This document shows, piece by piece, positions 1 to 64,000 of a stretch of DNA of 64,000 nt. The position numbers and the translations under genes were made by a program. The stretch's first letter is position 1. Every line of letters starts with the position of its first letter. The stretch comes from an uncultured Paracoccaceae bacterium (GTDB lineage: Bacteria > Pseudomonadota > Alphaproteobacteria > Rhodobacterales > Rhodobacteraceae), in NCBI GenBank assembly GCA_947499725.1, contig CANMPK010000007.1:1-64000 (forward strand), in the 5' to 3' direction. The notes below the pieces were generated by a model that ran no database searches, had not been told where the DNA came from, and worked only from the letters and a program-made list of their open reading frames with translations.

Positions 1-1
1 A

Positions 2-77
2 TGGTGCCCCCACACGGACTCGAACCGCGGACCTACTGATTACAAATCAGTTGCTCTACCAGCTGAGCTATAGGGGC
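2..77 (-). tRNA. tRNA-Thr (anticodon TGT), CCA encoded
   Basis: Reverse complement GCCCCTATAGCTCAGCTGGTAGAGCAACTGATTTGTAATCAGTAGGTCCGCGGTTCGAGTCCGTGTGGGGGCACCA folds as a cloverleaf; anticodon loop TTTGTAA; GGTTCGAGTCC T-arm. Confidence 0.95.
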
Positions 78-235
78 ACTGGAGGGGGATTTAGACCAAG
101 GCGTAGGGGCGTGCAAGAGATTATTTGTCAGAAAAAGTCAGATTTCTTGAATTTCCTCACATTTCCAGTGAAAGATAAATTAATACAAAGACTTAAGCTC
201 TTTTCAGAGCCTGTTACCTCGAAATCGATGACAGA

Positions 236-251
236 GTTGACAGCCGTCAAC
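236..251. promoter_or_regulatory. repABC palindrome (parS-like), imperfect copy GTTGACAGCCGTCAAC
   Basis: Same core as two perfect palindromes at 1508-1527 and 4110-4127; overlaps repC stop codon. Confidence 0.7.
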
Positions 252-1461
252 TTTGCACCGCCCTCCCCTGCCCTAGCAGCGCTTTCACCATTGGCCATGC
301 CGTGAAACCTCCCGCCTCTGCCTTTTGTGTCAAGCTGCGCAGATAGCCGCCTGGGTTTTTAATATCGCCAATGCGTTGCAACATGCAGGCCAAAGTCACC
401 GAGGCCCCTTCTGGCCCCATCGCTTTCATCGCCCCTTGCCACACATCCGCAGAAATCCCCATCATCCGGTGCAGCACATGCGCGGTTTCCACCAATTGAT
501 GATTATGCCGGATCGGCTCTTGCGCATATGGCGCCACATCAGGACAAGCTTGCAGCACCAGTTCCACAGGCACAGCCCTTGGTGTTGGACGATCCAATGC
601 TTCCTCTTTCTGTTTCTCAGCTCTTTCAGATTCAAAAGTATATTTATTTGAATTCTGTATGTGCCGCTCATTTTGGCTGTCACAGGCGCTCAATTCTTCT
701 GTTTCAACGACAGGCTCACTCGGCTTATCCACAGGCTCAGGCGTCAAAAGCCCCTCAAATCGCAGCAAGGCTTCGCTCAGCGCGTCACAGAGGCCCCTCA
801 CCTGCTCCAGGCTCAGAACACGGCGCAGGCGCTTCTGGGCGGCTGTCAGTGCTTCTTCCAGGGTCTCCCACGGGCCAGCCATCCCTTTGGCGCGCACATA
901 CTCCAGCAGCTTCCAGCAATCACGTTTCATCAGCATCGCCTCTTCACGGGCGCGCTTGATGCGTTCTGCCACTTCTTTGGCCTCATCCGCAGCCACGAAA
1001 ATCTCCGCAGTACGCGACACCAGCGGACGTAAATCAAACCCAAAGGCCCGCGCAACCGCCCCACCCTTCTGGCGCACCGCATAGCGTTTGCCATTCGGGC
1101 TATCATGACGGGCAATAAGCCCCTGCCCCACTAGTGTTCCCAGATGACGACGTAACGTGCTTTCCGGCATCCCATGGGCGCGGCTCGCTAAGGTGCGATT
1201 GGATGGGAACACTACGAGCCCCTCGCCCGTCAGCTCTTCTCCACGATGAAAACTCAGCAACGCGTTCATCACCGTCAAAGCGCCCGCGTTCAAACCAAAG
1301 GCAGCCTTTGCCTCAGTCAACGCGCGCAGGATCTCCCACTTGTTGACCGACACAATCGCTGCATCGTCTTTCGCCAAATCCGCACGCGCCTGCTGCGCAC
1401 GTTTGATCAGGCCAGCCGTCACCGGCCGCTGCCCAAAGGGCGTCGTCGTCAATACGTCCAT
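247..1461 (-). CDS. repC: plasmid replication initiator RepC
   Basis: ORF with RepC-type N-terminus (MDVLTTTPFGQRPVTAGLIKRAQQA..., VFPSNRTLASRAHGMPESTLRRHL) downstream of repA and repB; start assigned at internal ATG. Confidence 0.92.
   Translation of the reverse strand: MDVLTTTPFGQRPVTAGLIKRAQQARADLAKDDAAIVSVNKWEILRALTEAKAAFGLNAGALTVMNALLSFHRGEELTGEGLVVFPSNRTLASRAHGMPESTLRRHLGTLVGQGLIARHDSPNGKRYAVRQKGGAVARAFGFDLRPLVSRTAEIFVAADEAKEVAERIKRAREEAMLMKRDCWKLLEYVRAKGMAGPWETLEEALTAAQKRLRRVLSLEQVRGLCDALSEALLRFEGLLTPEPVDKPSEPVVETEELSACDSQNERHIQNSNKYTFESERAEKQKEEALDRPTPRAVPVELVLQACPDVAPYAQEPIRHNHQLVETAHVLHRMMGISADVWQGAMKAMGPEGASVTLACMLQRIGDIKNPGGYLRSLTQKAEAGGFTAWPMVKALLGQGRAVQS
725..733 (+). promoter_or_regulatory. 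consensus DnaA box TTATCCACA inside repC, near an AT-rich tract (about 601-660); candidate oriV element
   Basis: Exact TTATCCACA match read in sequence. Confidence 0.45.
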
Positions 1462-1507
1462 TATTTTGCCACGAGACAAAGAAATTCCGCCCGCCGGAGT
1501 CCGACGC

Positions 1508-1527
1508 CTGTTGACAGCTGTCAACAG
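1508..1527. promoter_or_regulatory. perfect 20-bp palindrome CTGTTGACAGCTGTCAACAG (parS-like) in repB-repC intergenic region
   Basis: Self-reverse-complementary; shared core GTTGACAGCTGTCAAC with 4110-4127. Confidence 0.8.
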
Positions 1528-1529
1528 TT

Positions 1530-1681
1530 AGCCATAGATTCGGAGTTGCTAAACTCGAATTGAGGCCTCTCGGGTTGATCTCTGCAAAGATCATTCTGGG
1601 GGGCTTTAATTTTTTACTCTGTCTGTTTGTGCCTCCTTAAGACTGCTCAATGTTGCGGACCCTCTGCAAAGGGCCTCTGGT
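1530..1681 (+). ncRNA. candidate antisense ctRNA/incompatibility region between repB and repC
   Basis: Position typical of repABC countertranscribed RNA; hairpins TGATCT-CTGCAA-AGATCA (1576-1593) and CCCT-CTGCAA-AGGG (1660-1673); T-rich run near 1610. Confidence 0.35.
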
Positions 1682-2662
1682 TTATTCGCCAGACTGGTTT
1701 TTCCAGTTCTGATGAATCTCTGAGAGGTTTTTTAACAGCCAGTCATCAAAGCCGTCTGTCTCCTCTTTGAATGTCACGACCATCTTGCCGCCAGACCAGG
1801 TCACGCGGCCAAACTCTGCGCCCACTGCATCTTTCAGCGGGTGGGCCGTGGGTGTTTTCTTCGGCTTGCTTGGCGCACGGGCCGCCAGCTTTGCCTCGAT
1901 CTGCATCAGCAACGATTTGAACCGCTGATCAGAGCTTTCCTTGGGTGAAATCAGTGCAACCGCTTCTTCCGCGCCCATCTGGGTCTTCTCCAGCAGGCCA
2001 GAGAGTGCCAACCACCGATCACGTCCCACCGCGGGGGCAGGGCCGATGGCCTCAATCAACTCCACTGGGATCAGGTCTGCCACGGTCAGCATCCGGCTGA
2101 TCACGGTCTTATCCACGTGCAGCGCATCGCCAATCACCTTGCGATCATAGCCCGCATCCCGCATCTGCCGCGCAAAGTTCGCGCGTTCGATAAAGGTCAG
2201 GTCTTTACGGGCGGTGTTCTCTTGCCCCTGCGCAATCAACAGCTCGCGATCATCCAGATCACGGATTAGCGCCTTGGCTGCAATGCCCAGATCTTTCAGC
2301 GCCCGCAGACGGCGACGCCCATAGACCACTTGAAACCGCCCTGGGTTCTCAGGGTTCGGGCGCAACAGCACCGGCACCTGTTGGCCATAGTCACGGATCG
2401 ACTGCATCAGCGCCTTATGATCGGCCTCATCATGGTCCAACCGGTCCACATTGCCGGCCATATCAATCAGATCAACGTCTATGTCGCTCACAGACCGGCT
2501 TTTCAGATCTGCAATCGACTGGCTCACCGCGCCAATCGCGCCTTTCTTGTACCGCGGCGTGGCAGGTTTCGTCGCCGCAGATGGGGCAGGGGAGGGGGCT
2601 GGCGTATCAGCACCCGCCTTGGCCTCGTCCATCAGCCCTTGCAATAGGTTCTTACGCGCCAT
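1682..2662 (-). CDS. repB: plasmid partitioning protein RepB (ParB family)
   Basis: ParB/RepB domain (VLLRPNPENPGRFQVVYGRRRLRALKDLGIAAKALIRDLDDRELLIAQGQENTARKDLTFIERANFA). Confidence 0.94.
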   Translation of the reverse strand: MARKNLLQGLMDEAKAGADTPAPSPAPSAATKPATPRYKKGAIGAVSQSIADLKSRSVSDIDVDLIDMAGNVDRLDHDEADHKALMQSIRDYGQQVPVLLRPNPENPGRFQVVYGRRRLRALKDLGIAAKALIRDLDDRELLIAQGQENTARKDLTFIERANFARQMRDAGYDRKVIGDALHVDKTVISRMLTVADLIPVELIEAIGPAPAVGRDRWLALSGLLEKTQMGAEEAVALISPKESSDQRFKSLLMQIEAKLAARAPSKPKKTPTAHPLKDAVGAEFGRVTWSGGKMVVTFKEETDGFDDWLLKNLSEIHQNWKNQSGE

Positions 2663-3842
2663 TCATCCGCCCCCATGCTTGCTGTACCAGCTCTTCAATC
2701 TCGCCATTCACCGCGTTCAGCGATTCAATCGCCCGATCATAGGTCGCCCGCGTGAATTGAGACTTTTCCACCTCATAAAGCGTCTGTTTGGTGATCCCCG
2801 CATCGGAAATCGCGGTGGATTTCAACACCGTGTGGTTCAAAACATGCTCGCCAAACATCGATCGCATGAACGAAACCATCTGGTTCTGCGGCCCATCACC
2901 GGGCTCATAGCGCGTCACCACGTAGCGCATCCAATCATACGACATATCACCCCCCGCTTCGGCCACAACGCCCAGCAGGTTGGATGTCATAAGCAAGAAC
3001 TGACACATAGACATCACGTCCAGCATCTGTGGATGCACGGTCACCAATACCGCAGTGGCGGATGACAAAGCACTCATCGTCAAGAAACCCAGCTGCGGCG
3101 GACAATCCATCACAACAACGTCGTAATCAGACTCTACTTCAGCCAAAACGTCCCCAACGCGGGTGAAAAACAACCCGCCTGTGCGGTCTGCAATGGCGCG
3201 AGGCGTCTCGTGTTCAAACTCCATCAAGTCCAGATTGCCCGGAATGATATCGAGGTTCGTGAAATAGGTGCTTTGGATAATATCGCGCACCGGCACAGGG
3301 TCTTCATAGCGGATCGCATCATACAATGTGCCGCCATCCAGCAGGTCAAACTCAGGCTGAAACCCGTGCAGCGCACTTAGCGAGGCCTGTGGATCAAGGT
3401 CCACCGCCAGCACCTTATAGCCATCCAGCGCCATTTTCTGCGCCAAATGGGCCGATGTGGTGGTCTTACCAGAGCCACCCTTAAAGTTAATCACCGTAAT
3501 CACCTGCAAATGGTCGCCGTCACGGCGCCCTGGCAGGTAAGTCCCAGGCACTTTTGCGCCCGCTTCCAGCAAAACACGCAGGGCCTGCACGTCTTCTGGG
3601 GAATAATAGCGCCGCCCACCGGCACGGATCTCAGGCTCTGGGCCTTTCCCGTCCAAATGCAGCTTCCGCAAATAGGCATCCTTTACACCCAGCAAATCCG
3701 CCGCTTCACCGGATGTGAACTTGCGCAATTCTTTGCTGGCGTTCGGAGGAAACAACTGCTCGCGATGCGCCTGCAGCCGTTCTGACAATTTCAAAGCATG
3801 CTCACCGACAAGTTGGTCGATGCGCGTTTGTGTTGGGGTCAT
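2652..3842 (-). CDS. repA: plasmid partitioning ATPase RepA (ParA family)
   Basis: Walker A-type NFKGGSGKTTTSAHLAQ, VLAVDLDPQASLSALHG; N-terminal MerR-like HTH; start at internal ATG (MTPTQTRID). Confidence 0.94.
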   Translation of the reverse strand: MTPTQTRIDQLVGEHALKLSERLQAHREQLFPPNASKELRKFTSGEAADLLGVKDAYLRKLHLDGKGPEPEIRAGGRRYYSPEDVQALRVLLEAGAKVPGTYLPGRRDGDHLQVITVINFKGGSGKTTTSAHLAQKMALDGYKVLAVDLDPQASLSALHGFQPEFDLLDGGTLYDAIRYEDPVPVRDIIQSTYFTNLDIIPGNLDLMEFEHETPRAIADRTGGLFFTRVGDVLAEVESDYDVVVMDCPPQLGFLTMSALSSATAVLVTVHPQMLDVMSMCQFLLMTSNLLGVVAEAGGDMSYDWMRYVVTRYEPGDGPQNQMVSFMRSMFGEHVLNHTVLKSTAISDAGITKQTLYEVEKSQFTRATYDRAIESLNAVNGEIEELVQQAWGRMNGA

Positions 3843-3992
3843 AGGTCCCTCAATATACCGCTGGGCCGCTTGTGCAGCCTCTTCTACCTCTAGGCATCTA
3901 CCGTTTGTTACGGAGAAACCCGTTTTATTCACTTATTACCGTAAGTATTGGGGCAATTGAACCGAGTCGCGCAAGTCTTTTCTACATCCGGC

Positions 3993-4001
3993 TGTGGATA
4001 A
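3993..4001 (-). promoter_or_regulatory. consensus DnaA box (TGTGGATAA) upstream of repA
   Basis: Exact reverse complement of TTATCCACA. Confidence 0.4.
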
Positions 4002-4109
4002 CTTTAAGCGCGGCAAAATCAGCGGGTCTGTCAACGCTGATAATAGGCTCTAATAAGGCGAAAATCCAATAGTTATAGCCACTTGCCGCAACCATAAACG
4101 CAACCCGTA

Positions 4110-4127
4110 GGTTGACAGCTGTCAACC
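4110..4127. promoter_or_regulatory. perfect 18-bp palindrome GGTTGACAGCTGTCAACC upstream of repA (parS-like)
   Basis: Self-reverse-complementary; third copy of the repABC palindrome core. Confidence 0.8.
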
Positions 4128-4181
4128 AAAGCAAGCCCTTGATTCAACGAAGATTCAGCAAAACCACGTAAAAGCCGGAAA

Positions 4182-5417
4182 TCACGCCAATCGTAGGAAA
4201 ACCTGCACATCAGCCACATTTGTACCGGTCCCACCGATCATAATGTGGTCCCCAGACAGGGAAAGCGCCTGATAACTGTCGTTGTTTTCCAGCAACGCCG
4301 CCAGATCGCCCCCCGCCGCCTTAAGCCGCGCCAATGTGTCCGAATCCACCAAGCCACCCGCCGAATCTGTTGGCCCATCGCGCCCATCGGTGCCACCGGA
4401 TAAAAACACCCAGTCACCGCCCAAACGCCCCTCTGCCTCAGCCGCCACACGCAAGGCCAATTCCTGATTGCGCCCGCCAAGCCCGTCGCCAGATAATTTA
4501 ACCGTGGTCTCGCCACCAAACACCAAGGCGCAAGGCCCATCCGCTGCCTCCGCCGCCTGCAAGACAACCTTAGCTGCATCCGCCACATCACCAATCAACG
4601 CATCCGAGACAATCCGTGCCGGCACCTGCGCCGCATCCACCATGGCCGCCAGGCTCTGCCGGTTCGATCCAATCACTTGGTTCTGCGCGCGGCCCGCAAC
4701 CGCAACATCCGCGCCCGCCAAAACAGCACGCACCGCCGCTGGCAACCCATCCCAAACACCCGCGCCAATCAAAACATCCCGCGCTTCTGCCTTCGTCCCT
4801 ATCGGCGACACGGTCGGCCCCGAGGCAATCGCCCGCAAATCATCGCCAATCACATCGCTGAGCATCAGCCCAAAAACAGAGGCAGGCGCCGCATGGCGCA
4901 ACACACCGCCGCCTTTCAAATCCGAAAGCTGCTGACGCACCAGATTCATCTGCTCAATCCCCAGCCCGCTTTCCAGCAAGGCTGTGTTCACCGCAGCCTT
5001 CTCGGCCAATCCAATCCCGTCAACAGGCCGCACCATCAGCGCAGAGCCCCCGCCCGAAATCAGCGCCAACACCGTATCTTGCGCGCCCGCCTCAGCCAGC
5101 AAGGCCACAACCGCCTCACCCGCCGCCAAAGACCCTTCATCCGGCACCGGATGCGCCCCCGCCATCACCGTGGCCCCAGCCACATGGGCCATATTCTCTG
5201 GATTGGTCACCACAAGCGCCTTATGCACATCCTCAAAATGTGCCAAAGCCGCCCGCGCCATCGGAACCGAGGCCTTACCAACTGCAATAACGAACAAACG
5301 CCCAACAGGTGCAGGCACATCCCCCCGCGCCAAAGCCTCAGCAACAGCCGTCGCCGGATCCGCCCGCTTCACTGCCGCCTGAAACATCTGCAAAGCCTGC
5401 GCCCGTGCCTGATCCAT
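4182..5417 (-). CDS. glycerate 2-kinase / MOFRL family (TtuD/GckA-like)
   Basis: VIAVGKASVPMARAAL, LISGGGSALMVRPVDGI, LVFGGETTVKLSGDGLGGRNQELAL. Confidence 0.9.
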   Translation of the reverse strand: MDQARAQALQMFQAAVKRADPATAVAEALARGDVPAPVGRLFVIAVGKASVPMARAALAHFEDVHKALVVTNPENMAHVAGATVMAGAHPVPDEGSLAAGEAVVALLAEAGAQDTVLALISGGGSALMVRPVDGIGLAEKAAVNTALLESGLGIEQMNLVRQQLSDLKGGGVLRHAAPASVFGLMLSDVIGDDLRAIASGPTVSPIGTKAEARDVLIGAGVWDGLPAAVRAVLAGADVAVAGRAQNQVIGSNRQSLAAMVDAAQVPARIVSDALIGDVADAAKVVLQAAEAADGPCALVFGGETTVKLSGDGLGGRNQELALRVAAEAEGRLGGDWVFLSGGTDGRDGPTDSAGGLVDSDTLARLKAAGGDLAALLENNDSYQALSLSGDHIMIGGTGTNVADVQVFLRLA

Positions 5418-5472
5418 AAGTCCATCCTTCTTCTTGGCCCCAGTACCTTGGGGTGAACCTTGAAACGCAGTT

Positions 5473-5931
5473 TCAAGGAAAGGGGCAACGCCCCTCATCT
5501 GTCATCTCAGCCCGCAGCCGCGCCACCCGCAGCACATCCTCAGACAAGGCAAACACCCCATCCTCCATCTGCGCCAATGAAACCCAAGCCACATCCGCCG
5601 CATCATCCGCCGCCACAGCCTCACCTTCCAGATAGGAACAGCGCACAGCAGCGATCAAATACTGATAGTCCACAGCGCCGCTTAGATTACGGGCAATCAC
5701 ATCCACATTGGTCAAATAGCCATCAGCCTGTGCAATCACGCCGGTTTCCTCGCGCAATTCGCGCACCGCAGCCTCTATGGCTGTCTCGCCCAATTCCACA
5801 TGACCCCCAGGAAAGCCCCATAGCCCACGCCCGGGATCTTTCCCGCGCTGCACCAGCAGAAAGCGCGCGTCATGATACACAACCGCAATCGCGCCCAGCT
5901 TCGGGGCCATCGTTAGGGCAGGGGAGGGCAT
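5473..5931 (-). CDS. NUDIX hydrolase
   Basis: Nudix box [24 protein letters not shown]. Confidence 0.92.
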
Positions 5932-6046
5932 GCAAACATCCAATCAAGCTCAGTCAATCAGAGCTTACGCAATCTGGACCCACACGCCAGCCCAAAGCCG
6001 CGCAAAAGCGAATCTCTTACACCCGATCAGGCGCCAATCAGGGCTA

Positions 6047-6382
6047 TCACCCGCGTTTTTGCATCCGGAAAATCAACATTGCCGCTAAGGCAATCACCGG
6101 CACCATAAAAGCGCGATAGGTGATTTGCGCATTATACCCAACAAAGGCCAATACACTGCCGTTAAACAATAGCAGGCTCTCGTCCCGGCTCGTGCCTTCA
6201 AAGCCTTGCAGCGTATGCACGCCAACCTGCAACAAAAACAAAAGGATAGTCGCAAGCAGAAACCCCCAAACACCCCATCGCAGCGGCAACAGAAATCCAG
6301 CAATCAACGCAAGCAGTGTAACAATCATCGTCAGGGTCATGGGCATTCTCACTATGTGAAACAGTGACCCATAAGTAACCAA
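6047..6382 (-). CDS. small hypothetical membrane protein
   Basis: Multiple hydrophobic segments; intact ORF between NUDIX and glpD; start uncertain. Confidence 0.55.
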   Translation of the reverse strand: MVTYGSLFHIVRMPMTLTMIVTLLALIAGFLLPLRWGVWGFLLATILLFLLQVGVHTLQGFEGTSRDESLLLFNGSVLAFVGYNAQITYRAFMVPVIALAAMLIFRMQKRG

Positions 6383-6482
6383 TTTTTCTTGAGGAAAAAC
6401 AATTCTTTCACGCTCTTCAATTGGATTTGATCACTCGTTAAACCCTTCGGTAACATAGCAAGACCACAAGGCGGAGAGACCC

Positions 6483-8048
6483 ATGTCCAACACGCAAGAC
6501 AGTTTCGATCTCTTTATCATCGGCGGCGGCATCAATGGCTGCGGCATTGCACGCGATGCAGCGGGCAGGGGGCTTTCCGTTGGCTTGGCCGAGATGAACG
6601 ATCTCGCATGGGCCACCTCTTCCGCATCGACCAAACTGTTTCATGGCGGTCTGCGCTATCTCGAGTTCTTTGAATTCCGTCTGGTGAAAGAAGCCCTAAT
6701 CGAACGCGAAACGCTCTTGCGCGCCATGCCGCATATCAGCTGGCCCATGCGTTTTGTGCTGCCCTATCACAAAGACATGCGCTTTGATTCAGAAACGCCA
6801 ACGTCAAAGCTGCTCACCACCTTTATGCCGTGGATGAAGGGCCGCCGCCCGTCATGGCTGATCCGCGTGGGTCTGTTCCTGTATGATAACCTTGGCGGTC
6901 GTAAAATTCTGCCCGGTACAGAAACCCTGCGCCTTGATGGCACGGCCGAAGGCGCGCCTTTGCAGGATCGCTTTGCCAAAGCCTACGAATATTCCGATTG
7001 CTGGGTGCAAGACAGCCGCTTGGTCGTGCTGAACGCCCGCGATGCACAGGCGCGCGGTGCGCAAATCATGACCCGCACCAAAGTCACCCGCGCGGAACGG
7101 GTGAATGACCTCTGGCAGATCACCACCCAAGACACGCGCACAGGCGCTGAAACCCAAGTCACCGCCAAGATGATCGTCAACGCAGGCGGCCCTTGGGTGA
7201 TGGATGTCATCAATGGCGTCGCGGGTCTGAACACCCCTGAAAGCATCCGCCTTGTGCGCGGCTCGCATATCGTGACCAAACGTCTTTATGATCACGACAA
7301 ATGCTACTTCTTTCAAGGCGAAGACGGCCGCATCATCTTCTCTATCCCTTACGAAGAAGATTTCACCCTGATCGGCACCACCGATGCAGAACATTCAGAT
7401 GCCTCCGAGAAACCCGCCTGTTCTGAAGAAGAGCAAACCTACTTGCTGAACTTCGCCAACGGCTATTTCAAACAGCAGCTCACCGATGAAGATTTGGTCT
7501 GGACCTATTCCGGCGTGCGCCCGCTGTATGATGACGGCGCCTCCACCGCCACAGCCGCGACCCGTGAATATGTGATGCGCGTCAACTCTGATGGCGGTGC
7601 GCCCTTGCTGAATATCTTTGGCGGTAAAATCACCACCTACCGCCGCTTGGCAGAAAGCGCGCTGAAGAAAATCGGCGACTTCTTCCCAGAGATGTCCGGT
7701 GATTGGACAGCCGGCGTCCCCATGCCCGGCGGCGACTTCCCAGTGGAAGGCGTGGATGATCTGATCAACCACCTGCACCAACGTTACGACTTCTTGGGGC
7801 GTGACGTGATCAAACGCATGGTGAAATGCTACGGCACCGAAGTCTCTGCCATTCTGGGCGAGGCCAAATCGGCCAAAGACCTCGGCACCGATTTTGGCGC
7901 AGGTATTTTCGCGGCAGAACTCACTTGGGTCAAAGCAAATGAATGGGTTCAAACCGCCGAAGATTTCGTCTGGCGCCGCACAAAACTCGGCCTGCGCTTA
8001 ACTGAAAAAGAGATCGAAAAAATCGACGCGTTCCTCGCGAAAGACTGA
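6483..8048 (+). CDS. glpD: glycerol-3-phosphate dehydrogenase
   Basis: FAD motif DLFIIGGGINGCGIARDAAGRGLSVGLAEMNDLAWATSSASTKLFHGGLRYLE; GlpD C-terminal domain. Confidence 0.96.
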   Translation: MSNTQDSFDLFIIGGGINGCGIARDAAGRGLSVGLAEMNDLAWATSSASTKLFHGGLRYLEFFEFRLVKEALIERETLLRAMPHISWPMRFVLPYHKDMRFDSETPTSKLLTTFMPWMKGRRPSWLIRVGLFLYDNLGGRKILPGTETLRLDGTAEGAPLQDRFAKAYEYSDCWVQDSRLVVLNARDAQARGAQIMTRTKVTRAERVNDLWQITTQDTRTGAETQVTAKMIVNAGGPWVMDVINGVAGLNTPESIRLVRGSHIVTKRLYDHDKCYFFQGEDGRIIFSIPYEEDFTLIGTTDAEHSDASEKPACSEEEQTYLLNFANGYFKQQLTDEDLVWTYSGVRPLYDDGASTATAATREYVMRVNSDGGAPLLNIFGGKITTYRRLAESALKKIGDFFPEMSGDWTAGVPMPGGDFPVEGVDDLINHLHQRYDFLGRDVIKRMVKCYGTEVSAILGEAKSAKDLGTDFGAGIFAAELTWVKANEWVQTAEDFVWRRTKLGLRLTEKEIEKIDAFLAKD

Positions 8049-8204
8049 TCCAAGAATCAGAACACGAATCAAACCAAGCGTCGGCGAATCGTTGCGCAGC
8101 GATCTGCCGCGTCATTTTGCGCCATTGGATCACGTGTATTTATTGGGGCTTTCGCGGAAGTCTTGGGTTAAGACTTTGAAATGTAACGGTTTTGTAAAAC
8201 AAGA

Positions 8205-8226
8205 GGCCGCGCATATCTGCGCGGCC
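8205..8226 (+). terminator. hairpin GGCCGCGCA-TATC-TGCGCGGCC downstream of glpD
   Basis: Perfect 9-bp stem, weak T tract. Confidence 0.45.
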
Positions 8227-8582
8227 TACTCTATTCCAGCGTCACCCTCCAAATCCCTGATGCGCTAGAATGAAACGTATCTTTAAAAGATGGGATCACC
8301 GTTGCTTTTATCGGCAACATTGTCAATTCTCGTCTAAGAATTGGGCGAAATAAAAAACTTTGTTTCGGGTGCTCAGGAAATTTAGACGATCCGAACTAGG
8401 CCGGTCTCAATTGTACACTTCGGCCATCGAAAGGGGCGATTTGCCACCTTTCTTAAAAATAAAGCCACCGCGCGGCGCTTCGCGAGCCCATGTCAGTTTT
8501 ATGAAAGTCTTTGCCACTTTTTGCGCTTTCCTATAGGCATCCCAAGCAAGACGAGACGGCCTCAAGACCGCTTCAAACCTAG

Positions 8583-9572
8583 GTGAAAGAGCATATGACA
8601 TCTAAACCCAGCACATCAGCAAAACGCGATGCGATTTCAGTCGCACAAGAAGTTCTGCACAAAGAAGCCGCTGCTTTGACTGCGATGGCAAATGATCTAC
8701 CTGCAGATTTTGAAATGGCCGTAGACCTTATTTTAAAGGCCAAAGGCCGTGTGGTGATCTCGGGCGTGGGCAAGTCCGGTCACATCGGCCGCAAGATAGC
8801 CGCCACCTTGGCCAGCACAGGCACGCCGTCTTATTTCGTGCATGGCGCCGAAGCCAGCCACGGCGATTTGGGCATGGTCACGCAAGAAGATGTCTGCATT
8901 CTGATTTCCAACTCTGGCGAAACCGCCGAGCTGCGCGACATCACGCTTTACACCCGCCGGTTCAATATCCCACTGATTGCAATTTCTTCCAATCCAAACA
9001 GTGTCTTAATGGAAGCAGCAGATTGCATGTTGACCTTGCCAAAGATCCCAGAGGTCTGCTCGATCGGCAAAGCCCCAACCACATCCACAACGCTTACTTT
9101 GGCTCTGGGTGATGCGCTCTCTGTGGCGGTCATGGAACAACGCGGCTTTAGCGCGGACGACTTCCAAACCTTCCACCCTGGCGGAAAGCTCGGCAGCCAA
9201 ATGAGCAAAGTCGCGCAGCTGATGCACGACAAAAAGAGCCTGCCGATTGTGTCCGAAAACGACGACATGTCAGAGGTGCTTTTGACCATGACGTCCAAAG
9301 GCTTCGGCGTTGCATTGGTTGTCGTAAATGGTGCGCTTAAAGGTTTGATTTCAGACGGGGATTTACGTCGTAATATGGGCGACCTGATGGGCAAAACCGC
9401 AGGCGAAATTGCAAGTTCTGACCCTGTGACCATCACACCAGACTCTCTGGCTGTACAAGCCCTTGCGATCCTGAACGAGCGCAAGATTGGCGCGCTTGCA
9501 GTCACCGATGAATCCGGCGCCCCTGTTGGCATCATCCATATCCACGATCTTCTTCGCGCAGGTGTCGCATGA
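8583..9572 (+). CDS. kdsD: KpsF/GutQ family D-arabinose-5-phosphate isomerase
   Basis: SIS domain (GRVVISGVGKSGHIGRKIAATLASTGTPSYFVHGAEASHGDLGM) plus C-terminal CBS pair; first gene of KDO operon. Confidence 0.94.
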   Translation: MKEHMTSKPSTSAKRDAISVAQEVLHKEAAALTAMANDLPADFEMAVDLILKAKGRVVISGVGKSGHIGRKIAATLASTGTPSYFVHGAEASHGDLGMVTQEDVCILISNSGETAELRDITLYTRRFNIPLIAISSNPNSVLMEAADCMLTLPKIPEVCSIGKAPTTSTTLTLALGDALSVAVMEQRGFSADDFQTFHPGGKLGSQMSKVAQLMHDKKSLPIVSENDDMSEVLLTMTSKGFGVALVVVNGALKGLISDGDLRRNMGDLMGKTAGEIASSDPVTITPDSLAVQALAILNERKIGALAVTDESGAPVGIIHIHDLLRAGVA

Positions 9573-10360
9573 AAACAGTCATTCTGATCCCCGCCCGCTA
9601 TGCGTCAACGCGTTACCCGGGCAAGCCTTTGGCAGAGCTCACCCTGCCAGATGGCAACAAAAAAAGCCTGATCCACATGAGCTGGGAAGCCGCGCAAGAG
9701 GTCAAAGGCGTTGATGCGGTTTACGTCGCAACAGATGACGACCGCATCCGCGCTGCTGCCGAGGCGTTTGGCGCCGAAGTGATCATGACATCTGAGGCTT
9801 GCGAAAACGGCACAGCACGCTGCGCGGATGCTTTGGCCAAGGCCAACATCGAAGCGGATTTAATCGTGAACTTACAAGGCGATGCACCTTTGACGCCCGC
9901 GTGGTTCATCGAAGATTTGATCGCAGCGATGAAAGACGATCCAGAAGCGCATGTGGCAACCCCTGTGCTGCAATGTGATCCACTGACTTATGGCCATTTC
10001 GTCGAAGACCGCAAAGCTGGCCGCGTCGGCGGCACAACCGCTGTGTTTAACGCCAAAGGCCATGCGCTCTATTTCTCTAAGGAAGTGCTGCCATATATCG
10101 ACGCTGACAAAGTGCCAGACAGTGACATTCCGGTCTATCACCACGTCGGTGTCTACGCCTATCGCCCAAGCGCTTTGGCTGCTTACACCAGCTGGCCCAT
10201 CAGCGAGCTTGAAACCCTAGAAGGCCTTGAGCAACTGCGCTTTTTGGTCAACGACACTAAAGTGCGTTGCGTCGTTGTCGAAGGCAAAGGCCGAGTCTTC
10301 TGGGAATTGAATAACCCCGAGGACGTGCCTCGGATCGAAAGCGTTTTGAAGGATCTGTAA
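9569..10360 (+). CDS. kdsB: 3-deoxy-manno-octulosonate cytidylyltransferase
   Basis: VILIPARYASTRYPGKPLAEL; overlaps upstream isomerase and abuts kdsA. Confidence 0.95.
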   Translation: MKTVILIPARYASTRYPGKPLAELTLPDGNKKSLIHMSWEAAQEVKGVDAVYVATDDDRIRAAAEAFGAEVIMTSEACENGTARCADALAKANIEADLIVNLQGDAPLTPAWFIEDLIAAMKDDPEAHVATPVLQCDPLTYGHFVEDRKAGRVGGTTAVFNAKGHALYFSKEVLPYIDADKVPDSDIPVYHHVGVYAYRPSALAAYTSWPISELETLEGLEQLRFLVNDTKVRCVVVEGKGRVFWELNNPEDVPRIESVLKDL

Positions 10361-11205
10361 TGGAACAGAACATCGTCACAGTTGGTGATATCAAATTCGG
10401 CGGGTCCAACCCGATTTCATTTATTGCCGGTCCATGTCAGTTGGAAAACCGCGATCATGCGATGATGATGGCGGAAAAAGTCGCGGAAGCGATGGCGCCG
10501 TCAAAGTCCAAGTTCATCTTCAAAACCAGCTACGATAAGGCCAACCGCTCTTCGATTGGGTCTGCGCGTGGTATCGGCATGGAAGAAGGTCTGAAGATCC
10601 TGCAAGAGGTGCGTGACACCTTTGGCTGCCCAGTGATCACAGACGTGCACGAAAGCAGCCATTGCGCTGCGGCGGCAGAGGTTGTGGACATCATTCAAAT
10701 CCCTGCGTTCCTGTGTCGCCAGACTGATCTGCTGCTGGCGGCTGGTCGTACAATGAAGCCTTTAAACATTAAGAAAGGTCAGTTTCTGGCCCCTTGGGAA
10801 ATGGGCAATGTGGCGGAAAAAGCGGCGTCGACAGGCAATGATCAGATTATGCTCTGCGAGCGCGGCACATCCTTTGGTTACAACACTCTGGTAAATGATT
10901 TCCGTGGCCTGCCAACCATGGCGGAAACCGGCTGTCCGGTGATTTTTGATGCCACCCATTCGGTGCAGCAACCTGGTGGGCGCGGCAATAGTTCTGGTGG
11001 CGAACGTAAGTTCGTAGCGACCTTGGCGCGTGCAGCTTGTGCTGTGGGTGTGGCAGGCCTGTTTATTGAAACCCACGAAGACCCAGACATGGCGCCATGT
11101 GATGGGCCGAACATGATCGCGGTTGATAAACTGGCAGGTCTTATCGGCCAGTTGGTTGAAATCGACGCCATGACAAAAACGCAGGCCAAGCTGGAACTCA
11201 GCTAA
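10360..11205 (+). CDS. kdsA: 3-deoxy-8-phosphooctulonate synthase
   Basis: FIAGPCQLENRDHAMMMAEKVAE, FKTSYDKANRSSIGSARGIGMEEGL. Confidence 0.96.
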   Translation: MEQNIVTVGDIKFGGSNPISFIAGPCQLENRDHAMMMAEKVAEAMAPSKSKFIFKTSYDKANRSSIGSARGIGMEEGLKILQEVRDTFGCPVITDVHESSHCAAAAEVVDIIQIPAFLCRQTDLLLAAGRTMKPLNIKKGQFLAPWEMGNVAEKAASTGNDQIMLCERGTSFGYNTLVNDFRGLPTMAETGCPVIFDATHSVQQPGGRGNSSGGERKFVATLARAACAVGVAGLFIETHEDPDMAPCDGPNMIAVDKLAGLIGQLVEIDAMTKTQAKLELS

Positions 11206-11246
11206 TCCTTAACAAGCAGTAAAGCACGCTGTCTTCAGACATTGCT

Positions 11247-11275
11247 GACGTTTCGGTTGTTACGACCGAAACGTC
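11247..11275 (+). other. perfect 11-bp inverted repeat GACGTTTCGGT-TGTTACG-ACCGAAACGTC
   Basis: Read directly; 24 nt before the ATG of the DUF2793 gene; no T tract. Confidence 0.7.
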
Positions 11276-11299
11276 GCATTTCAACTGAAGGAACAGCCC

Positions 11300-12358
11300 A
11301 TGCCCGACACTACAGCCCGCCTCGCGCTGCCCATTTTGGCGGCGGCGCAGGCCCAGAAACACGTTACCCACAACGAAGCCTTGCAGATGTTGGATGGCAT
11401 CACGCAACTGGTGCTCAACAGTGTTGGTGCCGTAACGCCGCCTGCCAGTCCGACGCTCGGAGAGGTGCATGCTCTTGGCAGCAATCCAACCGGTGATTGG
11501 GCAGGGCAGGCGGGTCAATTGGCGCAATGGCAGTCCTTGCAATGGATTTTTGTGGCCCCACAAGAAGGGTGGCGCGCTTGGGATAGCACGGCGCAAAACC
11601 TGTTGATCTATCGCCAAGGCGCTTGGGTTGGCGCGTTTGAAAACTTGTCTGGCCTTGGCATTGGCACGCAATCAGATGCGAACAACCAACTTGCGGTTTC
11701 TGGTGTGGCTTCCTTGTTTAGTCACGCAGGGCAGGGGCACCAGATCAAGCTCAACAAGGCCAGCGCCGGTGACACGGCTTCGTTGCTCTATCAATCAAAT
11801 TGGGCGGGGCATGCTGAAATTGGGCTGACGGGTGACAATAATCTACACGTCAAAACATCAGCAGATGGCAGCACATGGGTCGAAGCTTTGGTGATTGAAG
11901 CGGCCACTGGTTTGGCGAGCGGTGCAGCGGTGCAATCTAGCCCCACGGATATCACAAGCGGCCGGTTGGCGCGGGCGGATTACGTGTATGGCGCGGGCAA
12001 CCTATTAGGGAGTGTTTCACAAATTGCAGGCGTGCCCACTGGCGCGGTGATCGAAGCGGGTGAAAACGCGCTTGGCCGCTATGTGCGTTTTGCCGATGGT
12101 ACGCAGATTTGCACGGGGGAAACGACGCTTGATATCACCCAAACGGCCGGTGCGATGTTCCGGTCTGATTCTGTGCAAATCGACTTCGCAGTGCCCTTTT
12201 CAGTTGCTCCCAATTGCGCTGGAAGTCTCTTTTCGGCACAAAATGGCTGGTTAAATGCAAGCGCCGCAGATGAAAATTCTTGGGCGGTTTGCGGGTTTTC
12301 TTACCAGAGTTTTACCGGGCAATCCGCGTCGCTGGTTGCGATTGGTCGTTGGTATTAA
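11300..12358 (+). CDS. DUF2793 domain-containing protein (phage/GTA fibre- or spike-type)
   Basis: N-terminus MPDTTARLALPILAAAQAQKHVTHNEALQMLDGITQLVL typical of DUF2793. Confidence 0.82.
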   Translation: MPDTTARLALPILAAAQAQKHVTHNEALQMLDGITQLVLNSVGAVTPPASPTLGEVHALGSNPTGDWAGQAGQLAQWQSLQWIFVAPQEGWRAWDSTAQNLLIYRQGAWVGAFENLSGLGIGTQSDANNQLAVSGVASLFSHAGQGHQIKLNKASAGDTASLLYQSNWAGHAEIGLTGDNNLHVKTSADGSTWVEALVIEAATGLASGAAVQSSPTDITSGRLARADYVYGAGNLLGSVSQIAGVPTGAVIEAGENALGRYVRFADGTQICTGETTLDITQTAGAMFRSDSVQIDFAVPFSVAPNCAGSLFSAQNGWLNASAADENSWAVCGFSYQSFTGQSASLVAIGRWY

Positions 12359-12389
12359 GCTGCTTAAAACTTGGGCGAATTAGCGGTTG

Positions 12390-12417
12390 GGCCTCGACGT
12401 AAGCGTCGGGGCCGTTT
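12390..12417 (+). terminator. rho-independent terminator after DUF2793 gene
   Basis: GGCCTCGACG-TAAG-CGTCGGGGCC followed by GTTTTGG. Confidence 0.75.
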
Positions 12418-12567
12418 TGGTTTTATGCGGGTGGGATCTAAGTATCAGCCTGAGGTTACGTGGTGTAAATTTCAGAATTATCTCGCGCAGCACCCTTTAC
12501 AAATCCTCACAAATCCTCAGTTTATACTAGTATACCAGAAGGCATCACAGAAACTAGGGAGGTACCT

Positions 12568-15500
12568 GTGAAACACGCTACTTGGAGGACAGTCGGATTC
12601 TGTCTCGCGTCTGCTATGGGCACACAAGCTTATGCGAATGACGCATGTGACGCGCACGGCAGTCTCACCATTATTTCCGCTACCGATGACGGCCTCTATG
12701 AGGAAACGCACGGTCCTGAAAACACAATCGACGGCAATCTGGATCCAGATTCCCGTTGGTCAAACGAAGGGCAGGGCGAGCCGAAGTATCTTGTTCTCGA
12801 TCTAGGGGCCAAGCAAACGCTGAAGTCACTGGGCGTGGCGTGGTACAAAGGCGATAGCCGTAAATCCACCTTTGCAATTGAAGCTTCTGTGGATGGCACA
12901 AATTATACGACCATCGTGCCAGAAGGCCAATCTGGCGGTGAGATCCTTGATTTTGAAACGCTGAGCTTTGACCCAGTTCAGGCGCAGTTCGTGCGTTTGG
13001 TTGGTAAGGGCAACGAAGCGAATGAGTGGAACTCAATCGTAGAAATCCAAGCGGGTGGTTGTGGCGTTGCGGTTGAAAAACCAGCGCAGCCTGTCCTAAC
13101 CAAGCGCGTTGGCACAGGTCTTTATGGCCTAGACCCAACAAAAGCCCCTGGTGAAAACTTTGACCTGCTTGGCTGGTACATGACCACGCCAGCGGATGAC
13201 AACGGCGACGGTAAATCTGACAGCGTTTATGAAAAAGAACTGGCCGCTGGTTGGACTGATCCGCGTTTCTTCTACACCGATCCGGTGACAGGTGGCATGG
13301 TGTTCCGTGTGACGCCAGCAGGTGCAAAAACATCTGCAAACACCAGCTACACCCGCAGCGAATTGCGCGGCATGTTGCGTCGTGGCAATGACAAGATCAA
13401 CACGCGTGGCGCCAACAAAAACAACTGGGTGTTCTCCTCTGCGCCTTTGGCTGCCAAAGCCTCTGCCGCAGGCGTTGACGGCAAGATGCGCGCGACACTT
13501 TCTGTGAACCAAGTGACCCGTCAGGGTAAAGCCTACCAAGTGGGCCGCGTGGTGATCGGTCAGATTCACGCGAAAAACGACGAGCCTATTCGTCTGTATT
13601 ATCGCAAGCTGCCGCAGAACAAATACGGCTCTTTGTACTTTGCGCATGATCCTGAGATCGGCAAAGAAAGCTGGATCAACGTGATCGGTTCCCGTGCAGA
13701 CCGCGCGCCGAACCCTGATGATGGTATCGCGCTGGACGAGATCTTTACCTATGAGATCGAAGTCACTGGCGTACGCGAAGGCGATGAAACGATCCCAATG
13801 CTGCATCTGACCATCACACGTGACGATGGCTCTCAAGTCTCCATTGAACCGTTTGATATGCGCGATAGCGGCTTTAGCACCGATGATGAATTCATGTTCT
13901 TCAAAGCGGGCGCTTATGCAGGCAACAACACCAGCCCAGAACCTGAGACTGACTTTGATAAAGTCACCTTCTATGAGCTGGAGTATTCCCACGATGCACC
14001 GCCAGCCGGCGCTTGGATCGACAAGCTGGTTGCAGCAGAAAAAGCGAAAAAGCTGGCTCTGTTGACGGAAGTCACACCACCAATCCCTGCACAAGCAGGC
14101 GTGGTGATCGATGACAGCTTTGCTGACGGCGACCGTGCCGGTGGTGCAGACGAGCTGGGCGGCGTGTGGTGGACCACAAGTGCCAAGACAGCGATCGAGA
14201 TCGAGCCGAACAAGCTGGGTCTGGTGTCTGGCACAGCGGGCCGCGGCATTCGCACAACCTTCGAACCACAGACCCTGTCTGATGGCCAAGCGATCAAAGC
14301 ATCCTTTACTTTCACAACCCCAGAAACTGTGGGCAAAGATCGTCAAGATGCCTTCCGCGTCGGCTTGCATGACCGTCTGGAACGTGCGGACCTAGAGCAA
14401 GACTTGAGCGCATCTTCGAGCGCACCAAACAAGCTTTACAACGCGCTGCCAGGTTACATGGTGACCTTCGATGTGAACCGCGCCGATCCAACGCTGAACA
14501 ACGTTGATGTGCGCAAGCACGTTCGTATCAAGGAAGTGGGCCGCTTGATGAGCACCTACCAAGGGTATGAGCTGTTGGCAGAAGGCGGCGAGAGCTTCAC
14601 CTTTGAGCCAAACACCACCTACAACGGAGATGTGATCATCGAGAAGACAGCAGCAGGCCTGACGATCTCTGGCACGCTGAACAACGAAGCCGGTCAGATG
14701 ACCACGTTCACGCATACCGATGAAGGCAGCGATGTGAACAACTTCGGCATGTTGTCTTTCCACGTGAACAGCAGCACCTTCGGCTCTAGCGGTACACCAG
14801 AACAGGCGGACAACGGCGCGACGTTTAGCAACGTTAAGGTCGAAATCCTCGGCGAGTCTTCTGTAGAAGAAGCCTCCACAGGTCCGGTTGTCTTTGACGA
14901 CAGCTTCGCTGATGGCGACCGTGCAAATGGTGCGGATGCGATGGACACCAACTGGTGGACCACAAGTTCCAGCAGCGCGATCGAGGTGGCCGAAGGTCAT
15001 TTGGGTCTGGTCTCTGGCGGCTCTGGTCGCGGTATCCGTGGCACATTCGCGCCGCGCACTTTGGAAGCAGGTCAAACGTTGAAGGCAAGCTTTACCTTCA
15101 CAGTACCTGAGACCATCGGCACCAACCGCGACTCCTCTGTGCGTGTTGGTTTGTTTGACAAGCTTGGCCGCCCAGATCTCGAAGACGATCTGTCTGCGTC
15201 CTCTAAGTCTCCGAACCCGATCTATGACGGCCTGCCAGGCTATATGATCGACTTTGATGTGAACCTGGATGATCCATCTTTGGCCAACATCGATATCCGC
15301 CGCCATAAAGACGATACCCAAGGTCGTCTGCTGGGCACCACCAAGGGTTATGCGCACCTTGGTGGGGGCGGGAACGCATACCAGTTCGAAGCGGGTCAAT
15401 CCTACACAGGTACGATTGCGCTGACAAAACTGGACGCAGGCATTGAAGTGGCTGGGTCTTTGTCCAAAGACGGCGCTGTGCTGAGCGAATTCAGCGCAGT

Positions 15501-15639
15501 AGACGCCGAGGGCACAATGGACACCGCCGGCATGCTCGCATTCCACGTGAACAGCAAGACGTTTGGGTCCTCCAAAAAACCAGACGAAGCTGACAACGGC
15601 TTGGACTTCACAAATATCAAAGTTGAAGTTCTGGAATAA
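12568..15639 (+). CDS. secreted multidomain alginate lyase: signal peptide, F5/8C-like domain, PL7 catalytic domain, two tandem C-terminal domains
   Basis: Sec signal (MKHATWRTVGFCLASAMGTQAYA); discoidin-like N-terminus; PL7 motifs RSELRGML, GQIHAKND, FFKAGAYAGNN; two homologous DDSFADGDRxxGAD...VNSxTFGSSxxPxxADNG units. Confidence 0.9.
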   Translation: MKHATWRTVGFCLASAMGTQAYANDACDAHGSLTIISATDDGLYEETHGPENTIDGNLDPDSRWSNEGQGEPKYLVLDLGAKQTLKSLGVAWYKGDSRKSTFAIEASVDGTNYTTIVPEGQSGGEILDFETLSFDPVQAQFVRLVGKGNEANEWNSIVEIQAGGCGVAVEKPAQPVLTKRVGTGLYGLDPTKAPGENFDLLGWYMTTPADDNGDGKSDSVYEKELAAGWTDPRFFYTDPVTGGMVFRVTPAGAKTSANTSYTRSELRGMLRRGNDKINTRGANKNNWVFSSAPLAAKASAAGVDGKMRATLSVNQVTRQGKAYQVGRVVIGQIHAKNDEPIRLYYRKLPQNKYGSLYFAHDPEIGKESWINVIGSRADRAPNPDDGIALDEIFTYEIEVTGVREGDETIPMLHLTITRDDGSQVSIEPFDMRDSGFSTDDEFMFFKAGAYAGNNTSPEPETDFDKVTFYELEYSHDAPPAGAWIDKLVAAEKAKKLALLTEVTPPIPAQAGVVIDDSFADGDRAGGADELGGVWWTTSAKTAIEIEPNKLGLVSGTAGRGIRTTFEPQTLSDGQAIKASFTFTTPETVGKDRQDAFRVGLHDRLERADLEQDLSASSSAPNKLYNALPGYMVTFDVNRADPTLNNVDVRKHVRIKEVGRLMSTYQGYELLAEGGESFTFEPNTTYNGDVIIEKTAAGLTISGTLNNEAGQMTTFTHTDEGSDVNNFGMLSFHVNSSTFGSSGTPEQADNGATFSNVKVEILGESSVEEASTGPVVFDDSFADGDRANGADAMDTNWWTTSSSSAIEVAEGHLGLVSGGSGRGIRGTFAPRTLEAGQTLKASFTFTVPETIGTNRDSSVRVGLFDKLGRPDLEDDLSASSKSPNPIYDGLPGYMIDFDVNLDDPSLANIDIRRHKDDTQGRLLGTTKGYAHLGGGGNAYQFEAGQSYTGTIALTKLDAGIEVAGSLSKDGAVLSEFSAVDAEGTMDTAGMLAFHVNSKTFGSSKKPDEADNGLDFTNIKVEVLE
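14101..15636 (+). repeat. tandem homologous domain repeat within the PL7 lyase (unit 1 about 14101-14860; unit 2 about 14887-15636)
   Basis: VVIDDSFADGDRAGGADELGGVWWTTSAKTAIEIEPNKLGLVSGTAGRGIR / VVFDDSFADGDRANGADAMDTNWWTTSSSSAIEVAEGHLGLVSGGSGRGIR. Confidence 0.9.
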
Positions 15640-15665
15640 CCTGCTTTTGACTCCCAAGGCACAGC

Positions 15666-15694
15666 GGGGGCGCTTCGGCGCCTCCGTTTTTGTT
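15666..15694 (+). terminator. rho-independent terminator after PL7 lyase gene
   Basis: GGGGGCGC-TTCG-GCGCCTCC followed by GTTTTTG. Confidence 0.8.
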
Positions 15695-15699
15695 TGGGA

Positions 15700-16551
15700 T
15701 TAGGCCATGCCCATCAGGGCATAGGTGATCTGCGCGGTTGTGAAATTAGACACGCGGCTTTCAGATGTTGGCGCCAGTTCCACCACATCGCAGCCCACCA
15801 AGCGGCGGCCTTTTAAAGCATGGGCCACCAGATCAAGCGCTTGGTAGTACCCCAGACCACCCGGCACCGGCGTGCCGGTATCTGGCAAAATTGATGGGTC
15901 TAGCCCATCCACATCAAAGCTGACGTAGACATCTTCGGGAAAGTCATCCGGCAGATCAATGGCCGAGAGATTGCCCGTCACTAAGGCCCGCGCATCAACG
16001 GCAAAGACATTGCAGGCCTCGCGGCGGTCCACTTCTTCTTGCGACATAGCCCGCACGCCGAATTGGGCGATGCGAATGCCGTCTTCTTCGGTCAGCAATT
16101 GCATCACCGAGGCATGGGAATGGCGTTCGTCCTGATAGGCTTTGCGCAGATCTGCATGAGCATCGATCTGTACGACCCCAATAGGGCGACCTAATCCAGC
16201 AACCACACCACGCACCGCGCCATAGCTGAGGGCATGTTCTCCGCCCAAGGTCACTGGAATAGAACCCTTAGCAACGACGGCCTTAGTGCGCTCTGCAATG
16301 GCTTCCATCACATCGGGCAGGGGGCCAGTGCAATCCACTGGAGCTTGCGTGGCAATCCCCTGCGCGCAAGGCTCGCTGCCCTCCCATAAGCGTTCGAGTT
16401 CAACGCTCGCTTCCAAGATTGCTTTGGGCCCGTTCGCAGTTCCTGCGCCGTAAGACACTGTGCGCTCGAGCGGCACGGGGATCACATGAAACTTTGCCGT
16501 TTCAGCATCGCGTTCTGCTGGGGAAAGCTCCCCTTCAAGGAAATATGTCAT
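15700..16551 (-). CDS. speB: agmatinase / ureohydrolase
   Basis: GGEHALSYGAVRGV, VQIDAHADLR, YVSFDVDGLDPSILPDTGTPVPGG; start overlaps nspC stop (ATGA). Confidence 0.93.
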   Translation of the reverse strand: MTYFLEGELSPAERDAETAKFHVIPVPLERTVSYGAGTANGPKAILEASVELERLWEGSEPCAQGIATQAPVDCTGPLPDVMEAIAERTKAVVAKGSIPVTLGGEHALSYGAVRGVVAGLGRPIGVVQIDAHADLRKAYQDERHSHASVMQLLTEEDGIRIAQFGVRAMSQEEVDRREACNVFAVDARALVTGNLSAIDLPDDFPEDVYVSFDVDGLDPSILPDTGTPVPGGLGYYQALDLVAHALKGRRLVGCDVVELAPTSESRVSNFTTAQITYALMGMA

Positions 16552-17732
16552 GACAGACGATCCAGAAAATCTTCGTAAGAGGGCAGGCGCAACATTTTGA
16601 GCTGATCGGTGACGGAGTTCCACATCGCAATGGCGGGCAAGGGCACGCCGTTGAACGTATTGGTCTTCACCATGGAATAATGGGACTGATCCAAAAAGGC
16701 GAAGCGATCCCCCGCTTGTGGTGCATTGGCAAAGCCGTAGTCGCCAATCACATCCCCAGCCAAACAGGATGGCCCACCAAGGCGGTGAATGATCCCTTCT
16801 GGATCTTCCCCCAGCATGTCAGGCCGATACGGGGCTTCCAGCACATCCGGCATATGGCAGGTGGCAGAGATATCCGTGATCGCCAAAGGCATGGCATTCT
16901 GCGCCACGTCTAAGATTTCGCCCACCAGAATACCGGAATGCAAAGCCACAGCCTCGCCAGGTTCTAGAAATACCTGCACATCAAAGCGCTTGTGCAAATC
17001 TTGTACAAAAGCAATCAGCCCTTCGCGGTCATAGTCGGGCTGGGTGATATGATGGCCACCACCCAGATTGATCCATTTCAACTTGGGCAAAAGGTCCGCG
17101 ATTTTCGGCTCTAAAGCGGCCCAAGTGCGCGCCAATGGGGCAAAGCCTTGCTCGCAGAGCGTATGCATATGCAACCCCTCGATGCCCTCCCAGTCGCTGG
17201 CTGTGATCTGCGAGATCGGCGTGCCAAGGCGCGAACAGGGCGCAGTCGGATCGTATTTTTCGTTCCACCCTTCGGAATGCTCGGGATTGATACGCAGCCC
17301 AAGGCTGACCTGCTCCCCCTCAGCGCACGCCTGCGCAATCACATCCGCAAAGCGTTGATGCTGGGCAGGAGAGTTAAAGATCAGATGATCCGAAAGCGCG
17401 ATAATCTCAGGCAGGTCCGCGGCTTTAAAACCCGCGCAGTATGTGGTCACCTCGCCGCCAAATTTCTCGCGGCCCAGTTTGGCTTCGTAAAGTCCAGACG
17501 CGCAGGTGCCTGCCAAGTAGCGCGACACCAAAGGCGCCAGCGCAAACATGGAAAACGCCTTGAGCGCCAACAAGACAGTGGCGCCCGAACGATCTGCCAC
17601 ATCGCGCAGGATCGTCAGGTTACGCTCCACCGCGACCTCATCCACCACAAAACAGGGCGAGGGCACGCGCGAGAGATCAAACTGCGCAAAGCTGGCTGTC
17701 GACAGCGCTTTAATATCCATGGTCTTGCCCAT
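16548..17732 (-). CDS. nspC: carboxynorspermidine/carboxyspermidine decarboxylase
   Basis: PLP fold-III decarboxylase (SPCFVVDEVAVERNL, LLALKAFSMF, GLHMHTLCEQ, INLGGGHHI). Confidence 0.92.
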   Translation of the reverse strand: MGKTMDIKALSTASFAQFDLSRVPSPCFVVDEVAVERNLTILRDVADRSGATVLLALKAFSMFALAPLVSRYLAGTCASGLYEAKLGREKFGGEVTTYCAGFKAADLPEIIALSDHLIFNSPAQHQRFADVIAQACAEGEQVSLGLRINPEHSEGWNEKYDPTAPCSRLGTPISQITASDWEGIEGLHMHTLCEQGFAPLARTWAALEPKIADLLPKLKWINLGGGHHITQPDYDREGLIAFVQDLHKRFDVQVFLEPGEAVALHSGILVGEILDVAQNAMPLAITDISATCHMPDVLEAPYRPDMLGEDPEGIIHRLGGPSCLAGDVIGDYGFANAPQAGDRFAFLDQSHYSMVKTNTFNGVPLPAIAMWNSVTDQLKMLRLPSYEDFLDRLS

Positions 17733-17749
17733 ACCCGCGCCTCTTTCGC

Positions 17750-18958
17750 TTAGAACTCTGGATGGCCGTCCAGTTCAACAACCTGCCACGGCAGACCATC
17801 GGTGTTCAGCATCTCCATGAAGGGATCAGGGTCCAGCTGCTCTGTGTTCCAAACACCAGGTTCAAGCCACTTGCCTTGCATCACCAAAGCCGCGCCAATC
17901 ATAGCAGGCACGCCGGTGGTATAGGCCACCGCTTGGCTGCCCACTTCGGCATAGCATTCTTCATGATCGCAGATGTTGTAGATGTAATAGGTCTTTTCAT
18001 CGCCGGACTCGGTTGGCCCTGTGATGATATCACCGATACAGGTCTTGCCTTTGGTCAACTCGCCCAACTCAGATGGGTCCGGTAGAACGGTTTTCAGGAA
18101 CTGCAACGGGATGATTTCAACGCCGTCGTGCATCACCGGTTCAATCCCAGTCATGCCGATGTTCTGCAACACGGTGACGTGGTTGATATAGGCATCGCCA
18201 AAGGTCATCCAAAAGCGCGCGCGCTCGATCTCTGGGAAGTGGGTGGACAGAGACTCCAGCTCTTCGTGATACATCAAATACATGTTCTTTTCGCCCACTT
18301 CAGGGAAGTCGAAGGTGTATTTATGCGTCATCGCTGGGCTTTCGACCCAATCGCCATTCTCCCAATGACGCGCAGGGGCGGTCACTTCGCGGATGTTGAT
18401 CTCTGGGTTGAAGTTGGTGGCAAAGGGCTTGCCATTGTCACCGCCGTTGCAATCCAGAATGTCGATCAGGCGAATGCCCGTCAGCTTGTGCTTGCGCACC
18501 CAAGTCGCCATCACAGAGGTCACGCCCGGATCAAAGCCAGAGCCCAAAATCGCCGTCAGGCCAGCGGCCTTAAAGCGCTCTTGGTAGGCCCACTGCCAGC
18601 TGTATTCGAACTTGGCTTCGTCTTCAGGCTCGTAGTTGGCTGTGTCCAGATAGTGAATGCCCGCTTCCAAACACGCATCCATCAGCACGAGGTCTTGATA
18701 GGGCAAAGCTAGGTTCACCAGCAGCTCTGCGCCAGTTTCTTTGATCAAGGCCACTGTATCTGCCACAACCATGGCATCCAGCTGCGCGGTTCGAATGGTC
18801 ACGCCCGTGCGTTCTTTCACATTCGCCGCGATCTCTTCGCACTTAGACACCGTGCGGCTTGCCAATGTGATCTCTTTAAAGATCTCAGAGTGCATCGCCA
18901 TCTTCGTCACAGCCACAGAGCCAACGCCACCCGCGCCAACAACCAGAACCTTTTCCAT
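17750..18958 (-). CDS. carboxynorspermidine/carboxyspermidine synthase (saccharopine dehydrogenase family)
   Basis: VLVVGAGGVGSVAVTKMAMHSEIF; LYS1-like; adjacent to nspC. Confidence 0.92.
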   Translation of the reverse strand: MEKVLVVGAGGVGSVAVTKMAMHSEIFKEITLASRTVSKCEEIAANVKERTGVTIRTAQLDAMVVADTVALIKETGAELLVNLALPYQDLVLMDACLEAGIHYLDTANYEPEDEAKFEYSWQWAYQERFKAAGLTAILGSGFDPGVTSVMATWVRKHKLTGIRLIDILDCNGGDNGKPFATNFNPEINIREVTAPARHWENGDWVESPAMTHKYTFDFPEVGEKNMYLMYHEELESLSTHFPEIERARFWMTFGDAYINHVTVLQNIGMTGIEPVMHDGVEIIPLQFLKTVLPDPSELGELTKGKTCIGDIITGPTESGDEKTYYIYNICDHEECYAEVGSQAVAYTTGVPAMIGAALVMQGKWLEPGVWNTEQLDPDPFMEMLNTDGLPWQVVELDGHPEF

Positions 18959-19002
18959 CAATCCCATCCTCGTTCTTAAAGGGGAGAACCTAAGCCAAAG
19001 GC

Positions 19003-20886
19003 TTAGTCAAAATATGTGTGCCCGGCCAAGGCTTCTTTATAGGCCGAAATCATAATGCGGCGTTCGGACGGGGTGATTTGCCCCGCAGCCAAAGCGCGCT
19101 CTACCGTTTTGCGGAAGGCATCCAGGCAATCCCGCGGATCATATTCAACATAGGCCATGACCTCGGCAATACTGTCTGCCTCGGTCTCATGTTCAATGTT
19201 AAATCCGCCTTTACCATCCAGCGAGATCGTCACCACATTGGCGTCGCCAAACAGGTTGTGCAGGTCGCCCAAGGTTTCCTGATAGGCGCCCACAAAGAAG
19301 ACACCGACGTGATACGGCTCATCGTCTTTCAGATCATGCACCGGCAAAGCATCTGCCGCGCCATCTGCCAGAATAAATCGATCGATCTTGCCGTCACTAT
19401 CGCAGGTGATGTCGCTAAAGATCGCTTGGCGCTGCGGCTCTTCGTTCAGGCGCTGCAGTGGCACAATCGGATGCAGCTGATCAATCGCCCAGACGTCTGG
19501 CAGCGATTGGAACAGCGAGAAGTTCCCGTAATAATGATCCACAAAGGCACTCAGCCCGGCCTGCACATCGCCCGAAATCTGCTGCCCCCGCGCGGCGGAT
19601 TTGAATTTGGACGCTAGATACAAGAATCCCTGTTCCGCCCGCGCGAGTTCATCAAGGCCAATTTGACCACGACGGAACAGCGCGCGCAACTCATCACGGT
19701 AATACAACGCATCGTTCAATGCTTCTTGGAAACGAGGACCGTCGATATAGCTCTCAACCGCCATAAGGTCGCTGACCAGATGAGAATCCTCGCGGTTTTC
19801 TTCGGGACGATTGGGGCTGTCATAAAGCGTTGCGCCCAGCACGTTGAAGACAAAGATCGAAGAATGCGCCGCCACATAGCGGCCACTTTCCGTGACAATA
19901 GTCGGATGCCTAAGTTCGGCTTCGTCCATCGCATAGCGGATCGCTTCGACGACATTGGTGCAATATTCTTCGACCGAATAGTTCACCGAGTTCTCTTCGG
20001 CGCTACGCTCGCCGGTGTAATCCACGCCTAAGCCGCCGCCCAAATCCAGATGTGTCAACGGCGCGCCAAGGGCGGTGAGTTCAACGTAGAACCGGCAGGC
20101 CTCAGCAGCGGCACGGCGAATGTCGATAATGTTTGGCACCTGACTGCCAAGGTGGCTGTGTTGCAGCACAAGACAATCCAAATAGCCTGCGTCTTTCAGG
20201 CGATTGATCAGCGTCACCATCTCGTGTGCGCCCAGACCAAAGGTAGAGCGATCACCAGAACTCTCTTGCCATTTGCCCGTCACGCGTTCGGTCAGCTTAA
20301 CCCGAACACCAAGCAAAGGCCGCACACCCAATTCGGTTGAAACTTTATGGATGATGTCAAACTCGGCAAGGCTTTCGATCACAATGACCGTATTCTGTCC
20401 AAGCTTGCGCGACAGCGTCGCCAAGCGAATATAGCTTTCGTCTTTGGATCCGTTGCAGATCAACAAAGACTCAGGTGAACGCGGCTGCGACAGCGCGATC
20501 AGCAATTCCGGCTTTGATCCAGCTTCTAGCCCGTAATGCAGGGGTTGGCCCGTTTGCATCAGGTGGCTGATCACCTCGGCCTGTTGGTTCACTTTGATCG
20601 GGAAAACGCCGCGGTAGTTGCCGGTATAGCCTACCTCATCAAAGGCAGATTGGAACGCCGAATGCAGATTCAAAAGCGCAGCATCTAGAAAGTGGTGTAC
20701 ACGTAACAATAACGGCGCAGCAATGCCGCGCTCTGACAAGGCGTCGATGACTTTCGGCAAAGAGGTGGGAGCACCCCCCACAGGCGCGCTCAGCGTGACA
20801 TCGCCGGCAGCATTCACCCCAAGCAACTCTCCGCCCCAACGGTCCAAAGCATAGAGTGTTTCAAAACTCTTCATATCGTTCGTCAC
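19003..20886 (-). CDS. speA: biosynthetic arginine decarboxylase
   Basis: YRGVFPIKVNQQAEVISHLMQTGQPLHYGLEAGSKPELLIALS; 627 aa. Confidence 0.95.
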   Translation of the reverse strand: MTNDMKSFETLYALDRWGGELLGVNAAGDVTLSAPVGGAPTSLPKVIDALSERGIAAPLLLRVHHFLDAALLNLHSAFQSAFDEVGYTGNYRGVFPIKVNQQAEVISHLMQTGQPLHYGLEAGSKPELLIALSQPRSPESLLICNGSKDESYIRLATLSRKLGQNTVIVIESLAEFDIIHKVSTELGVRPLLGVRVKLTERVTGKWQESSGDRSTFGLGAHEMVTLINRLKDAGYLDCLVLQHSHLGSQVPNIIDIRRAAAEACRFYVELTALGAPLTHLDLGGGLGVDYTGERSAEENSVNYSVEEYCTNVVEAIRYAMDEAELRHPTIVTESGRYVAAHSSIFVFNVLGATLYDSPNRPEENREDSHLVSDLMAVESYIDGPRFQEALNDALYYRDELRALFRRGQIGLDELARAEQGFLYLASKFKSAARGQQISGDVQAGLSAFVDHYYGNFSLFQSLPDVWAIDQLHPIVPLQRLNEEPQRQAIFSDITCDSDGKIDRFILADGAADALPVHDLKDDEPYHVGVFFVGAYQETLGDLHNLFGDANVVTISLDGKGGFNIEHETEADSIAEVMAYVEYDPRDCLDAFRKTVERALAAGQITPSERRIMISAYKEALAGHTYFD

Positions 20887-21146
20887 TTCGCCTTTAACCG
20901 AATGTCCAATAGCACGAAAAACAGAGGCACTTTCTTACAAGCATCACAGCAACCTTCTATGAAGTTTTCGCACGAGAATGCCCACGAGGCAGAGACAGAG
21001 CATATCTGACCCTAATCCCGCAAGCATGGCGACCCTGTTACAAGCGAGATGCTGCAACATCAAGAAAATTTCTTCGGGCCAAGCGAAGGATGTGATCCAA
21101 CACAACATGGTGCGTCGCGGTCACAAATATTTTCCGACTAAAAACG

Positions 21147-21176
21147 CTGCAAAACTGCGCCTTTTGCAGTTTTTTT
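21147..21176 (+). terminator. strong intrinsic terminator in fbp upstream region, no obvious upstream + strand gene
   Basis: CTGCAAAA-CTGCGCC-TTTTGCAG followed by TTTTTTT. Confidence 0.75.
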
Positions 21177-21273
21177 GCAAATTTCGACCTTGGTTACATC
21201 TCTGACATGCTTAGGTGGTTGGTTCAGGGCAGCGAATGACATAGAACGTGATCAAACGCCTAGGGAATTTAAA

Positions 21274-23969
<2,696 letters not shown>

Positions 23970-24001
23970 GCCAATTTAGACACTGATTTGGTGCCTACTA
24001 G

Positions 24002-24036
24002 AAGCCGCGCAACGCCTGATGTTTTGCGCGGCTTTT
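24002..24036 (+). terminator. rho-independent terminator after pgm
   Basis: AAGCCGCGCAA...TTGCGCGGCTTTT. Confidence 0.8.
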
Positions 24037-24129
24037 CATTGTGTTCACTTTGGCATGAAGCAAATGTGATTGGTTTTCGCGCGGCTTTGCCCCGATCCTG
24101 CACGGGATTTTCTTTTGAAAGGGGCTGGC

Positions 24130-25521
24130 ATGGCACGGGTGTTTGATAAGACTTTAACCACATTGCGAAAAGGCGCATTGGGGGTGGCGATTGCCGCCAT
24201 CACAGCATTACCTGCCCTTGCGCAAGACCGTGAACCGTTGCCAGACTATGTAACAGAAGAATACGGCACGCCGCCCACAATCCCAACCGGCCCATTATCG
24301 GACGATTTGAAAACCGCCGTGCGTTTGGCTTTTGTGGAAAGCATGACCCAATCCACGTGGGGACAAGATCAGAACATAGCGCTGAATGACATCGCGACAT
24401 CAGGTGATGTACGCCTCGTCTGGATCATCAGCGATATGATGCGCTTTGTCACCAACGGCGCGTTGAACGATGCGCTGACCCAAGCCGCGTCGCTTCTGCT
24501 GGAAAAGCAACTGCCCGCGTTTAACCAATGGGGCGCGGTCACCGATCACTTGATCGCTTGGGATATCCCAGAGCCGCCGAACTATCTGCAAACCAAACGC
24601 GCGATTTTCACCTCTGTTGTGCCAGAGTGGAAGGGTCTGTTTGTAAAAGGCGACATCGACTGGCGGCACGTGTCTTGGGGCGGCGTTTTGATCGACAACC
24701 GCCCGTTTGACACCACAGATGATCCCTGCAACTGCATTCCAGCGGCGGACAACCCAGCTGTCACCAGCGCTGAAGAGGCGACTTGGCTAGATGATGATGA
24801 CATCGTGTTTGGCATTGAAGTGAACGGTGAATACCGCGCTTATCCACGCCAAATCATGGAAGTACGTGAAATGGTGAACGACACATTGGGTGGCCGTGAC
24901 CTTGGCATTCCATATTGCACCCTATGTGGCGCTGCGCAGGCTTATTTCACAGACGATCTGCCAAATGGCATTGATCGCCCTATTTTGCGTACCTCTGGTC
25001 TGCTGATCCGGTCTAACAAAGTGATGTACGACATCACCAGCGGATCTGTCTTTGATACGTTCACGGGCGAAGCGGTCACGGGCAAGTTGAAACGCCGCAA
25101 TGTGCACCTCAACCAAGCCACAGTGATCACCAGCGAATGGAGAGACTGGAAGAAAGCGCACCCAGAAACCACTGTTCTGGCGGAAGAGCTGGCCTTGGGT
25201 CGGGATTTCGATTTCCGCAACAACAGAGACGCAAACGGCCCGATCTTCCCAGTGGGCGACACCGATCCGCGCCTGCCAGTGCATGAAGACATCATCGGCA
25301 TTGTCACGGCAGATGGCACACCTATTGCTTTCCAACGCAGCAAAGCGCTGGTCGCGCTGCGATCAGGTGCTGAGATTGAAGTAGACGGCGTGCGCCTTGC
25401 GCTCGATGCCGGCGGTATTCGCGCCGAACATGTGGATGGCAGCGACATCGGCAGCCACCAAGCGTTTTGGTTTGCGTGGTCACAGTTCCACCCAGACACA
25501 AAACTTTGGGCTGGTAGCTAA
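24130..25521 (+). CDS. DUF3179 domain-containing exported protein
   Basis: Signal-like N-terminus; FGIEVNGEYRAYPRQIMEVREMVNDTLGGRDLGIPYCTLCGAAQAYF. Confidence 0.85.
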   Translation: MARVFDKTLTTLRKGALGVAIAAITALPALAQDREPLPDYVTEEYGTPPTIPTGPLSDDLKTAVRLAFVESMTQSTWGQDQNIALNDIATSGDVRLVWIISDMMRFVTNGALNDALTQAASLLLEKQLPAFNQWGAVTDHLIAWDIPEPPNYLQTKRAIFTSVVPEWKGLFVKGDIDWRHVSWGGVLIDNRPFDTTDDPCNCIPAADNPAVTSAEEATWLDDDDIVFGIEVNGEYRAYPRQIMEVREMVNDTLGGRDLGIPYCTLCGAAQAYFTDDLPNGIDRPILRTSGLLIRSNKVMYDITSGSVFDTFTGEAVTGKLKRRNVHLNQATVITSEWRDWKKAHPETTVLAEELALGRDFDFRNNRDANGPIFPVGDTDPRLPVHEDIIGIVTADGTPIAFQRSKALVALRSGAEIEVDGVRLALDAGGIRAEHVDGSDIGSHQAFWFAWSQFHPDTKLWAGS

Positions 25522-25540
25522 GACAGCGGGTAGAGCGCGG

Positions 25541-26572
25541 TTACTGGATAATCGCGCTTTCCCATTCTTCGGTGAAAGCCCGTCGCTTAAGCCGATCGAG
25601 ATTGATCATCAAAGACGGCTCTAGCGGCACGATGTTGCGATCTTCGGCGTTGCCAGCAGCAAGAAGCGATGGCAATTCGAGTTCGCCTTCTCCTTGCTGG
25701 CTTGCGAAATGATCCAGCATATAGCTGGTGAATTGTCCTGCAGCTTTAGGCTCGGCGCTGGCCTTACTTACAAATACCGTGCGCATCATGGTTATGGCGA
25801 AGTCGCTTGGCACAATCACTTCAAGCTGCGGATGTTTCGCGCTTTGCGCAGTGGCGTAGCTGCCGAGCACGTTATAGGCGACCAGAATATCACCATCCAC
25901 AATCTCTTTGATCATCGCGCCCGAACAACAGTACAGCCGCGTGCCCAAACTGCCCATGACCTCGGTCAGGCGCCAATAGGTTTCCGATGTGCGCGCATCT
26001 TGCGATGCAAACAAATACCCCAAACCCGAGCGGCGAATATCATAGGTTGCAATCTTACCGCGAAACAAATCGGGGTGGGCGCGCAGCAAAGAAATCAAAT
26101 CTTGTCGTGTTTCCAGATGGGGCAGATGTGCCAAAGCGGCTTTGTTGATCACAATCGACGCGGGTTCCGCAGTGAATCCAAACAGACGCTCTCGCCACAC
26201 GGACCAGTCAGGCGCGTTGATGTCTTCAAGCGGGGCGGCAAAGCCATCGTTCACCAGCTTGATCTGCAAATCCATCGCACTGGAAATTACAATATCAAAC
26301 ACCTCTGGCGCGCTGCGCACCATGTCATAAATATGCGCCGTGCCAGCCACGAGGTATTCGATTTCAAAGTCTTCTTGTTGCGCCACAAATTCGGAAATCA
26401 AAGGCGCAAGATAGCCCGCATCTGTGCTGGACAGAATGGTCAGCCTTTGGGTAGGCGTTCCATTTGAGAACACCCGTCGATCTTCCCAGCGCAAAGACTT
26501 TTCTTCTGAAGCAAGCAAAGGGCTGCACAGGCTGGCGAGCAACCAAAGGGTTAAAACTGCAAGGTTGCGCAT
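25541..26572 (-). CDS. extracellular solute-binding protein, operonic with histidine kinase
   Basis: Signal peptide; periplasmic-binding fold (RLTILSSTDAGYLAPLISEF); overlaps HK gene; no ABC permease adjacent. Confidence 0.85.
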   Translation of the reverse strand: MRNLAVLTLWLLASLCSPLLASEEKSLRWEDRRVFSNGTPTQRLTILSSTDAGYLAPLISEFVAQQEDFEIEYLVAGTAHIYDMVRSAPEVFDIVISSAMDLQIKLVNDGFAAPLEDINAPDWSVWRERLFGFTAEPASIVINKAALAHLPHLETRQDLISLLRAHPDLFRGKIATYDIRRSGLGYLFASQDARTSETYWRLTEVMGSLGTRLYCCSGAMIKEIVDGDILVAYNVLGSYATAQSAKHPQLEVIVPSDFAITMMRTVFVSKASAEPKAAGQFTSYMLDHFASQQGEGELELPSLLAAGNAEDRNIVPLEPSLMINLDRLKRRAFTEEWESAIIQ

Positions 26573-27936
26573 GCGCCGCCCTCCTTTCGATTGCGAAGGT
26601 CAAGCCGACCACCATGGGCGATGGCCACATCTTCGGCGATGGTCAAACCAAGGCCAGAGCCAATCATCCCAGATGAATTTGAGCCACGCGCGAACCGCGC
26701 TGCAAGCGTCTCGATTTCTTCTGAAGGAAACCCTGGACCGCGATCTAAAACGGCAAAGGCCACCGGGTCAGCCGTGAGGTGAATTTCAACCTCGGTTTCC
26801 ATCGGTGCGTATTTCATCGCGTTATCAATCAGATTGCGCATCGCGTTGCGCAGCAAAATCGCATCCCCATCAAATACCAGCTCGTCTGGCGTTGTCACGG
26901 ATAGGGCGATGTCCTTCATATCCGCAACCGGGATCATGCTGCGCACGAGTTCTTGCACCAATTCCGACAGATCCAGCGGCTGCTTTTCCAAATGGTCCGC
27001 TCGAAAGGTGATCATCGCGTGATCTAGCAACTGCCCCGCCGCGCGCGAGCTTTCATCGATGGCGCGGATCATCGTGCGCATCGATTGGCGGTTCTCTGCG
27101 CGATCCACCCGCTGCAAAGTGGTTTCCGCATGGGTACGCACAATCGCAAGCGGGGTGCGCACGCGGTGTGCGGCCTCTGCAATGAACTCTTCTGACTTGT
27201 TTAGAGACTGTTCCAGACGCTGCATAAAAACATTCAACGATCCAACCAGCGGCGCCATTTCTGCAGGTACTGGACTTTGAACAAGCCGCAAATCAGCAGG
27301 GCCACGCCTTTGCACCGATTGCGCCAAGGCAGTCATTGGTGCAATTGCGCGAGTTGTCAGCCACAGCGACAGGGCCGTCATCAGAACAAAGAAGCCAAAA
27401 CCCAACAGGGCCGCGTTTTGGGAAATTTCGCGCAGCACCCCATCAAGGCTTTCGCGGGTTTGGCCAATGCTGACGCTGATCAAAGCGGTTTGATTTGTGC
27501 CGACCAAACGCCGAGTGGCCACTGCTACGCGAATTTCAGAACTGTCAAATTCAGAGTTATAGAACTGCATGTCGCCCGGCTGCTGCGGCCTAAAGGCCAG
27601 CGTGTCGTAGCCTGTTAGAAAGACGCCATCTTGATGCACTGCATAAACCAACCGATCATCTGCCTGCGTGGATAGGATCGAGAAGGACGCATAGGGCAGT
27701 TCCACATTCACCTGACCATTGCGAATGGCGGCGGCGTCCAAAATGCTGGTGACAGAGGCGCTGAGAATTCGGTCCTGCGTAGATTGCGCGATTTGCGCCG
27801 CATAGCTGCGCACAACGATATACAGCAAAGTCGCCAGAACCAGTGCAATGCCAACAAGAGAAATCATCAACGTGTTGCGCAGCGATCCTGCGATGACGAC
27901 CTGATCAGCCGTCTTATGAGAACGGGTTTGGCTCAT
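26551..27936 (-). CDS. tctE: TctE-like sensor histidine kinase
   Basis: H-box EFIAEAAHRVRTPLAIVRTHAETTL; GSGLGLTIAEDVAIAHGG. Confidence 0.9.
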   Translation of the reverse strand: MSQTRSHKTADQVVIAGSLRNTLMISLVGIALVLATLLYIVVRSYAAQIAQSTQDRILSASVTSILDAAAIRNGQVNVELPYASFSILSTQADDRLVYAVHQDGVFLTGYDTLAFRPQQPGDMQFYNSEFDSSEIRVAVATRRLVGTNQTALISVSIGQTRESLDGVLREISQNAALLGFGFFVLMTALSLWLTTRAIAPMTALAQSVQRRGPADLRLVQSPVPAEMAPLVGSLNVFMQRLEQSLNKSEEFIAEAAHRVRTPLAIVRTHAETTLQRVDRAENRQSMRTMIRAIDESSRAAGQLLDHAMITFRADHLEKQPLDLSELVQELVRSMIPVADMKDIALSVTTPDELVFDGDAILLRNAMRNLIDNAMKYAPMETEVEIHLTADPVAFAVLDRGPGFPSEEIETLAARFARGSNSSGMIGSGLGLTIAEDVAIAHGGRLDLRNRKEGGACATLQF

Positions 27937-28598
27937 TTCAGCTCAAGCCGGTAGCCAAGGCCACGATGGGTCGAAATCGTCACGCTCGAAGGGTCAAGAT
28001 GCTTTCGAATGCGCCCTATATAAACCTCGATCGCGTTTTCAGAGACATCTTCATCATAAGAAAACAGCCGATCACAAAGCTTCTGTTTTGAAAAAATTTG
28101 GTTCGGGGCGTTGATCAAAAGCTCAAACAAACGCAGCTCGCGATTGCGCAATTTCACAGGCGTTTCGCGCACACACATCTGCGCTGCGACCGGATCATAG
28201 CTGACATCGCCGAACAGAATCTTCGGCTGCGAAGATCCCTGATTGCGCCGCAACACGGCGCGGCAACGGGCCTGAAGTTCGGCGTGATCAAAGGGCTTTG
28301 TGACGTAGTCATCCGCGCCCAAATCCAGCAAACTGATTCTATCTGACACTTGCGAACGGGCCGTTAGAACAATGACAGGCGTGTCGCGTTTGCGCTGTCT
28401 GTGGTGCTCTAGAAAGCTGCGACCATCGCCATCTGGCAACATAATATCCAGCAAGATTAGATCATATTCTGAGGTATCTGAAAACGTCTTGGCGTCTTCA
28501 ATTTTATCAGCATGATCAACCACATGGCCATCGATATGCAGCCGTGACGAAACCGCCTGAGCAAGCTCGTAGTTGTCTTCAACAAGCAAGAATTTCAT
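27933..28598 (-). CDS. tctD: TctD-like OmpR-family response regulator
   Basis: MKFLLVEDNYELAQAVSSRL, LILLDIMLPDGDG, winged-helix C-terminus. Confidence 0.92.
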   Translation of the reverse strand: MKFLLVEDNYELAQAVSSRLHIDGHVVDHADKIEDAKTFSDTSEYDLILLDIMLPDGDGRSFLEHHRQRKRDTPVIVLTARSQVSDRISLLDLGADDYVTKPFDHAELQARCRAVLRRNQGSSQPKILFGDVSYDPVAAQMCVRETPVKLRNRELRLFELLINAPNQIFSKQKLCDRLFSYDEDVSENAIEVYIGRIRKHLDPSSVTISTHRGLGYRLELK

Positions 28599-28705
28599 AG
28601 GTCTTTGCGCTCTTTTTTCGGGGCGTGACAGGTTTGTGTCAGCTTCATGTGGATCATGTCCTCAATTGTGTCGCCAAGCGACCAGTTGTCAAATGGGAGG
28701 AAATC

Positions 28706-29692
28706 ATGACAACACTAAAACTGGGCCGTCGCGCCCTGATGACTGCAGCTGTAGCCGCGCTAAGCTTTGGGGCGCCAGCCTTTGCGGATGGCCATAAAGT
28801 TCTAGATAAAGTGCACTTCCTGATCCCCGGCGGCGCCGGCGGTGGCTGGGATGGCACAGCCCGCGGAACAGGCGAAGCGCTGACAGGCGCGGGCCTTGTG
28901 GGCACGGCATCCTACGAAAACATGTCTGGTGGCGGCGGCGGTAAAGCCATCGGCTTTCTGATTGAAAATGCCGATAGCAGCCACGACACGCTGATGGTAA
29001 ACTCTACACCCATCGTGATCCGTTCTTTGACAGGCGTTTTCCCGCACAACTTCCGCGACCTAACTTTGGTGTCCGGCACGATCGGTGACTATGCCGCGAT
29101 CGTTGTTGGCAAAGACAGCCCGCTGAACTCTATGGGTGATCTGATTGCAGCCTTTGACGCAGACCCATCCAAAACCGCAATCGGCGGTGGTTCTGTTCCA
29201 GGCGGCATGGACCACTTGGTTGCAGCTATGGTGATGGAAGCGGCTGGCAAAGACGCGCTGGGTGTGAAGTACATCCCTTACGATGCGGGCGGTAAAGCGA
29301 TGGCGGCTCTGCTGTCTGGTGAAATCGCTGCACTGTCCACTGGCTTCTCGGAAGCGGTTGATCTGGCCGCAGCAGGCGAAGTGAAAATCATCGGTGTAAC
29401 GGCGGATGAGCGCGTCAGCGCAGCACCAGATGCTCAGACCATGAAAGAGCAAGGCATCGATACAAGCTTTGTAAACTGGCGTGGGTTCTTCGCAGCACCT
29501 GGCCTGCCAGAAGACAAGCTGACCATGTACCAAGACGCGATTGCGAAAATGTACGACACCCCAGAATGGGAAGAAGTACGCGCGCGCAACGGTTGGGTGA
29601 ACATCCACAACTCCGGCGATGACTTCCAAGCCTTCCTTGAAGAGCAAGAGAAAGCCATCGGCGATCTGATGAAGAAGCTCGGCTTCCTCTAA
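28706..29692 (+). CDS. tctC: tripartite tricarboxylate transporter substrate-binding protein
   Basis: VHFLIPGGAGGGWDGTARGTGEAL; adjacent tctBA; start MTTLKLGRRALM. Confidence 0.93.
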   Translation: MTTLKLGRRALMTAAVAALSFGAPAFADGHKVLDKVHFLIPGGAGGGWDGTARGTGEALTGAGLVGTASYENMSGGGGGKAIGFLIENADSSHDTLMVNSTPIVIRSLTGVFPHNFRDLTLVSGTIGDYAAIVVGKDSPLNSMGDLIAAFDADPSKTAIGGGSVPGGMDHLVAAMVMEAAGKDALGVKYIPYDAGGKAMAALLSGEIAALSTGFSEAVDLAAAGEVKIIGVTADERVSAAPDAQTMKEQGIDTSFVNWRGFFAAPGLPEDKLTMYQDAIAKMYDTPEWEEVRARNGWVNIHNSGDDFQAFLEEQEKAIGDLMKKLGFL

Positions 29693-29713
29693 TCACATTT
29701 CAACAGTCAGTTT

Positions 29714-29732
29714 GGGCGGGAGATTCCCGCCC
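29714..29732 (+). other. intercistronic hairpin GGGCGGGA-GAT-TCCCGCCC between tctC and tctB
   Basis: Perfect 8-bp stem. Confidence 0.7.
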
Positions 29733-29756
29733 TCTCTATATCTAGGGGAGGGGACA

Positions 29757-30239
29757 ATGGCGTTAGATCGCTGGATTGCACTTATATTATTGGGAATATG
29801 TCTGGCCTACGGCTACACCGCTTGGTTCATGATGGATGCGGGCCTCGCCCCCTTCATGCGCCGCGCGCCGATCTGGCCAAGTTCGTTCCCGAAGGTCTTG
29901 TCTGTATTGGCCATCATTTCATGCCTGATCATTCTTTTGGGCTTTGAAAAGGGCGAACCTAAAATCGGCGAGATCGATTACCGCCGTCTTGGCGACTACC
30001 ACATCGGCCAAGCCATGCTGCTGCTGGCCTTGATGGTGGCCTATGCGCTGCTGCTGCGTCCGTTTGGTTTTTTAGGCTCTACTATGGGCTTTTTGGTGAT
30101 CGGATCGGCCATTTTGGGCGAACGCCGTTGGATCATCATGATCGCCGTCGCAGCAATCGCGACCTTCATCGTTTGGTATTTGGTGCAACAAGTCCTTGGG
30201 ATTTACCTGCGCCCACTGCCTGGCTTTCTAGGAGGGTAA
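29757..30239 (+). CDS. tctB: tripartite tricarboxylate transporter small permease TctB
   Basis: Small multi-TM protein between tctC and tctA. Confidence 0.88.
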   Translation: MALDRWIALILLGICLAYGYTAWFMMDAGLAPFMRRAPIWPSSFPKVLSVLAIISCLIILLGFEKGEPKIGEIDYRRLGDYHIGQAMLLLALMVAYALLLRPFGFLGSTMGFLVIGSAILGERRWIIMIAVAAIATFIVWYLVQQVLGIYLRPLPGFLGG

Positions 30240-30240
30240 C

Positions 30241-31752
30241 ATGCTTGAAGGACTTTTGATTGGCCTGCAAACGGCCCTGTCTATTCAGAACCTGTTGATG
30301 GTGATCGCAGGCTGTCTGATCGGGACATTCATCGGCATGTTGCCGGGCCTTGGCCCGATGTCGATCATCGCCATTATGATCCCGGTTGCCATATCTATGG
30401 GGGATCCCTCCGCCGCTTTGATCTTGCTCGCAGGTGTGTATTACGGCGCGATTTTTGGCGGCTCGACCTCATCCATTTTGCTCAACGCCCCGGGGGTGGC
30501 CGGAACGGTTGCCAGCAGCTTTGACGGCTATCCCATGGCGCGACAAGGCAAGGCCGGTAAGGCGCTGACGATTGCTGCGATCTCGAGCTTTGCGGGCGGC
30601 ACAATTGGCGCAATCCTTTTGATGATCTTTGCGCCTGCATTGTCTTCTGTCGCGTTGCTGTTCCACTCGTCGGAATATTTCGCGCTTATGGTCGTGGGCC
30701 TGTCTGCCATTGCAGCCTTCGCTGGCACAGGTCAGGTGGCCAAAGCCATGCTGATGACTGTGCTTGGTTTGATTATGGCAACCGTAGGCGAAGGCGCTTT
30801 GTTCAACCTGCCGCGCTTCACGATGGGCATTATGGATCTGCAATCGGGCTTTGGCTTTATCACGCTGGCCATGGCAATGTTCGCCCTGCCAGAGGCGCTG
30901 TTCCTCGTGCTGAAGAAAAAGGAAATGAGCGGCGATAGCGGTGAAATTTCCGAGCTGCGCATTTCTGGCGCCGAGGCAAAAGCCATCGCGCCGGTCATTG
31001 GCCGCCAGTCTTTGCAGGGCTTCTTCATCGGCGTTCTGCCGGGAGCAGGGGCCACCATCGCCAGCTTCTTGGGCTATGCTGTGGAACGCAACATCGCCAC
31101 GAAAGAAGAGCAAGACGAGTTCGGCAAAGGCGCCATCAAAGGGCTTGCGGCTCCGGAAACCGCAAACAACGCGGCCTGCACGGGATCTTTTGTACCTTTG
31201 CTAACGCTGGGTATTCCGGGTTCTGGCACCACGGCCATTCTGCTTGGCGCTTTGATTGCCCTGAACGTCACACCAGGCCCACGCCTGATGATCGACGAAC
31301 CACAGGTCTTCTGGGCAGTGATCATGTCGATGTTCATTGGCAACTTGGTTCTGCTGGTGCTGAACCTGCCGCTGATCCCATACATTGCCAAAGTACTGTC
31401 TGTACCGCGCAATTACCTGATCCCGTTCATTTTGTTCTTCACACTGATGGGGGCTTATATCGGCCAGAACAATGCAACAGAGCTGCTGATCTTGGTCGCC
31501 TTCGGCGTCTGCGCAACTGCGTTGAAATTCGCAGACTATCCGCTGGCCCCGCTTTTGATCGGCTTCATCTTGGGCGGCATGATGGAAGACAACTTTGCAC
31601 GCTCTATGCAGCTGTATGACGGTGTTGCCTTCATTTGGGAGCGCCCGATGACCTTGGGCCTGCTGGTTCTGGCGGTCATTCTAGTGCTGCTACCAAGCTT
31701 CCGCGCACGCCGTGCCAAACTGCGTGCGCAAGGAGTGGCTGACGGGGATTAA
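30241..31752 (+). CDS. tctA: tripartite tricarboxylate transporter large permease TctA
   Basis: GTFIGMLPGLGPMSIIAIMIPV, YYGAIFGGSTSSILLNAPG. Confidence 0.96.
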   Translation: MLEGLLIGLQTALSIQNLLMVIAGCLIGTFIGMLPGLGPMSIIAIMIPVAISMGDPSAALILLAGVYYGAIFGGSTSSILLNAPGVAGTVASSFDGYPMARQGKAGKALTIAAISSFAGGTIGAILLMIFAPALSSVALLFHSSEYFALMVVGLSAIAAFAGTGQVAKAMLMTVLGLIMATVGEGALFNLPRFTMGIMDLQSGFGFITLAMAMFALPEALFLVLKKKEMSGDSGEISELRISGAEAKAIAPVIGRQSLQGFFIGVLPGAGATIASFLGYAVERNIATKEEQDEFGKGAIKGLAAPETANNAACTGSFVPLLTLGIPGSGTTAILLGALIALNVTPGPRLMIDEPQVFWAVIMSMFIGNLVLLVLNLPLIPYIAKVLSVPRNYLIPFILFFTLMGAYIGQNNATELLILVAFGVCATALKFADYPLAPLLIGFILGGMMEDNFARSMQLYDGVAFIWERPMTLGLLVLAVILVLLPSFRARRAKLRAQGVADGD

Positions 31753-31777
31753 TCACCCTTCCTAATCCGCGTCTTCA

Positions 31778-31813
31778 CAAGGGGCAGGGCTGAAGACAGC
31801 CTTGCCCTTTTTA
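31778..31813. terminator. terminator hairpin between convergent tctA and galM
   Basis: AAGGGGCAGGGCT-GAAGAC-AGCCTTGCCCTTTTT. Confidence 0.75.
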
Positions 31814-32782
31814 CGTTTTGGAAAAGGCAAACTGCGTCACAGCCGTGATCGCCTGATCTGGCATCAAACGCATTTGATCCCGCCAAGGTTGGTTTGGGGC
31901 ATCAACCCATGCGTGAGGTTCCAACGCAATGCCAGCGCGGCGCCCAAGGTTTTGCCCATCTATCCCCGCCCTTGGATCTGAAAGAAATCCAGCATCATAG
32001 GCCTGCAAACCAGCTTCCGTGCTGCGCAGAGTCATTTCCACATGGCCTGCTGAAAGCCTCGCAATGTCACGCAGTGCGGTACGGGTGCTGGATAGGCAGA
32101 AATGATCATCCAAACCTTCAGGCACAGGGCAGGGCTGTCGCAAATCTTTTGCCCCCGATACTGCAACCGGCGCGCCCTTGGGCAGCCCTTGATTCAAAGG
32201 CAGCATATGTTCTGCGAAAATTGACAGCTGATGGTTGTCGATGGTCTGCCCACCATCCAAATTGAAATAGGAATGCGGCGCCAAAGCGCAAACCGTCGGC
32301 TGGTCTGCCCGCGCACTGAGGCGCAGAGACAAAGTGGACCCATCAATTTCATAACACGCCGTCAAATGCATCGGGCCGGGGAACCCCATGTGTCGATCTG
32401 CAAAGGTCAGGCTGAACAGCGCACAATTCTTTGATGCTTCGTCTAAGCGCCAGTTCAGATGCCCACAGCCCAAACGCCCCCCATGCAACGTATTGCCGTT
32501 TTCATTCTGATTCAAAGCATAACCCTGCCCAGAAATAGAGACAAACCCACCCGAAATACGGTTCGCCACGGGTCCAACAATCGCTCCAAGACAATGCGGG
32601 TTGCTTTGGTAATGCAACGGATCTTGCAATCCCAAGACCAATGAATGTCCAATACCCGCCATGCGCAAATCACGCAGGCTTGCGCCATAGGAAACAAGGC
32701 TCGCCCTTAGGCTATCAGAGCCAATCGAAACCTCATGAACATCCAATCCATCTTCTGCCTGACCAAGTTGAGAAACAGCCAT
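31811..32782 (-). CDS. galM: aldose 1-epimerase (galactose mutarotase)
   Basis: LGAIVGPVANRISGG, NGNTLHGGRLGCG, ALAPHSYFNLDG. Confidence 0.9.
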   Translation of the reverse strand: MAVSQLGQAEDGLDVHEVSIGSDSLRASLVSYGASLRDLRMAGIGHSLVLGLQDPLHYQSNPHCLGAIVGPVANRISGGFVSISGQGYALNQNENGNTLHGGRLGCGHLNWRLDEASKNCALFSLTFADRHMGFPGPMHLTACYEIDGSTLSLRLSARADQPTVCALAPHSYFNLDGGQTIDNHQLSIFAEHMLPLNQGLPKGAPVAVSGAKDLRQPCPVPEGLDDHFCLSSTRTALRDIARLSAGHVEMTLRSTEAGLQAYDAGFLSDPRAGIDGQNLGRRAGIALEPHAWVDAPNQPWRDQMRLMPDQAITAVTQFAFSKT

Positions 32783-32790
32783 ATCGCAGA

Positions 32791-34707
32791 CTATCGCGCA
32801 GATTTCTCACGGCGCAAGGCACCGGCAGCTGGTAACACGCCAACTTCAGTTCCAACCGGATGGGCTGAGTAGTTGAACCAAAACTCTTCTGTTGCGGTTT
32901 CGCGCAAACGCACACCCTCCGGCATGCTGCGCAAAGGCAGATCAACTCGGGCCGCCATGGTCTGGACCAAAGTATCAAACCCGTCTGCATCCATCCAAGC
33001 GCCGCAGTATACCTGCTTGCCTTCTGCCATCACCACAGGCGCACCTGATTGGGTTTGCATCAAAACCTCGGCAGTGCCTTCCAATTCTTCCAGATACAAA
33101 ATCGCATGGCCAGCCTTATCCAGCGCCACCGGCATATCGGGGCGCAAGGTTTCGAGCCGACTAACCGTGACATCCAACTGCGGCAAAGCAGGGGGCAAAG
33201 GCGTGGTCGGAATATTAAACTGCGCATCACGCGCCGCGCTGCGCGGGCCGTAAACCACATGCGCATCAATGTCTGCCAAGGCGGTTTTCAGATCATCCGC
33301 CATGTGCATCAAACCCGGCGCGAAGACCAATTGATAACCATTAAAGTCACGGGTTTCAGGCCGCACAAAGTCAATCGACACACCATTACGACGCAGGGCA
33401 CGATACAGATCAAACACCAACCCAAAATAGCTGAGCCCTTGCCCCTGTGGCTGTGTTGCCCAAGCCCAATCCGCATCGTAATCAAACACAATCGCAACCG
33501 GTGCTTGATATGGCTGAACTTCAGGCGCCTTCGCAATCTCGGCCGCCACTTCGCGGGCTTCCACAATAGCGCGCGCTTCAACCCCATCTGGGCGCAACAT
33601 GCCCGCATGCAACTGCTCTTGGGCAAAGGGCGCTTGCCGCCAGCGGAAATAACACACGGCTTCCGCACCATGCGCAAAGGCTTCCAGTGACCAAAGACGC
33701 ACCATCCCATCTAGCGGGCTCGGGTTATACGGTGCCCAATTCACGGGGCCGGGTTGTTGTTCCATCACCCACCAACGGCCCTTACCCACGGCGCGATACA
33801 GATCATGGTGAAGCGCCTGAAAATCCGGATCGCCTTGGCGCGCATAAGCACGCTGCGTTTCAACATCCGCCCCAACGCGATCTTCCAAAAAACCAAGCGG
33901 ATAGCTATCCCATGTGGCGATCTCTAGATCATCGCCCACTTTGAAATGATCAAAGTCCGTAATGCGCCCCATGTAATTGTGCGACACAGGCGCAGAAGAA
34001 TGGGCGCGAATAATCTCAACCTGCGCGCGGTTGAACGCCACGACTTGATCAGACGAAAACCGCCGAAAAGCCTGCACATGGGCTGGATTAGGCTCTGTTA
34101 CGGTCAAATTCGGCAACGCAATATCCTCAAACGCGCGATACTCCATCGACCAGAACACATTGCCCCAAGCCGCGTTCAGCGCATCAATGTCGCCCACGAA
34201 CTGAGCCTTTAGCCAGATTTGAAACGCAGTCTTCGCCGCCGCGGAATAGCTGATGACCGTATCATGGCAGCCATATTCATTATCGGTCTGCCAAGCAGCC
34301 ACATAGGAGTTCTGTCCATAGCGTTCTGCAAAAATACGCGTGATGCGTTTGCTTTCCTCAAGATAACCCTTATGGCTAAAACAATAGTGCCGACGCGATC
34401 CAAAACCGCGCACGCGCCCTTCTACATCCACCGCAAACATATCCGGATGACGGTCCGCCATCCAACGCGGCGGCGTGGCGGTCGGCATACCAAGCACGAC
34501 CTTAAGCCCAGCCTGCCCCAAAACCTCAATCGCGCGATCCAACCAGTCGAAGCGTAGATCATCAGGCGTCGGCTCTAGGCGCGACCAAGCAAATTCACCG
34601 ATCCGCACCCAAGTCAGCCCCGCTTCTTTCATGCGGCGCGCGTCATCCGCCCAGATCTCTTCGGGCCAGTGTTCTGGGTAATAGCAAGTGCCAAGTGTGC
34701 GCTGCAT
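32791..34707 (-). CDS. GH42 beta-galactosidase
   Basis: GTCYYPEHWPEEIWADDARRMKEAGLTWVRIGEFAWSRLEP; AAWQTDNEYGCHDT. Confidence 0.94.
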   Translation of the reverse strand: MQRTLGTCYYPEHWPEEIWADDARRMKEAGLTWVRIGEFAWSRLEPTPDDLRFDWLDRAIEVLGQAGLKVVLGMPTATPPRWMADRHPDMFAVDVEGRVRGFGSRRHYCFSHKGYLEESKRITRIFAERYGQNSYVAAWQTDNEYGCHDTVISYSAAAKTAFQIWLKAQFVGDIDALNAAWGNVFWSMEYRAFEDIALPNLTVTEPNPAHVQAFRRFSSDQVVAFNRAQVEIIRAHSSAPVSHNYMGRITDFDHFKVGDDLEIATWDSYPLGFLEDRVGADVETQRAYARQGDPDFQALHHDLYRAVGKGRWWVMEQQPGPVNWAPYNPSPLDGMVRLWSLEAFAHGAEAVCYFRWRQAPFAQEQLHAGMLRPDGVEARAIVEAREVAAEIAKAPEVQPYQAPVAIVFDYDADWAWATQPQGQGLSYFGLVFDLYRALRRNGVSIDFVRPETRDFNGYQLVFAPGLMHMADDLKTALADIDAHVVYGPRSAARDAQFNIPTTPLPPALPQLDVTVSRLETLRPDMPVALDKAGHAILYLEELEGTAEVLMQTQSGAPVVMAEGKQVYCGAWMDADGFDTLVQTMAARVDLPLRSMPEGVRLRETATEEFWFNYSAHPVGTEVGVLPAAGALRREKSAR

Positions 34708-34722
34708 GTCTTCCTCGATGTC

Positions 34723-35565
34723 TTAAAGCTGAACCTGATGTTCCGCTTGACCGGTTACTTTCATTTTCATGGCAAAGGTCTGACCAGCCGGTGCTGGCAA
34801 ATCCCCAACAGCAGCCGTGGTGACATAAAGCTGATCCAAATCCGCCCCACCAAACGCCGGACAAGAGGCCTGCGGCGTCGGCACATCAACCTGCGTCATC
34901 AAACATCCATCTGGCCCATAACACGCCACCCGCGCCGCGCCCCATTGCGCGTTCCACAGATTGCCATCCGCATCCACAACCGCGCCATCTGCGCCAAATT
35001 CTTCACCAGACACATCGACAAAAACATCCGCCGTACCAATCGGCCAACCGGTATCTGCATCAAGCGGCTGACGCATGATTTTGCCTTCAGCCGTATCGGT
35101 GAAATAAGCGCAAGATTGATCTGGCGCAAAACAGATCGCGTTGGTGATGGTCACATCAGCCACCAAAACCCGCAGTTCACCTTTGTAAAAACGATAGATC
35201 GCGCCTGCACCGTCCTCGGCATTCACACCCATGGTGCCAATCCAGAACCCACCCCATGGATCAGCGCGCCCATCATTGGAACGCGTGACGAGGTTGTCAG
35301 CCTCTAACGCAATCACATGGGTTTTCGCGCCAGTCTGAAGATTAAATTCCCAAAGCGCCGAAGCAGACGCCACCAAAAGGCGCGCCTCATCAATCCAGCC
35401 AGCGGCAGAGACATATTCGTCAAATTGCCAAAACCGTTCTTGGCCGTTCTCAAGTGTGTAAAGCCGCTTACCCAGAATATCGAACCAGAAGAATTGGTTC
35501 AGCTTCGGATGCCAAAACGCACCCTCCCCAAGGGCGCAGGCCGTCGTGCTGATTGCTTGCATCAT
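34723..35565 (-). CDS. SMP-30/gluconolactonase family protein
   Basis: LGEGAFWHPKLNQFFWFDI, TRSNDGRADPWGGFWIGTMG. Confidence 0.9.
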   Translation of the reverse strand: MMQAISTTACALGEGAFWHPKLNQFFWFDILGKRLYTLENGQERFWQFDEYVSAAGWIDEARLLVASASALWEFNLQTGAKTHVIALEADNLVTRSNDGRADPWGGFWIGTMGVNAEDGAGAIYRFYKGELRVLVADVTITNAICFAPDQSCAYFTDTAEGKIMRQPLDADTGWPIGTADVFVDVSGEEFGADGAVVDADGNLWNAQWGAARVACYGPDGCLMTQVDVPTPQASCPAFGGADLDQLYVTTAAVGDLPAPAGQTFAMKMKVTGQAEHQVQL

Positions 35566-36170
35566 GCAGAAAAACTCTCGTCGTAAGCCGCGACCATATC
35601 CGCCGCCCGTTGCGCAACATCACGCAAATCACGACCCGGCTTGTAAAGGTTTGACCCAATCCCAAACCCGGTGATCCCAACCGCCTGCCAATCTGCGAAA
35701 TTCGCAGGGCCCACGCCCCCCACCGCATAGGTTTTCACGCCATCCGGCAGAACCGCAGACAAAGCCGCGAACCCATCTGTTCCGAGCTTAAAGGCCGGAA
35801 AAAATTTCAAGCCATCTGCGCCGTTGCGCAACGCTGTAAAGGCCTCGGTCGGCGAATAGACCCCCGGATAAGACAACATGTCATGGGCCTTCGTCGCTTG
35901 AATGACCTCTGGATTGGTGTCTGGGGAAACTACCATGTGCGCGCCAATATCCGACAGGCGCGCCACATCATCAGGGGTCAAAACCGTACCAGCACCAATC
36001 AACGCATCCTTACCTGCCATTAAAACCATCTGCGCGATGCTCTCAAAAGGTTTGGGCGAATTCAGCGGCACCTCGATTTTGCTGATCCCAGCGGTGATCA
36101 ACGCCTCACAAATTGGCGCGGCTTCGTCAGGAGTGATGCCACGCAGAATGGCAATAATTTCACGAGTCAT
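35562..36170 (-). CDS. dgoA: 2-dehydro-3-deoxy-6-phosphogalactonate aldolase
   Basis: IIAILRGITPDEAAPICEALITAGISKIEVPLNSP; KDPG aldolase fold; next to dgoK. Confidence 0.93.
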   Translation of the reverse strand: MTREIIAILRGITPDEAAPICEALITAGISKIEVPLNSPKPFESIAQMVLMAGKDALIGAGTVLTPDDVARLSDIGAHMVVSPDTNPEVIQATKAHDMLSYPGVYSPTEAFTALRNGADGLKFFPAFKLGTDGFAALSAVLPDGVKTYAVGGVGPANFADWQAVGITGFGIGSNLYKPGRDLRDVAQRAADMVAAYDESFSA

Positions 36171-37092
36171 GATGGGCTTTCAGCAGTTGCGCCTGCGCCT
36201 TGCGCAGACCGTTCAATGTTGTTTCTTCGGAATCCAAAATCTGCGGAGCAACGTTCTGTGCGCGCAAAGCAGCAGCATAGGCTTGTGACAGACCATCCTC
36301 GCCCACCAACACCACATCTTTGCCCTGCCAATACGCACGCGCAGCCGACAGTTCCGCACCGAGCAAAAGCCCCGAAAGGGTCGCCCGTGCGGTTTCGCCC
36401 GTCAGGCCCGACAGCAAAGATTGCGCCCGCAGTGAAAATAGCGACGACATCAGCCTATCGGGATCATTTGCTCCTTGCGTGCAGGCCGCCTCAAATGCCT
36501 CTGCAGACCATCCGTCCGCCGCGATGGAATGGCGCAACACGCTGTGCTGACCAATCACCGAGAAAAGCTCACCGCTCATAAAGGTCACAAAGCGCGCGAC
36601 AATTCCGTTTTCGATCAACGCCCATTTCGTATGGGTGCCGGGCAAGCAAATCACTCCGCTAAAATCAGGGTTCTGCGACAACACCCCAGCGATTTGTGTC
36701 TCTTCCCCACGCATCACATCATCTGGGGCGATCTGTTTGATCCCCGGTAGAATATGCACGTTCAACCGCGTATCATCTGTGGGCACATGTACCGCCTGAT
36801 CCAGCATCGGCGGCGGGCAGGGGGCCGGCGCATAAGGCGCTTCACGCCACCCTTGGCGCGACCCCGCCATGCCACATATAATCACATCAATTGCACTGGC
36901 CGCAGGCAAGTAAGGCCGTGCAACATCCAGCAAAATAGGCTCGTAGTCCGGCGACGCAATCTGCCCCATTCCTTTATCAAGGCAATGGCGCGCCAACACC
37001 TCGCCACAGGCTGACATATGCCAAAGACGCATTTGGGTGGTGCCCCAATCAATGGCGATCCAAGCGCCGGTATCTGCGCTTGCTCTGCTCAT
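36160..37092 (-). CDS. dgoK: 2-dehydro-3-deoxygalactonokinase
   Basis: WIAIDWGTTQMRLWHMS; ICLPGTHTKWALIENG. Confidence 0.92.
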   Translation of the reverse strand: MSRASADTGAWIAIDWGTTQMRLWHMSACGEVLARHCLDKGMGQIASPDYEPILLDVARPYLPAASAIDVIICGMAGSRQGWREAPYAPAPCPPPMLDQAVHVPTDDTRLNVHILPGIKQIAPDDVMRGEETQIAGVLSQNPDFSGVICLPGTHTKWALIENGIVARFVTFMSGELFSVIGQHSVLRHSIAADGWSAEAFEAACTQGANDPDRLMSSLFSLRAQSLLSGLTGETARATLSGLLLGAELSAARAYWQGKDVVLVGEDGLSQAYAAALRAQNVAPQILDSEETTLNGLRKAQAQLLKAHHDS

Positions 37093-37853
37093 CCTGTCAC
37101 AACCACGCCACCGTCAACGACCATGGCTTGCCCTGTCATCATCTTGCTGGCGTCAGACGCCAAAAACAGCGTCGGCCCAACGATATCGTCTGGCGCTAAG
37201 GTATCCTTCAAACATTGGCGCGACAGATGATCCTCTAGCGCTTCGGGCGTCACCCAAAGCTCTTTTTGCTTCTCTGTAAGCACCCATCCCGGCGCGATCG
37301 CATTAACGCGGATCTTGTCCGCCCCAAATTCACGCGCCAAAGAACGGGTCATACCGTTGATACCGGAATTGGCCGTAGTATAGGCCGGATACCCTGCATT
37401 CCCCATCATGTAGGAAATCGACGTAAAGTTAATGATTGCGCCACCGCCGACTTCCTTCATGCCCTCAATCGCCTTTTGGCAGGCAAAGAAATAGGCCTTC
37501 AGGTTGATCGATTGCGACCAATCCCAGAACTTTTCGTCGACCTCTAAGGTCTCATGGCGCTTGTCATTGGCCGCATTGTTCACCAAAGCAGTAATCGGCC
37601 CATGCGCATCTGCCACTTGATCCATCGCTGCCTTCAAGGCCGTTACATCCGTGATGTCGCACTGAATAAACAGCGGACGCTGCCCGTGCTTTTGCGCCAT
37701 CTCATCACAAAACGCCGAGGCATCAGAACGCCCCACAAAGGCCACCTTAGCTCCTTGCGTCAAAAACCCCTCGGTCAAGAACGCCCCAATGCCAGAGCCA
37801 CCGCCGGTGATGAAAACAGACTTGCCTTTTAAGTCAGGAAAATTGGGCTGCAT
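37089..37853 (-). CDS. SDR-family oxidoreductase, likely galactose 1-dehydrogenase
   Basis: VFITGGGSGIGAFLTEGF; YPAYTTANSGINGMTRSLAREFG; operon context. Confidence 0.85.
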   Translation of the reverse strand: MQPNFPDLKGKSVFITGGGSGIGAFLTEGFLTQGAKVAFVGRSDASAFCDEMAQKHGQRPLFIQCDITDVTALKAAMDQVADAHGPITALVNNAANDKRHETLEVDEKFWDWSQSINLKAYFFACQKAIEGMKEVGGGAIINFTSISYMMGNAGYPAYTTANSGINGMTRSLAREFGADKIRVNAIAPGWVLTEKQKELWVTPEALEDHLSRQCLKDTLAPDDIVGPTLFLASDASKMMTGQAMVVDGGVVVTG

Positions 37854-39562
37854 CAGTGGCTCTCCCGCGTCACAGGGCGGGTGTCTTTGCCCACCAGAAA
37901 ATCCAAATCCGCGCCTTGATCAGCTTGCAGAACCGTATCGACATACAGCTTGGCATAGCCCCGCGTGTAATGCGGCTCTGGCGCAACCCAAGCCGCGCGG
38001 CGTTTCTCAAGCTCGGCCTCATCGACCTGCAACTCAAGAATACCATTGGCCGCGGAAACCTTGATCCGATCACCCGTCTGCACCAAAGCAATCGGCCCAC
38101 CTGCTGTGGCCTCTGGCGCCACATGCAAAATCACCGTGCCAAAAGCCGTGCCAGACATGCGCGCATCCGACACACGCACAATATCGCGTACGCCTTTCTT
38201 CACCAGCTTCGCCGGCACCGGCATATCGCCCACCTCTGGCATGCCCGGATAACCCTTTGGCCCGCAGTTTTTCAAAACCAGAATGGTGTTCTCATCCACT
38301 GGCAGGTCTTCGCGATCAATATTGGCCTTTAGCTCTTCAATCGTCTCGAACACATAGGCCTCGCCCTCATGTTCTAACAAATGATCCGAGGCTGCCGACG
38401 GCTTCACAATCGCCCCACGCGGGGCCAGATTACCACGCAGCACACGCAGGCCCGCCGCAGGTTTGCGCGGTTCGTCATAGGCGAAAATCACATCACGATT
38501 ATAGCATTCCGCCTCTTCGTAATAATGCGCGATATCCTTGCCCATCACAGTCTGCGCATCGCGCAGCTTATGGGCAATTTCCTTCAGCACAACTGGCACA
38601 CCGCCCGCATAACAGAAATCTTCCATCAGATATTTGCCCGATGGCATGCAATTCACCAGCAAAGGAATTTCGCCGCCAATCTCAAAATCCTCAAGCGTGA
38701 GATCAATGCCAACGCGGCCCGCCAAAGCCAGCAAATGCATCACCGCATTGGTCGACCCACCAAGCGCCGCATTCGCCAAGATCGCATTTTCAAAACTCGC
38801 TTTGGTCAGCACATCTGACAGTTTCAGATCTTCTTCCACCATCTCAACAATGCGCTTGCCCGTCATATGCGCCAAAGCCATCCGGCGCGCATCCACAGCC
38901 GGCAAAGACCCGTTCATCGGCAGGCTCAGCCCCATCGCTTCAGACAAAGACGACATGGTCGAGGCCGTGCCCATCGTCATGCAAACGCCTTTGGAACGCG
39001 ACATGCCAGATTCCGTAGCCATGAAATCCTTCAGCGTCATATCGCCCGCTTTCACATCCATGGCGAACTTGCGCACATCCGTTCCAGAGCCCAGATCGCG
39101 CCCTTTCCATTTGCCGTTCAGCATCGGCCCAGAGGACACAACGATCGTCGGCAAATCCACAGACGCCGCCCCCATCAACTGGCCCGGCGTGGTCTTGTCA
39201 CAGCCCCCCAACAAAACGACGCCATCCATACCGTTGGCGCGAATGGATTCTTCCACATCCATCGCCAGCAAATTACGAAACAGCATGGCCGTTGGCTTCA
39301 TCTGGGTTTCCCCAAGGCTCATCGCTGGGAACTCCACCGGAAAGCCACCAGCCTCCCAAACACCGCGTTTCACCCCTTCGGCCAACTCGCGCAGGCCCGA
39401 ATTACAGGGGGTCAGTTCAGACCATGTATTGCAGATGCCAATCACCGGACGGCCATCAAACGCATGATCTGGAAAGCCTTGGTTCTTCATCCAAGAGCGA
39501 CGGATAAACCCGTCTTTATCGAGCATCCCGTACCAATTTCGGTTGCGCCGTTCTTTGCTCAT
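37853..39562 (-). CDS. IlvD/Edd-family sugar-acid dehydratase (likely galactonate/arabonate dehydratase)
   Basis: VIGICNTWSELTPCNSGLRELAEGVKRGVWEAGG, GGCDKTTPGQLMGAAS; operon context. Confidence 0.88.
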   Translation of the reverse strand: MSKERRNRNWYGMLDKDGFIRRSWMKNQGFPDHAFDGRPVIGICNTWSELTPCNSGLRELAEGVKRGVWEAGGFPVEFPAMSLGETQMKPTAMLFRNLLAMDVEESIRANGMDGVVLLGGCDKTTPGQLMGAASVDLPTIVVSSGPMLNGKWKGRDLGSGTDVRKFAMDVKAGDMTLKDFMATESGMSRSKGVCMTMGTASTMSSLSEAMGLSLPMNGSLPAVDARRMALAHMTGKRIVEMVEEDLKLSDVLTKASFENAILANAALGGSTNAVMHLLALAGRVGIDLTLEDFEIGGEIPLLVNCMPSGKYLMEDFCYAGGVPVVLKEIAHKLRDAQTVMGKDIAHYYEEAECYNRDVIFAYDEPRKPAAGLRVLRGNLAPRGAIVKPSAASDHLLEHEGEAYVFETIEELKANIDREDLPVDENTILVLKNCGPKGYPGMPEVGDMPVPAKLVKKGVRDIVRVSDARMSGTAFGTVILHVAPEATAGGPIALVQTGDRIKVSAANGILELQVDEAELEKRRAAWVAPEPHYTRGYAKLYVDTVLQADQGADLDFLVGKDTRPVTRESH

Positions 39563-41643
39563 CGTCTTTGTCCTTTGATCACCCACATCCGGTCAGGGAA
39601 GCTCCACGGCAAGGTTAACCCCTGCTGCATCAAAAAGGCACCGCTGGCCCGCAGTGGGTGAGTCTTTAGTAATGGATTGCCCCGCGACAGGTGGTGCGCC
39701 GCATCGCGATTGATCAGTGAAATGTCATAAAACGCCTCTGGGTCGAGCCCAGTCAGCCGCAAAGGACGCGGCGCGATCTGATCAGACACGCCAGCCTTCG
39801 CGGCGAACACCACAAACTGCTCGCCAGACTGGCATAGCTGTTGTTCCGCGATCACGGCAGGGACCGCGCTATCAAGACGCAGGATATCAGCCTTTTGCAT
39901 CCAGCGACGATTGTCCTTCCACCATTTCGTGACCATCGTCAGCTCTATGGTTTCTTCGTCCGTTAATTCGCGCGGGTCCATCTCAAACCCCAGATGGCGC
40001 TGCGCGGCCACCCATGCGCGAAAACTCATGTCGTAAACCCGACCAGAGGTATGACAATGCCGCGGCCCAACATGACTGCCGGTCACCGCGCTCGGCAGAA
40101 ACAGAGCCGCATTGTGTTGGATTTTCAACCGCTCATGCGCATCGTTTGAATCCGAAAGCCAAACCCGTTGTGTGCGCTGCATGATGCCAAAATCAATGCG
40201 TCCGCCGCCAGAGGCGCAGCTTTCAATTTCCGTCATCGGAAACTCCGCCCGCAAGCGATCCAGCAAAGCATAGGTGCCATAGGCCTGCGCCGCATTTGGC
40301 GTGGGCAGCACGCGGTTATGATCCCACTTCACATAGTCCACGTCATAGGCGCTCAGCACATCTGCGATCTTGGTGAACAAATAGTCCTGCACCTCAGGCA
40401 GCGCCATATTCAGCACCAACTGCTGACGCCCGCGAATTTGATCCGCCGCACCCAAAACCCAATCAGGATGGTCGCGGAACAAATCGGAGTCTTCATTCAC
40501 CATCTCCGGCTCAAACCAAATCCCAAATCGCATGCCCTCGGCATGGATGTGATCGATCAACGGGCCTAAGCCCTCAGGATATTTGCGCGCATCAATCCAC
40601 CAATCGCCAAGCGAGGTCGTGTCATCATCGCGGCGCCCAAACCAACCATCATCTAGCACAAAACGCTCTGCGCCCAAAGCCGCGGCACGGGTTGCGATGT
40701 CTTTGAGTTCAGGCAAGGAATGATCGAAGTAAACCGCCTCCCAGCAATTGTAATGCACAGGGCGGTCGCGTGTGGCATCTGGCCAATCGACAACCTCATC
40801 GCGCAAATGGCGCTGAAACGCTGTTGCGCATCCGTTCAAGCCAGCATCGCTATAGGTCGCATACAGCGTCGCCGTTTCAAAAGACGTGCCTGCTTCAAGC
40901 TCTGTCTGCGGCGCATGGCCAAACTGGATGTGCCGACGACCATCCGCCAGCTCTTCAGCCACCATCCCATGGCCACCGGACCAGCCATAGTGAAAGGCCA
41001 CAGCCTCGCCGCTGGTGTTATTCGCGCCGCGCGCAGGCACAATCAGGCCGGGGAAATGCTCATGCCCGGTGCGCCCCGTACGATTGTTGCGCACCCGCGC
41101 CCCAGCCGACCAAGGCGTCGTAACAGTTTGAAACTCACCGCACCAGCGCCCCGTGAAATCGATCATCTCATCCGCCCATTGCGGGGCAGGGAAGACCGGC
41201 GCCGCCAGCCAATCCAGCCACACAGACTGCGCCGCCTCAAGCCGCACTTTACAGGCAATCATCTGCGTCTGCACATGCATTTGAAAATCGGCGGTATACC
41301 TTAGCCCAAGCGCCTTGTCCTGAAAGACAAGTGTCAGCCCATTTTCACGATCCTGAGCCGCATCAAACTGAAAGTCAGGCAGCAACAGGGCGCCCTGCGC
41401 ATCCCGCAGGCTCAGCCCAGCATGACCGGGAAAACTGCGCGAAGCCTCGGGGCAAATCGACAGGGGCGGATTGTCATCCAGCATCCCGCCGGTCACATCC
41501 AAACGCGTGGCTGCAAACAATGCCTGCACGTCTTCGCCTGCTGGCAAAGACGCCCCCCAGTAAATCACCTCTGGCAAGCGCGCGTCTTGCATCCCCAACA
41601 CAAGGGTCTGCCGTTCGCTGTCCAAACGCCAGCATTGGATCAT
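39559..41643 (-). CDS. GH36 alpha-galactosidase
   Basis: RFVLDDGWFGRRDDDTTSLGDW, GIWFEPEMVNEDSDLFRDHPDWVL, DYVKWDHNR. Confidence 0.94.
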   Translation of the reverse strand: MIQCWRLDSERQTLVLGMQDARLPEVIYWGASLPAGEDVQALFAATRLDVTGGMLDDNPPLSICPEASRSFPGHAGLSLRDAQGALLLPDFQFDAAQDRENGLTLVFQDKALGLRYTADFQMHVQTQMIACKVRLEAAQSVWLDWLAAPVFPAPQWADEMIDFTGRWCGEFQTVTTPWSAGARVRNNRTGRTGHEHFPGLIVPARGANNTSGEAVAFHYGWSGGHGMVAEELADGRRHIQFGHAPQTELEAGTSFETATLYATYSDAGLNGCATAFQRHLRDEVVDWPDATRDRPVHYNCWEAVYFDHSLPELKDIATRAAALGAERFVLDDGWFGRRDDDTTSLGDWWIDARKYPEGLGPLIDHIHAEGMRFGIWFEPEMVNEDSDLFRDHPDWVLGAADQIRGRQQLVLNMALPEVQDYLFTKIADVLSAYDVDYVKWDHNRVLPTPNAAQAYGTYALLDRLRAEFPMTEIESCASGGGRIDFGIMQRTQRVWLSDSNDAHERLKIQHNAALFLPSAVTGSHVGPRHCHTSGRVYDMSFRAWVAAQRHLGFEMDPRELTDEETIELTMVTKWWKDNRRWMQKADILRLDSAVPAVIAEQQLCQSGEQFVVFAAKAGVSDQIAPRPLRLTGLDPEAFYDISLINRDAAHHLSRGNPLLKTHPLRASGAFLMQQGLTLPWSFPDRMWVIKGQRR

Positions 41644-42488
41644 TTCACGGCCCCCAAGGTCAGACCCGCGATAAAGTGTTTTTGCATCAAAAAGAACATC
41701 GCCACAGGAGGCAAAGCCGCCACAATCGAACCTGCGCTCATCAAATGATACGCCGCACGATACTGCGCGTTAAAGCTGGTAATCCCCGCTGTCACAGGCT
41801 GGCTTTCCGCCCCCTGCGTCAGCACAACGGCCCAGAAGAAATCATTCCAAATGAAGGTGAACACCAGCACAGCCATCGCCGCCAAGGCAGGCTTCATCAA
41901 TGGCAGCACCACATACCAGAAGATCCGCCATTCCGCGACGCCTTCCACCCGTGCCACCTCGATCAAATCAAAGGGCAGGGCGCGGATAAAGTTGCGCATG
42001 AACAGCGTACAGAACCCCGTCTGAAAGGCGATGTGAAACAGCACCAAACCGGTCTTGGTGTTATACAGCCCCATGTCCAACGTCAGATCGCGCACAGGCA
42101 CCATCAAGATTTGAAACGGCACAAAGTTGCCCGCCACAAACATGAAGAACACCCACAGGTTAGAGCGGAATTTATACACCCCAAGTGCAAAGCCTGTCAT
42201 CGAACTGAGCACCACACAGCCAATCACAGTGGGCACCGTGATCATGACCGAGTTCATCAGATAGCGCGGCATATCAGAGGCAAAGAACACCTTGCCGTAG
42301 TTTTCCACAAAGTTGAACGAAGACGGCATGCCCCAATAGTTGCCCGCCGTAAAATCCGCCGCCGGCTTAACCGAGAACACCGCCACGGCAATCAGCGGCA
42401 ACAGCCATAGGATCAACGCCGCAGGCAGCATGGCCTTGTAAGTCATCTGCCCCGCAGGAGAGGCTTTTTGAATAGGTGCCGGAAACAT
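41640..42488 (-). CDS. carbohydrate ABC transporter permease (MalG/UgpE family)
   Basis: EAA-loop region EVARVEGVAEWRIFWYVVLPLMKPAL. Confidence 0.92.
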   Translation of the reverse strand: MFPAPIQKASPAGQMTYKAMLPAALILWLLPLIAVAVFSVKPAADFTAGNYWGMPSSFNFVENYGKVFFASDMPRYLMNSVMITVPTVIGCVVLSSMTGFALGVYKFRSNLWVFFMFVAGNFVPFQILMVPVRDLTLDMGLYNTKTGLVLFHIAFQTGFCTLFMRNFIRALPFDLIEVARVEGVAEWRIFWYVVLPLMKPALAAMAVLVFTFIWNDFFWAVVLTQGAESQPVTAGITSFNAQYRAAYHLMSAGSIVAALPPVAMFFLMQKHFIAGLTLGAVK

Positions 42489-43417
42489 CAGCGCCCCCCT
42501 CTTTCTTCTTTGTACATGGAATAAAGGAAGTAGGCGATAAAGCAGAGCATGATCAGGAACAGCACCACAGCAATCGATGCGCCATAGCCCATGCGGAAGC
42601 CATATTCCGACAGAGCAACCTCGAACATATAAAACGACAGCACACGACTTTCGCCAAACGGCCCGCCATTGGTCATGATCGAAATCAAATCAAACGAGCG
42701 CAGCGCGCCAATGATCGTCACCACAAAGGCGATAAACGTCGCGGGCTTAAGCTGCGGAATGATCACAAACCAAAGCATCTTATGGCCCTTGGCCCCATCC
42801 AAACGCGCCGCCTCGATCTGTTCAGGATCAACGGCGTTCAGGCCAGTCAGATACAGGATCATACAATAGGCCGTCTGCGGCCAAATCCCTGCGGCAATGA
42901 TGCCGTAGGTCACATAGCGTTCATCGCCCAATACGTTGATCGGGTCGATCCCGAACACGCCCAAAAACTGGTTCAGCAGGCCAAAGGTCGGATCATAGAA
43001 CCAAGTGAACACAAGGCCCACCACCACTTGCGAAATCACAAACGGGAAAAAGAACAGCGATTTATACAGGCGAATACCGGTCACGGTTTGGTTCAAGAAC
43101 AAAGCAATGAACAAGCCCGCCGGAATGACCAGCAGATACAACACCAGCCAAATCAGGTTATTGCGCAACGAAGTGTAAAAGGCATCATCCCAATACAGCT
43201 CTTCGTAGTTGCCCAGCCCAATCCATTCCGCCTCGCCCAACCCGTCCCAGTCGTAAAAGGACACGTTGATCGATTGGAAAATCGGAAAGATCACATACAG
43301 CAGAAAAAACGCAACGCCCGGCAATAGGAACAGCCAAGGGGTCACGGCGATCTCGTTTTTCTTATACCAGGACGACAGGGTCGAGGCCTTGGTCGAGGAC
43401 GGCATGGTCATCTCCAT
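42488..43417 (-). CDS. sugar ABC transporter permease (MalF/UgpA family)
   Basis: PEQIEAARLDGAKGHKMLWFVIIPQLKPATF. Confidence 0.92.
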   Translation of the reverse strand: MEMTMPSSTKASTLSSWYKKNEIAVTPWLFLLPGVAFFLLYVIFPIFQSINVSFYDWDGLGEAEWIGLGNYEELYWDDAFYTSLRNNLIWLVLYLLVIPAGLFIALFLNQTVTGIRLYKSLFFFPFVISQVVVGLVFTWFYDPTFGLLNQFLGVFGIDPINVLGDERYVTYGIIAAGIWPQTAYCMILYLTGLNAVDPEQIEAARLDGAKGHKMLWFVIIPQLKPATFIAFVVTIIGALRSFDLISIMTNGGPFGESRVLSFYMFEVALSEYGFRMGYGASIAVVLFLIMLCFIAYFLYSMYKEERGGR

Positions 43418-43488
43418 TCAAGGGCAGCAGGCAAAAGCCAAAAGAACAGGCGCGGCGCATAAAACGCCACGCCCAAAGGCATCACAGC

Positions 43489-44742
43489 TTACTTATAAAT
43501 ACGCTGTGCCGCACGATCCAAACGCGCGAGGATTTTGTCCAAGTTATCCGGCTTCACCATGAACTCTTGGAACCCTTCCATCGCAACCTTTGCCATTTCA
43601 GCTGGAGCATCACGGTCAAAGAACTGCGCCACACCACCTGGGCTGTTGGAAGACAGCATCGCAAAGCCTTCTTTCAGGAACTTGTCGTCATCCACAGAAG
43701 ACTGCGCGTTCACTGGCAGCTGACCCAGATTTTCGCCGTTATTGATCAACGTCTGGTTTTCAGCAGACACAACGAACTTCAGGAAAGCCTTCGCCGCTTC
43801 TTTGTTTTCCGCCTTCGCAGGAATGTGGAACGTATCCGTTGGCGCGTCTTCCGCCAGCTCTACCTCTGCATTGATGGATGGGAACTGATAGAAGTCCAGC
43901 TTGCTATCATCCAGACCCGCTTCGCGCAGCGGAGCAACCGCGAAGTTACCCATCAGATAAGACGCTGCTTCACCATTCACCATGAATGGCATCGCTTCCT
44001 GCCAGCTATATGCTGTGTGGTTGTCGATGAAACCGCCCATGTCGATCAGCTCGCGCCAGTTGGCGAAAGTCGCCGCAACACCTGCGTCTGTCCAAGGGAT
44101 TTCACCCGCAGTCAGCTTGGCGTGATAGTCATAACCATTGGTGCGCATGTTCAGATAGTCAAACCAGCCACCTGCGGTCCAAAGGAACTTGGTGCCGATG
44201 GTGTAGCACTTACGACCAGAATCCAGAATCGCCTGACAGTTGGATTTCATCTCATCAAAGTTCGCCGGCTCGCTCAGGCCCAGCTCTTCATAGATGTCTT
44301 TGCGGTAATACACGCCCCATTGGTAATAGGTATACGGCACGCCCCATTGCTTCCCGTCCAGCGTCATCGCGCCTTTGGTGGAGCCAAGGTCTGCCAACTC
44401 AGGGGTCTCCCAAACGTCAGAAATATCTTCGAACAGGCCCGCGTCCACGTAGGGGCGCATGCGGTTCGCCGCGTACCAGTTCGCAACATCCGGCGCGTTC
44501 GCCGTCAGGAAGTTACGGATTTGCGTCTTATACGCCTCGCGGTCAATCACAGTCAGCTCAATGTTCAGATCAGGATGCAGCGCGCCAAAGCGCTCAACCA
44601 TGCCTTCCATCACTGCGCGCGGCGCAGGGTTGGACATGTCAGAGAAGATCTTCAGATCGCCAGACAGGCTCTCCGCCTGCGCGGCACCGCTCAGGCCGGT
44701 GGACAGCATCAACGCTGCTACCGTCGTATTGAAAAATTTCAT
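43489..44742 (-). CDS. sugar ABC transporter substrate-binding protein
   Basis: Signal peptide MKFFNTTVAALMLSTGLSGAAQA; family-1 extracellular solute-binding protein. Confidence 0.93.
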   Translation of the reverse strand: MKFFNTTVAALMLSTGLSGAAQAESLSGDLKIFSDMSNPAPRAVMEGMVERFGALHPDLNIELTVIDREAYKTQIRNFLTANAPDVANWYAANRMRPYVDAGLFEDISDVWETPELADLGSTKGAMTLDGKQWGVPYTYYQWGVYYRKDIYEELGLSEPANFDEMKSNCQAILDSGRKCYTIGTKFLWTAGGWFDYLNMRTNGYDYHAKLTAGEIPWTDAGVAATFANWRELIDMGGFIDNHTAYSWQEAMPFMVNGEAASYLMGNFAVAPLREAGLDDSKLDFYQFPSINAEVELAEDAPTDTFHIPAKAENKEAAKAFLKFVVSAENQTLINNGENLGQLPVNAQSSVDDDKFLKEGFAMLSSNSPGGVAQFFDRDAPAEMAKVAMEGFQEFMVKPDNLDKILARLDRAAQRIYK

Positions 44743-44758
44743 TGTTTCCTCCCAAGTT

Positions 44759-44778
44759 TTTGAGATATAAGTCTCAAA
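44759..44778. promoter_or_regulatory. inverted repeat TTTGAGA-TATAAG-TCTCAAA in divergent promoter region
   Basis: Perfect 7-bp arms. Confidence 0.5.
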
Positions 44779-44781
44779 TAA

Positions 44782-44796
44782 TGGAACCACTTTCCA
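44782..44796. promoter_or_regulatory. IclR-type operator candidate TGGAACCACTTTCCA
   Basis: Matches TGGAA-N5-TTCCA arms of the IclR operator; between SBP gene and divergent IclR gene. Confidence 0.55.
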
Positions 44797-44890
44797 TCTA
44801 TTGAAACCATGACGGACTTTGATTAAGAATGTCAACAGTTTCATCGCGAGACCGTCGCGTCAGAGGGATGGAGCACTAGGGAGGACAGGG

Positions 44891-45682
44891 ATGAATACAA
44901 TGCCAACGCCAGAGCGTGGGGCTGACGGAACCGTCGGCAAAGCATTGAAAGTATTGGATCAAGTCGCAGACTTTGGTCGCCCTGTGCGTTTTGGAGAATT
45001 GCTCAACAGCTCTGATCTGCCGAAAGCCACTTTGTACCGCTTGGTCCAGTCGCTCACGAATCAGGGCATGCTCGCCTACGACCAAGATCGCCAAACCTAC
45101 ACCCCGGGCTTGCGTCTTGTGCAGCTCGCCCACGCCGCATGGCGCCAAAGCTCTCTCGCCCCTGTTGCGCGCCCCTACATCGATGCCTTGGCCGAAGAAG
45201 CACAAGAAACCATTCACCTCGCCCAGCTTGATCGCGGTCAGGTGCTGTATGTCGACAAACGCGCCGCCTCTAATCCGCTAGAGATCTTCAGCCAAGCCGG
45301 CAAAATCGGCCCGGGTTTCTGCACAGGTGTTGGCAAAGCCATGATCGCCTTTCTGGACGAAGACGCCCAAGAAGACGCGATCCGCCGCCAAGCCTTCTTT
45401 GCCCATACGCCCACAACACTGGCCTCTGCCGAAGCCTTACAGGCCGAACTGGCCGAGATCCGCACCGAAGGCGTCGCCTTTGACCGTGAAGAGCACGAAC
45501 CAGGCATCATCTGTATCGCCGCGCCGATCCTCACCGAAAAGGGCCGCGTCATTGGGGCGGTCTCGGTCACCACGTCTACCGAACGCAAATCCCTCGAAGG
45601 GCTTCTGCCTCACAAAGACAGCCTGCTCAAAGCAGCCGCTGAAATCGCAACCGCCGCGGAGACGTGGCAATTTCCATTCTAA
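44891..45682 (+). CDS. IclR family transcriptional regulator
   Basis: ALKVLDQVADFGRPVRFGELLNSSDLPKATLYRLVQSLTNQGML; IclR effector domain. Confidence 0.94.
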   Translation: MNTMPTPERGADGTVGKALKVLDQVADFGRPVRFGELLNSSDLPKATLYRLVQSLTNQGMLAYDQDRQTYTPGLRLVQLAHAAWRQSSLAPVARPYIDALAEEAQETIHLAQLDRGQVLYVDKRAASNPLEIFSQAGKIGPGFCTGVGKAMIAFLDEDAQEDAIRRQAFFAHTPTTLASAEALQAELAEIRTEGVAFDREEHEPGIICIAAPILTEKGRVIGAVSVTTSTERKSLEGLLPHKDSLLKAAAEIATAAETWQFPF

Positions 45683-45698
45683 TCCTTAGGAGAACCTC

Positions 45699-46760
45699 AT
45701 GTCGGGGATTAAACTGTCTAACGCAGTCAAGAAGTATGGCGAAGTACAAGTCATCCACGATATCGACCTAACCATCGAGGATGGCGAGTTTTGCGTGTTC
45801 GTCGGCCCATCGGGCTGTGGCAAATCCACTTTGCTGCGTATGATTGCAGGGCTAGAAGAAACCACCAGCGGCCAAATCAACATCGGCACGCGTGATGTCA
45901 CCCATATGGACCCCGCCGAACGCGGCGTGGCCATGGTCTTCCAAACCTACGCGCTTTACCCGCATATGACGGTCGAAGAAAACATGGGCTTTGGTCTGCG
46001 AATGAACGGCTACCCGAAAGAAGAAATCAAAGCCAAAGTCTCCGAAGCCTCGCACATTCTTCAGCTGGATCAGTATCTAAAACGCAAACCCAAAGCCCTG
46101 TCTGGCGGCCAACGCCAACGCGTCGCCATCGGCCGAGCCATTGTGCGTGGCCCAGAAGTTTTCTTGTTCGACGAACCCCTATCAAACCTCGACGCAGAAT
46201 TGCGCGTCGACATGCGCGTTGAAATCGCACGCCTACACAAAGAGCTCGGCACAACCATGGTCTACGTCACCCACGATCAGGTCGAAGCCATGACACTGGC
46301 TGACAAAATCGTTGTGCTACGTGCAGGCCATATCGAACAAGTTGGCAGCCCGATGGAGCTGTACAAAGACCCAGACAACAAATTCGTCGCGGGCTTTATC
46401 GGCTCGCCTGCCATGAACTTCCTCAAGGGCACGGTCAAATCCGGCGCTGTGGTGGTTGAGGCGCTCGATAACCTCGCCATCAAAACCGATGTGGCGCTGC
46501 CTGTGGATGGCACCGACATCACCGTCGGCCTGCGCCCGCAAGACATCCTTGTAGAGAGCAAAAGCGGCTCTATTGCTCTGGAACTACGCGAACGTTTGGG
46601 CGGCGTGTCTTACGACTACCTCACCACGCCAACCGGCGAAAAACTGGTCGTCGAAACCCGCGACGACGACGCATTGCCCGAAGGCACCAACGTCTCCGTC
46701 AGCTTCTCGCCAGACAAAGCGTTCTTCTTCGATGCAAGCACAGAACAGCGCCTACGCTAA
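45699..46760 (+). CDS. sugar ABC transporter ATP-binding protein (UgpC/MsmK type)
   Basis: VGPSGCGKSTLLRMIAGLEE, ALSGGQRQRVAIGRAIVRGPEVFLFDEPLSNLDAELR. Confidence 0.96.
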   Translation: MSGIKLSNAVKKYGEVQVIHDIDLTIEDGEFCVFVGPSGCGKSTLLRMIAGLEETTSGQINIGTRDVTHMDPAERGVAMVFQTYALYPHMTVEENMGFGLRMNGYPKEEIKAKVSEASHILQLDQYLKRKPKALSGGQRQRVAIGRAIVRGPEVFLFDEPLSNLDAELRVDMRVEIARLHKELGTTMVYVTHDQVEAMTLADKIVVLRAGHIEQVGSPMELYKDPDNKFVAGFIGSPAMNFLKGTVKSGAVVVEALDNLAIKTDVALPVDGTDITVGLRPQDILVESKSGSIALELRERLGGVSYDYLTTPTGEKLVVETRDDDALPEGTNVSVSFSPDKAFFFDASTEQRLR

Positions 46761-46769
46761 AGGCGCGGC

Positions 46770-47240
46770 TTAGGCGGTCAGCTCCGGCAAGGCCGCCAAT
46801 TCCGCCTCACTAAACAGGCGCGAGCGCGTGAGAAACCGTTTCTCGCGTCCATTGTCCAAGCTGAACATACCGCCGCGACCGGGCACCACATCAAGGATCA
46901 ACTGGGTGTGCTTCCACACATCAAACTGCTGGCCCGAGATGTAAACCTCTGTGCCGTCGATCTCTCCAAGGCGCACATCATTGCTGCCAATCCGAAAGTC
47001 ACTCACCGGATAGCACATCGGCGACGATCCATCGCAGCAACCGCCCGACTGGTGAAACAACACCTCGCCATGATCCGCTCTGATCTCAGCCAGAAAGGCG
47101 CGCGCCGCATCCGTCGCTGTGACACGCAAATGCGCCTCTGCCTCTTTGGGCAAATCAGTGTCTGTTACGCAGGAAATACGAGAAGATGACATTTTTGCTC
47201 CTTTCAAAAATTTCGGCGACCTTATGGTCGCCGAAATCAA
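46770..47240 (-). CDS. DUF779 domain-containing protein
   Basis: LFHQSGGCCDGSSPMCYPVSDF; next to aldehyde dehydrogenase. Confidence 0.9.
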   Translation of the reverse strand: MISATIRSPKFLKGAKMSSSRISCVTDTDLPKEAEAHLRVTATDAARAFLAEIRADHGEVLFHQSGGCCDGSSPMCYPVSDFRIGSNDVRLGEIDGTEVYISGQQFDVWKHTQLILDVVPGRGGMFSLDNGREKRFLTRSRLFSEAELAALPELTA

Positions 47241-47247
47241 GTTGGCT

Positions 47248-48768
47248 TTAGAAGAAGCCCATCTTGTTCGGGTTGTAGCTCACCAGCATGTTTTTGGTTT
47301 GCTGATAATGATCCAGCATCATTTTGTGGTTCTCACGTCCCACGCCAGATTGCTTATACCCACCAAAGGCCGCATGCGCCGGATACAGGTGGTAGCAGTT
47401 CGTCCAAACACGACCTGCTTGGATCGCGCGGCCAAAGCGATAGCATGTATTCGCATCGCGGCTCCAAACGCCAGCGCCCAAGCCATACAGCGTGTCATTC
47501 GCGATATCGAGCGCTTCATCTTCGTCTTTAAAGGTCGTCACAGACACAACCGGTCCAAAGATTTCCTCTTGGAAGACCCGCATCTTATTGTGGCCCTTCA
47601 AAATGGTTGGCTGAATGTAATGACCGCCTGTCAGCTCACCACCGTGATCCGCAGCCTTGCCCCCAGTCAAAACTTCAGCGCCTTCTTGGCGACCGATGTC
47701 AAAATAACTCAGGATCTTCTCTTTCTGCTCAGACGATGCCTGCGCACCCATCATCACGCCCTGCGCGCGTGGATCACCCAACACGATGGCCTCGGTGCGG
47801 GCGATACATTTGGCGATGAACTCATCATAGATGTCTTCATGGATAAGCGCACGAGACGGGCAGGTGCAAACCTCCCCTTGGTTCAGCGCGAACATAACAA
47901 AGCCTTCGATCGCCTTATCAAGGAAAGCATCATCTTCACGCATGATATCCTTGTGGAAAACGTTCGGAGACTTGCCGCCCAGTTCCAATGTCACCGGAAT
48001 GATGTTTTCCGTCGCATATTGCATGATCTGACGACCTGTGGACGTCTCACCCGTAAAGGCAATCTTCGCAATGCGCGGGGATTGCGCCAAAGGCTTACCC
48101 GCCTCAAGGCCAAAACCGTTCACAATGTTCAAAACACCTGCAGGCAAAACATCTGCGATCAGCTCGGCCCAAACCATGATCGTGGCTGGCGTTTGCTCTG
48201 CCGGCTTAATCACCACAGCATTGCCCGCCGCCAAAGCAGGCGCCAGTTTCCACGCCGCCATCAGCAGTGGGAAGTTCCACGGAATGATCTGCCCAACAAC
48301 ACCCAATGGCTCATGGAAGTGATAAGCCACCGTATCATCATCCAGCTCGCTCATTGTGCCTTCTTGCCCACGGATACAGGCGGCAAAATAGCGGAAGTGA
48401 TCCACAGCCAACGGCAAATCCGCCGCCATAGTTTCGCGGATCGCTTTACCATTGTCCCATGTTTCGCATGTGGCCAACAGCTCTAGGTTCGCCTCCATGA
48501 TATCCGCGATCTTCAGCAAAGCATTGGCACGATCTGTCGGAGATGTCTTGGCCCAGCCATCTTTCGCCGCATGCGCCGCGTCCAGCGCCTTTTCGATATC
48601 AGATGCATCAGAGCGTGCGATTTGGTTAATCACAGCGCCTGTTACAGGCGTTGTATTGTCAAAGTAGCGTCCATTCACCGGCGCCACAAACTGGCCTCCA
48701 ATGAAGTTGTCGTATTTCGTTTTGAACGGTGAAGTGAAACCGGTCGCCGGTTGTGTCATTTCGTTCAT
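47248..48768 (-). CDS. NAD-dependent aldehyde dehydrogenase
   Basis: [32 protein letters not shown], 506 aa. Confidence 0.95.
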
Positions 48769-48853
48769 CGTAACCTCCTCTTTACGGTGTCAGAAGAGGG
48801 TCCATGAACTCTGCCCACCACGCCAGAGGGGCAGAAATGGCAGAAATTGAATC

Positions 48854-48871
48854 TGTCTCAGCTCTGAGACA
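48854..48871. promoter_or_regulatory. palindrome TGTCTCA-GCTC-TGAGACA upstream of aldehyde dehydrogenase
   Basis: Same TGTCTCA-N4-TGAGACA motif as 49919-49936. Confidence 0.65.
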
Positions 48872-49826
48872 AGTTTGATCCGTCGCGTGACAATCCCAGC
48901 TTTTTCATCCGCCGATAAAGCGTCGCGCGCCCGATCCCCAGCGCCGCCGCCGCATTGGAAATATTGCCATCCGCCCGCGTGATGGCTTTCACCACAGCGG
49001 CCTTTTCGGCGCGATTGAACCCGCGCATATCCTGATCCTCGACAAACATATCTGTCGCCGCGATCGGTTTGATATCGCCATGGGCCGCCCATCCAAACAG
49101 CTTTCGTGCCGCCCGCGTGGCACCAATAATGCAATCATCAGAATTGATCGCCACCAAGGCACTTGGGTCATTCAACGCTTCCCCCGCTAGCACAACACGC
49201 TCCGTGGCAAAGGTCATGCGAAAGGTCTCCGTTTCAATCTGCTTCGCCGTCTGCTCCACCATCGCGCCGATCAAGTTGTTAAACGTCTCTGTTTGATCTG
49301 CCCGCGCCGAAGACACATCCAGCGCCCCAATCAACTCTCCCTGCGCGCCATAAATCGGGGAATCGATGCAGCTCATGGCGATGTTCTTCGGAAAGAAGTG
49401 TTGATCACGATGAATGATCACCCGACGCTCTTCGGCCAAACAGGTGCCAATCCCGTTTGTGCCTTCGCGCCGCTCGCTCCAATTCGCCCCAGGCAACAGG
49501 CCCCAGTCTTTGAAATCCTGCACATCCGCCAAATTGCTACGCTGATCCAGCACGAAGCCTTCGGTATCTGTCAAAACAACCGTGCACCCAGAAGAGCCCA
49601 CAAGCCCAAACAAATGATCCAACCGCGCGCCGGCCACATGCAGCAGCTGATGCGCAGCTTCTTTTCGTGTGCTGAGCTCATGTTGGGTCGCCACATCTTG
49701 CTCACGCCGCGCAGCAGGGTCTAGGCCGTGATGCTCAAACGATCTTCGCCACGATGCGGCGATGCGGCTTTTCGCGGCCGAGCGTTTAGATTCGACCGTC
49801 GCCAATACCTTGTCTGCATGTCTCAT
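48858..49826 (-). CDS. AcoR-like regulator: GAF region plus Fis-type HTH, no AAA+ domain
   Basis: SWRRSFEHHGLDP, GTNGIGTCLAEERRVIIHRDQHFF, VVKAITRADGNISNAAAALGIGRATLYRRMKKLG; 322 aa, no Walker or GAFTGA motif. Confidence 0.88.
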   Translation of the reverse strand: MRHADKVLATVESKRSAAKSRIAASWRRSFEHHGLDPAARREQDVATQHELSTRKEAAHQLLHVAGARLDHLFGLVGSSGCTVVLTDTEGFVLDQRSNLADVQDFKDWGLLPGANWSERREGTNGIGTCLAEERRVIIHRDQHFFPKNIAMSCIDSPIYGAQGELIGALDVSSARADQTETFNNLIGAMVEQTAKQIETETFRMTFATERVVLAGEALNDPSALVAINSDDCIIGATRAARKLFGWAAHGDIKPIAATDMFVEDQDMRGFNRAEKAAVVKAITRADGNISNAAAALGIGRATLYRRMKKLGLSRDGSNLSQS

Positions 49827-49918
49827 GGTCGGAACAGTACACCAAGTTGAAAAAGGTTACTGTTTTTAAGCAGGAGTTTTCAGAAGACCAAGTATTTTTT
49901 GGGCACTCAAAGACTGTT

Positions 49919-49936
49919 TGTCTCAGTATTGAGACA
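49919..49936. promoter_or_regulatory. palindrome TGTCTCA-GTAT-TGAGACA upstream of AcoR-like regulator
   Basis: Perfect 7-bp arms. Confidence 0.65.
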
Positions 49937-49995
49937 CAAACCGCTGAAAACTGAACAGCAGTTCTCGCGATTGTAAAAGCAAGCAATGCAGGTCC

Positions 49996-50868
49996 CTAAT
50001 CCACCAAACCCGCCAAATACCGGCCAAACGCATTCTTCCCAAACATCTTGGCGCGCTCCAGCAGCTGCTCTTTAGAAATCCAGCCCGCCTCGTAAGCGAT
50101 CTCTTCCAAACAGCCAGTTTGCATGCCCTGCCGGTTTTCCAGGGTCCGCACAAAGTTCCCAGCGTCCAGCAAAGACCCGTGGGTGCCTGTATCCAGCCAA
50201 GCATAGCCACGCCCCATCAGTTGCACGTCTAGTTGCCCATCGGCCAGATAGCCTTCCAACAGCGTGACGATCTCAAGCTCTCCACGCGCAGACGGTTGAA
50301 CTGCTTTCGCACGCTCAGGCGCGGTTTCATCAACGAAATAGATCCCCGTCACCGCATAATTGCTCGGCGCGACCTCAGGTTTTTCGATGATCGATTTCAC
50401 CTGACCGCCCTTATCAAAATCCACCACGCCATAGCGTTCCGGATCCGCCACGCGATACCCAAAGACCGAAGCGCCAACCTCTTTTTCATTGGCGCCTTCC
50501 AGCAACTTGGGCAAATCAGCGCCGTAGAAAATGTTGTCACCCAACACCAAAACCGAAGGGCTGCCGTCCAGAAAATCCTCGGCCAAGATAAAGGCCTGCG
50601 CCAAACCATCAGGGCTTGGCTGCACAATATAGGTCAGCTCGATCCCCCACTGGCTGCCATCTCCAAGGGTCCGGATAAATTGTTCTTGATCCTGCGGGGT
50701 GGTGATGATCGCAATCTCGCGGATACCGGCCAGCATCAGCACCGAGATCGGATAGTAGATCATCGGCTTATCGTAGACAGGCAACAGCTGCTTAGACACA
50801 CCAATGGTGATCGGATAGAGCCGCGTTCCAGAGCCCCCAGCGAGAACAATCCCTTTGCGTTGCGTCAT
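49996..50868 (-). CDS. rfbA: glucose-1-phosphate thymidylyltransferase
   Basis: KGIVLAGGSGTRLYPITIGVSKQLLPVYDKPMIYYP. Confidence 0.96.
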   Translation of the reverse strand: MTQRKGIVLAGGSGTRLYPITIGVSKQLLPVYDKPMIYYPISVLMLAGIREIAIITTPQDQEQFIRTLGDGSQWGIELTYIVQPSPDGLAQAFILAEDFLDGSPSVLVLGDNIFYGADLPKLLEGANEKEVGASVFGYRVADPERYGVVDFDKGGQVKSIIEKPEVAPSNYAVTGIYFVDETAPERAKAVQPSARGELEIVTLLEGYLADGQLDVQLMGRGYAWLDTGTHGSLLDAGNFVRTLENRQGMQTGCLEEIAYEAGWISKEQLLERAKMFGKNAFGRYLAGLVD

Positions 50869-51716
50869 ACGGTAGGCTCCTTCAATTCAGCCAGCACCTG
50901 CGCCAGGCTGCGGCGCCAATCAGGGCGCTTGATAGCAAAATCTTGCTCTAATGTCGCGCAATCCATACGCGAATTATAAGGGCGTTTGGCAGGGGTCGGA
51001 TAGTCACTTGCGGGAATATCCGTCACGTCCACCTTCAGACCCACCTGCGCAAAAATCTCGCGGGCGAAATCCGCCCAGCTCACATCTGGCGCTCCGGCAA
51101 AGTGATAGGTGCCACTTGGGCGGCCATCGACCAATTGCTTGGCCATCGAAAGACACACCGCTGCGATCTCAGCCGCTCCTGTGGGCCCGCCGATCTGATC
51201 GGCGACAACGGTCAAAGCATCGCGGCTCTCACCAAGCCGTAGCATGGTTTTCACAAAGTTATTGCCATGGGCCGAGAACACCCAAGAGGTGCGCAAAATC
51301 GCATAGGACCCACCAGCTGCACGAATACCATCCTCGCCCGCCAGCTTACTACGCCCATAGGCGCCAATCGGCGCAGGCGCATCCTCTGTTTGCCAAGGGG
51401 CATCGCCAGAACCATCAAACACATAGTCGGTGGAAATATGCACCAGCGGAATGCCCTTCGCCGCGCAGGCCTGCGCCATCGCTGTGGGAGCCGCGCCATT
51501 GATCACGCTCGCCAAAGCCTCTTCCTCTTCGGCCTTGTCCACCGCGGTGTAAGCAGCCGCGTTGATCACCACATCCACATCCTGCGCCGCAATCGCGGCC
51601 GCGCAGGCGGCGGGGTCACTCAAATCAGCATCCTCACGCCCCAAAGCAATCACATCTGCCTGACGCCGAAGTTCGGTCGCCACCTGACCCGTTTTACCAA
51701 AGACGAGGATCTTCAT
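50865..51716 (-). CDS. rfbD: dTDP-4-dehydrorhamnose reductase
   Basis: [30 protein letters not shown]. Confidence 0.95.
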
Positions 51717-52762
51717 GCCTTCACACCCAGTCGCTGCCCAACGCCCTCACGGCTCTGCAAAGCGCGCCACCAATCCTCATTGGCCAGATACCACTCCACC
51801 GTTTTGCGCAGCCCTTCCTCCACCGTCACAGACGGACGCCAGCCCAGCTCGTCACGAATACGACTAGGATCAATCGCATAGCGCGCATCATGCCCCGGGC
51901 GATCCGTCACAAATGTAATCAAATCTGCATAAGAGCCTTCTTCGCGCGGGCGCAGCTCATCCAAGATGCCACAAATGGTCTGCACCAACTCCAGATTGCT
52001 CCGCTCGTTTTTACCGCCAATATTATAGCTGCGGCCAAGCTCGCCTTTTTGCACAACCAGCAACAGCGCATCTGCGTGATCTTCCACATACAGCCAATCG
52101 CGCACGTTCGAGCCATCCCCATAAATCGGCAAAGGCTTGCCCGCCAAAGCATTCAAGATCACCACAGGGATCAGCTTCTCTGGGAAATGATAGGGGCCAT
52201 AGTTGTTCGAGCAATTGGTCAGAACAACCGGCAGCCCATAGGTTTCCGCCCAAGCGCGCACCAAATGATCAGAGGCGGCTTTAGAGGCCGAATACGGGCT
52301 GCGTGGATCATAAGAGGTCTCTTCGGTGAATTGCACAGAAGGATCCGCAGGCAGCGATCCATAGACCTCATCAGTAGAGATATGATGAAACCGGAAGCCC
52401 TCAGGTTTGCCTTGATCCAACCAATACTTACGCGCGGCTTCCAGCATATTGAACGTGCCGGTGATATTGGTCTCGATAAAGTCGGACGGCCCATCGATCG
52501 AACGGTCCACATGGCTTTCTGCGGCCAGATGCATCACCACATCAGGTTTGGTCTCAGCAAAGGTGTTTTCCAGCGCGACACGATCCCGAATATCAACCTG
52601 TTTGAAAACATAATGTTCACTATCGGCAACTTCAGAAACATTCTCCAAACAGGCCGCATAGGTCAGCACATCAAGGTTCACCACCTCATGCCCGCGCGCA
52701 ATCGCAAGCCGCACAACGGCCGACCCAATGAACCCTGCCCCGCCTGTCACTAAGATCTTCAT
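51713..52762 (-). CDS. rfbB: dTDP-glucose 4,6-dehydratase
   Basis: [47 protein letters not shown]. Confidence 0.96.
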
Positions 52763-52765
52763 GTC

Positions 52766-53320
52766 TTATCCTTCGTATACAAACGGACTGTCAAAATCCG
52801 CGAGCGCTGGCGCTGCTTCGTCTTTTTCAGACAAGATTGGCGTGCCGTCAAAGTTCCAATCAATCCCGCAACTGTCCCAACGCACAGCGCCATCGCATTC
52901 CGGCGCATAGTAGTCAGAACATTTATAAACAATCTCTGTGTCCGGCTGCAGAGTGATAAACCCATGCAGGAACCCTTCCGGGATCAGCAGTTGTTTCCCA
53001 TTCTCAAAGCTCAGCTCTTCGCCAACCCATTGGCCATAGGTCGGGCTACCTTTTCTGATATCGACAGCAACATCAAACAAAGCCCCTTGCCCACAGCGCA
53101 CCAATTTCGCTTGTGCGTGCGGCGGCGCCTGAAAATGAAGCCCGCGCACCGTGCCAACCTCGCGAGATAGCGAATGGTTGTCTTGGACAAACTCAGTGGT
53201 GACGCCATGCTCTGCCATACGCTGGCGACTATAGCTTTCGCTGAAAAAACCGCGATGGTCACCGAAGCGAGCTGGAGTAAGGCAAAGGACACCTAGGGGT
53301 GATCTTGTTTCGACTTTCAA
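52766..53320 (-). CDS. rfbC: dTDP-4-dehydrorhamnose 3,5-epimerase
   Basis: RFGDHRGFFSESYSRQRM; FVQDNHSLSREVGTVRGLHFQAPPHAQAKLVR. Confidence 0.96.
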   Translation of the reverse strand: MKVETRSPLGVLCLTPARFGDHRGFFSESYSRQRMAEHGVTTEFVQDNHSLSREVGTVRGLHFQAPPHAQAKLVRCGQGALFDVAVDIRKGSPTYGQWVGEELSFENGKQLLIPEGFLHGFITLQPDTEIVYKCSDYYAPECDGAVRWDSCGIDWNFDGTPILSEKDEAAPALADFDSPFVYEG

Positions 53321-53790
53321 CGGAGCTCAAACCTTATTTTTGGTGCGCAAGTTATTCGCGTAACTCGAGCGCATTTCCATACTTATTGAGACACATCGCT
53401 GACACATGCAACAAAATTGGGCCTCACAACCAATCAGCAAATCAATAAATCGTAGGTAAGTGGAAGCAACCGACATATCTGAATTACAAATCTAAACGCT
53501 GAGACTTAAAGAACTCATTCGCTTGCATCACTCAACCTTCATTACTTTTTTAGCGACACTAAGCATTAGCATTTTGAGGGCGATTTTCGATATGCAGTGC
53601 TTGCAAAAACCTGAACCCACGAAGGAAAAACATAGTGATGTTCGCTTTGGGCGCTCAAAGAATGGCACACACGTAACGCAGCAACTGTAATTTCAGTGTA
53701 AGTGATTGTTTTATTTAGAATAAAGTGCGGCTCAGGACTCAAATACCATTGCCATTTTTCTTTCAATAATTTCAAGAACTTACACGGCAA

Positions 53791-53881
53791 ATGGCCAGCA
53801 TGGCCCATCTGCTAAACCATCTTGGGCCAGATTGGCCACCTCATTGGGCCAAGGTGGTCCAAAGTGGGCCACACTGGTCAA
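53791..53881. repeat. near-helically phased array of TGG(G)CCA-type motifs
   Basis: TGGCCA 53792, TGGCCCA 53801, TGGGCCA 53823, TGGCCA 53833, TGGGCCA 53845, TGGTCCA 53855, TGGGCCA 53865, TGGTCA 53875; most spacings 9-12 bp, one 22 bp. Confidence 0.75.
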
Positions 53882-53949
53882 ACTAGATAGAAAACATAAT
53901 GTTTTCAGATGCATGACGCGCCATTTAATTCTGGAACACTTACTGATCC

Positions 53950-54293
53950 TCCCCAACTGAACTGGTCCACCTCTATGTTTAGGAAGCGGAGGACCAAGAA
54001 TGGCGAATATGCGATCAAAACCCGAAGAGATCGCCTCGAAGTTAGGGCAAGTTGAAGTGTTTAAGGCACAAGGCATATCCCCTCTGGATACAATCAGACA
54101 GATCGGTGTCGTTGAACAAACCAATTACCGCCGGCGAAAGAAGTATGGTGGAATGGGAGTAAACCAATTGAAAGAACTTAAGCGGCTTCAAAAAGAAAAT
54201 AAGCGTCTGAGAATAGTAGTCTCTGATCTGACGTTCGACAAATTGATCTGTCTGACCTCAGCGCTTATGGGGCCAAATTGGGCAATTGGCTAA
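53950..54293 (+). mobile_element. IS3-family remnant with truncated OrfA
   Basis: MRSKPEEIASKLGQVEVFKAQGISPLDTIRQIGV...LKELKRLQKENKRLRIVVSDLTFDKLI then loss of homology. Confidence 0.7.
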
Positions 54294-54610
54294 GAGAGTG
54301 TTTGCTTCTCATCGTAGCCACCGAGGAGTGGGCGATGAGAAGGCCCGGACCGTACTTGATGGACTGCGTTGCGAGGACAGTATCCCGGAGCTGTGCCGTC
54401 GCGAGGGTATACCCCAGGGCCTGCATTACAAGTGGTCAAAGGACTTCATGGAGGCCGGGAGAAGCGCTTGGCTGGCGATACAGCTCGGGTCGCGAACACG
54501 GGCGAGGTTAAAGAGCTGAACCGGGACGCAAAAGACCTCAAGGCAATGGTCGCTGAACGTTAGCTTGAGCTGCGTCTTCTCAAAAATGCATGCTCAGGGA
54601 TGGGGCCGAC
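54286..54610 (+). pseudogene. second IS3-family OrfA remnant, frameshifted
   Basis: EKARTVLDGLRCEDSIPELCRREGIPQGLHYKWSKDFMEAG continues in another frame as EKRLAGDTARVANTGEVKELNRDAKDLKAMVAER*. Confidence 0.7.
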
Positions 54611-54841
54611 TACGAATGAGGTATGCCAAATCAGAATAGTTGGAGTTGGGGTCGATATTCCTGCAGCACGGGACAGGGTGGACCAGTATAAGATTGATTT
54701 CTCAACTGTGTTGCGCGCAACAGCTCCGTATTGGGATGACGTCGGCCATGACTTTGCCGCAAGGATTGCAGGTGCACCTGAGCCAGAAGAGCAGGATGCC
54801 AGTAACGTTGTACTACTGCATTATGCTCTAACATGCCTTTA

Positions 54842-55094
54842 GTGCGTGATTTGCCATTTTGGGCGGTTGTTTCAGAGCGGCTTCGGGAGCAGGACGCAAA
54901 GCTGTATAACGCCTGGTTTTGCGCGGCTAGAGCCACATGATTTGGGTGGCGGAAATGTGCAGCTAGTTGCCCCATCCCGCTTTGTCGCCGATTACATCAG
55001 GACGCATTACATTTCACGCCTCACTGCCGCAGCCCTAGCAGAGGACCGCGGCTTTGTTGCGTTTGAGATCAGTGAAACGCTGAAGCCGCGTTAA
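54842..55094 (+). pseudogene. frameshifted fragment resembling DnaA domain I; possible C-terminal relic of a DnaA-like plasmid replication initiator
   Basis: VRDLPFWAVVSERLREQDAKLYNAWF / frameshift / LEPHDLGGGNVQLVAPSRFVADYIRTHYISRLTAAALAEDRGFVAFEI; pattern W..RL....W..L...L..APsRFV.D.+R..Y. Confidence 0.55.
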
Positions 55095-56977
55095 GCGCTT
55101 TGCAGAAGCTGTTCTTTGTGGATTGTGGGGCCCTGTTTTAGCATGGCGCGTAAAGCATCTTCGTCGAAACCATCAATGGCCTTGTGGAAGGCTTTGAGCA
55201 GGAGGCTGTGATCTAGTGTCGATACATCAGCTTTTGGTGCCATTAGTAAATCTGGGTTATCGGTCAGAGGTGTGCAGAACTTTTCTGCCTCACAGATTTC
55301 ATGCAGCTCTTCGCCAGGCCGCAAGCCGCAGAATTTCACTTGAACGCCAAATGGGTTGTTCTCCGACCGCAGGCCTTTGCCTGTAAGATCGACAACCTTA
55401 TGCACAAAATCCATCACCTTACGCGGTTCGCCTTTGCACATATGCGTCGGATGCGCGTGCAGCGCAGCGCCATGGGGCAGGGCGGATAAGATTAGGTCAC
55501 TCGCTTTTGCAGTGCTTAGGAACAGTCGGGTCATTTCGGGGTCAGGCAAGGTGATTGTATTGCTGTTGCGCACCTGAGCTTCGAGCAGGGGAACGATATC
55601 ACCCACAGGCCCAGCTGTTTGACCAAACCGCAGGAAGTTAATCTGGGTCTTTTTGGCAGATCGCGCCAAGCCCATCACCAGTGTTTCAGCTAATTGTTGT
55701 GTCTGATCCACCAAATGGCGAGGTTTTAGCAGCTTTTCGGACGACAAGAGGACCAATTGATCTATTTCTTCTGCTATCGCGACCTCGGCCAATGTGAGTG
55801 GGCCGAGAACATTGGTTGCTAAGAGATCAAACAGATTGGATTCAGCCAGTTGTGGATCGCCATAGTGGGCGGCGTTAATGACGACTTTAACGCCTTCACT
55901 GCGGATCAAATGTGACATGCGTCCTGGAACGGCGATTGATCCGGTGCGTGCTTCGATCTGAATAGTTGAACCCGCGCGGCGAACAAGGGATCTGACCTGC
56001 CGCACCACGTCTAGCAGTGCGGCCTCATTGCGTTCTAAAAGCACAACTTTTGCTGGCTCAAAACGAATGATTTGTTGGCTGAGCTCTGACCCCATCATAC
56101 CGCCGGCACCGGCGATTAAGATGGTTTTCCCTTTGCAAGCTGCAAGAACGTCTGGGTTTCGGGTTTTGATGCGCGATTTGCTGGTCACATCCTTGAAGCG
56201 TTTGGCTTGCAATCCATTTTGCATGGCACGGTGACCGACTTCGTCAGCCATATTAGGAAGTTCGATCACGTCCACAGGCTGTGATGACAGTGCGTCGAGA
56301 ATTTCACGGCGTCGGTATGTTGTCGCGGTAGGCATGGCCAAAAGGATGCGTTTCAGCCCGTGTCTTTTAATGAGCCGACGCAGGGATTGGGCGGGATGGA
56401 CTTTTAGACCGCTCACCATAATGCCGTGCAGTTGGCGATTGTCATCCAGGAAGCAAACCGGTTTGAATTCTGTGCTTTGGCGCAGCGCGGCTGCGAGTTG
56501 CTCGCCAGTTGCGCCAGCGCCATAAATGGCGACGGGTAAGCGGCTTTGCGTGCGCTCTTGCGCTTTTTCTAGCAGAAAGCGAGCCATAAAGTGGACAAGC
56601 ACCGATGACATGAAGAACAAGGCGCCAAAGATCAGCGGTACCGAGCGGGGGGCTGCAAGATTGAGTAGATAGCTGACCGCCATGGCACTAATCGAGAGAA
56701 CGCCAGCAAATATCGCTAGGCGTAGTACGGCATTGTTCTCAACCGCATGCACCTTGATATGATTGAGCCGCATCATCGTGATCATGACGGCGCCAATGGC
56801 CAACATTGCTGGTAGCAGAGCCCAATTGGCCTTTAGCGGTTCAACTGGAACGGTCATGCCGAATCGAAGGGCGAATGCCATCACAAGGCTGGCCGCAATA
56901 AGAAGTACGTCGACCGAAAAGAGAATCAGCCGCTTTGTCGCGCGCGGCAATTTTGAAATATTATTGAACATTACCAT
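55091..56977 (-). CDS. polysaccharide biosynthesis nucleoside-diphosphate-sugar epimerase/dehydratase (CapD/WbpM-like, membrane)
   Basis: N-terminal TM segments; ILIAGAGGMMGSELSQQIIRFEPAKVVLLERNEAAL. Confidence 0.88.
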   Translation of the reverse strand: MVMFNNISKLPRATKRLILFSVDVLLIAASLVMAFALRFGMTVPVEPLKANWALLPAMLAIGAVMITMMRLNHIKVHAVENNAVLRLAIFAGVLSISAMAVSYLLNLAAPRSVPLIFGALFFMSSVLVHFMARFLLEKAQERTQSRLPVAIYGAGATGEQLAAALRQSTEFKPVCFLDDNRQLHGIMVSGLKVHPAQSLRRLIKRHGLKRILLAMPTATTYRRREILDALSSQPVDVIELPNMADEVGHRAMQNGLQAKRFKDVTSKSRIKTRNPDVLAACKGKTILIAGAGGMMGSELSQQIIRFEPAKVVLLERNEAALLDVVRQVRSLVRRAGSTIQIEARTGSIAVPGRMSHLIRSEGVKVVINAAHYGDPQLAESNLFDLLATNVLGPLTLAEVAIAEEIDQLVLLSSEKLLKPRHLVDQTQQLAETLVMGLARSAKKTQINFLRFGQTAGPVGDIVPLLEAQVRNSNTITLPDPEMTRLFLSTAKASDLILSALPHGAALHAHPTHMCKGEPRKVMDFVHKVVDLTGKGLRSENNPFGVQVKFCGLRPGEELHEICEAEKFCTPLTDNPDLLMAPKADVSTLDHSLLLKAFHKAIDGFDEDALRAMLKQGPTIHKEQLLQSA

Positions 56978-57184
56978 AGCCTTAATCTACCGCGTAGAAG
57001 TTGCCGCGGGTAATTCGTTAAAAATATTTGGCTCCTCGTAACCCAAGTTTGTAAGGGGAAAAAGAGCCAAGCCGTGTCATAAGATTTATTGTTATGGGCA
57101 AAACATAATACAATCCGGCAGCCCACGAAAGAATTGCCGGGCGAAATCCTGCCCAAAAATGCTGCTTTGGATTGAAAAATAGGC

Positions 57185-58558
57185 TTATTCGACCTGAGCT
57201 GCACCAACGCTAATCAGTGCCGGGAAGAGTTGCTGTAGTGAACGACCCCAAACTGTGATTGGCTGCTCGCGGACGAAGATAATGTCATCGGGGCGCATCT
57301 CGAACTTGGTTGCCATTGCCATATTCACAATGTTCTTGGCATTCAAATGGTAGGCAGTCAGCGAATCCAAATTTTGCAATCGCAGTACATAGATATGCGC
57401 CGGATTTCCTGTAGTTGTCGGGAAGCCACCACCTTCATAGAATACATCAGCTAACGAAGCTTTGGTCTCGAAGGGGAGGGGGATGCGGTTTTGTCGTTGT
57501 ACTTCGCCTGCCAAATAGACGTGATCTTGCTTAACAGCGCCCAATTCTAGCTTGGCTTGGAAATTCGCGCGTCGCTCGCTTAATTCGCTACGACGCAAAC
57601 CGATCTCGGTCGACAATTCGCTGAGCGCGCTTGCGCGAGCTGAACGTTTGATCTCCATCGTTTGAATCTGCCGCTCGTAATAGGCTTGAGCGCGTTCAAG
57701 ATCGAAAGCGTTATCAACGTAGACGGAATCACCATCCACCAGTGTGATTTTGCGCAGATCGCCGCGTTTGAAATAGGCCGCCAATGGAATTTGATAGAGC
57801 GTGCCATCGCGATAAATGCGGATTGAGGCGAAGTCTTGGTTTGCCAAGACAATGCCACCTGCGGCAGTGATCGCCTCATCCAGAGTCAGCGCCTTTAGGG
57901 TAATTGGCACCAATTGAGACTGACGCACGGCGCCGCCGATGGACACGCGTTTTGAATTGAATTCCGCGAGCTCGAGGCTGAATTCTGGATCAAGCTGGTT
58001 TTGAACAAGACGCTGGAACACACGCTCTTCTGCTTCTTCGATCGTCAATCCTTCGACGGGTACAGCGCCGGCCTCGGGAATAGCAATCGCGCCGTCATCG
58101 CGAACGGTATATCCCTGACGTTGGCTTTGCGCGGAGCTAAGAGCACTTGTTGCTTGAAGTGATTGGGTCGCGAGGACACGAGTATTAACCAAGATGACAT
58201 CACCGACGCCGATCTTATATGTAGATGGCTCTACAGCTGGTGGCAAACGTAGATCAAGCGCGCCGGGTAGGGGTTGGACTGGCACTTCTGGCGCTTCTGG
58301 TAGCGCACCAAGCCCGCGTGGCGTACCGCCAGCACCAGAGGTTTGCGAAAAGGCGGCTGGCAGTTTGCGAGGGCTATAGGCTGTGCTATTTGCACGGCTC
58401 ACGGCGCCGGGTGTCATCGACACAACGGTAACGTCTAGGTCCGTTCCTGATTCTGAAACGCGTGGGCTGTTGTAAGTTACGCCGCAGCTGGCCAGAAATA
58501 GCGAAGAAGCAGAGACAATAATGGCGCGGCGTAAAAGCATTCGAAGTTCCAAGATCAA
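57185..58558 (-). CDS. outer-membrane polysaccharide export lipoprotein (Wza-like)
   Basis: Lipobox-like LFLASCG; YKIGVGDVILVNT; SLBB-like repeats. Confidence 0.88.
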   Translation of the reverse strand: MILELRMLLRRAIIVSASSLFLASCGVTYNSPRVSESGTDLDVTVVSMTPGAVSRANSTAYSPRKLPAAFSQTSGAGGTPRGLGALPEAPEVPVQPLPGALDLRLPPAVEPSTYKIGVGDVILVNTRVLATQSLQATSALSSAQSQRQGYTVRDDGAIAIPEAGAVPVEGLTIEEAEERVFQRLVQNQLDPEFSLELAEFNSKRVSIGGAVRQSQLVPITLKALTLDEAITAAGGIVLANQDFASIRIYRDGTLYQIPLAAYFKRGDLRKITLVDGDSVYVDNAFDLERAQAYYERQIQTMEIKRSARASALSELSTEIGLRRSELSERRANFQAKLELGAVKQDHVYLAGEVQRQNRIPLPFETKASLADVFYEGGGFPTTTGNPAHIYVLRLQNLDSLTAYHLNAKNIVNMAMATKFEMRPDDIIFVREQPITVWGRSLQQLFPALISVGAAQVE

Positions 58559-58763
58559 CAGTAATTTTGGTCAGCCATAACTCAATTAAAACGGGTGGGC
58601 TATATCCAAATTTGCATTAATTCGTCACTGACGTTTTCACACAACGCAATTGTAAATATCTGGCCTGGGCGACTTATGATACTGGTCAACACGCTGAAAA
58701 TATGGATAAGAGCGCGGGTAACGGGCCTAGCACGCACCCACTTTAGGTTGAAGGCGACATTTG

Positions 58764-60092
58764 ATGTCAGAATTTTTTAGTACATTTGGCGCATGGCCAA
58801 TCTTTTTGGCGTTTCTAACAAGCTTTGGATTGTGCTGCCTTTTTGCTTTTGCGCCGCAGCTGTTCTTGAACCAAGAGCACATGCAGAACGACCTAAGCGC
58901 GCGTCAAGCACAGCACAAACGGCCAACGCCGCGTATTGGCGGTGCTGCAGTGATTGTGGGGCTGGCAGTGGCAACTTTGCTTTATGCGCGCCATATACAA
59001 ACGGACCTCTTGCTGGCGCTTGCCGCAGGTGTCGTCGTTTTTGGCGTTGGCCTACGCGAAGATATCAGCCGTGATATGTCCCCCAAGGCACGTCTTTTGG
59101 CCGCTTTCGCATCGGCGGCTCTGGCGATTGTTCTGAGCGGCGCAATGGTGCCGCGCTTTGGCCTGCCCTATGTGGACAGTGTGGTTGGCTTAGCGTTTAT
59201 TGGCGTGTTGGTGACATTGCTATGGTCCGCAGGCGCCTGCCATGCGCTTAATCTGATTGATGGTCTAAACGGGCTAGCCTCTGGTTATAGTATGATGGCC
59301 GCCGCGGGGTACTTCTTTATAGGAGGTATAACCGGTGACACCGATGTGCAGCTGGTCTCGGCCTTGCTATTTGTCGCTCTGTTTGGCTTCTTTGTTCTTA
59401 ATTGGCCTTTTGGTCGCGTGTTCTTGGGTGATGCAGGGGCCTATGCGATTGGGCATGTGCTGTCTTGGCTTGGCATCATCTTACTGGCTCGCAATCCAGA
59501 AGGTGCAGGTCTGGCAGTGGTTCTGATCCTTTTTTGGCCAGTTGCCGATACTGCATTTGCAATCATTCGCCGTCGACTTTTGGACAAAGATACAGATCAG
59601 CCCGACCGATTGCATTTTCACCATCTTGTGGTCCGCGCGTTGCGATTGTTAACGAACAAACAGTTTAACCCGGACATGCTGAACCCGACGGCGACTTTGG
59701 TGATGTTGCCATTCATCGCCGTGCCAATTTCAATGGGTGTGATCTTTTGGAGTAACGGGGTCGGTGCTCTCGTGGGCTTGTTATTTTTCGCGCTGCTCTT
59801 TGTGAGCTCCTATGCGTTTTCCATGGATTACTTCAAAAGCCGCCGGTTTGCTGTGAGCGATTTGCCCGAAGATGTGCAGGCACAGTTAGAAGGATACGCG
59901 GTCGAAGTGTCAGAACTATCAGGATTGGTTATTGCCGCTTCGCGCGCGACTTACCTTACAATTTGCCGTCGTGCAGGCGAGACCGGTTGGAGCCTGATTT
60001 CAAGTAATGAAACCGGGGCAGAAACGACGGTTTTTGATCAGTTTGAAACGGATGCGGATGCCTGGGGGTATTTTCAGGCCTTGACCCATTAG
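58764..60092 (+). CDS. undecaprenyl-phosphate sugar-1-phosphate transferase (WecA/MraY family)
   Basis: KRPTPRIGGAAVI, NLIDGLNGLASGYS, FLGDAGAYAIGHVL. Confidence 0.9.
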   Translation: MSEFFSTFGAWPIFLAFLTSFGLCCLFAFAPQLFLNQEHMQNDLSARQAQHKRPTPRIGGAAVIVGLAVATLLYARHIQTDLLLALAAGVVVFGVGLREDISRDMSPKARLLAAFASAALAIVLSGAMVPRFGLPYVDSVVGLAFIGVLVTLLWSAGACHALNLIDGLNGLASGYSMMAAAGYFFIGGITGDTDVQLVSALLFVALFGFFVLNWPFGRVFLGDAGAYAIGHVLSWLGIILLARNPEGAGLAVVLILFWPVADTAFAIIRRRLLDKDTDQPDRLHFHHLVVRALRLLTNKQFNPDMLNPTATLVMLPFIAVPISMGVIFWSNGVGALVGLLFFALLFVSSYAFSMDYFKSRRFAVSDLPEDVQAQLEGYAVEVSELSGLVIAASRATYLTICRRAGETGWSLISSNETGAETTVFDQFETDADAWGYFQALTH

Positions 60093-60177
60093 AAATGATT
60101 AATTTGTAACTTGGCGCGCGCAGATCAAACGTTATAACGATTTCAATAATCCTATCCTAAAATCTATTGGTGAAACA

Positions 60178-61611
60178 ATGAAAATTACCCCTATCCTTCT
60201 TTGTGGCGGTTCTGGCACGCGGCTTTGGCCTTTGTCCCGGAAAAGTTACCCGAAACAATTTGTGCCACTCGTGAACGAAGAAACTTTATTTCAATCGGCA
60301 GTAAAACGCCTAGCGGGCCAGGTCGGTGGTATTTCCTACGCTGCGCCGATGGTGCTGACGAATTCAGATTTCCGCTTTATTGTAGCAGAGCAGTTACAGG
60401 CTATTGGCATTGATCCTGGCGGGATTGTCATTGAACCAGAAGGGCGCAATACGGCGCCTGCGATTTTGGCGGCGGCGTTGCGGGCGCATGCGACGGATGC
60501 TGAGGCGATATTGCTCGTCGCTCCTTCTGACCACGTTGTGCCGGATACGGTGGCGTTTAGTGCGGCGGTGGCCAAGGGCGCGGAAGCTGTAGCGCAGGGT
60601 CAGTTAGTGACCTTTGGTATTACGCCGACTCATGCTGAGACTGCATATGGGTATCTTGAATTAGCAGACATGCCTGATGCGTCAGGCAATGCGGTGGCGT
60701 TGAAACGTTTTGTTGAAAAACCGGATGTCGAGCATGCGGAAGAGATGCTGGCGGCTGGCAATTTCAAGTGGAATGCAGGTATTTTCCTGTTCAAAGCGGC
60801 CGATATGATTGCTGCGTTTGAAAAGCACACACCTGGTTTGATGGCGCCGGTTCAAGCGTCGCTTGACGAAGCAAAAGCGGATCTAGGGTTTCTACGTTTG
60901 GCGCCCGAGCCTTGGGCCAAAGCAGAAGATATCTCGATTGACTATGCGGTGATGGAAAAAGCGGACAATCTGTCGGTTGTGCCCTTCGATGCAGCTTGGT
61001 CTGATCTGGGCGGTTGGGATGCCGTGTGGCGCGAAAGTGGGCCGGACGATCAGGGGGTTGCGACATCGGGTGCAGCGACGGCGATTGATTGTCATAACAC
61101 GCTATTGCGCTCTGAGAGCGATAATCTTGAGGTCGTCGGTATTGGGCTTGAGAATATCATGACAATCGCCATGAATGACGCTGTGCTAGTGGCCGATATG
61201 AGTTGTGCGCAGAATGTGAAAAAAGCCGTTGCGGCGCTGAAGGAAAAAGGTGCAAAGCAAGCAACCGAATTCCCGAAGGATCACCGGCCTTGGGGTTGGT
61301 TCGAAAGCCTTGTTGTTGGCGGCCGTTTCCAAGTAAAGCGGATCATGGTGCATCCAGGTGCGGCGTTGTCGTTGCAAAGTCACGTGCATCGGTCAGAACA
61401 TTGGATTGTGGTTGAGGGCACTGCCAGAGTGACGATTGACGACGAAGTCAAACTCGTGACAGAGAACCAATCTGTGTACATTCCTGTAGGCGCTGTTCAT
61501 AGGATGGAAAATCCGGGTAAGGTACCGATGGTATTGATTGAAGTTCAAACGGGTGCCTATGTTGGCGAAGACGACATCGTGCGCTACGAGGATGTGTACG
61601 CAAGGGACTAA
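60178..61611 (+). CDS. manC: mannose-1-phosphate guanylyltransferase/mannose-6-phosphate isomerase
   Basis: ILLCGGSGTRLWPLSRKSYPKQFVPL; FVEKPDVEHAEEMLAAGNFKWNAGIFLFKA; cupin C-terminus. Confidence 0.95.
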   Translation: MKITPILLCGGSGTRLWPLSRKSYPKQFVPLVNEETLFQSAVKRLAGQVGGISYAAPMVLTNSDFRFIVAEQLQAIGIDPGGIVIEPEGRNTAPAILAAALRAHATDAEAILLVAPSDHVVPDTVAFSAAVAKGAEAVAQGQLVTFGITPTHAETAYGYLELADMPDASGNAVALKRFVEKPDVEHAEEMLAAGNFKWNAGIFLFKAADMIAAFEKHTPGLMAPVQASLDEAKADLGFLRLAPEPWAKAEDISIDYAVMEKADNLSVVPFDAAWSDLGGWDAVWRESGPDDQGVATSGAATAIDCHNTLLRSESDNLEVVGIGLENIMTIAMNDAVLVADMSCAQNVKKAVAALKEKGAKQATEFPKDHRPWGWFESLVVGGRFQVKRIMVHPGAALSLQSHVHRSEHWIVVEGTARVTIDDEVKLVTENQSVYIPVGAVHRMENPGKVPMVLIEVQTGAYVGEDDIVRYEDVYARD

Positions 61612-61614
61612 AGA

Positions 61615-62781
61615 ATGAAAATTGCAGTAGCAGGGCTGGGATACGTCGGACTGTCAAACGCGGCACTATTGGCACAAAACCACTCTGTTACTGCGGTTGA
61701 TATTTCTGAGAAACGTGTCGACATGGTGAATGCGGGTTAGTGCCCAATTGTGGATGCTGAGCTTGAAGAATTTCTGTCACATCGAAAGCTTGACCCCTCC
61801 TCTACCACAGATGCTGCCGCAGCCTATGCGGATGCGGAGTTTGTGATCGTAGCAACACCGACGAATTACGACCCCAAGTCCAACTATTTTGACACTTCGA
61901 GTGTTGAGGCTGTTGTTGGCCAGGTCATCGACGTGAACGCCAAAGCAACCATTGTGATCAAATCCACCATCCCGGTGGGATATGTGAGTGATCTGCGCAA
62001 TCGGTTAGTGACGGATCAAGTGATCTTCTCGCCTGAATTTTTGCGCGAGGGTAGGGCGCTTTATGACAACCTGCATCCGAGCCGCATCATCGTGGGTGAG
62101 CAATCGGATCGGGCGCGGGTTTTTGCGGATTTGTTGCCTGAAGGCGCTATTACCAAAGACGTGCCTGTTAAGTTCACTGATCCGGATGAGGCCGAGGCGA
62201 TTAAGCTGTTCTCTAACACCTATTTGGCGATGCGTGTCGCGTTTTTTAACGAACTTGATAGTTATGCGATTGCGGGCGAAATGGACTCGCGGCAGATCAT
62301 TGAAGGCATCAGCCTCGATCCGCGGATTGGTGACCATTATAACAACCCGTCCTTTGGCTATGGCGGCTATTGCCTACCGAAAGACACCAAGCAGTTGCTG
62401 GCCAACTACAACCACGTTCCGCAGAACTTGATCCGCGCCATTGTGGATGCCAATCGCACGCGCAAAGATTATCTGGCGGATCAGATTTTGATGACCGGCG
62501 CGCGGACTGTTGGGATTTACCGATTGGTCATGAAGGCCGGCAGCGACAATTTCCGCCAGTTGTCGATTCAGGGTATCATGAAACGCCTGAAGGCGAAGGG
62601 CGTTGAGGTGATCGTTTATGAACCGGTATTGCGGGAAGAGGATTTCTTCCGCTCGCGGGTCGTGCGGGACTTGCAGTATTTCAAAGATAATTCCGATTTG
62701 ATCGTGGCCAACCGCCTGACGGATGACATCAGGGACGTGGCTGGCAAAGTCTTCACCCGCGATCTGTTTGGAGAGGATTAA
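61615..62781 (+). pseudogene. ugd: UDP-glucose/nucleotide-sugar 6-dehydrogenase with in-frame TAG at 61738-61740
   Basis: [58 protein letters not shown]...; same frame before and after stop. Confidence 0.9.
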
Positions 62782-62784
62782 GCC

Positions 62785-63145
62785 ATGACAGAGACTGTTT
62801 TGGTCACTGGCTCCGCCGGCTTTATCGGCTATCACACCGTTAAGCGGCTGCTGGCGGATGGGTTCAAGGTCGTCGGATTGGACGCGCTAAGTAACTATTA
62901 CGATGTGTCCTTGAAAGAGGCGCGGCATGCGCAGCTGACACATGAGCGGTTTATTCCTGTCATTGGCCGTGTGGAAACGCCAGGTCTGATGATGGAGTTA
63001 TTCGAGGCGCATAATGATGGTTATGTTATTCATTTAGCCGCCCAAGCCGGCGTGCGCTATTCGATTGAGAACCCGCGATCCTATTTGGAAAGCAACATCA
63101 ACGGCACTTTTGAAATCCTCGAAGCTGCCCGCGCGCATCCGCCTA
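62785..63145 (+). pseudogene. 3'-truncated NAD-dependent epimerase (UDP-glucuronate epimerase-like)
   Basis: VLVTGSAGFIGYHTVKRLLADGFKVVGLDALSNYYDVSLKEAR...GTFEILEAARAHPPK then family similarity stops. Confidence 0.8.
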
Positions 63146-63255
63146 AAGGTTTATTTAAGTTGTGGGGAATGAATGGGACTAAGTTTGCGAACGTAAGGAC
63201 GCTAAACCCATGCGCTGAACTGGGTATCAAAGGCAAGGTATGGCATCAAACGCGG

Positions 63256-63864
63256 CTAACCGCCTTTAGAAATATACCAAGCATTTCTATTAAAGTTCTC
63301 TAGCCCGCGCACGCTGGTATGTGGCTTGAACACCGCGCCGTCAGGTAGATGAAACACATACCGCCCATTCTCAAATCTGATGTGGGCACCGATGCGTGTC
63401 GCATCGCTCAACAACGCCATATGGGCTTCGAGACTTTGATAGTCAGAGCGTAACTCCGCAAGTTCCGTTCGGTTCACCCCAACCTGAATTGCGCTGACCA
63501 ATAAGATAATCAGCGTCGTCACAGCTGCGACGGCTGTTGCGAATATGATAAGTTTCAATCGTGTGATGAGCTCAGAATTTTTATGTCGCTTTTCCAAATC
63601 ACCAATCTTTGTTTCTAACGTCGAGACCCGGCGGTTCGCATCCGCAAAGGCTTGATCTGTTTCAGCCTTCTTTTGAATGAGTATCCCGTCGCCCAGATTT
63701 TCCACCTGTTCCAGATGCTGCTGTTCAATCTGTTTGAAGCGCGCGAATGCTCCCTTCATTCGGGTCTGTAGGTCCTCTTCAAATTGCTCCAGGCTGTTTT
63801 GCTCGAGCCTTTCAAGGGCGTCGTTTTTGGCTTTGTAGAGATCAACCATAATTGTGGCTTTCAA
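63256..63864 (-). CDS. hypothetical coiled-coil protein with one TM segment
   Basis: Heptad-rich N-terminus, TM ITRLKLIIFATAVAAVTTLIILLVSAI; close to upstream partial ORF; start likely at MVDLYKAK. Confidence 0.6.
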   Translation of the reverse strand: MKATIMVDLYKAKNDALERLEQNSLEQFEEDLQTRMKGAFARFKQIEQQHLEQVENLGDGILIQKKAETDQAFADANRRVSTLETKIGDLEKRHKNSELITRLKLIIFATAVAAVTTLIILLVSAIQVGVNRTELAELRSDYQSLEAHMALLSDATRIGAHIRFENGRYVFHLPDGAVFKPHTSVRGLENFNRNAWYISKGG

Positions 63865-63883
63865 AGTTTAATATGAAGGGGAA

Positions 63884-64000
63884 TTACCTGAAGAAGGTTG
63901 GGGAAGCCACGCGTTCGAGGGTACTCTGTGTACTGGCTTCAAGGTCCTCTTTGTCTTTTCCATTGAACCGAGTGGTTAACTGTGACCAGAGCTTTTCAAA
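63884..64000 (-). CDS. C-terminal end of an unidentified ORF running off the window
   Basis: Open frame ending ...FEKLWSQLTTRFNGKDKEDLEASTQSTLERVASPTFFR*. Confidence 0.4.
   Translation of the reverse strand, partial: FEKLWSQLTTRFNGKDKEDLEASTQSTLERVASPTFFR

Follow-up and report, generated by a model that had tools for sequence, protein, structure and literature searches.

A phased array of TGGNCCA-type sites at 53792-53880 of the window, the whole 64-kb stretch of DNA analysed here, is in all probability the accessory-protein binding part of a conjugative origin of transfer (oriT) of the MobF type (TrwC/TraI class), lying on the minus strand, where a nic core follows 109 bp downstream. With its array, the element is probably an orphan, decaying MobF-type oriT. 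This kind of element is known; its layout was not found described in a limited literature search. The window is part of contig C7 (82,948 bp) of a marine bacterial genome of 3.15 Mb in 14 contigs, and its features around the putative oriT are as follows.

52766-53320, minus strand: rfbC, first gene of rfbCBDA, adjoining the oriT
53640-53667, minus strand: stretch 3' of the nic core, TGAGCGCCCAAAGCGAA, aligning with TGAGGCCCGAAGGGCCGAA of MobF plasmids
53668-53700, minus strand: putative oriT core, TACACTGAAATTACAGTTGCTGCGTTACGTGTG, from consensus match, matrix and analogy with R388
53792, read on the plus strand: array site 1, TGGCCA
53801, read on the plus strand: array site 2, TGGCCCA
53823, read on the plus strand: array site 3, TGGGCCA
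53833, read on the plus strand: array site 4, TGGCCA
53845, read on the plus strand: array site 5, TGGGCCA
53855, read on the plus strand: array site 6, TGGTCCA
53865, read on the plus strand: array site 7, TGGGCCA
53875, read on the plus strand: array site 8, TGGTCA
53944-54595, plus strand: two IS3-family relics, on the side where intact plasmids have the accessory gene and mobF

The array is clustered and helically phased

The original prediction described a helically phased array in noncoding DNA, with eight motifs at start spacings of 9, 22, 10, 12, 10, 10 and 10 bp, and a recount of the TGGNCCA, TGGCCA and TGGTCA sites gave identical values. All sites fell within the proposed span of 53791-53881, the exact limits being 53792-53880 (minus strand, motifs read on the plus strand). 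The phase is almost unbroken, because a degenerate ninth unit, TAAACCA (53813-53819), with two G-to-A changes relative to TGGNCCA, fills the 22-bp gap. A pairing of the form TGGGCCA-N3-TGGYCA is present in the sequence as had been proposed, though not as a special pair unit: it consists of two successive 10-bp units.

Against the eight sites in 90 bp, 60 order-2 Markov simulations of the full window peaked at 2-4, and 2000 order-1 simulations run on the intergenic region reached no more than 2 per 90 bp. The single word TGGSCCA is not enriched in the window (17 observed versus 14.1 expected); the special features of the array are clustering and phasing, not word frequency. A protein probably binds the phased array, and the array is linked to plasmid biology, both as originally supposed.

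The array occurs once in its own genome, lies outside the IS (plasmid IS matches begin at 53944, and the IS3-family relics 63 bp from the array) and is conserved in kind on other roseobacter replicons; equal density elsewhere in the genome, a match to an IS end and a lack of conservation on related replicons had been named as grounds for abandoning the prediction.

A nic-like core lies 109 bp from the array

On the minus strand, positions 53700-53668 read TACACTGA-N9-TGCTGCGTTACGTGTG, with zero mismatches to the searched consensus TRCRCTGA-N9-YGCTGCGTNANGTGTG. This segment contains a nic core of the TGCGT-N3-GT type, GCTGCGTTACGTGTG, at 53682-53668. In the oriT of the MOBF plasmid R388, a stem-loop is followed by TGCGTATTGTCT/ATAG, likewise a TGCGT-N3-GT-type nic (PMC4814116), and the Rhodobacterales plasmid cores resemble this region; by analogy with it, nic is predicted between 53669 and 53668 in the window.

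The core was looked for only after the plasmids described below had been seen, and the fair tests of it are its spacing and a matrix from which the window is excluded. The gap between array and core is 109 bp in the window, 110-111 bp in six relatives and 98-144 bp across all relatives. With a matrix from 11 other oriTs and the window left out, the core scores 32.7 bits and the runner-up in the 64 kb 1.7 bits. Much of the score is supplied by the 15-base core; by its flanks without the core, the site ranks first on the minus strand and below two plus-strand positions of the window. The nic sequence of the F plasmid is similar to this type of core.

The stem before nic is reduced in the window to 3 bp (CAG/CTG, -0.4 kcal/mol), against 4-5 bp in relatives and -2.6 to -4.8 kcal/mol in five of them, so that decay of the oriT is likely. 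A BLASTN search of plasmids with the window oriT gave chance matches only, in Pantoea, and no BLASTN-level similarity to a known oriT.

The same layout follows MobF relaxase operons on Rhodobacterales plasmids

BLASTN searches of plasmids with the intergenic region and the relics returned only IS among the matches listed, and BLASTN at the level of the region found no match in 59 other genomes. One genome per species was scanned for three TGGNCCA units at 10-bp phase, which gave 80 readable loci, most of them repeats in unrelated bacteria. At two Rhodobacterales loci (L024 and L060), picked up by the array alone, the array lies directly behind relaxase/helicase genes and a small gene, and these loci turned out to be MobF oriTs. 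Plasmid relatives of the L060 small protein mostly adjoin annotated MobF relaxases, and all six plasmid loci examined have an array phased at 10-11 bp within about 30 bp of the end of the small gene. The array is of the GGGCCA type in L192, L193, L195 and L196 and of the TGGCA/TGCCA type in L194 and L197; L192 is typed MOBP, with no mobF annotated in the stretch read. About 100-145 bp beyond the array, the plasmids have a CTGA-N9-YGCTGCGTNNNGTGTG-type sequence and a GCAGC/GCTGC stem-loop.

As read from these sequences, the Rhodobacterales MobF oriT layout is mobF, small gene, phased array, about 110 bp and the nic-like core YGCTGCGTNNNGTGTG. Because array and nic core stand in this arrangement directly downstream of MobF relaxase operons, the most plausible role of the window array is that of accessory part in a conjugative oriT. 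Phaeobacter piscinae pP14_b, Leisingera thetidis pBMJM1_2 and Pukyongiella litopenaei p1 have a phased array about 110 bp from a YGCTGCGTNNNGTGTG core in the same strand order. In these plasmids the array comes after mobF and the small gene, both missing in the window, which further differs in its weaker stem, its TGGNCCA units and its variable spacers.

A strict array pattern searched in 298 genomes of the family gave six matches besides the window, all taken as chance; the four with full flanks (L007, L008, L012, L013) resemble protein-coding DNA. Many dispersed 10-bp TGGNCCA arrays per genome were seen in Chloracidobacterium UBA3360 (L038, L040, L041 and others), the proteobacterium CALGBT (L022, L043 and others) and Rhodospirillales RHO3_bin_80 (L046, L050 and others), some of them sharing flanks. 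They were taken as unrelated repeats, and the core GCTGCGTNANGTGTG is absent from these array loci. Such arrays give some ground for regarding the window array as a functionless simple tandem repeat with a palindromic 10-bp unit, a reading we consider scarcely credible: its spacers vary from unit to unit, unlike those of slippage repeats, and both the distance and the strand of the nic core are as expected, the chance of a core within 160 bp being about 2e-6 by our own estimate. A scan of viral contigs returned 80 loci, which were searched for the core only. In Sinirhodobacter populi, six perfect TGGGCCATCT units occur at L062:3165-3221 in a locus with no nic core, though the core accompanies two TGGCA-type arrays of that genome (L231, L234).

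The array type co-varies with a small neighbouring protein

In an alignment of the small accessory proteins, an N-terminal strand-like segment has R-x-R wherever the array is GGGCC (L024, L060, L192, L193, L195, L196) and R-x-V/L wherever it is TGGCA/TGCCA (L194, L197, L201, L231). Collapsed to four versus four, the split gives p = 0.014, ignoring relatedness. This co-variation of array type with one residue of the neighbouring protein suggests that the small protein encoded after mobF binds and reads the array. The protein has no Pfam match, and a single-sequence structure model shows helices with low N-terminal confidence; the N-terminal pattern and the co-variation with the array suggest a possible ribbon-helix-helix fold.

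On intact Rhodobacterales plasmids, the small protein would probably bind cooperatively to the array, with one dimer on each 10-bp palindrome and all dimers on one helix face. The bound protein would build the relaxosome, helping MobF to nick at TGCGTNNNGTGT/G, and the nicked strand would then exit through the type IV channel. Such reading of the array would resemble the action of TrwA, a ribbon-helix-helix protein, at the R388 oriT and of TraM at the F oriT (PMC4853378, PMC12117103). The TraM sites of F (sbmA-C) are set back from nic and needed for efficient transfer (PMC12117103), as the putative accessory repeats of the window are set back by 109 bp; the F oriT differs in its repeat motif and also has TraY and IHF sites.

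R388 also carries stbDRs, 9-bp repeats with 2-bp spacers that are bound by StbA near the oriT (PMC3098194). Given this MOBF precedent, with repeats phased at 11 bp close to the oriT, the window array might be a plasmid stability or centromere site of that kind, which we hold to be very improbable: neither an stbA-like nor a par gene was seen next to the window array, and on MobF plasmids the array stands behind the relaxase operon and varies together with the small gene at that place. R388 differs besides in repeat sequence, gene order and proteins, and its StbA-bound stbDRs have a different kind of role. The array could also serve both stability and the oriT. A centromere, as originally suggested, finds no partition gene beside the array.

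The genome lacks a detectable MobF relaxase

Neither mobF nor its accessory gene was found in this genome, and a TrwC-family relaxase (PF08751) was detected in none of nine genomes of the genus (its own and eight congeners); as a control, the PF08751 model strongly detects roseobacter MobF proteins. A VirB/VirD4 system with a VirD2-like relaxase, of a different relaxase family from MobF, is encoded on contig C4 (L238, L241) and is the genome's own candidate for conjugation. A reverse-transcriptase gene (RVT_1; L239:905-2470) lies close to this VirB cluster, and congener G006 also has VirB4.

Contig C7 carries repABC at 247-3932 (minus strand), beside a tRNA-Thr at its very end (2-77, minus strand), and may represent part of a RepABC replicon or chromid. 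The array had also been proposed as a replication iteron, which did not hold up: repABC lies about 50 kb away, related arrays follow mobF rather than replicase genes, and the repeats beside a RepA-type replicase gene in a congener look different. In two congeners (G002 and G008; L017 and L018) such a replicase gene adjoins rfbC, and in L018 repeats of about 21-22 bp with a different sequence, TCAGAGTC, precede it. A fragment with a DnaA N-terminal domain (PF11638; 54846-55094, plus strand) is flanked by the IS relics and a polysaccharide gene. It has weak plasmid matches only and may be the remnant of a DnaA-like plasmid replicase; seen from the array, it lies beyond the IS relics.

On the other side lies the rfbCBDA (dTDP-rhamnose) operon (49996-53320). 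The position of the array about 470 bp upstream of rfbC and its phased palindromes, which fit cooperative regulators, would suit a repressor or activator site for the rfb/exopolysaccharide genes. We regard this as highly improbable, since none of the eight congener loci examined has the array upstream of rfbC and the nic core at oriT spacing would be left unexplained.

With mobF and its accessory gene missing from the genome, the putative oriT would depend on a visiting MobF plasmid acting in trans, unless it is a decaying relic, which is likelier. Plasmids with an oriT only, mobilized in trans (pOriT), are a known class (PMC11389934), and the window resembles them in having an oriT without a relaxase. 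That the oriT still functions, its replicon being mobilized by an entering MobF plasmid, is doubtful. The nic core without a consensus mismatch, the eight array units kept and the apparently relaxase-less oriTs on two other rhamnose plasmids typed non-mobilizable speak for it. Against it stand the nic-proximal stem, weaker than in five relatives, the degenerate array unit, the IS relics flanking the site and the lack of a known MobF helper in the genus; these signs of decay and the missing cognate helper also set the window apart from pOriT plasmids, and its mobilization is only proposed here.

Two other rhamnose plasmids carry apparently relaxase-less oriTs

The neighbourhood of oriT and rfbC seen in the window recurs on Leisingera aquaemixtae S166 plasmid unnamed3, typed non-mobilizable: an oriT sharing 82% identity with the pP14_b oriT lies about 1.6 kb from rfbC, and the 6.2 kb read contain no annotated relaxase. 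On Tritonibacter mobilis F1926 plasmid unnamed4, which is likewise typed non-mobilizable, a recombinase gene and an epimerase gene enclose a more diverged array and core. Both oriTs are apparently relaxase-less; the core is absent from the other eight rhamnose plasmids tested. Two Leisingera plasmids typed non-mobilizable (L205, L206) have oriT fragments with the core and without the array, beside integrases or a hypothetical gene.

We tentatively propose, as a joint claim that may well prove wrong, that roseobacter rhamnose/exopolysaccharide ('biofilm') replicons placed in the non-mobilizable class have repeatedly retained MobF oriTs without a relaxase and spread through mobilization in trans, and that the binding specificity of MobF accessory proteins is set by a short strand whose residues follow from the array (R-x-R for GGGCC, R-x-V/L for TGGCA). 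The co-variation offers a predicted protein-DNA recognition code. The Rhodobacterales MobF oriT layout identified here, which the limited literature search did not turn up, lets array, spacing and core serve in the search for orphan oriTs that BLASTN misses. The similar, apparently enzyme-less origins on two other rhamnose plasmids suggest how plasmids of this kind could spread as hitchhikers, which offers a testable path by which relaxase-less rhamnose plasmids may move.
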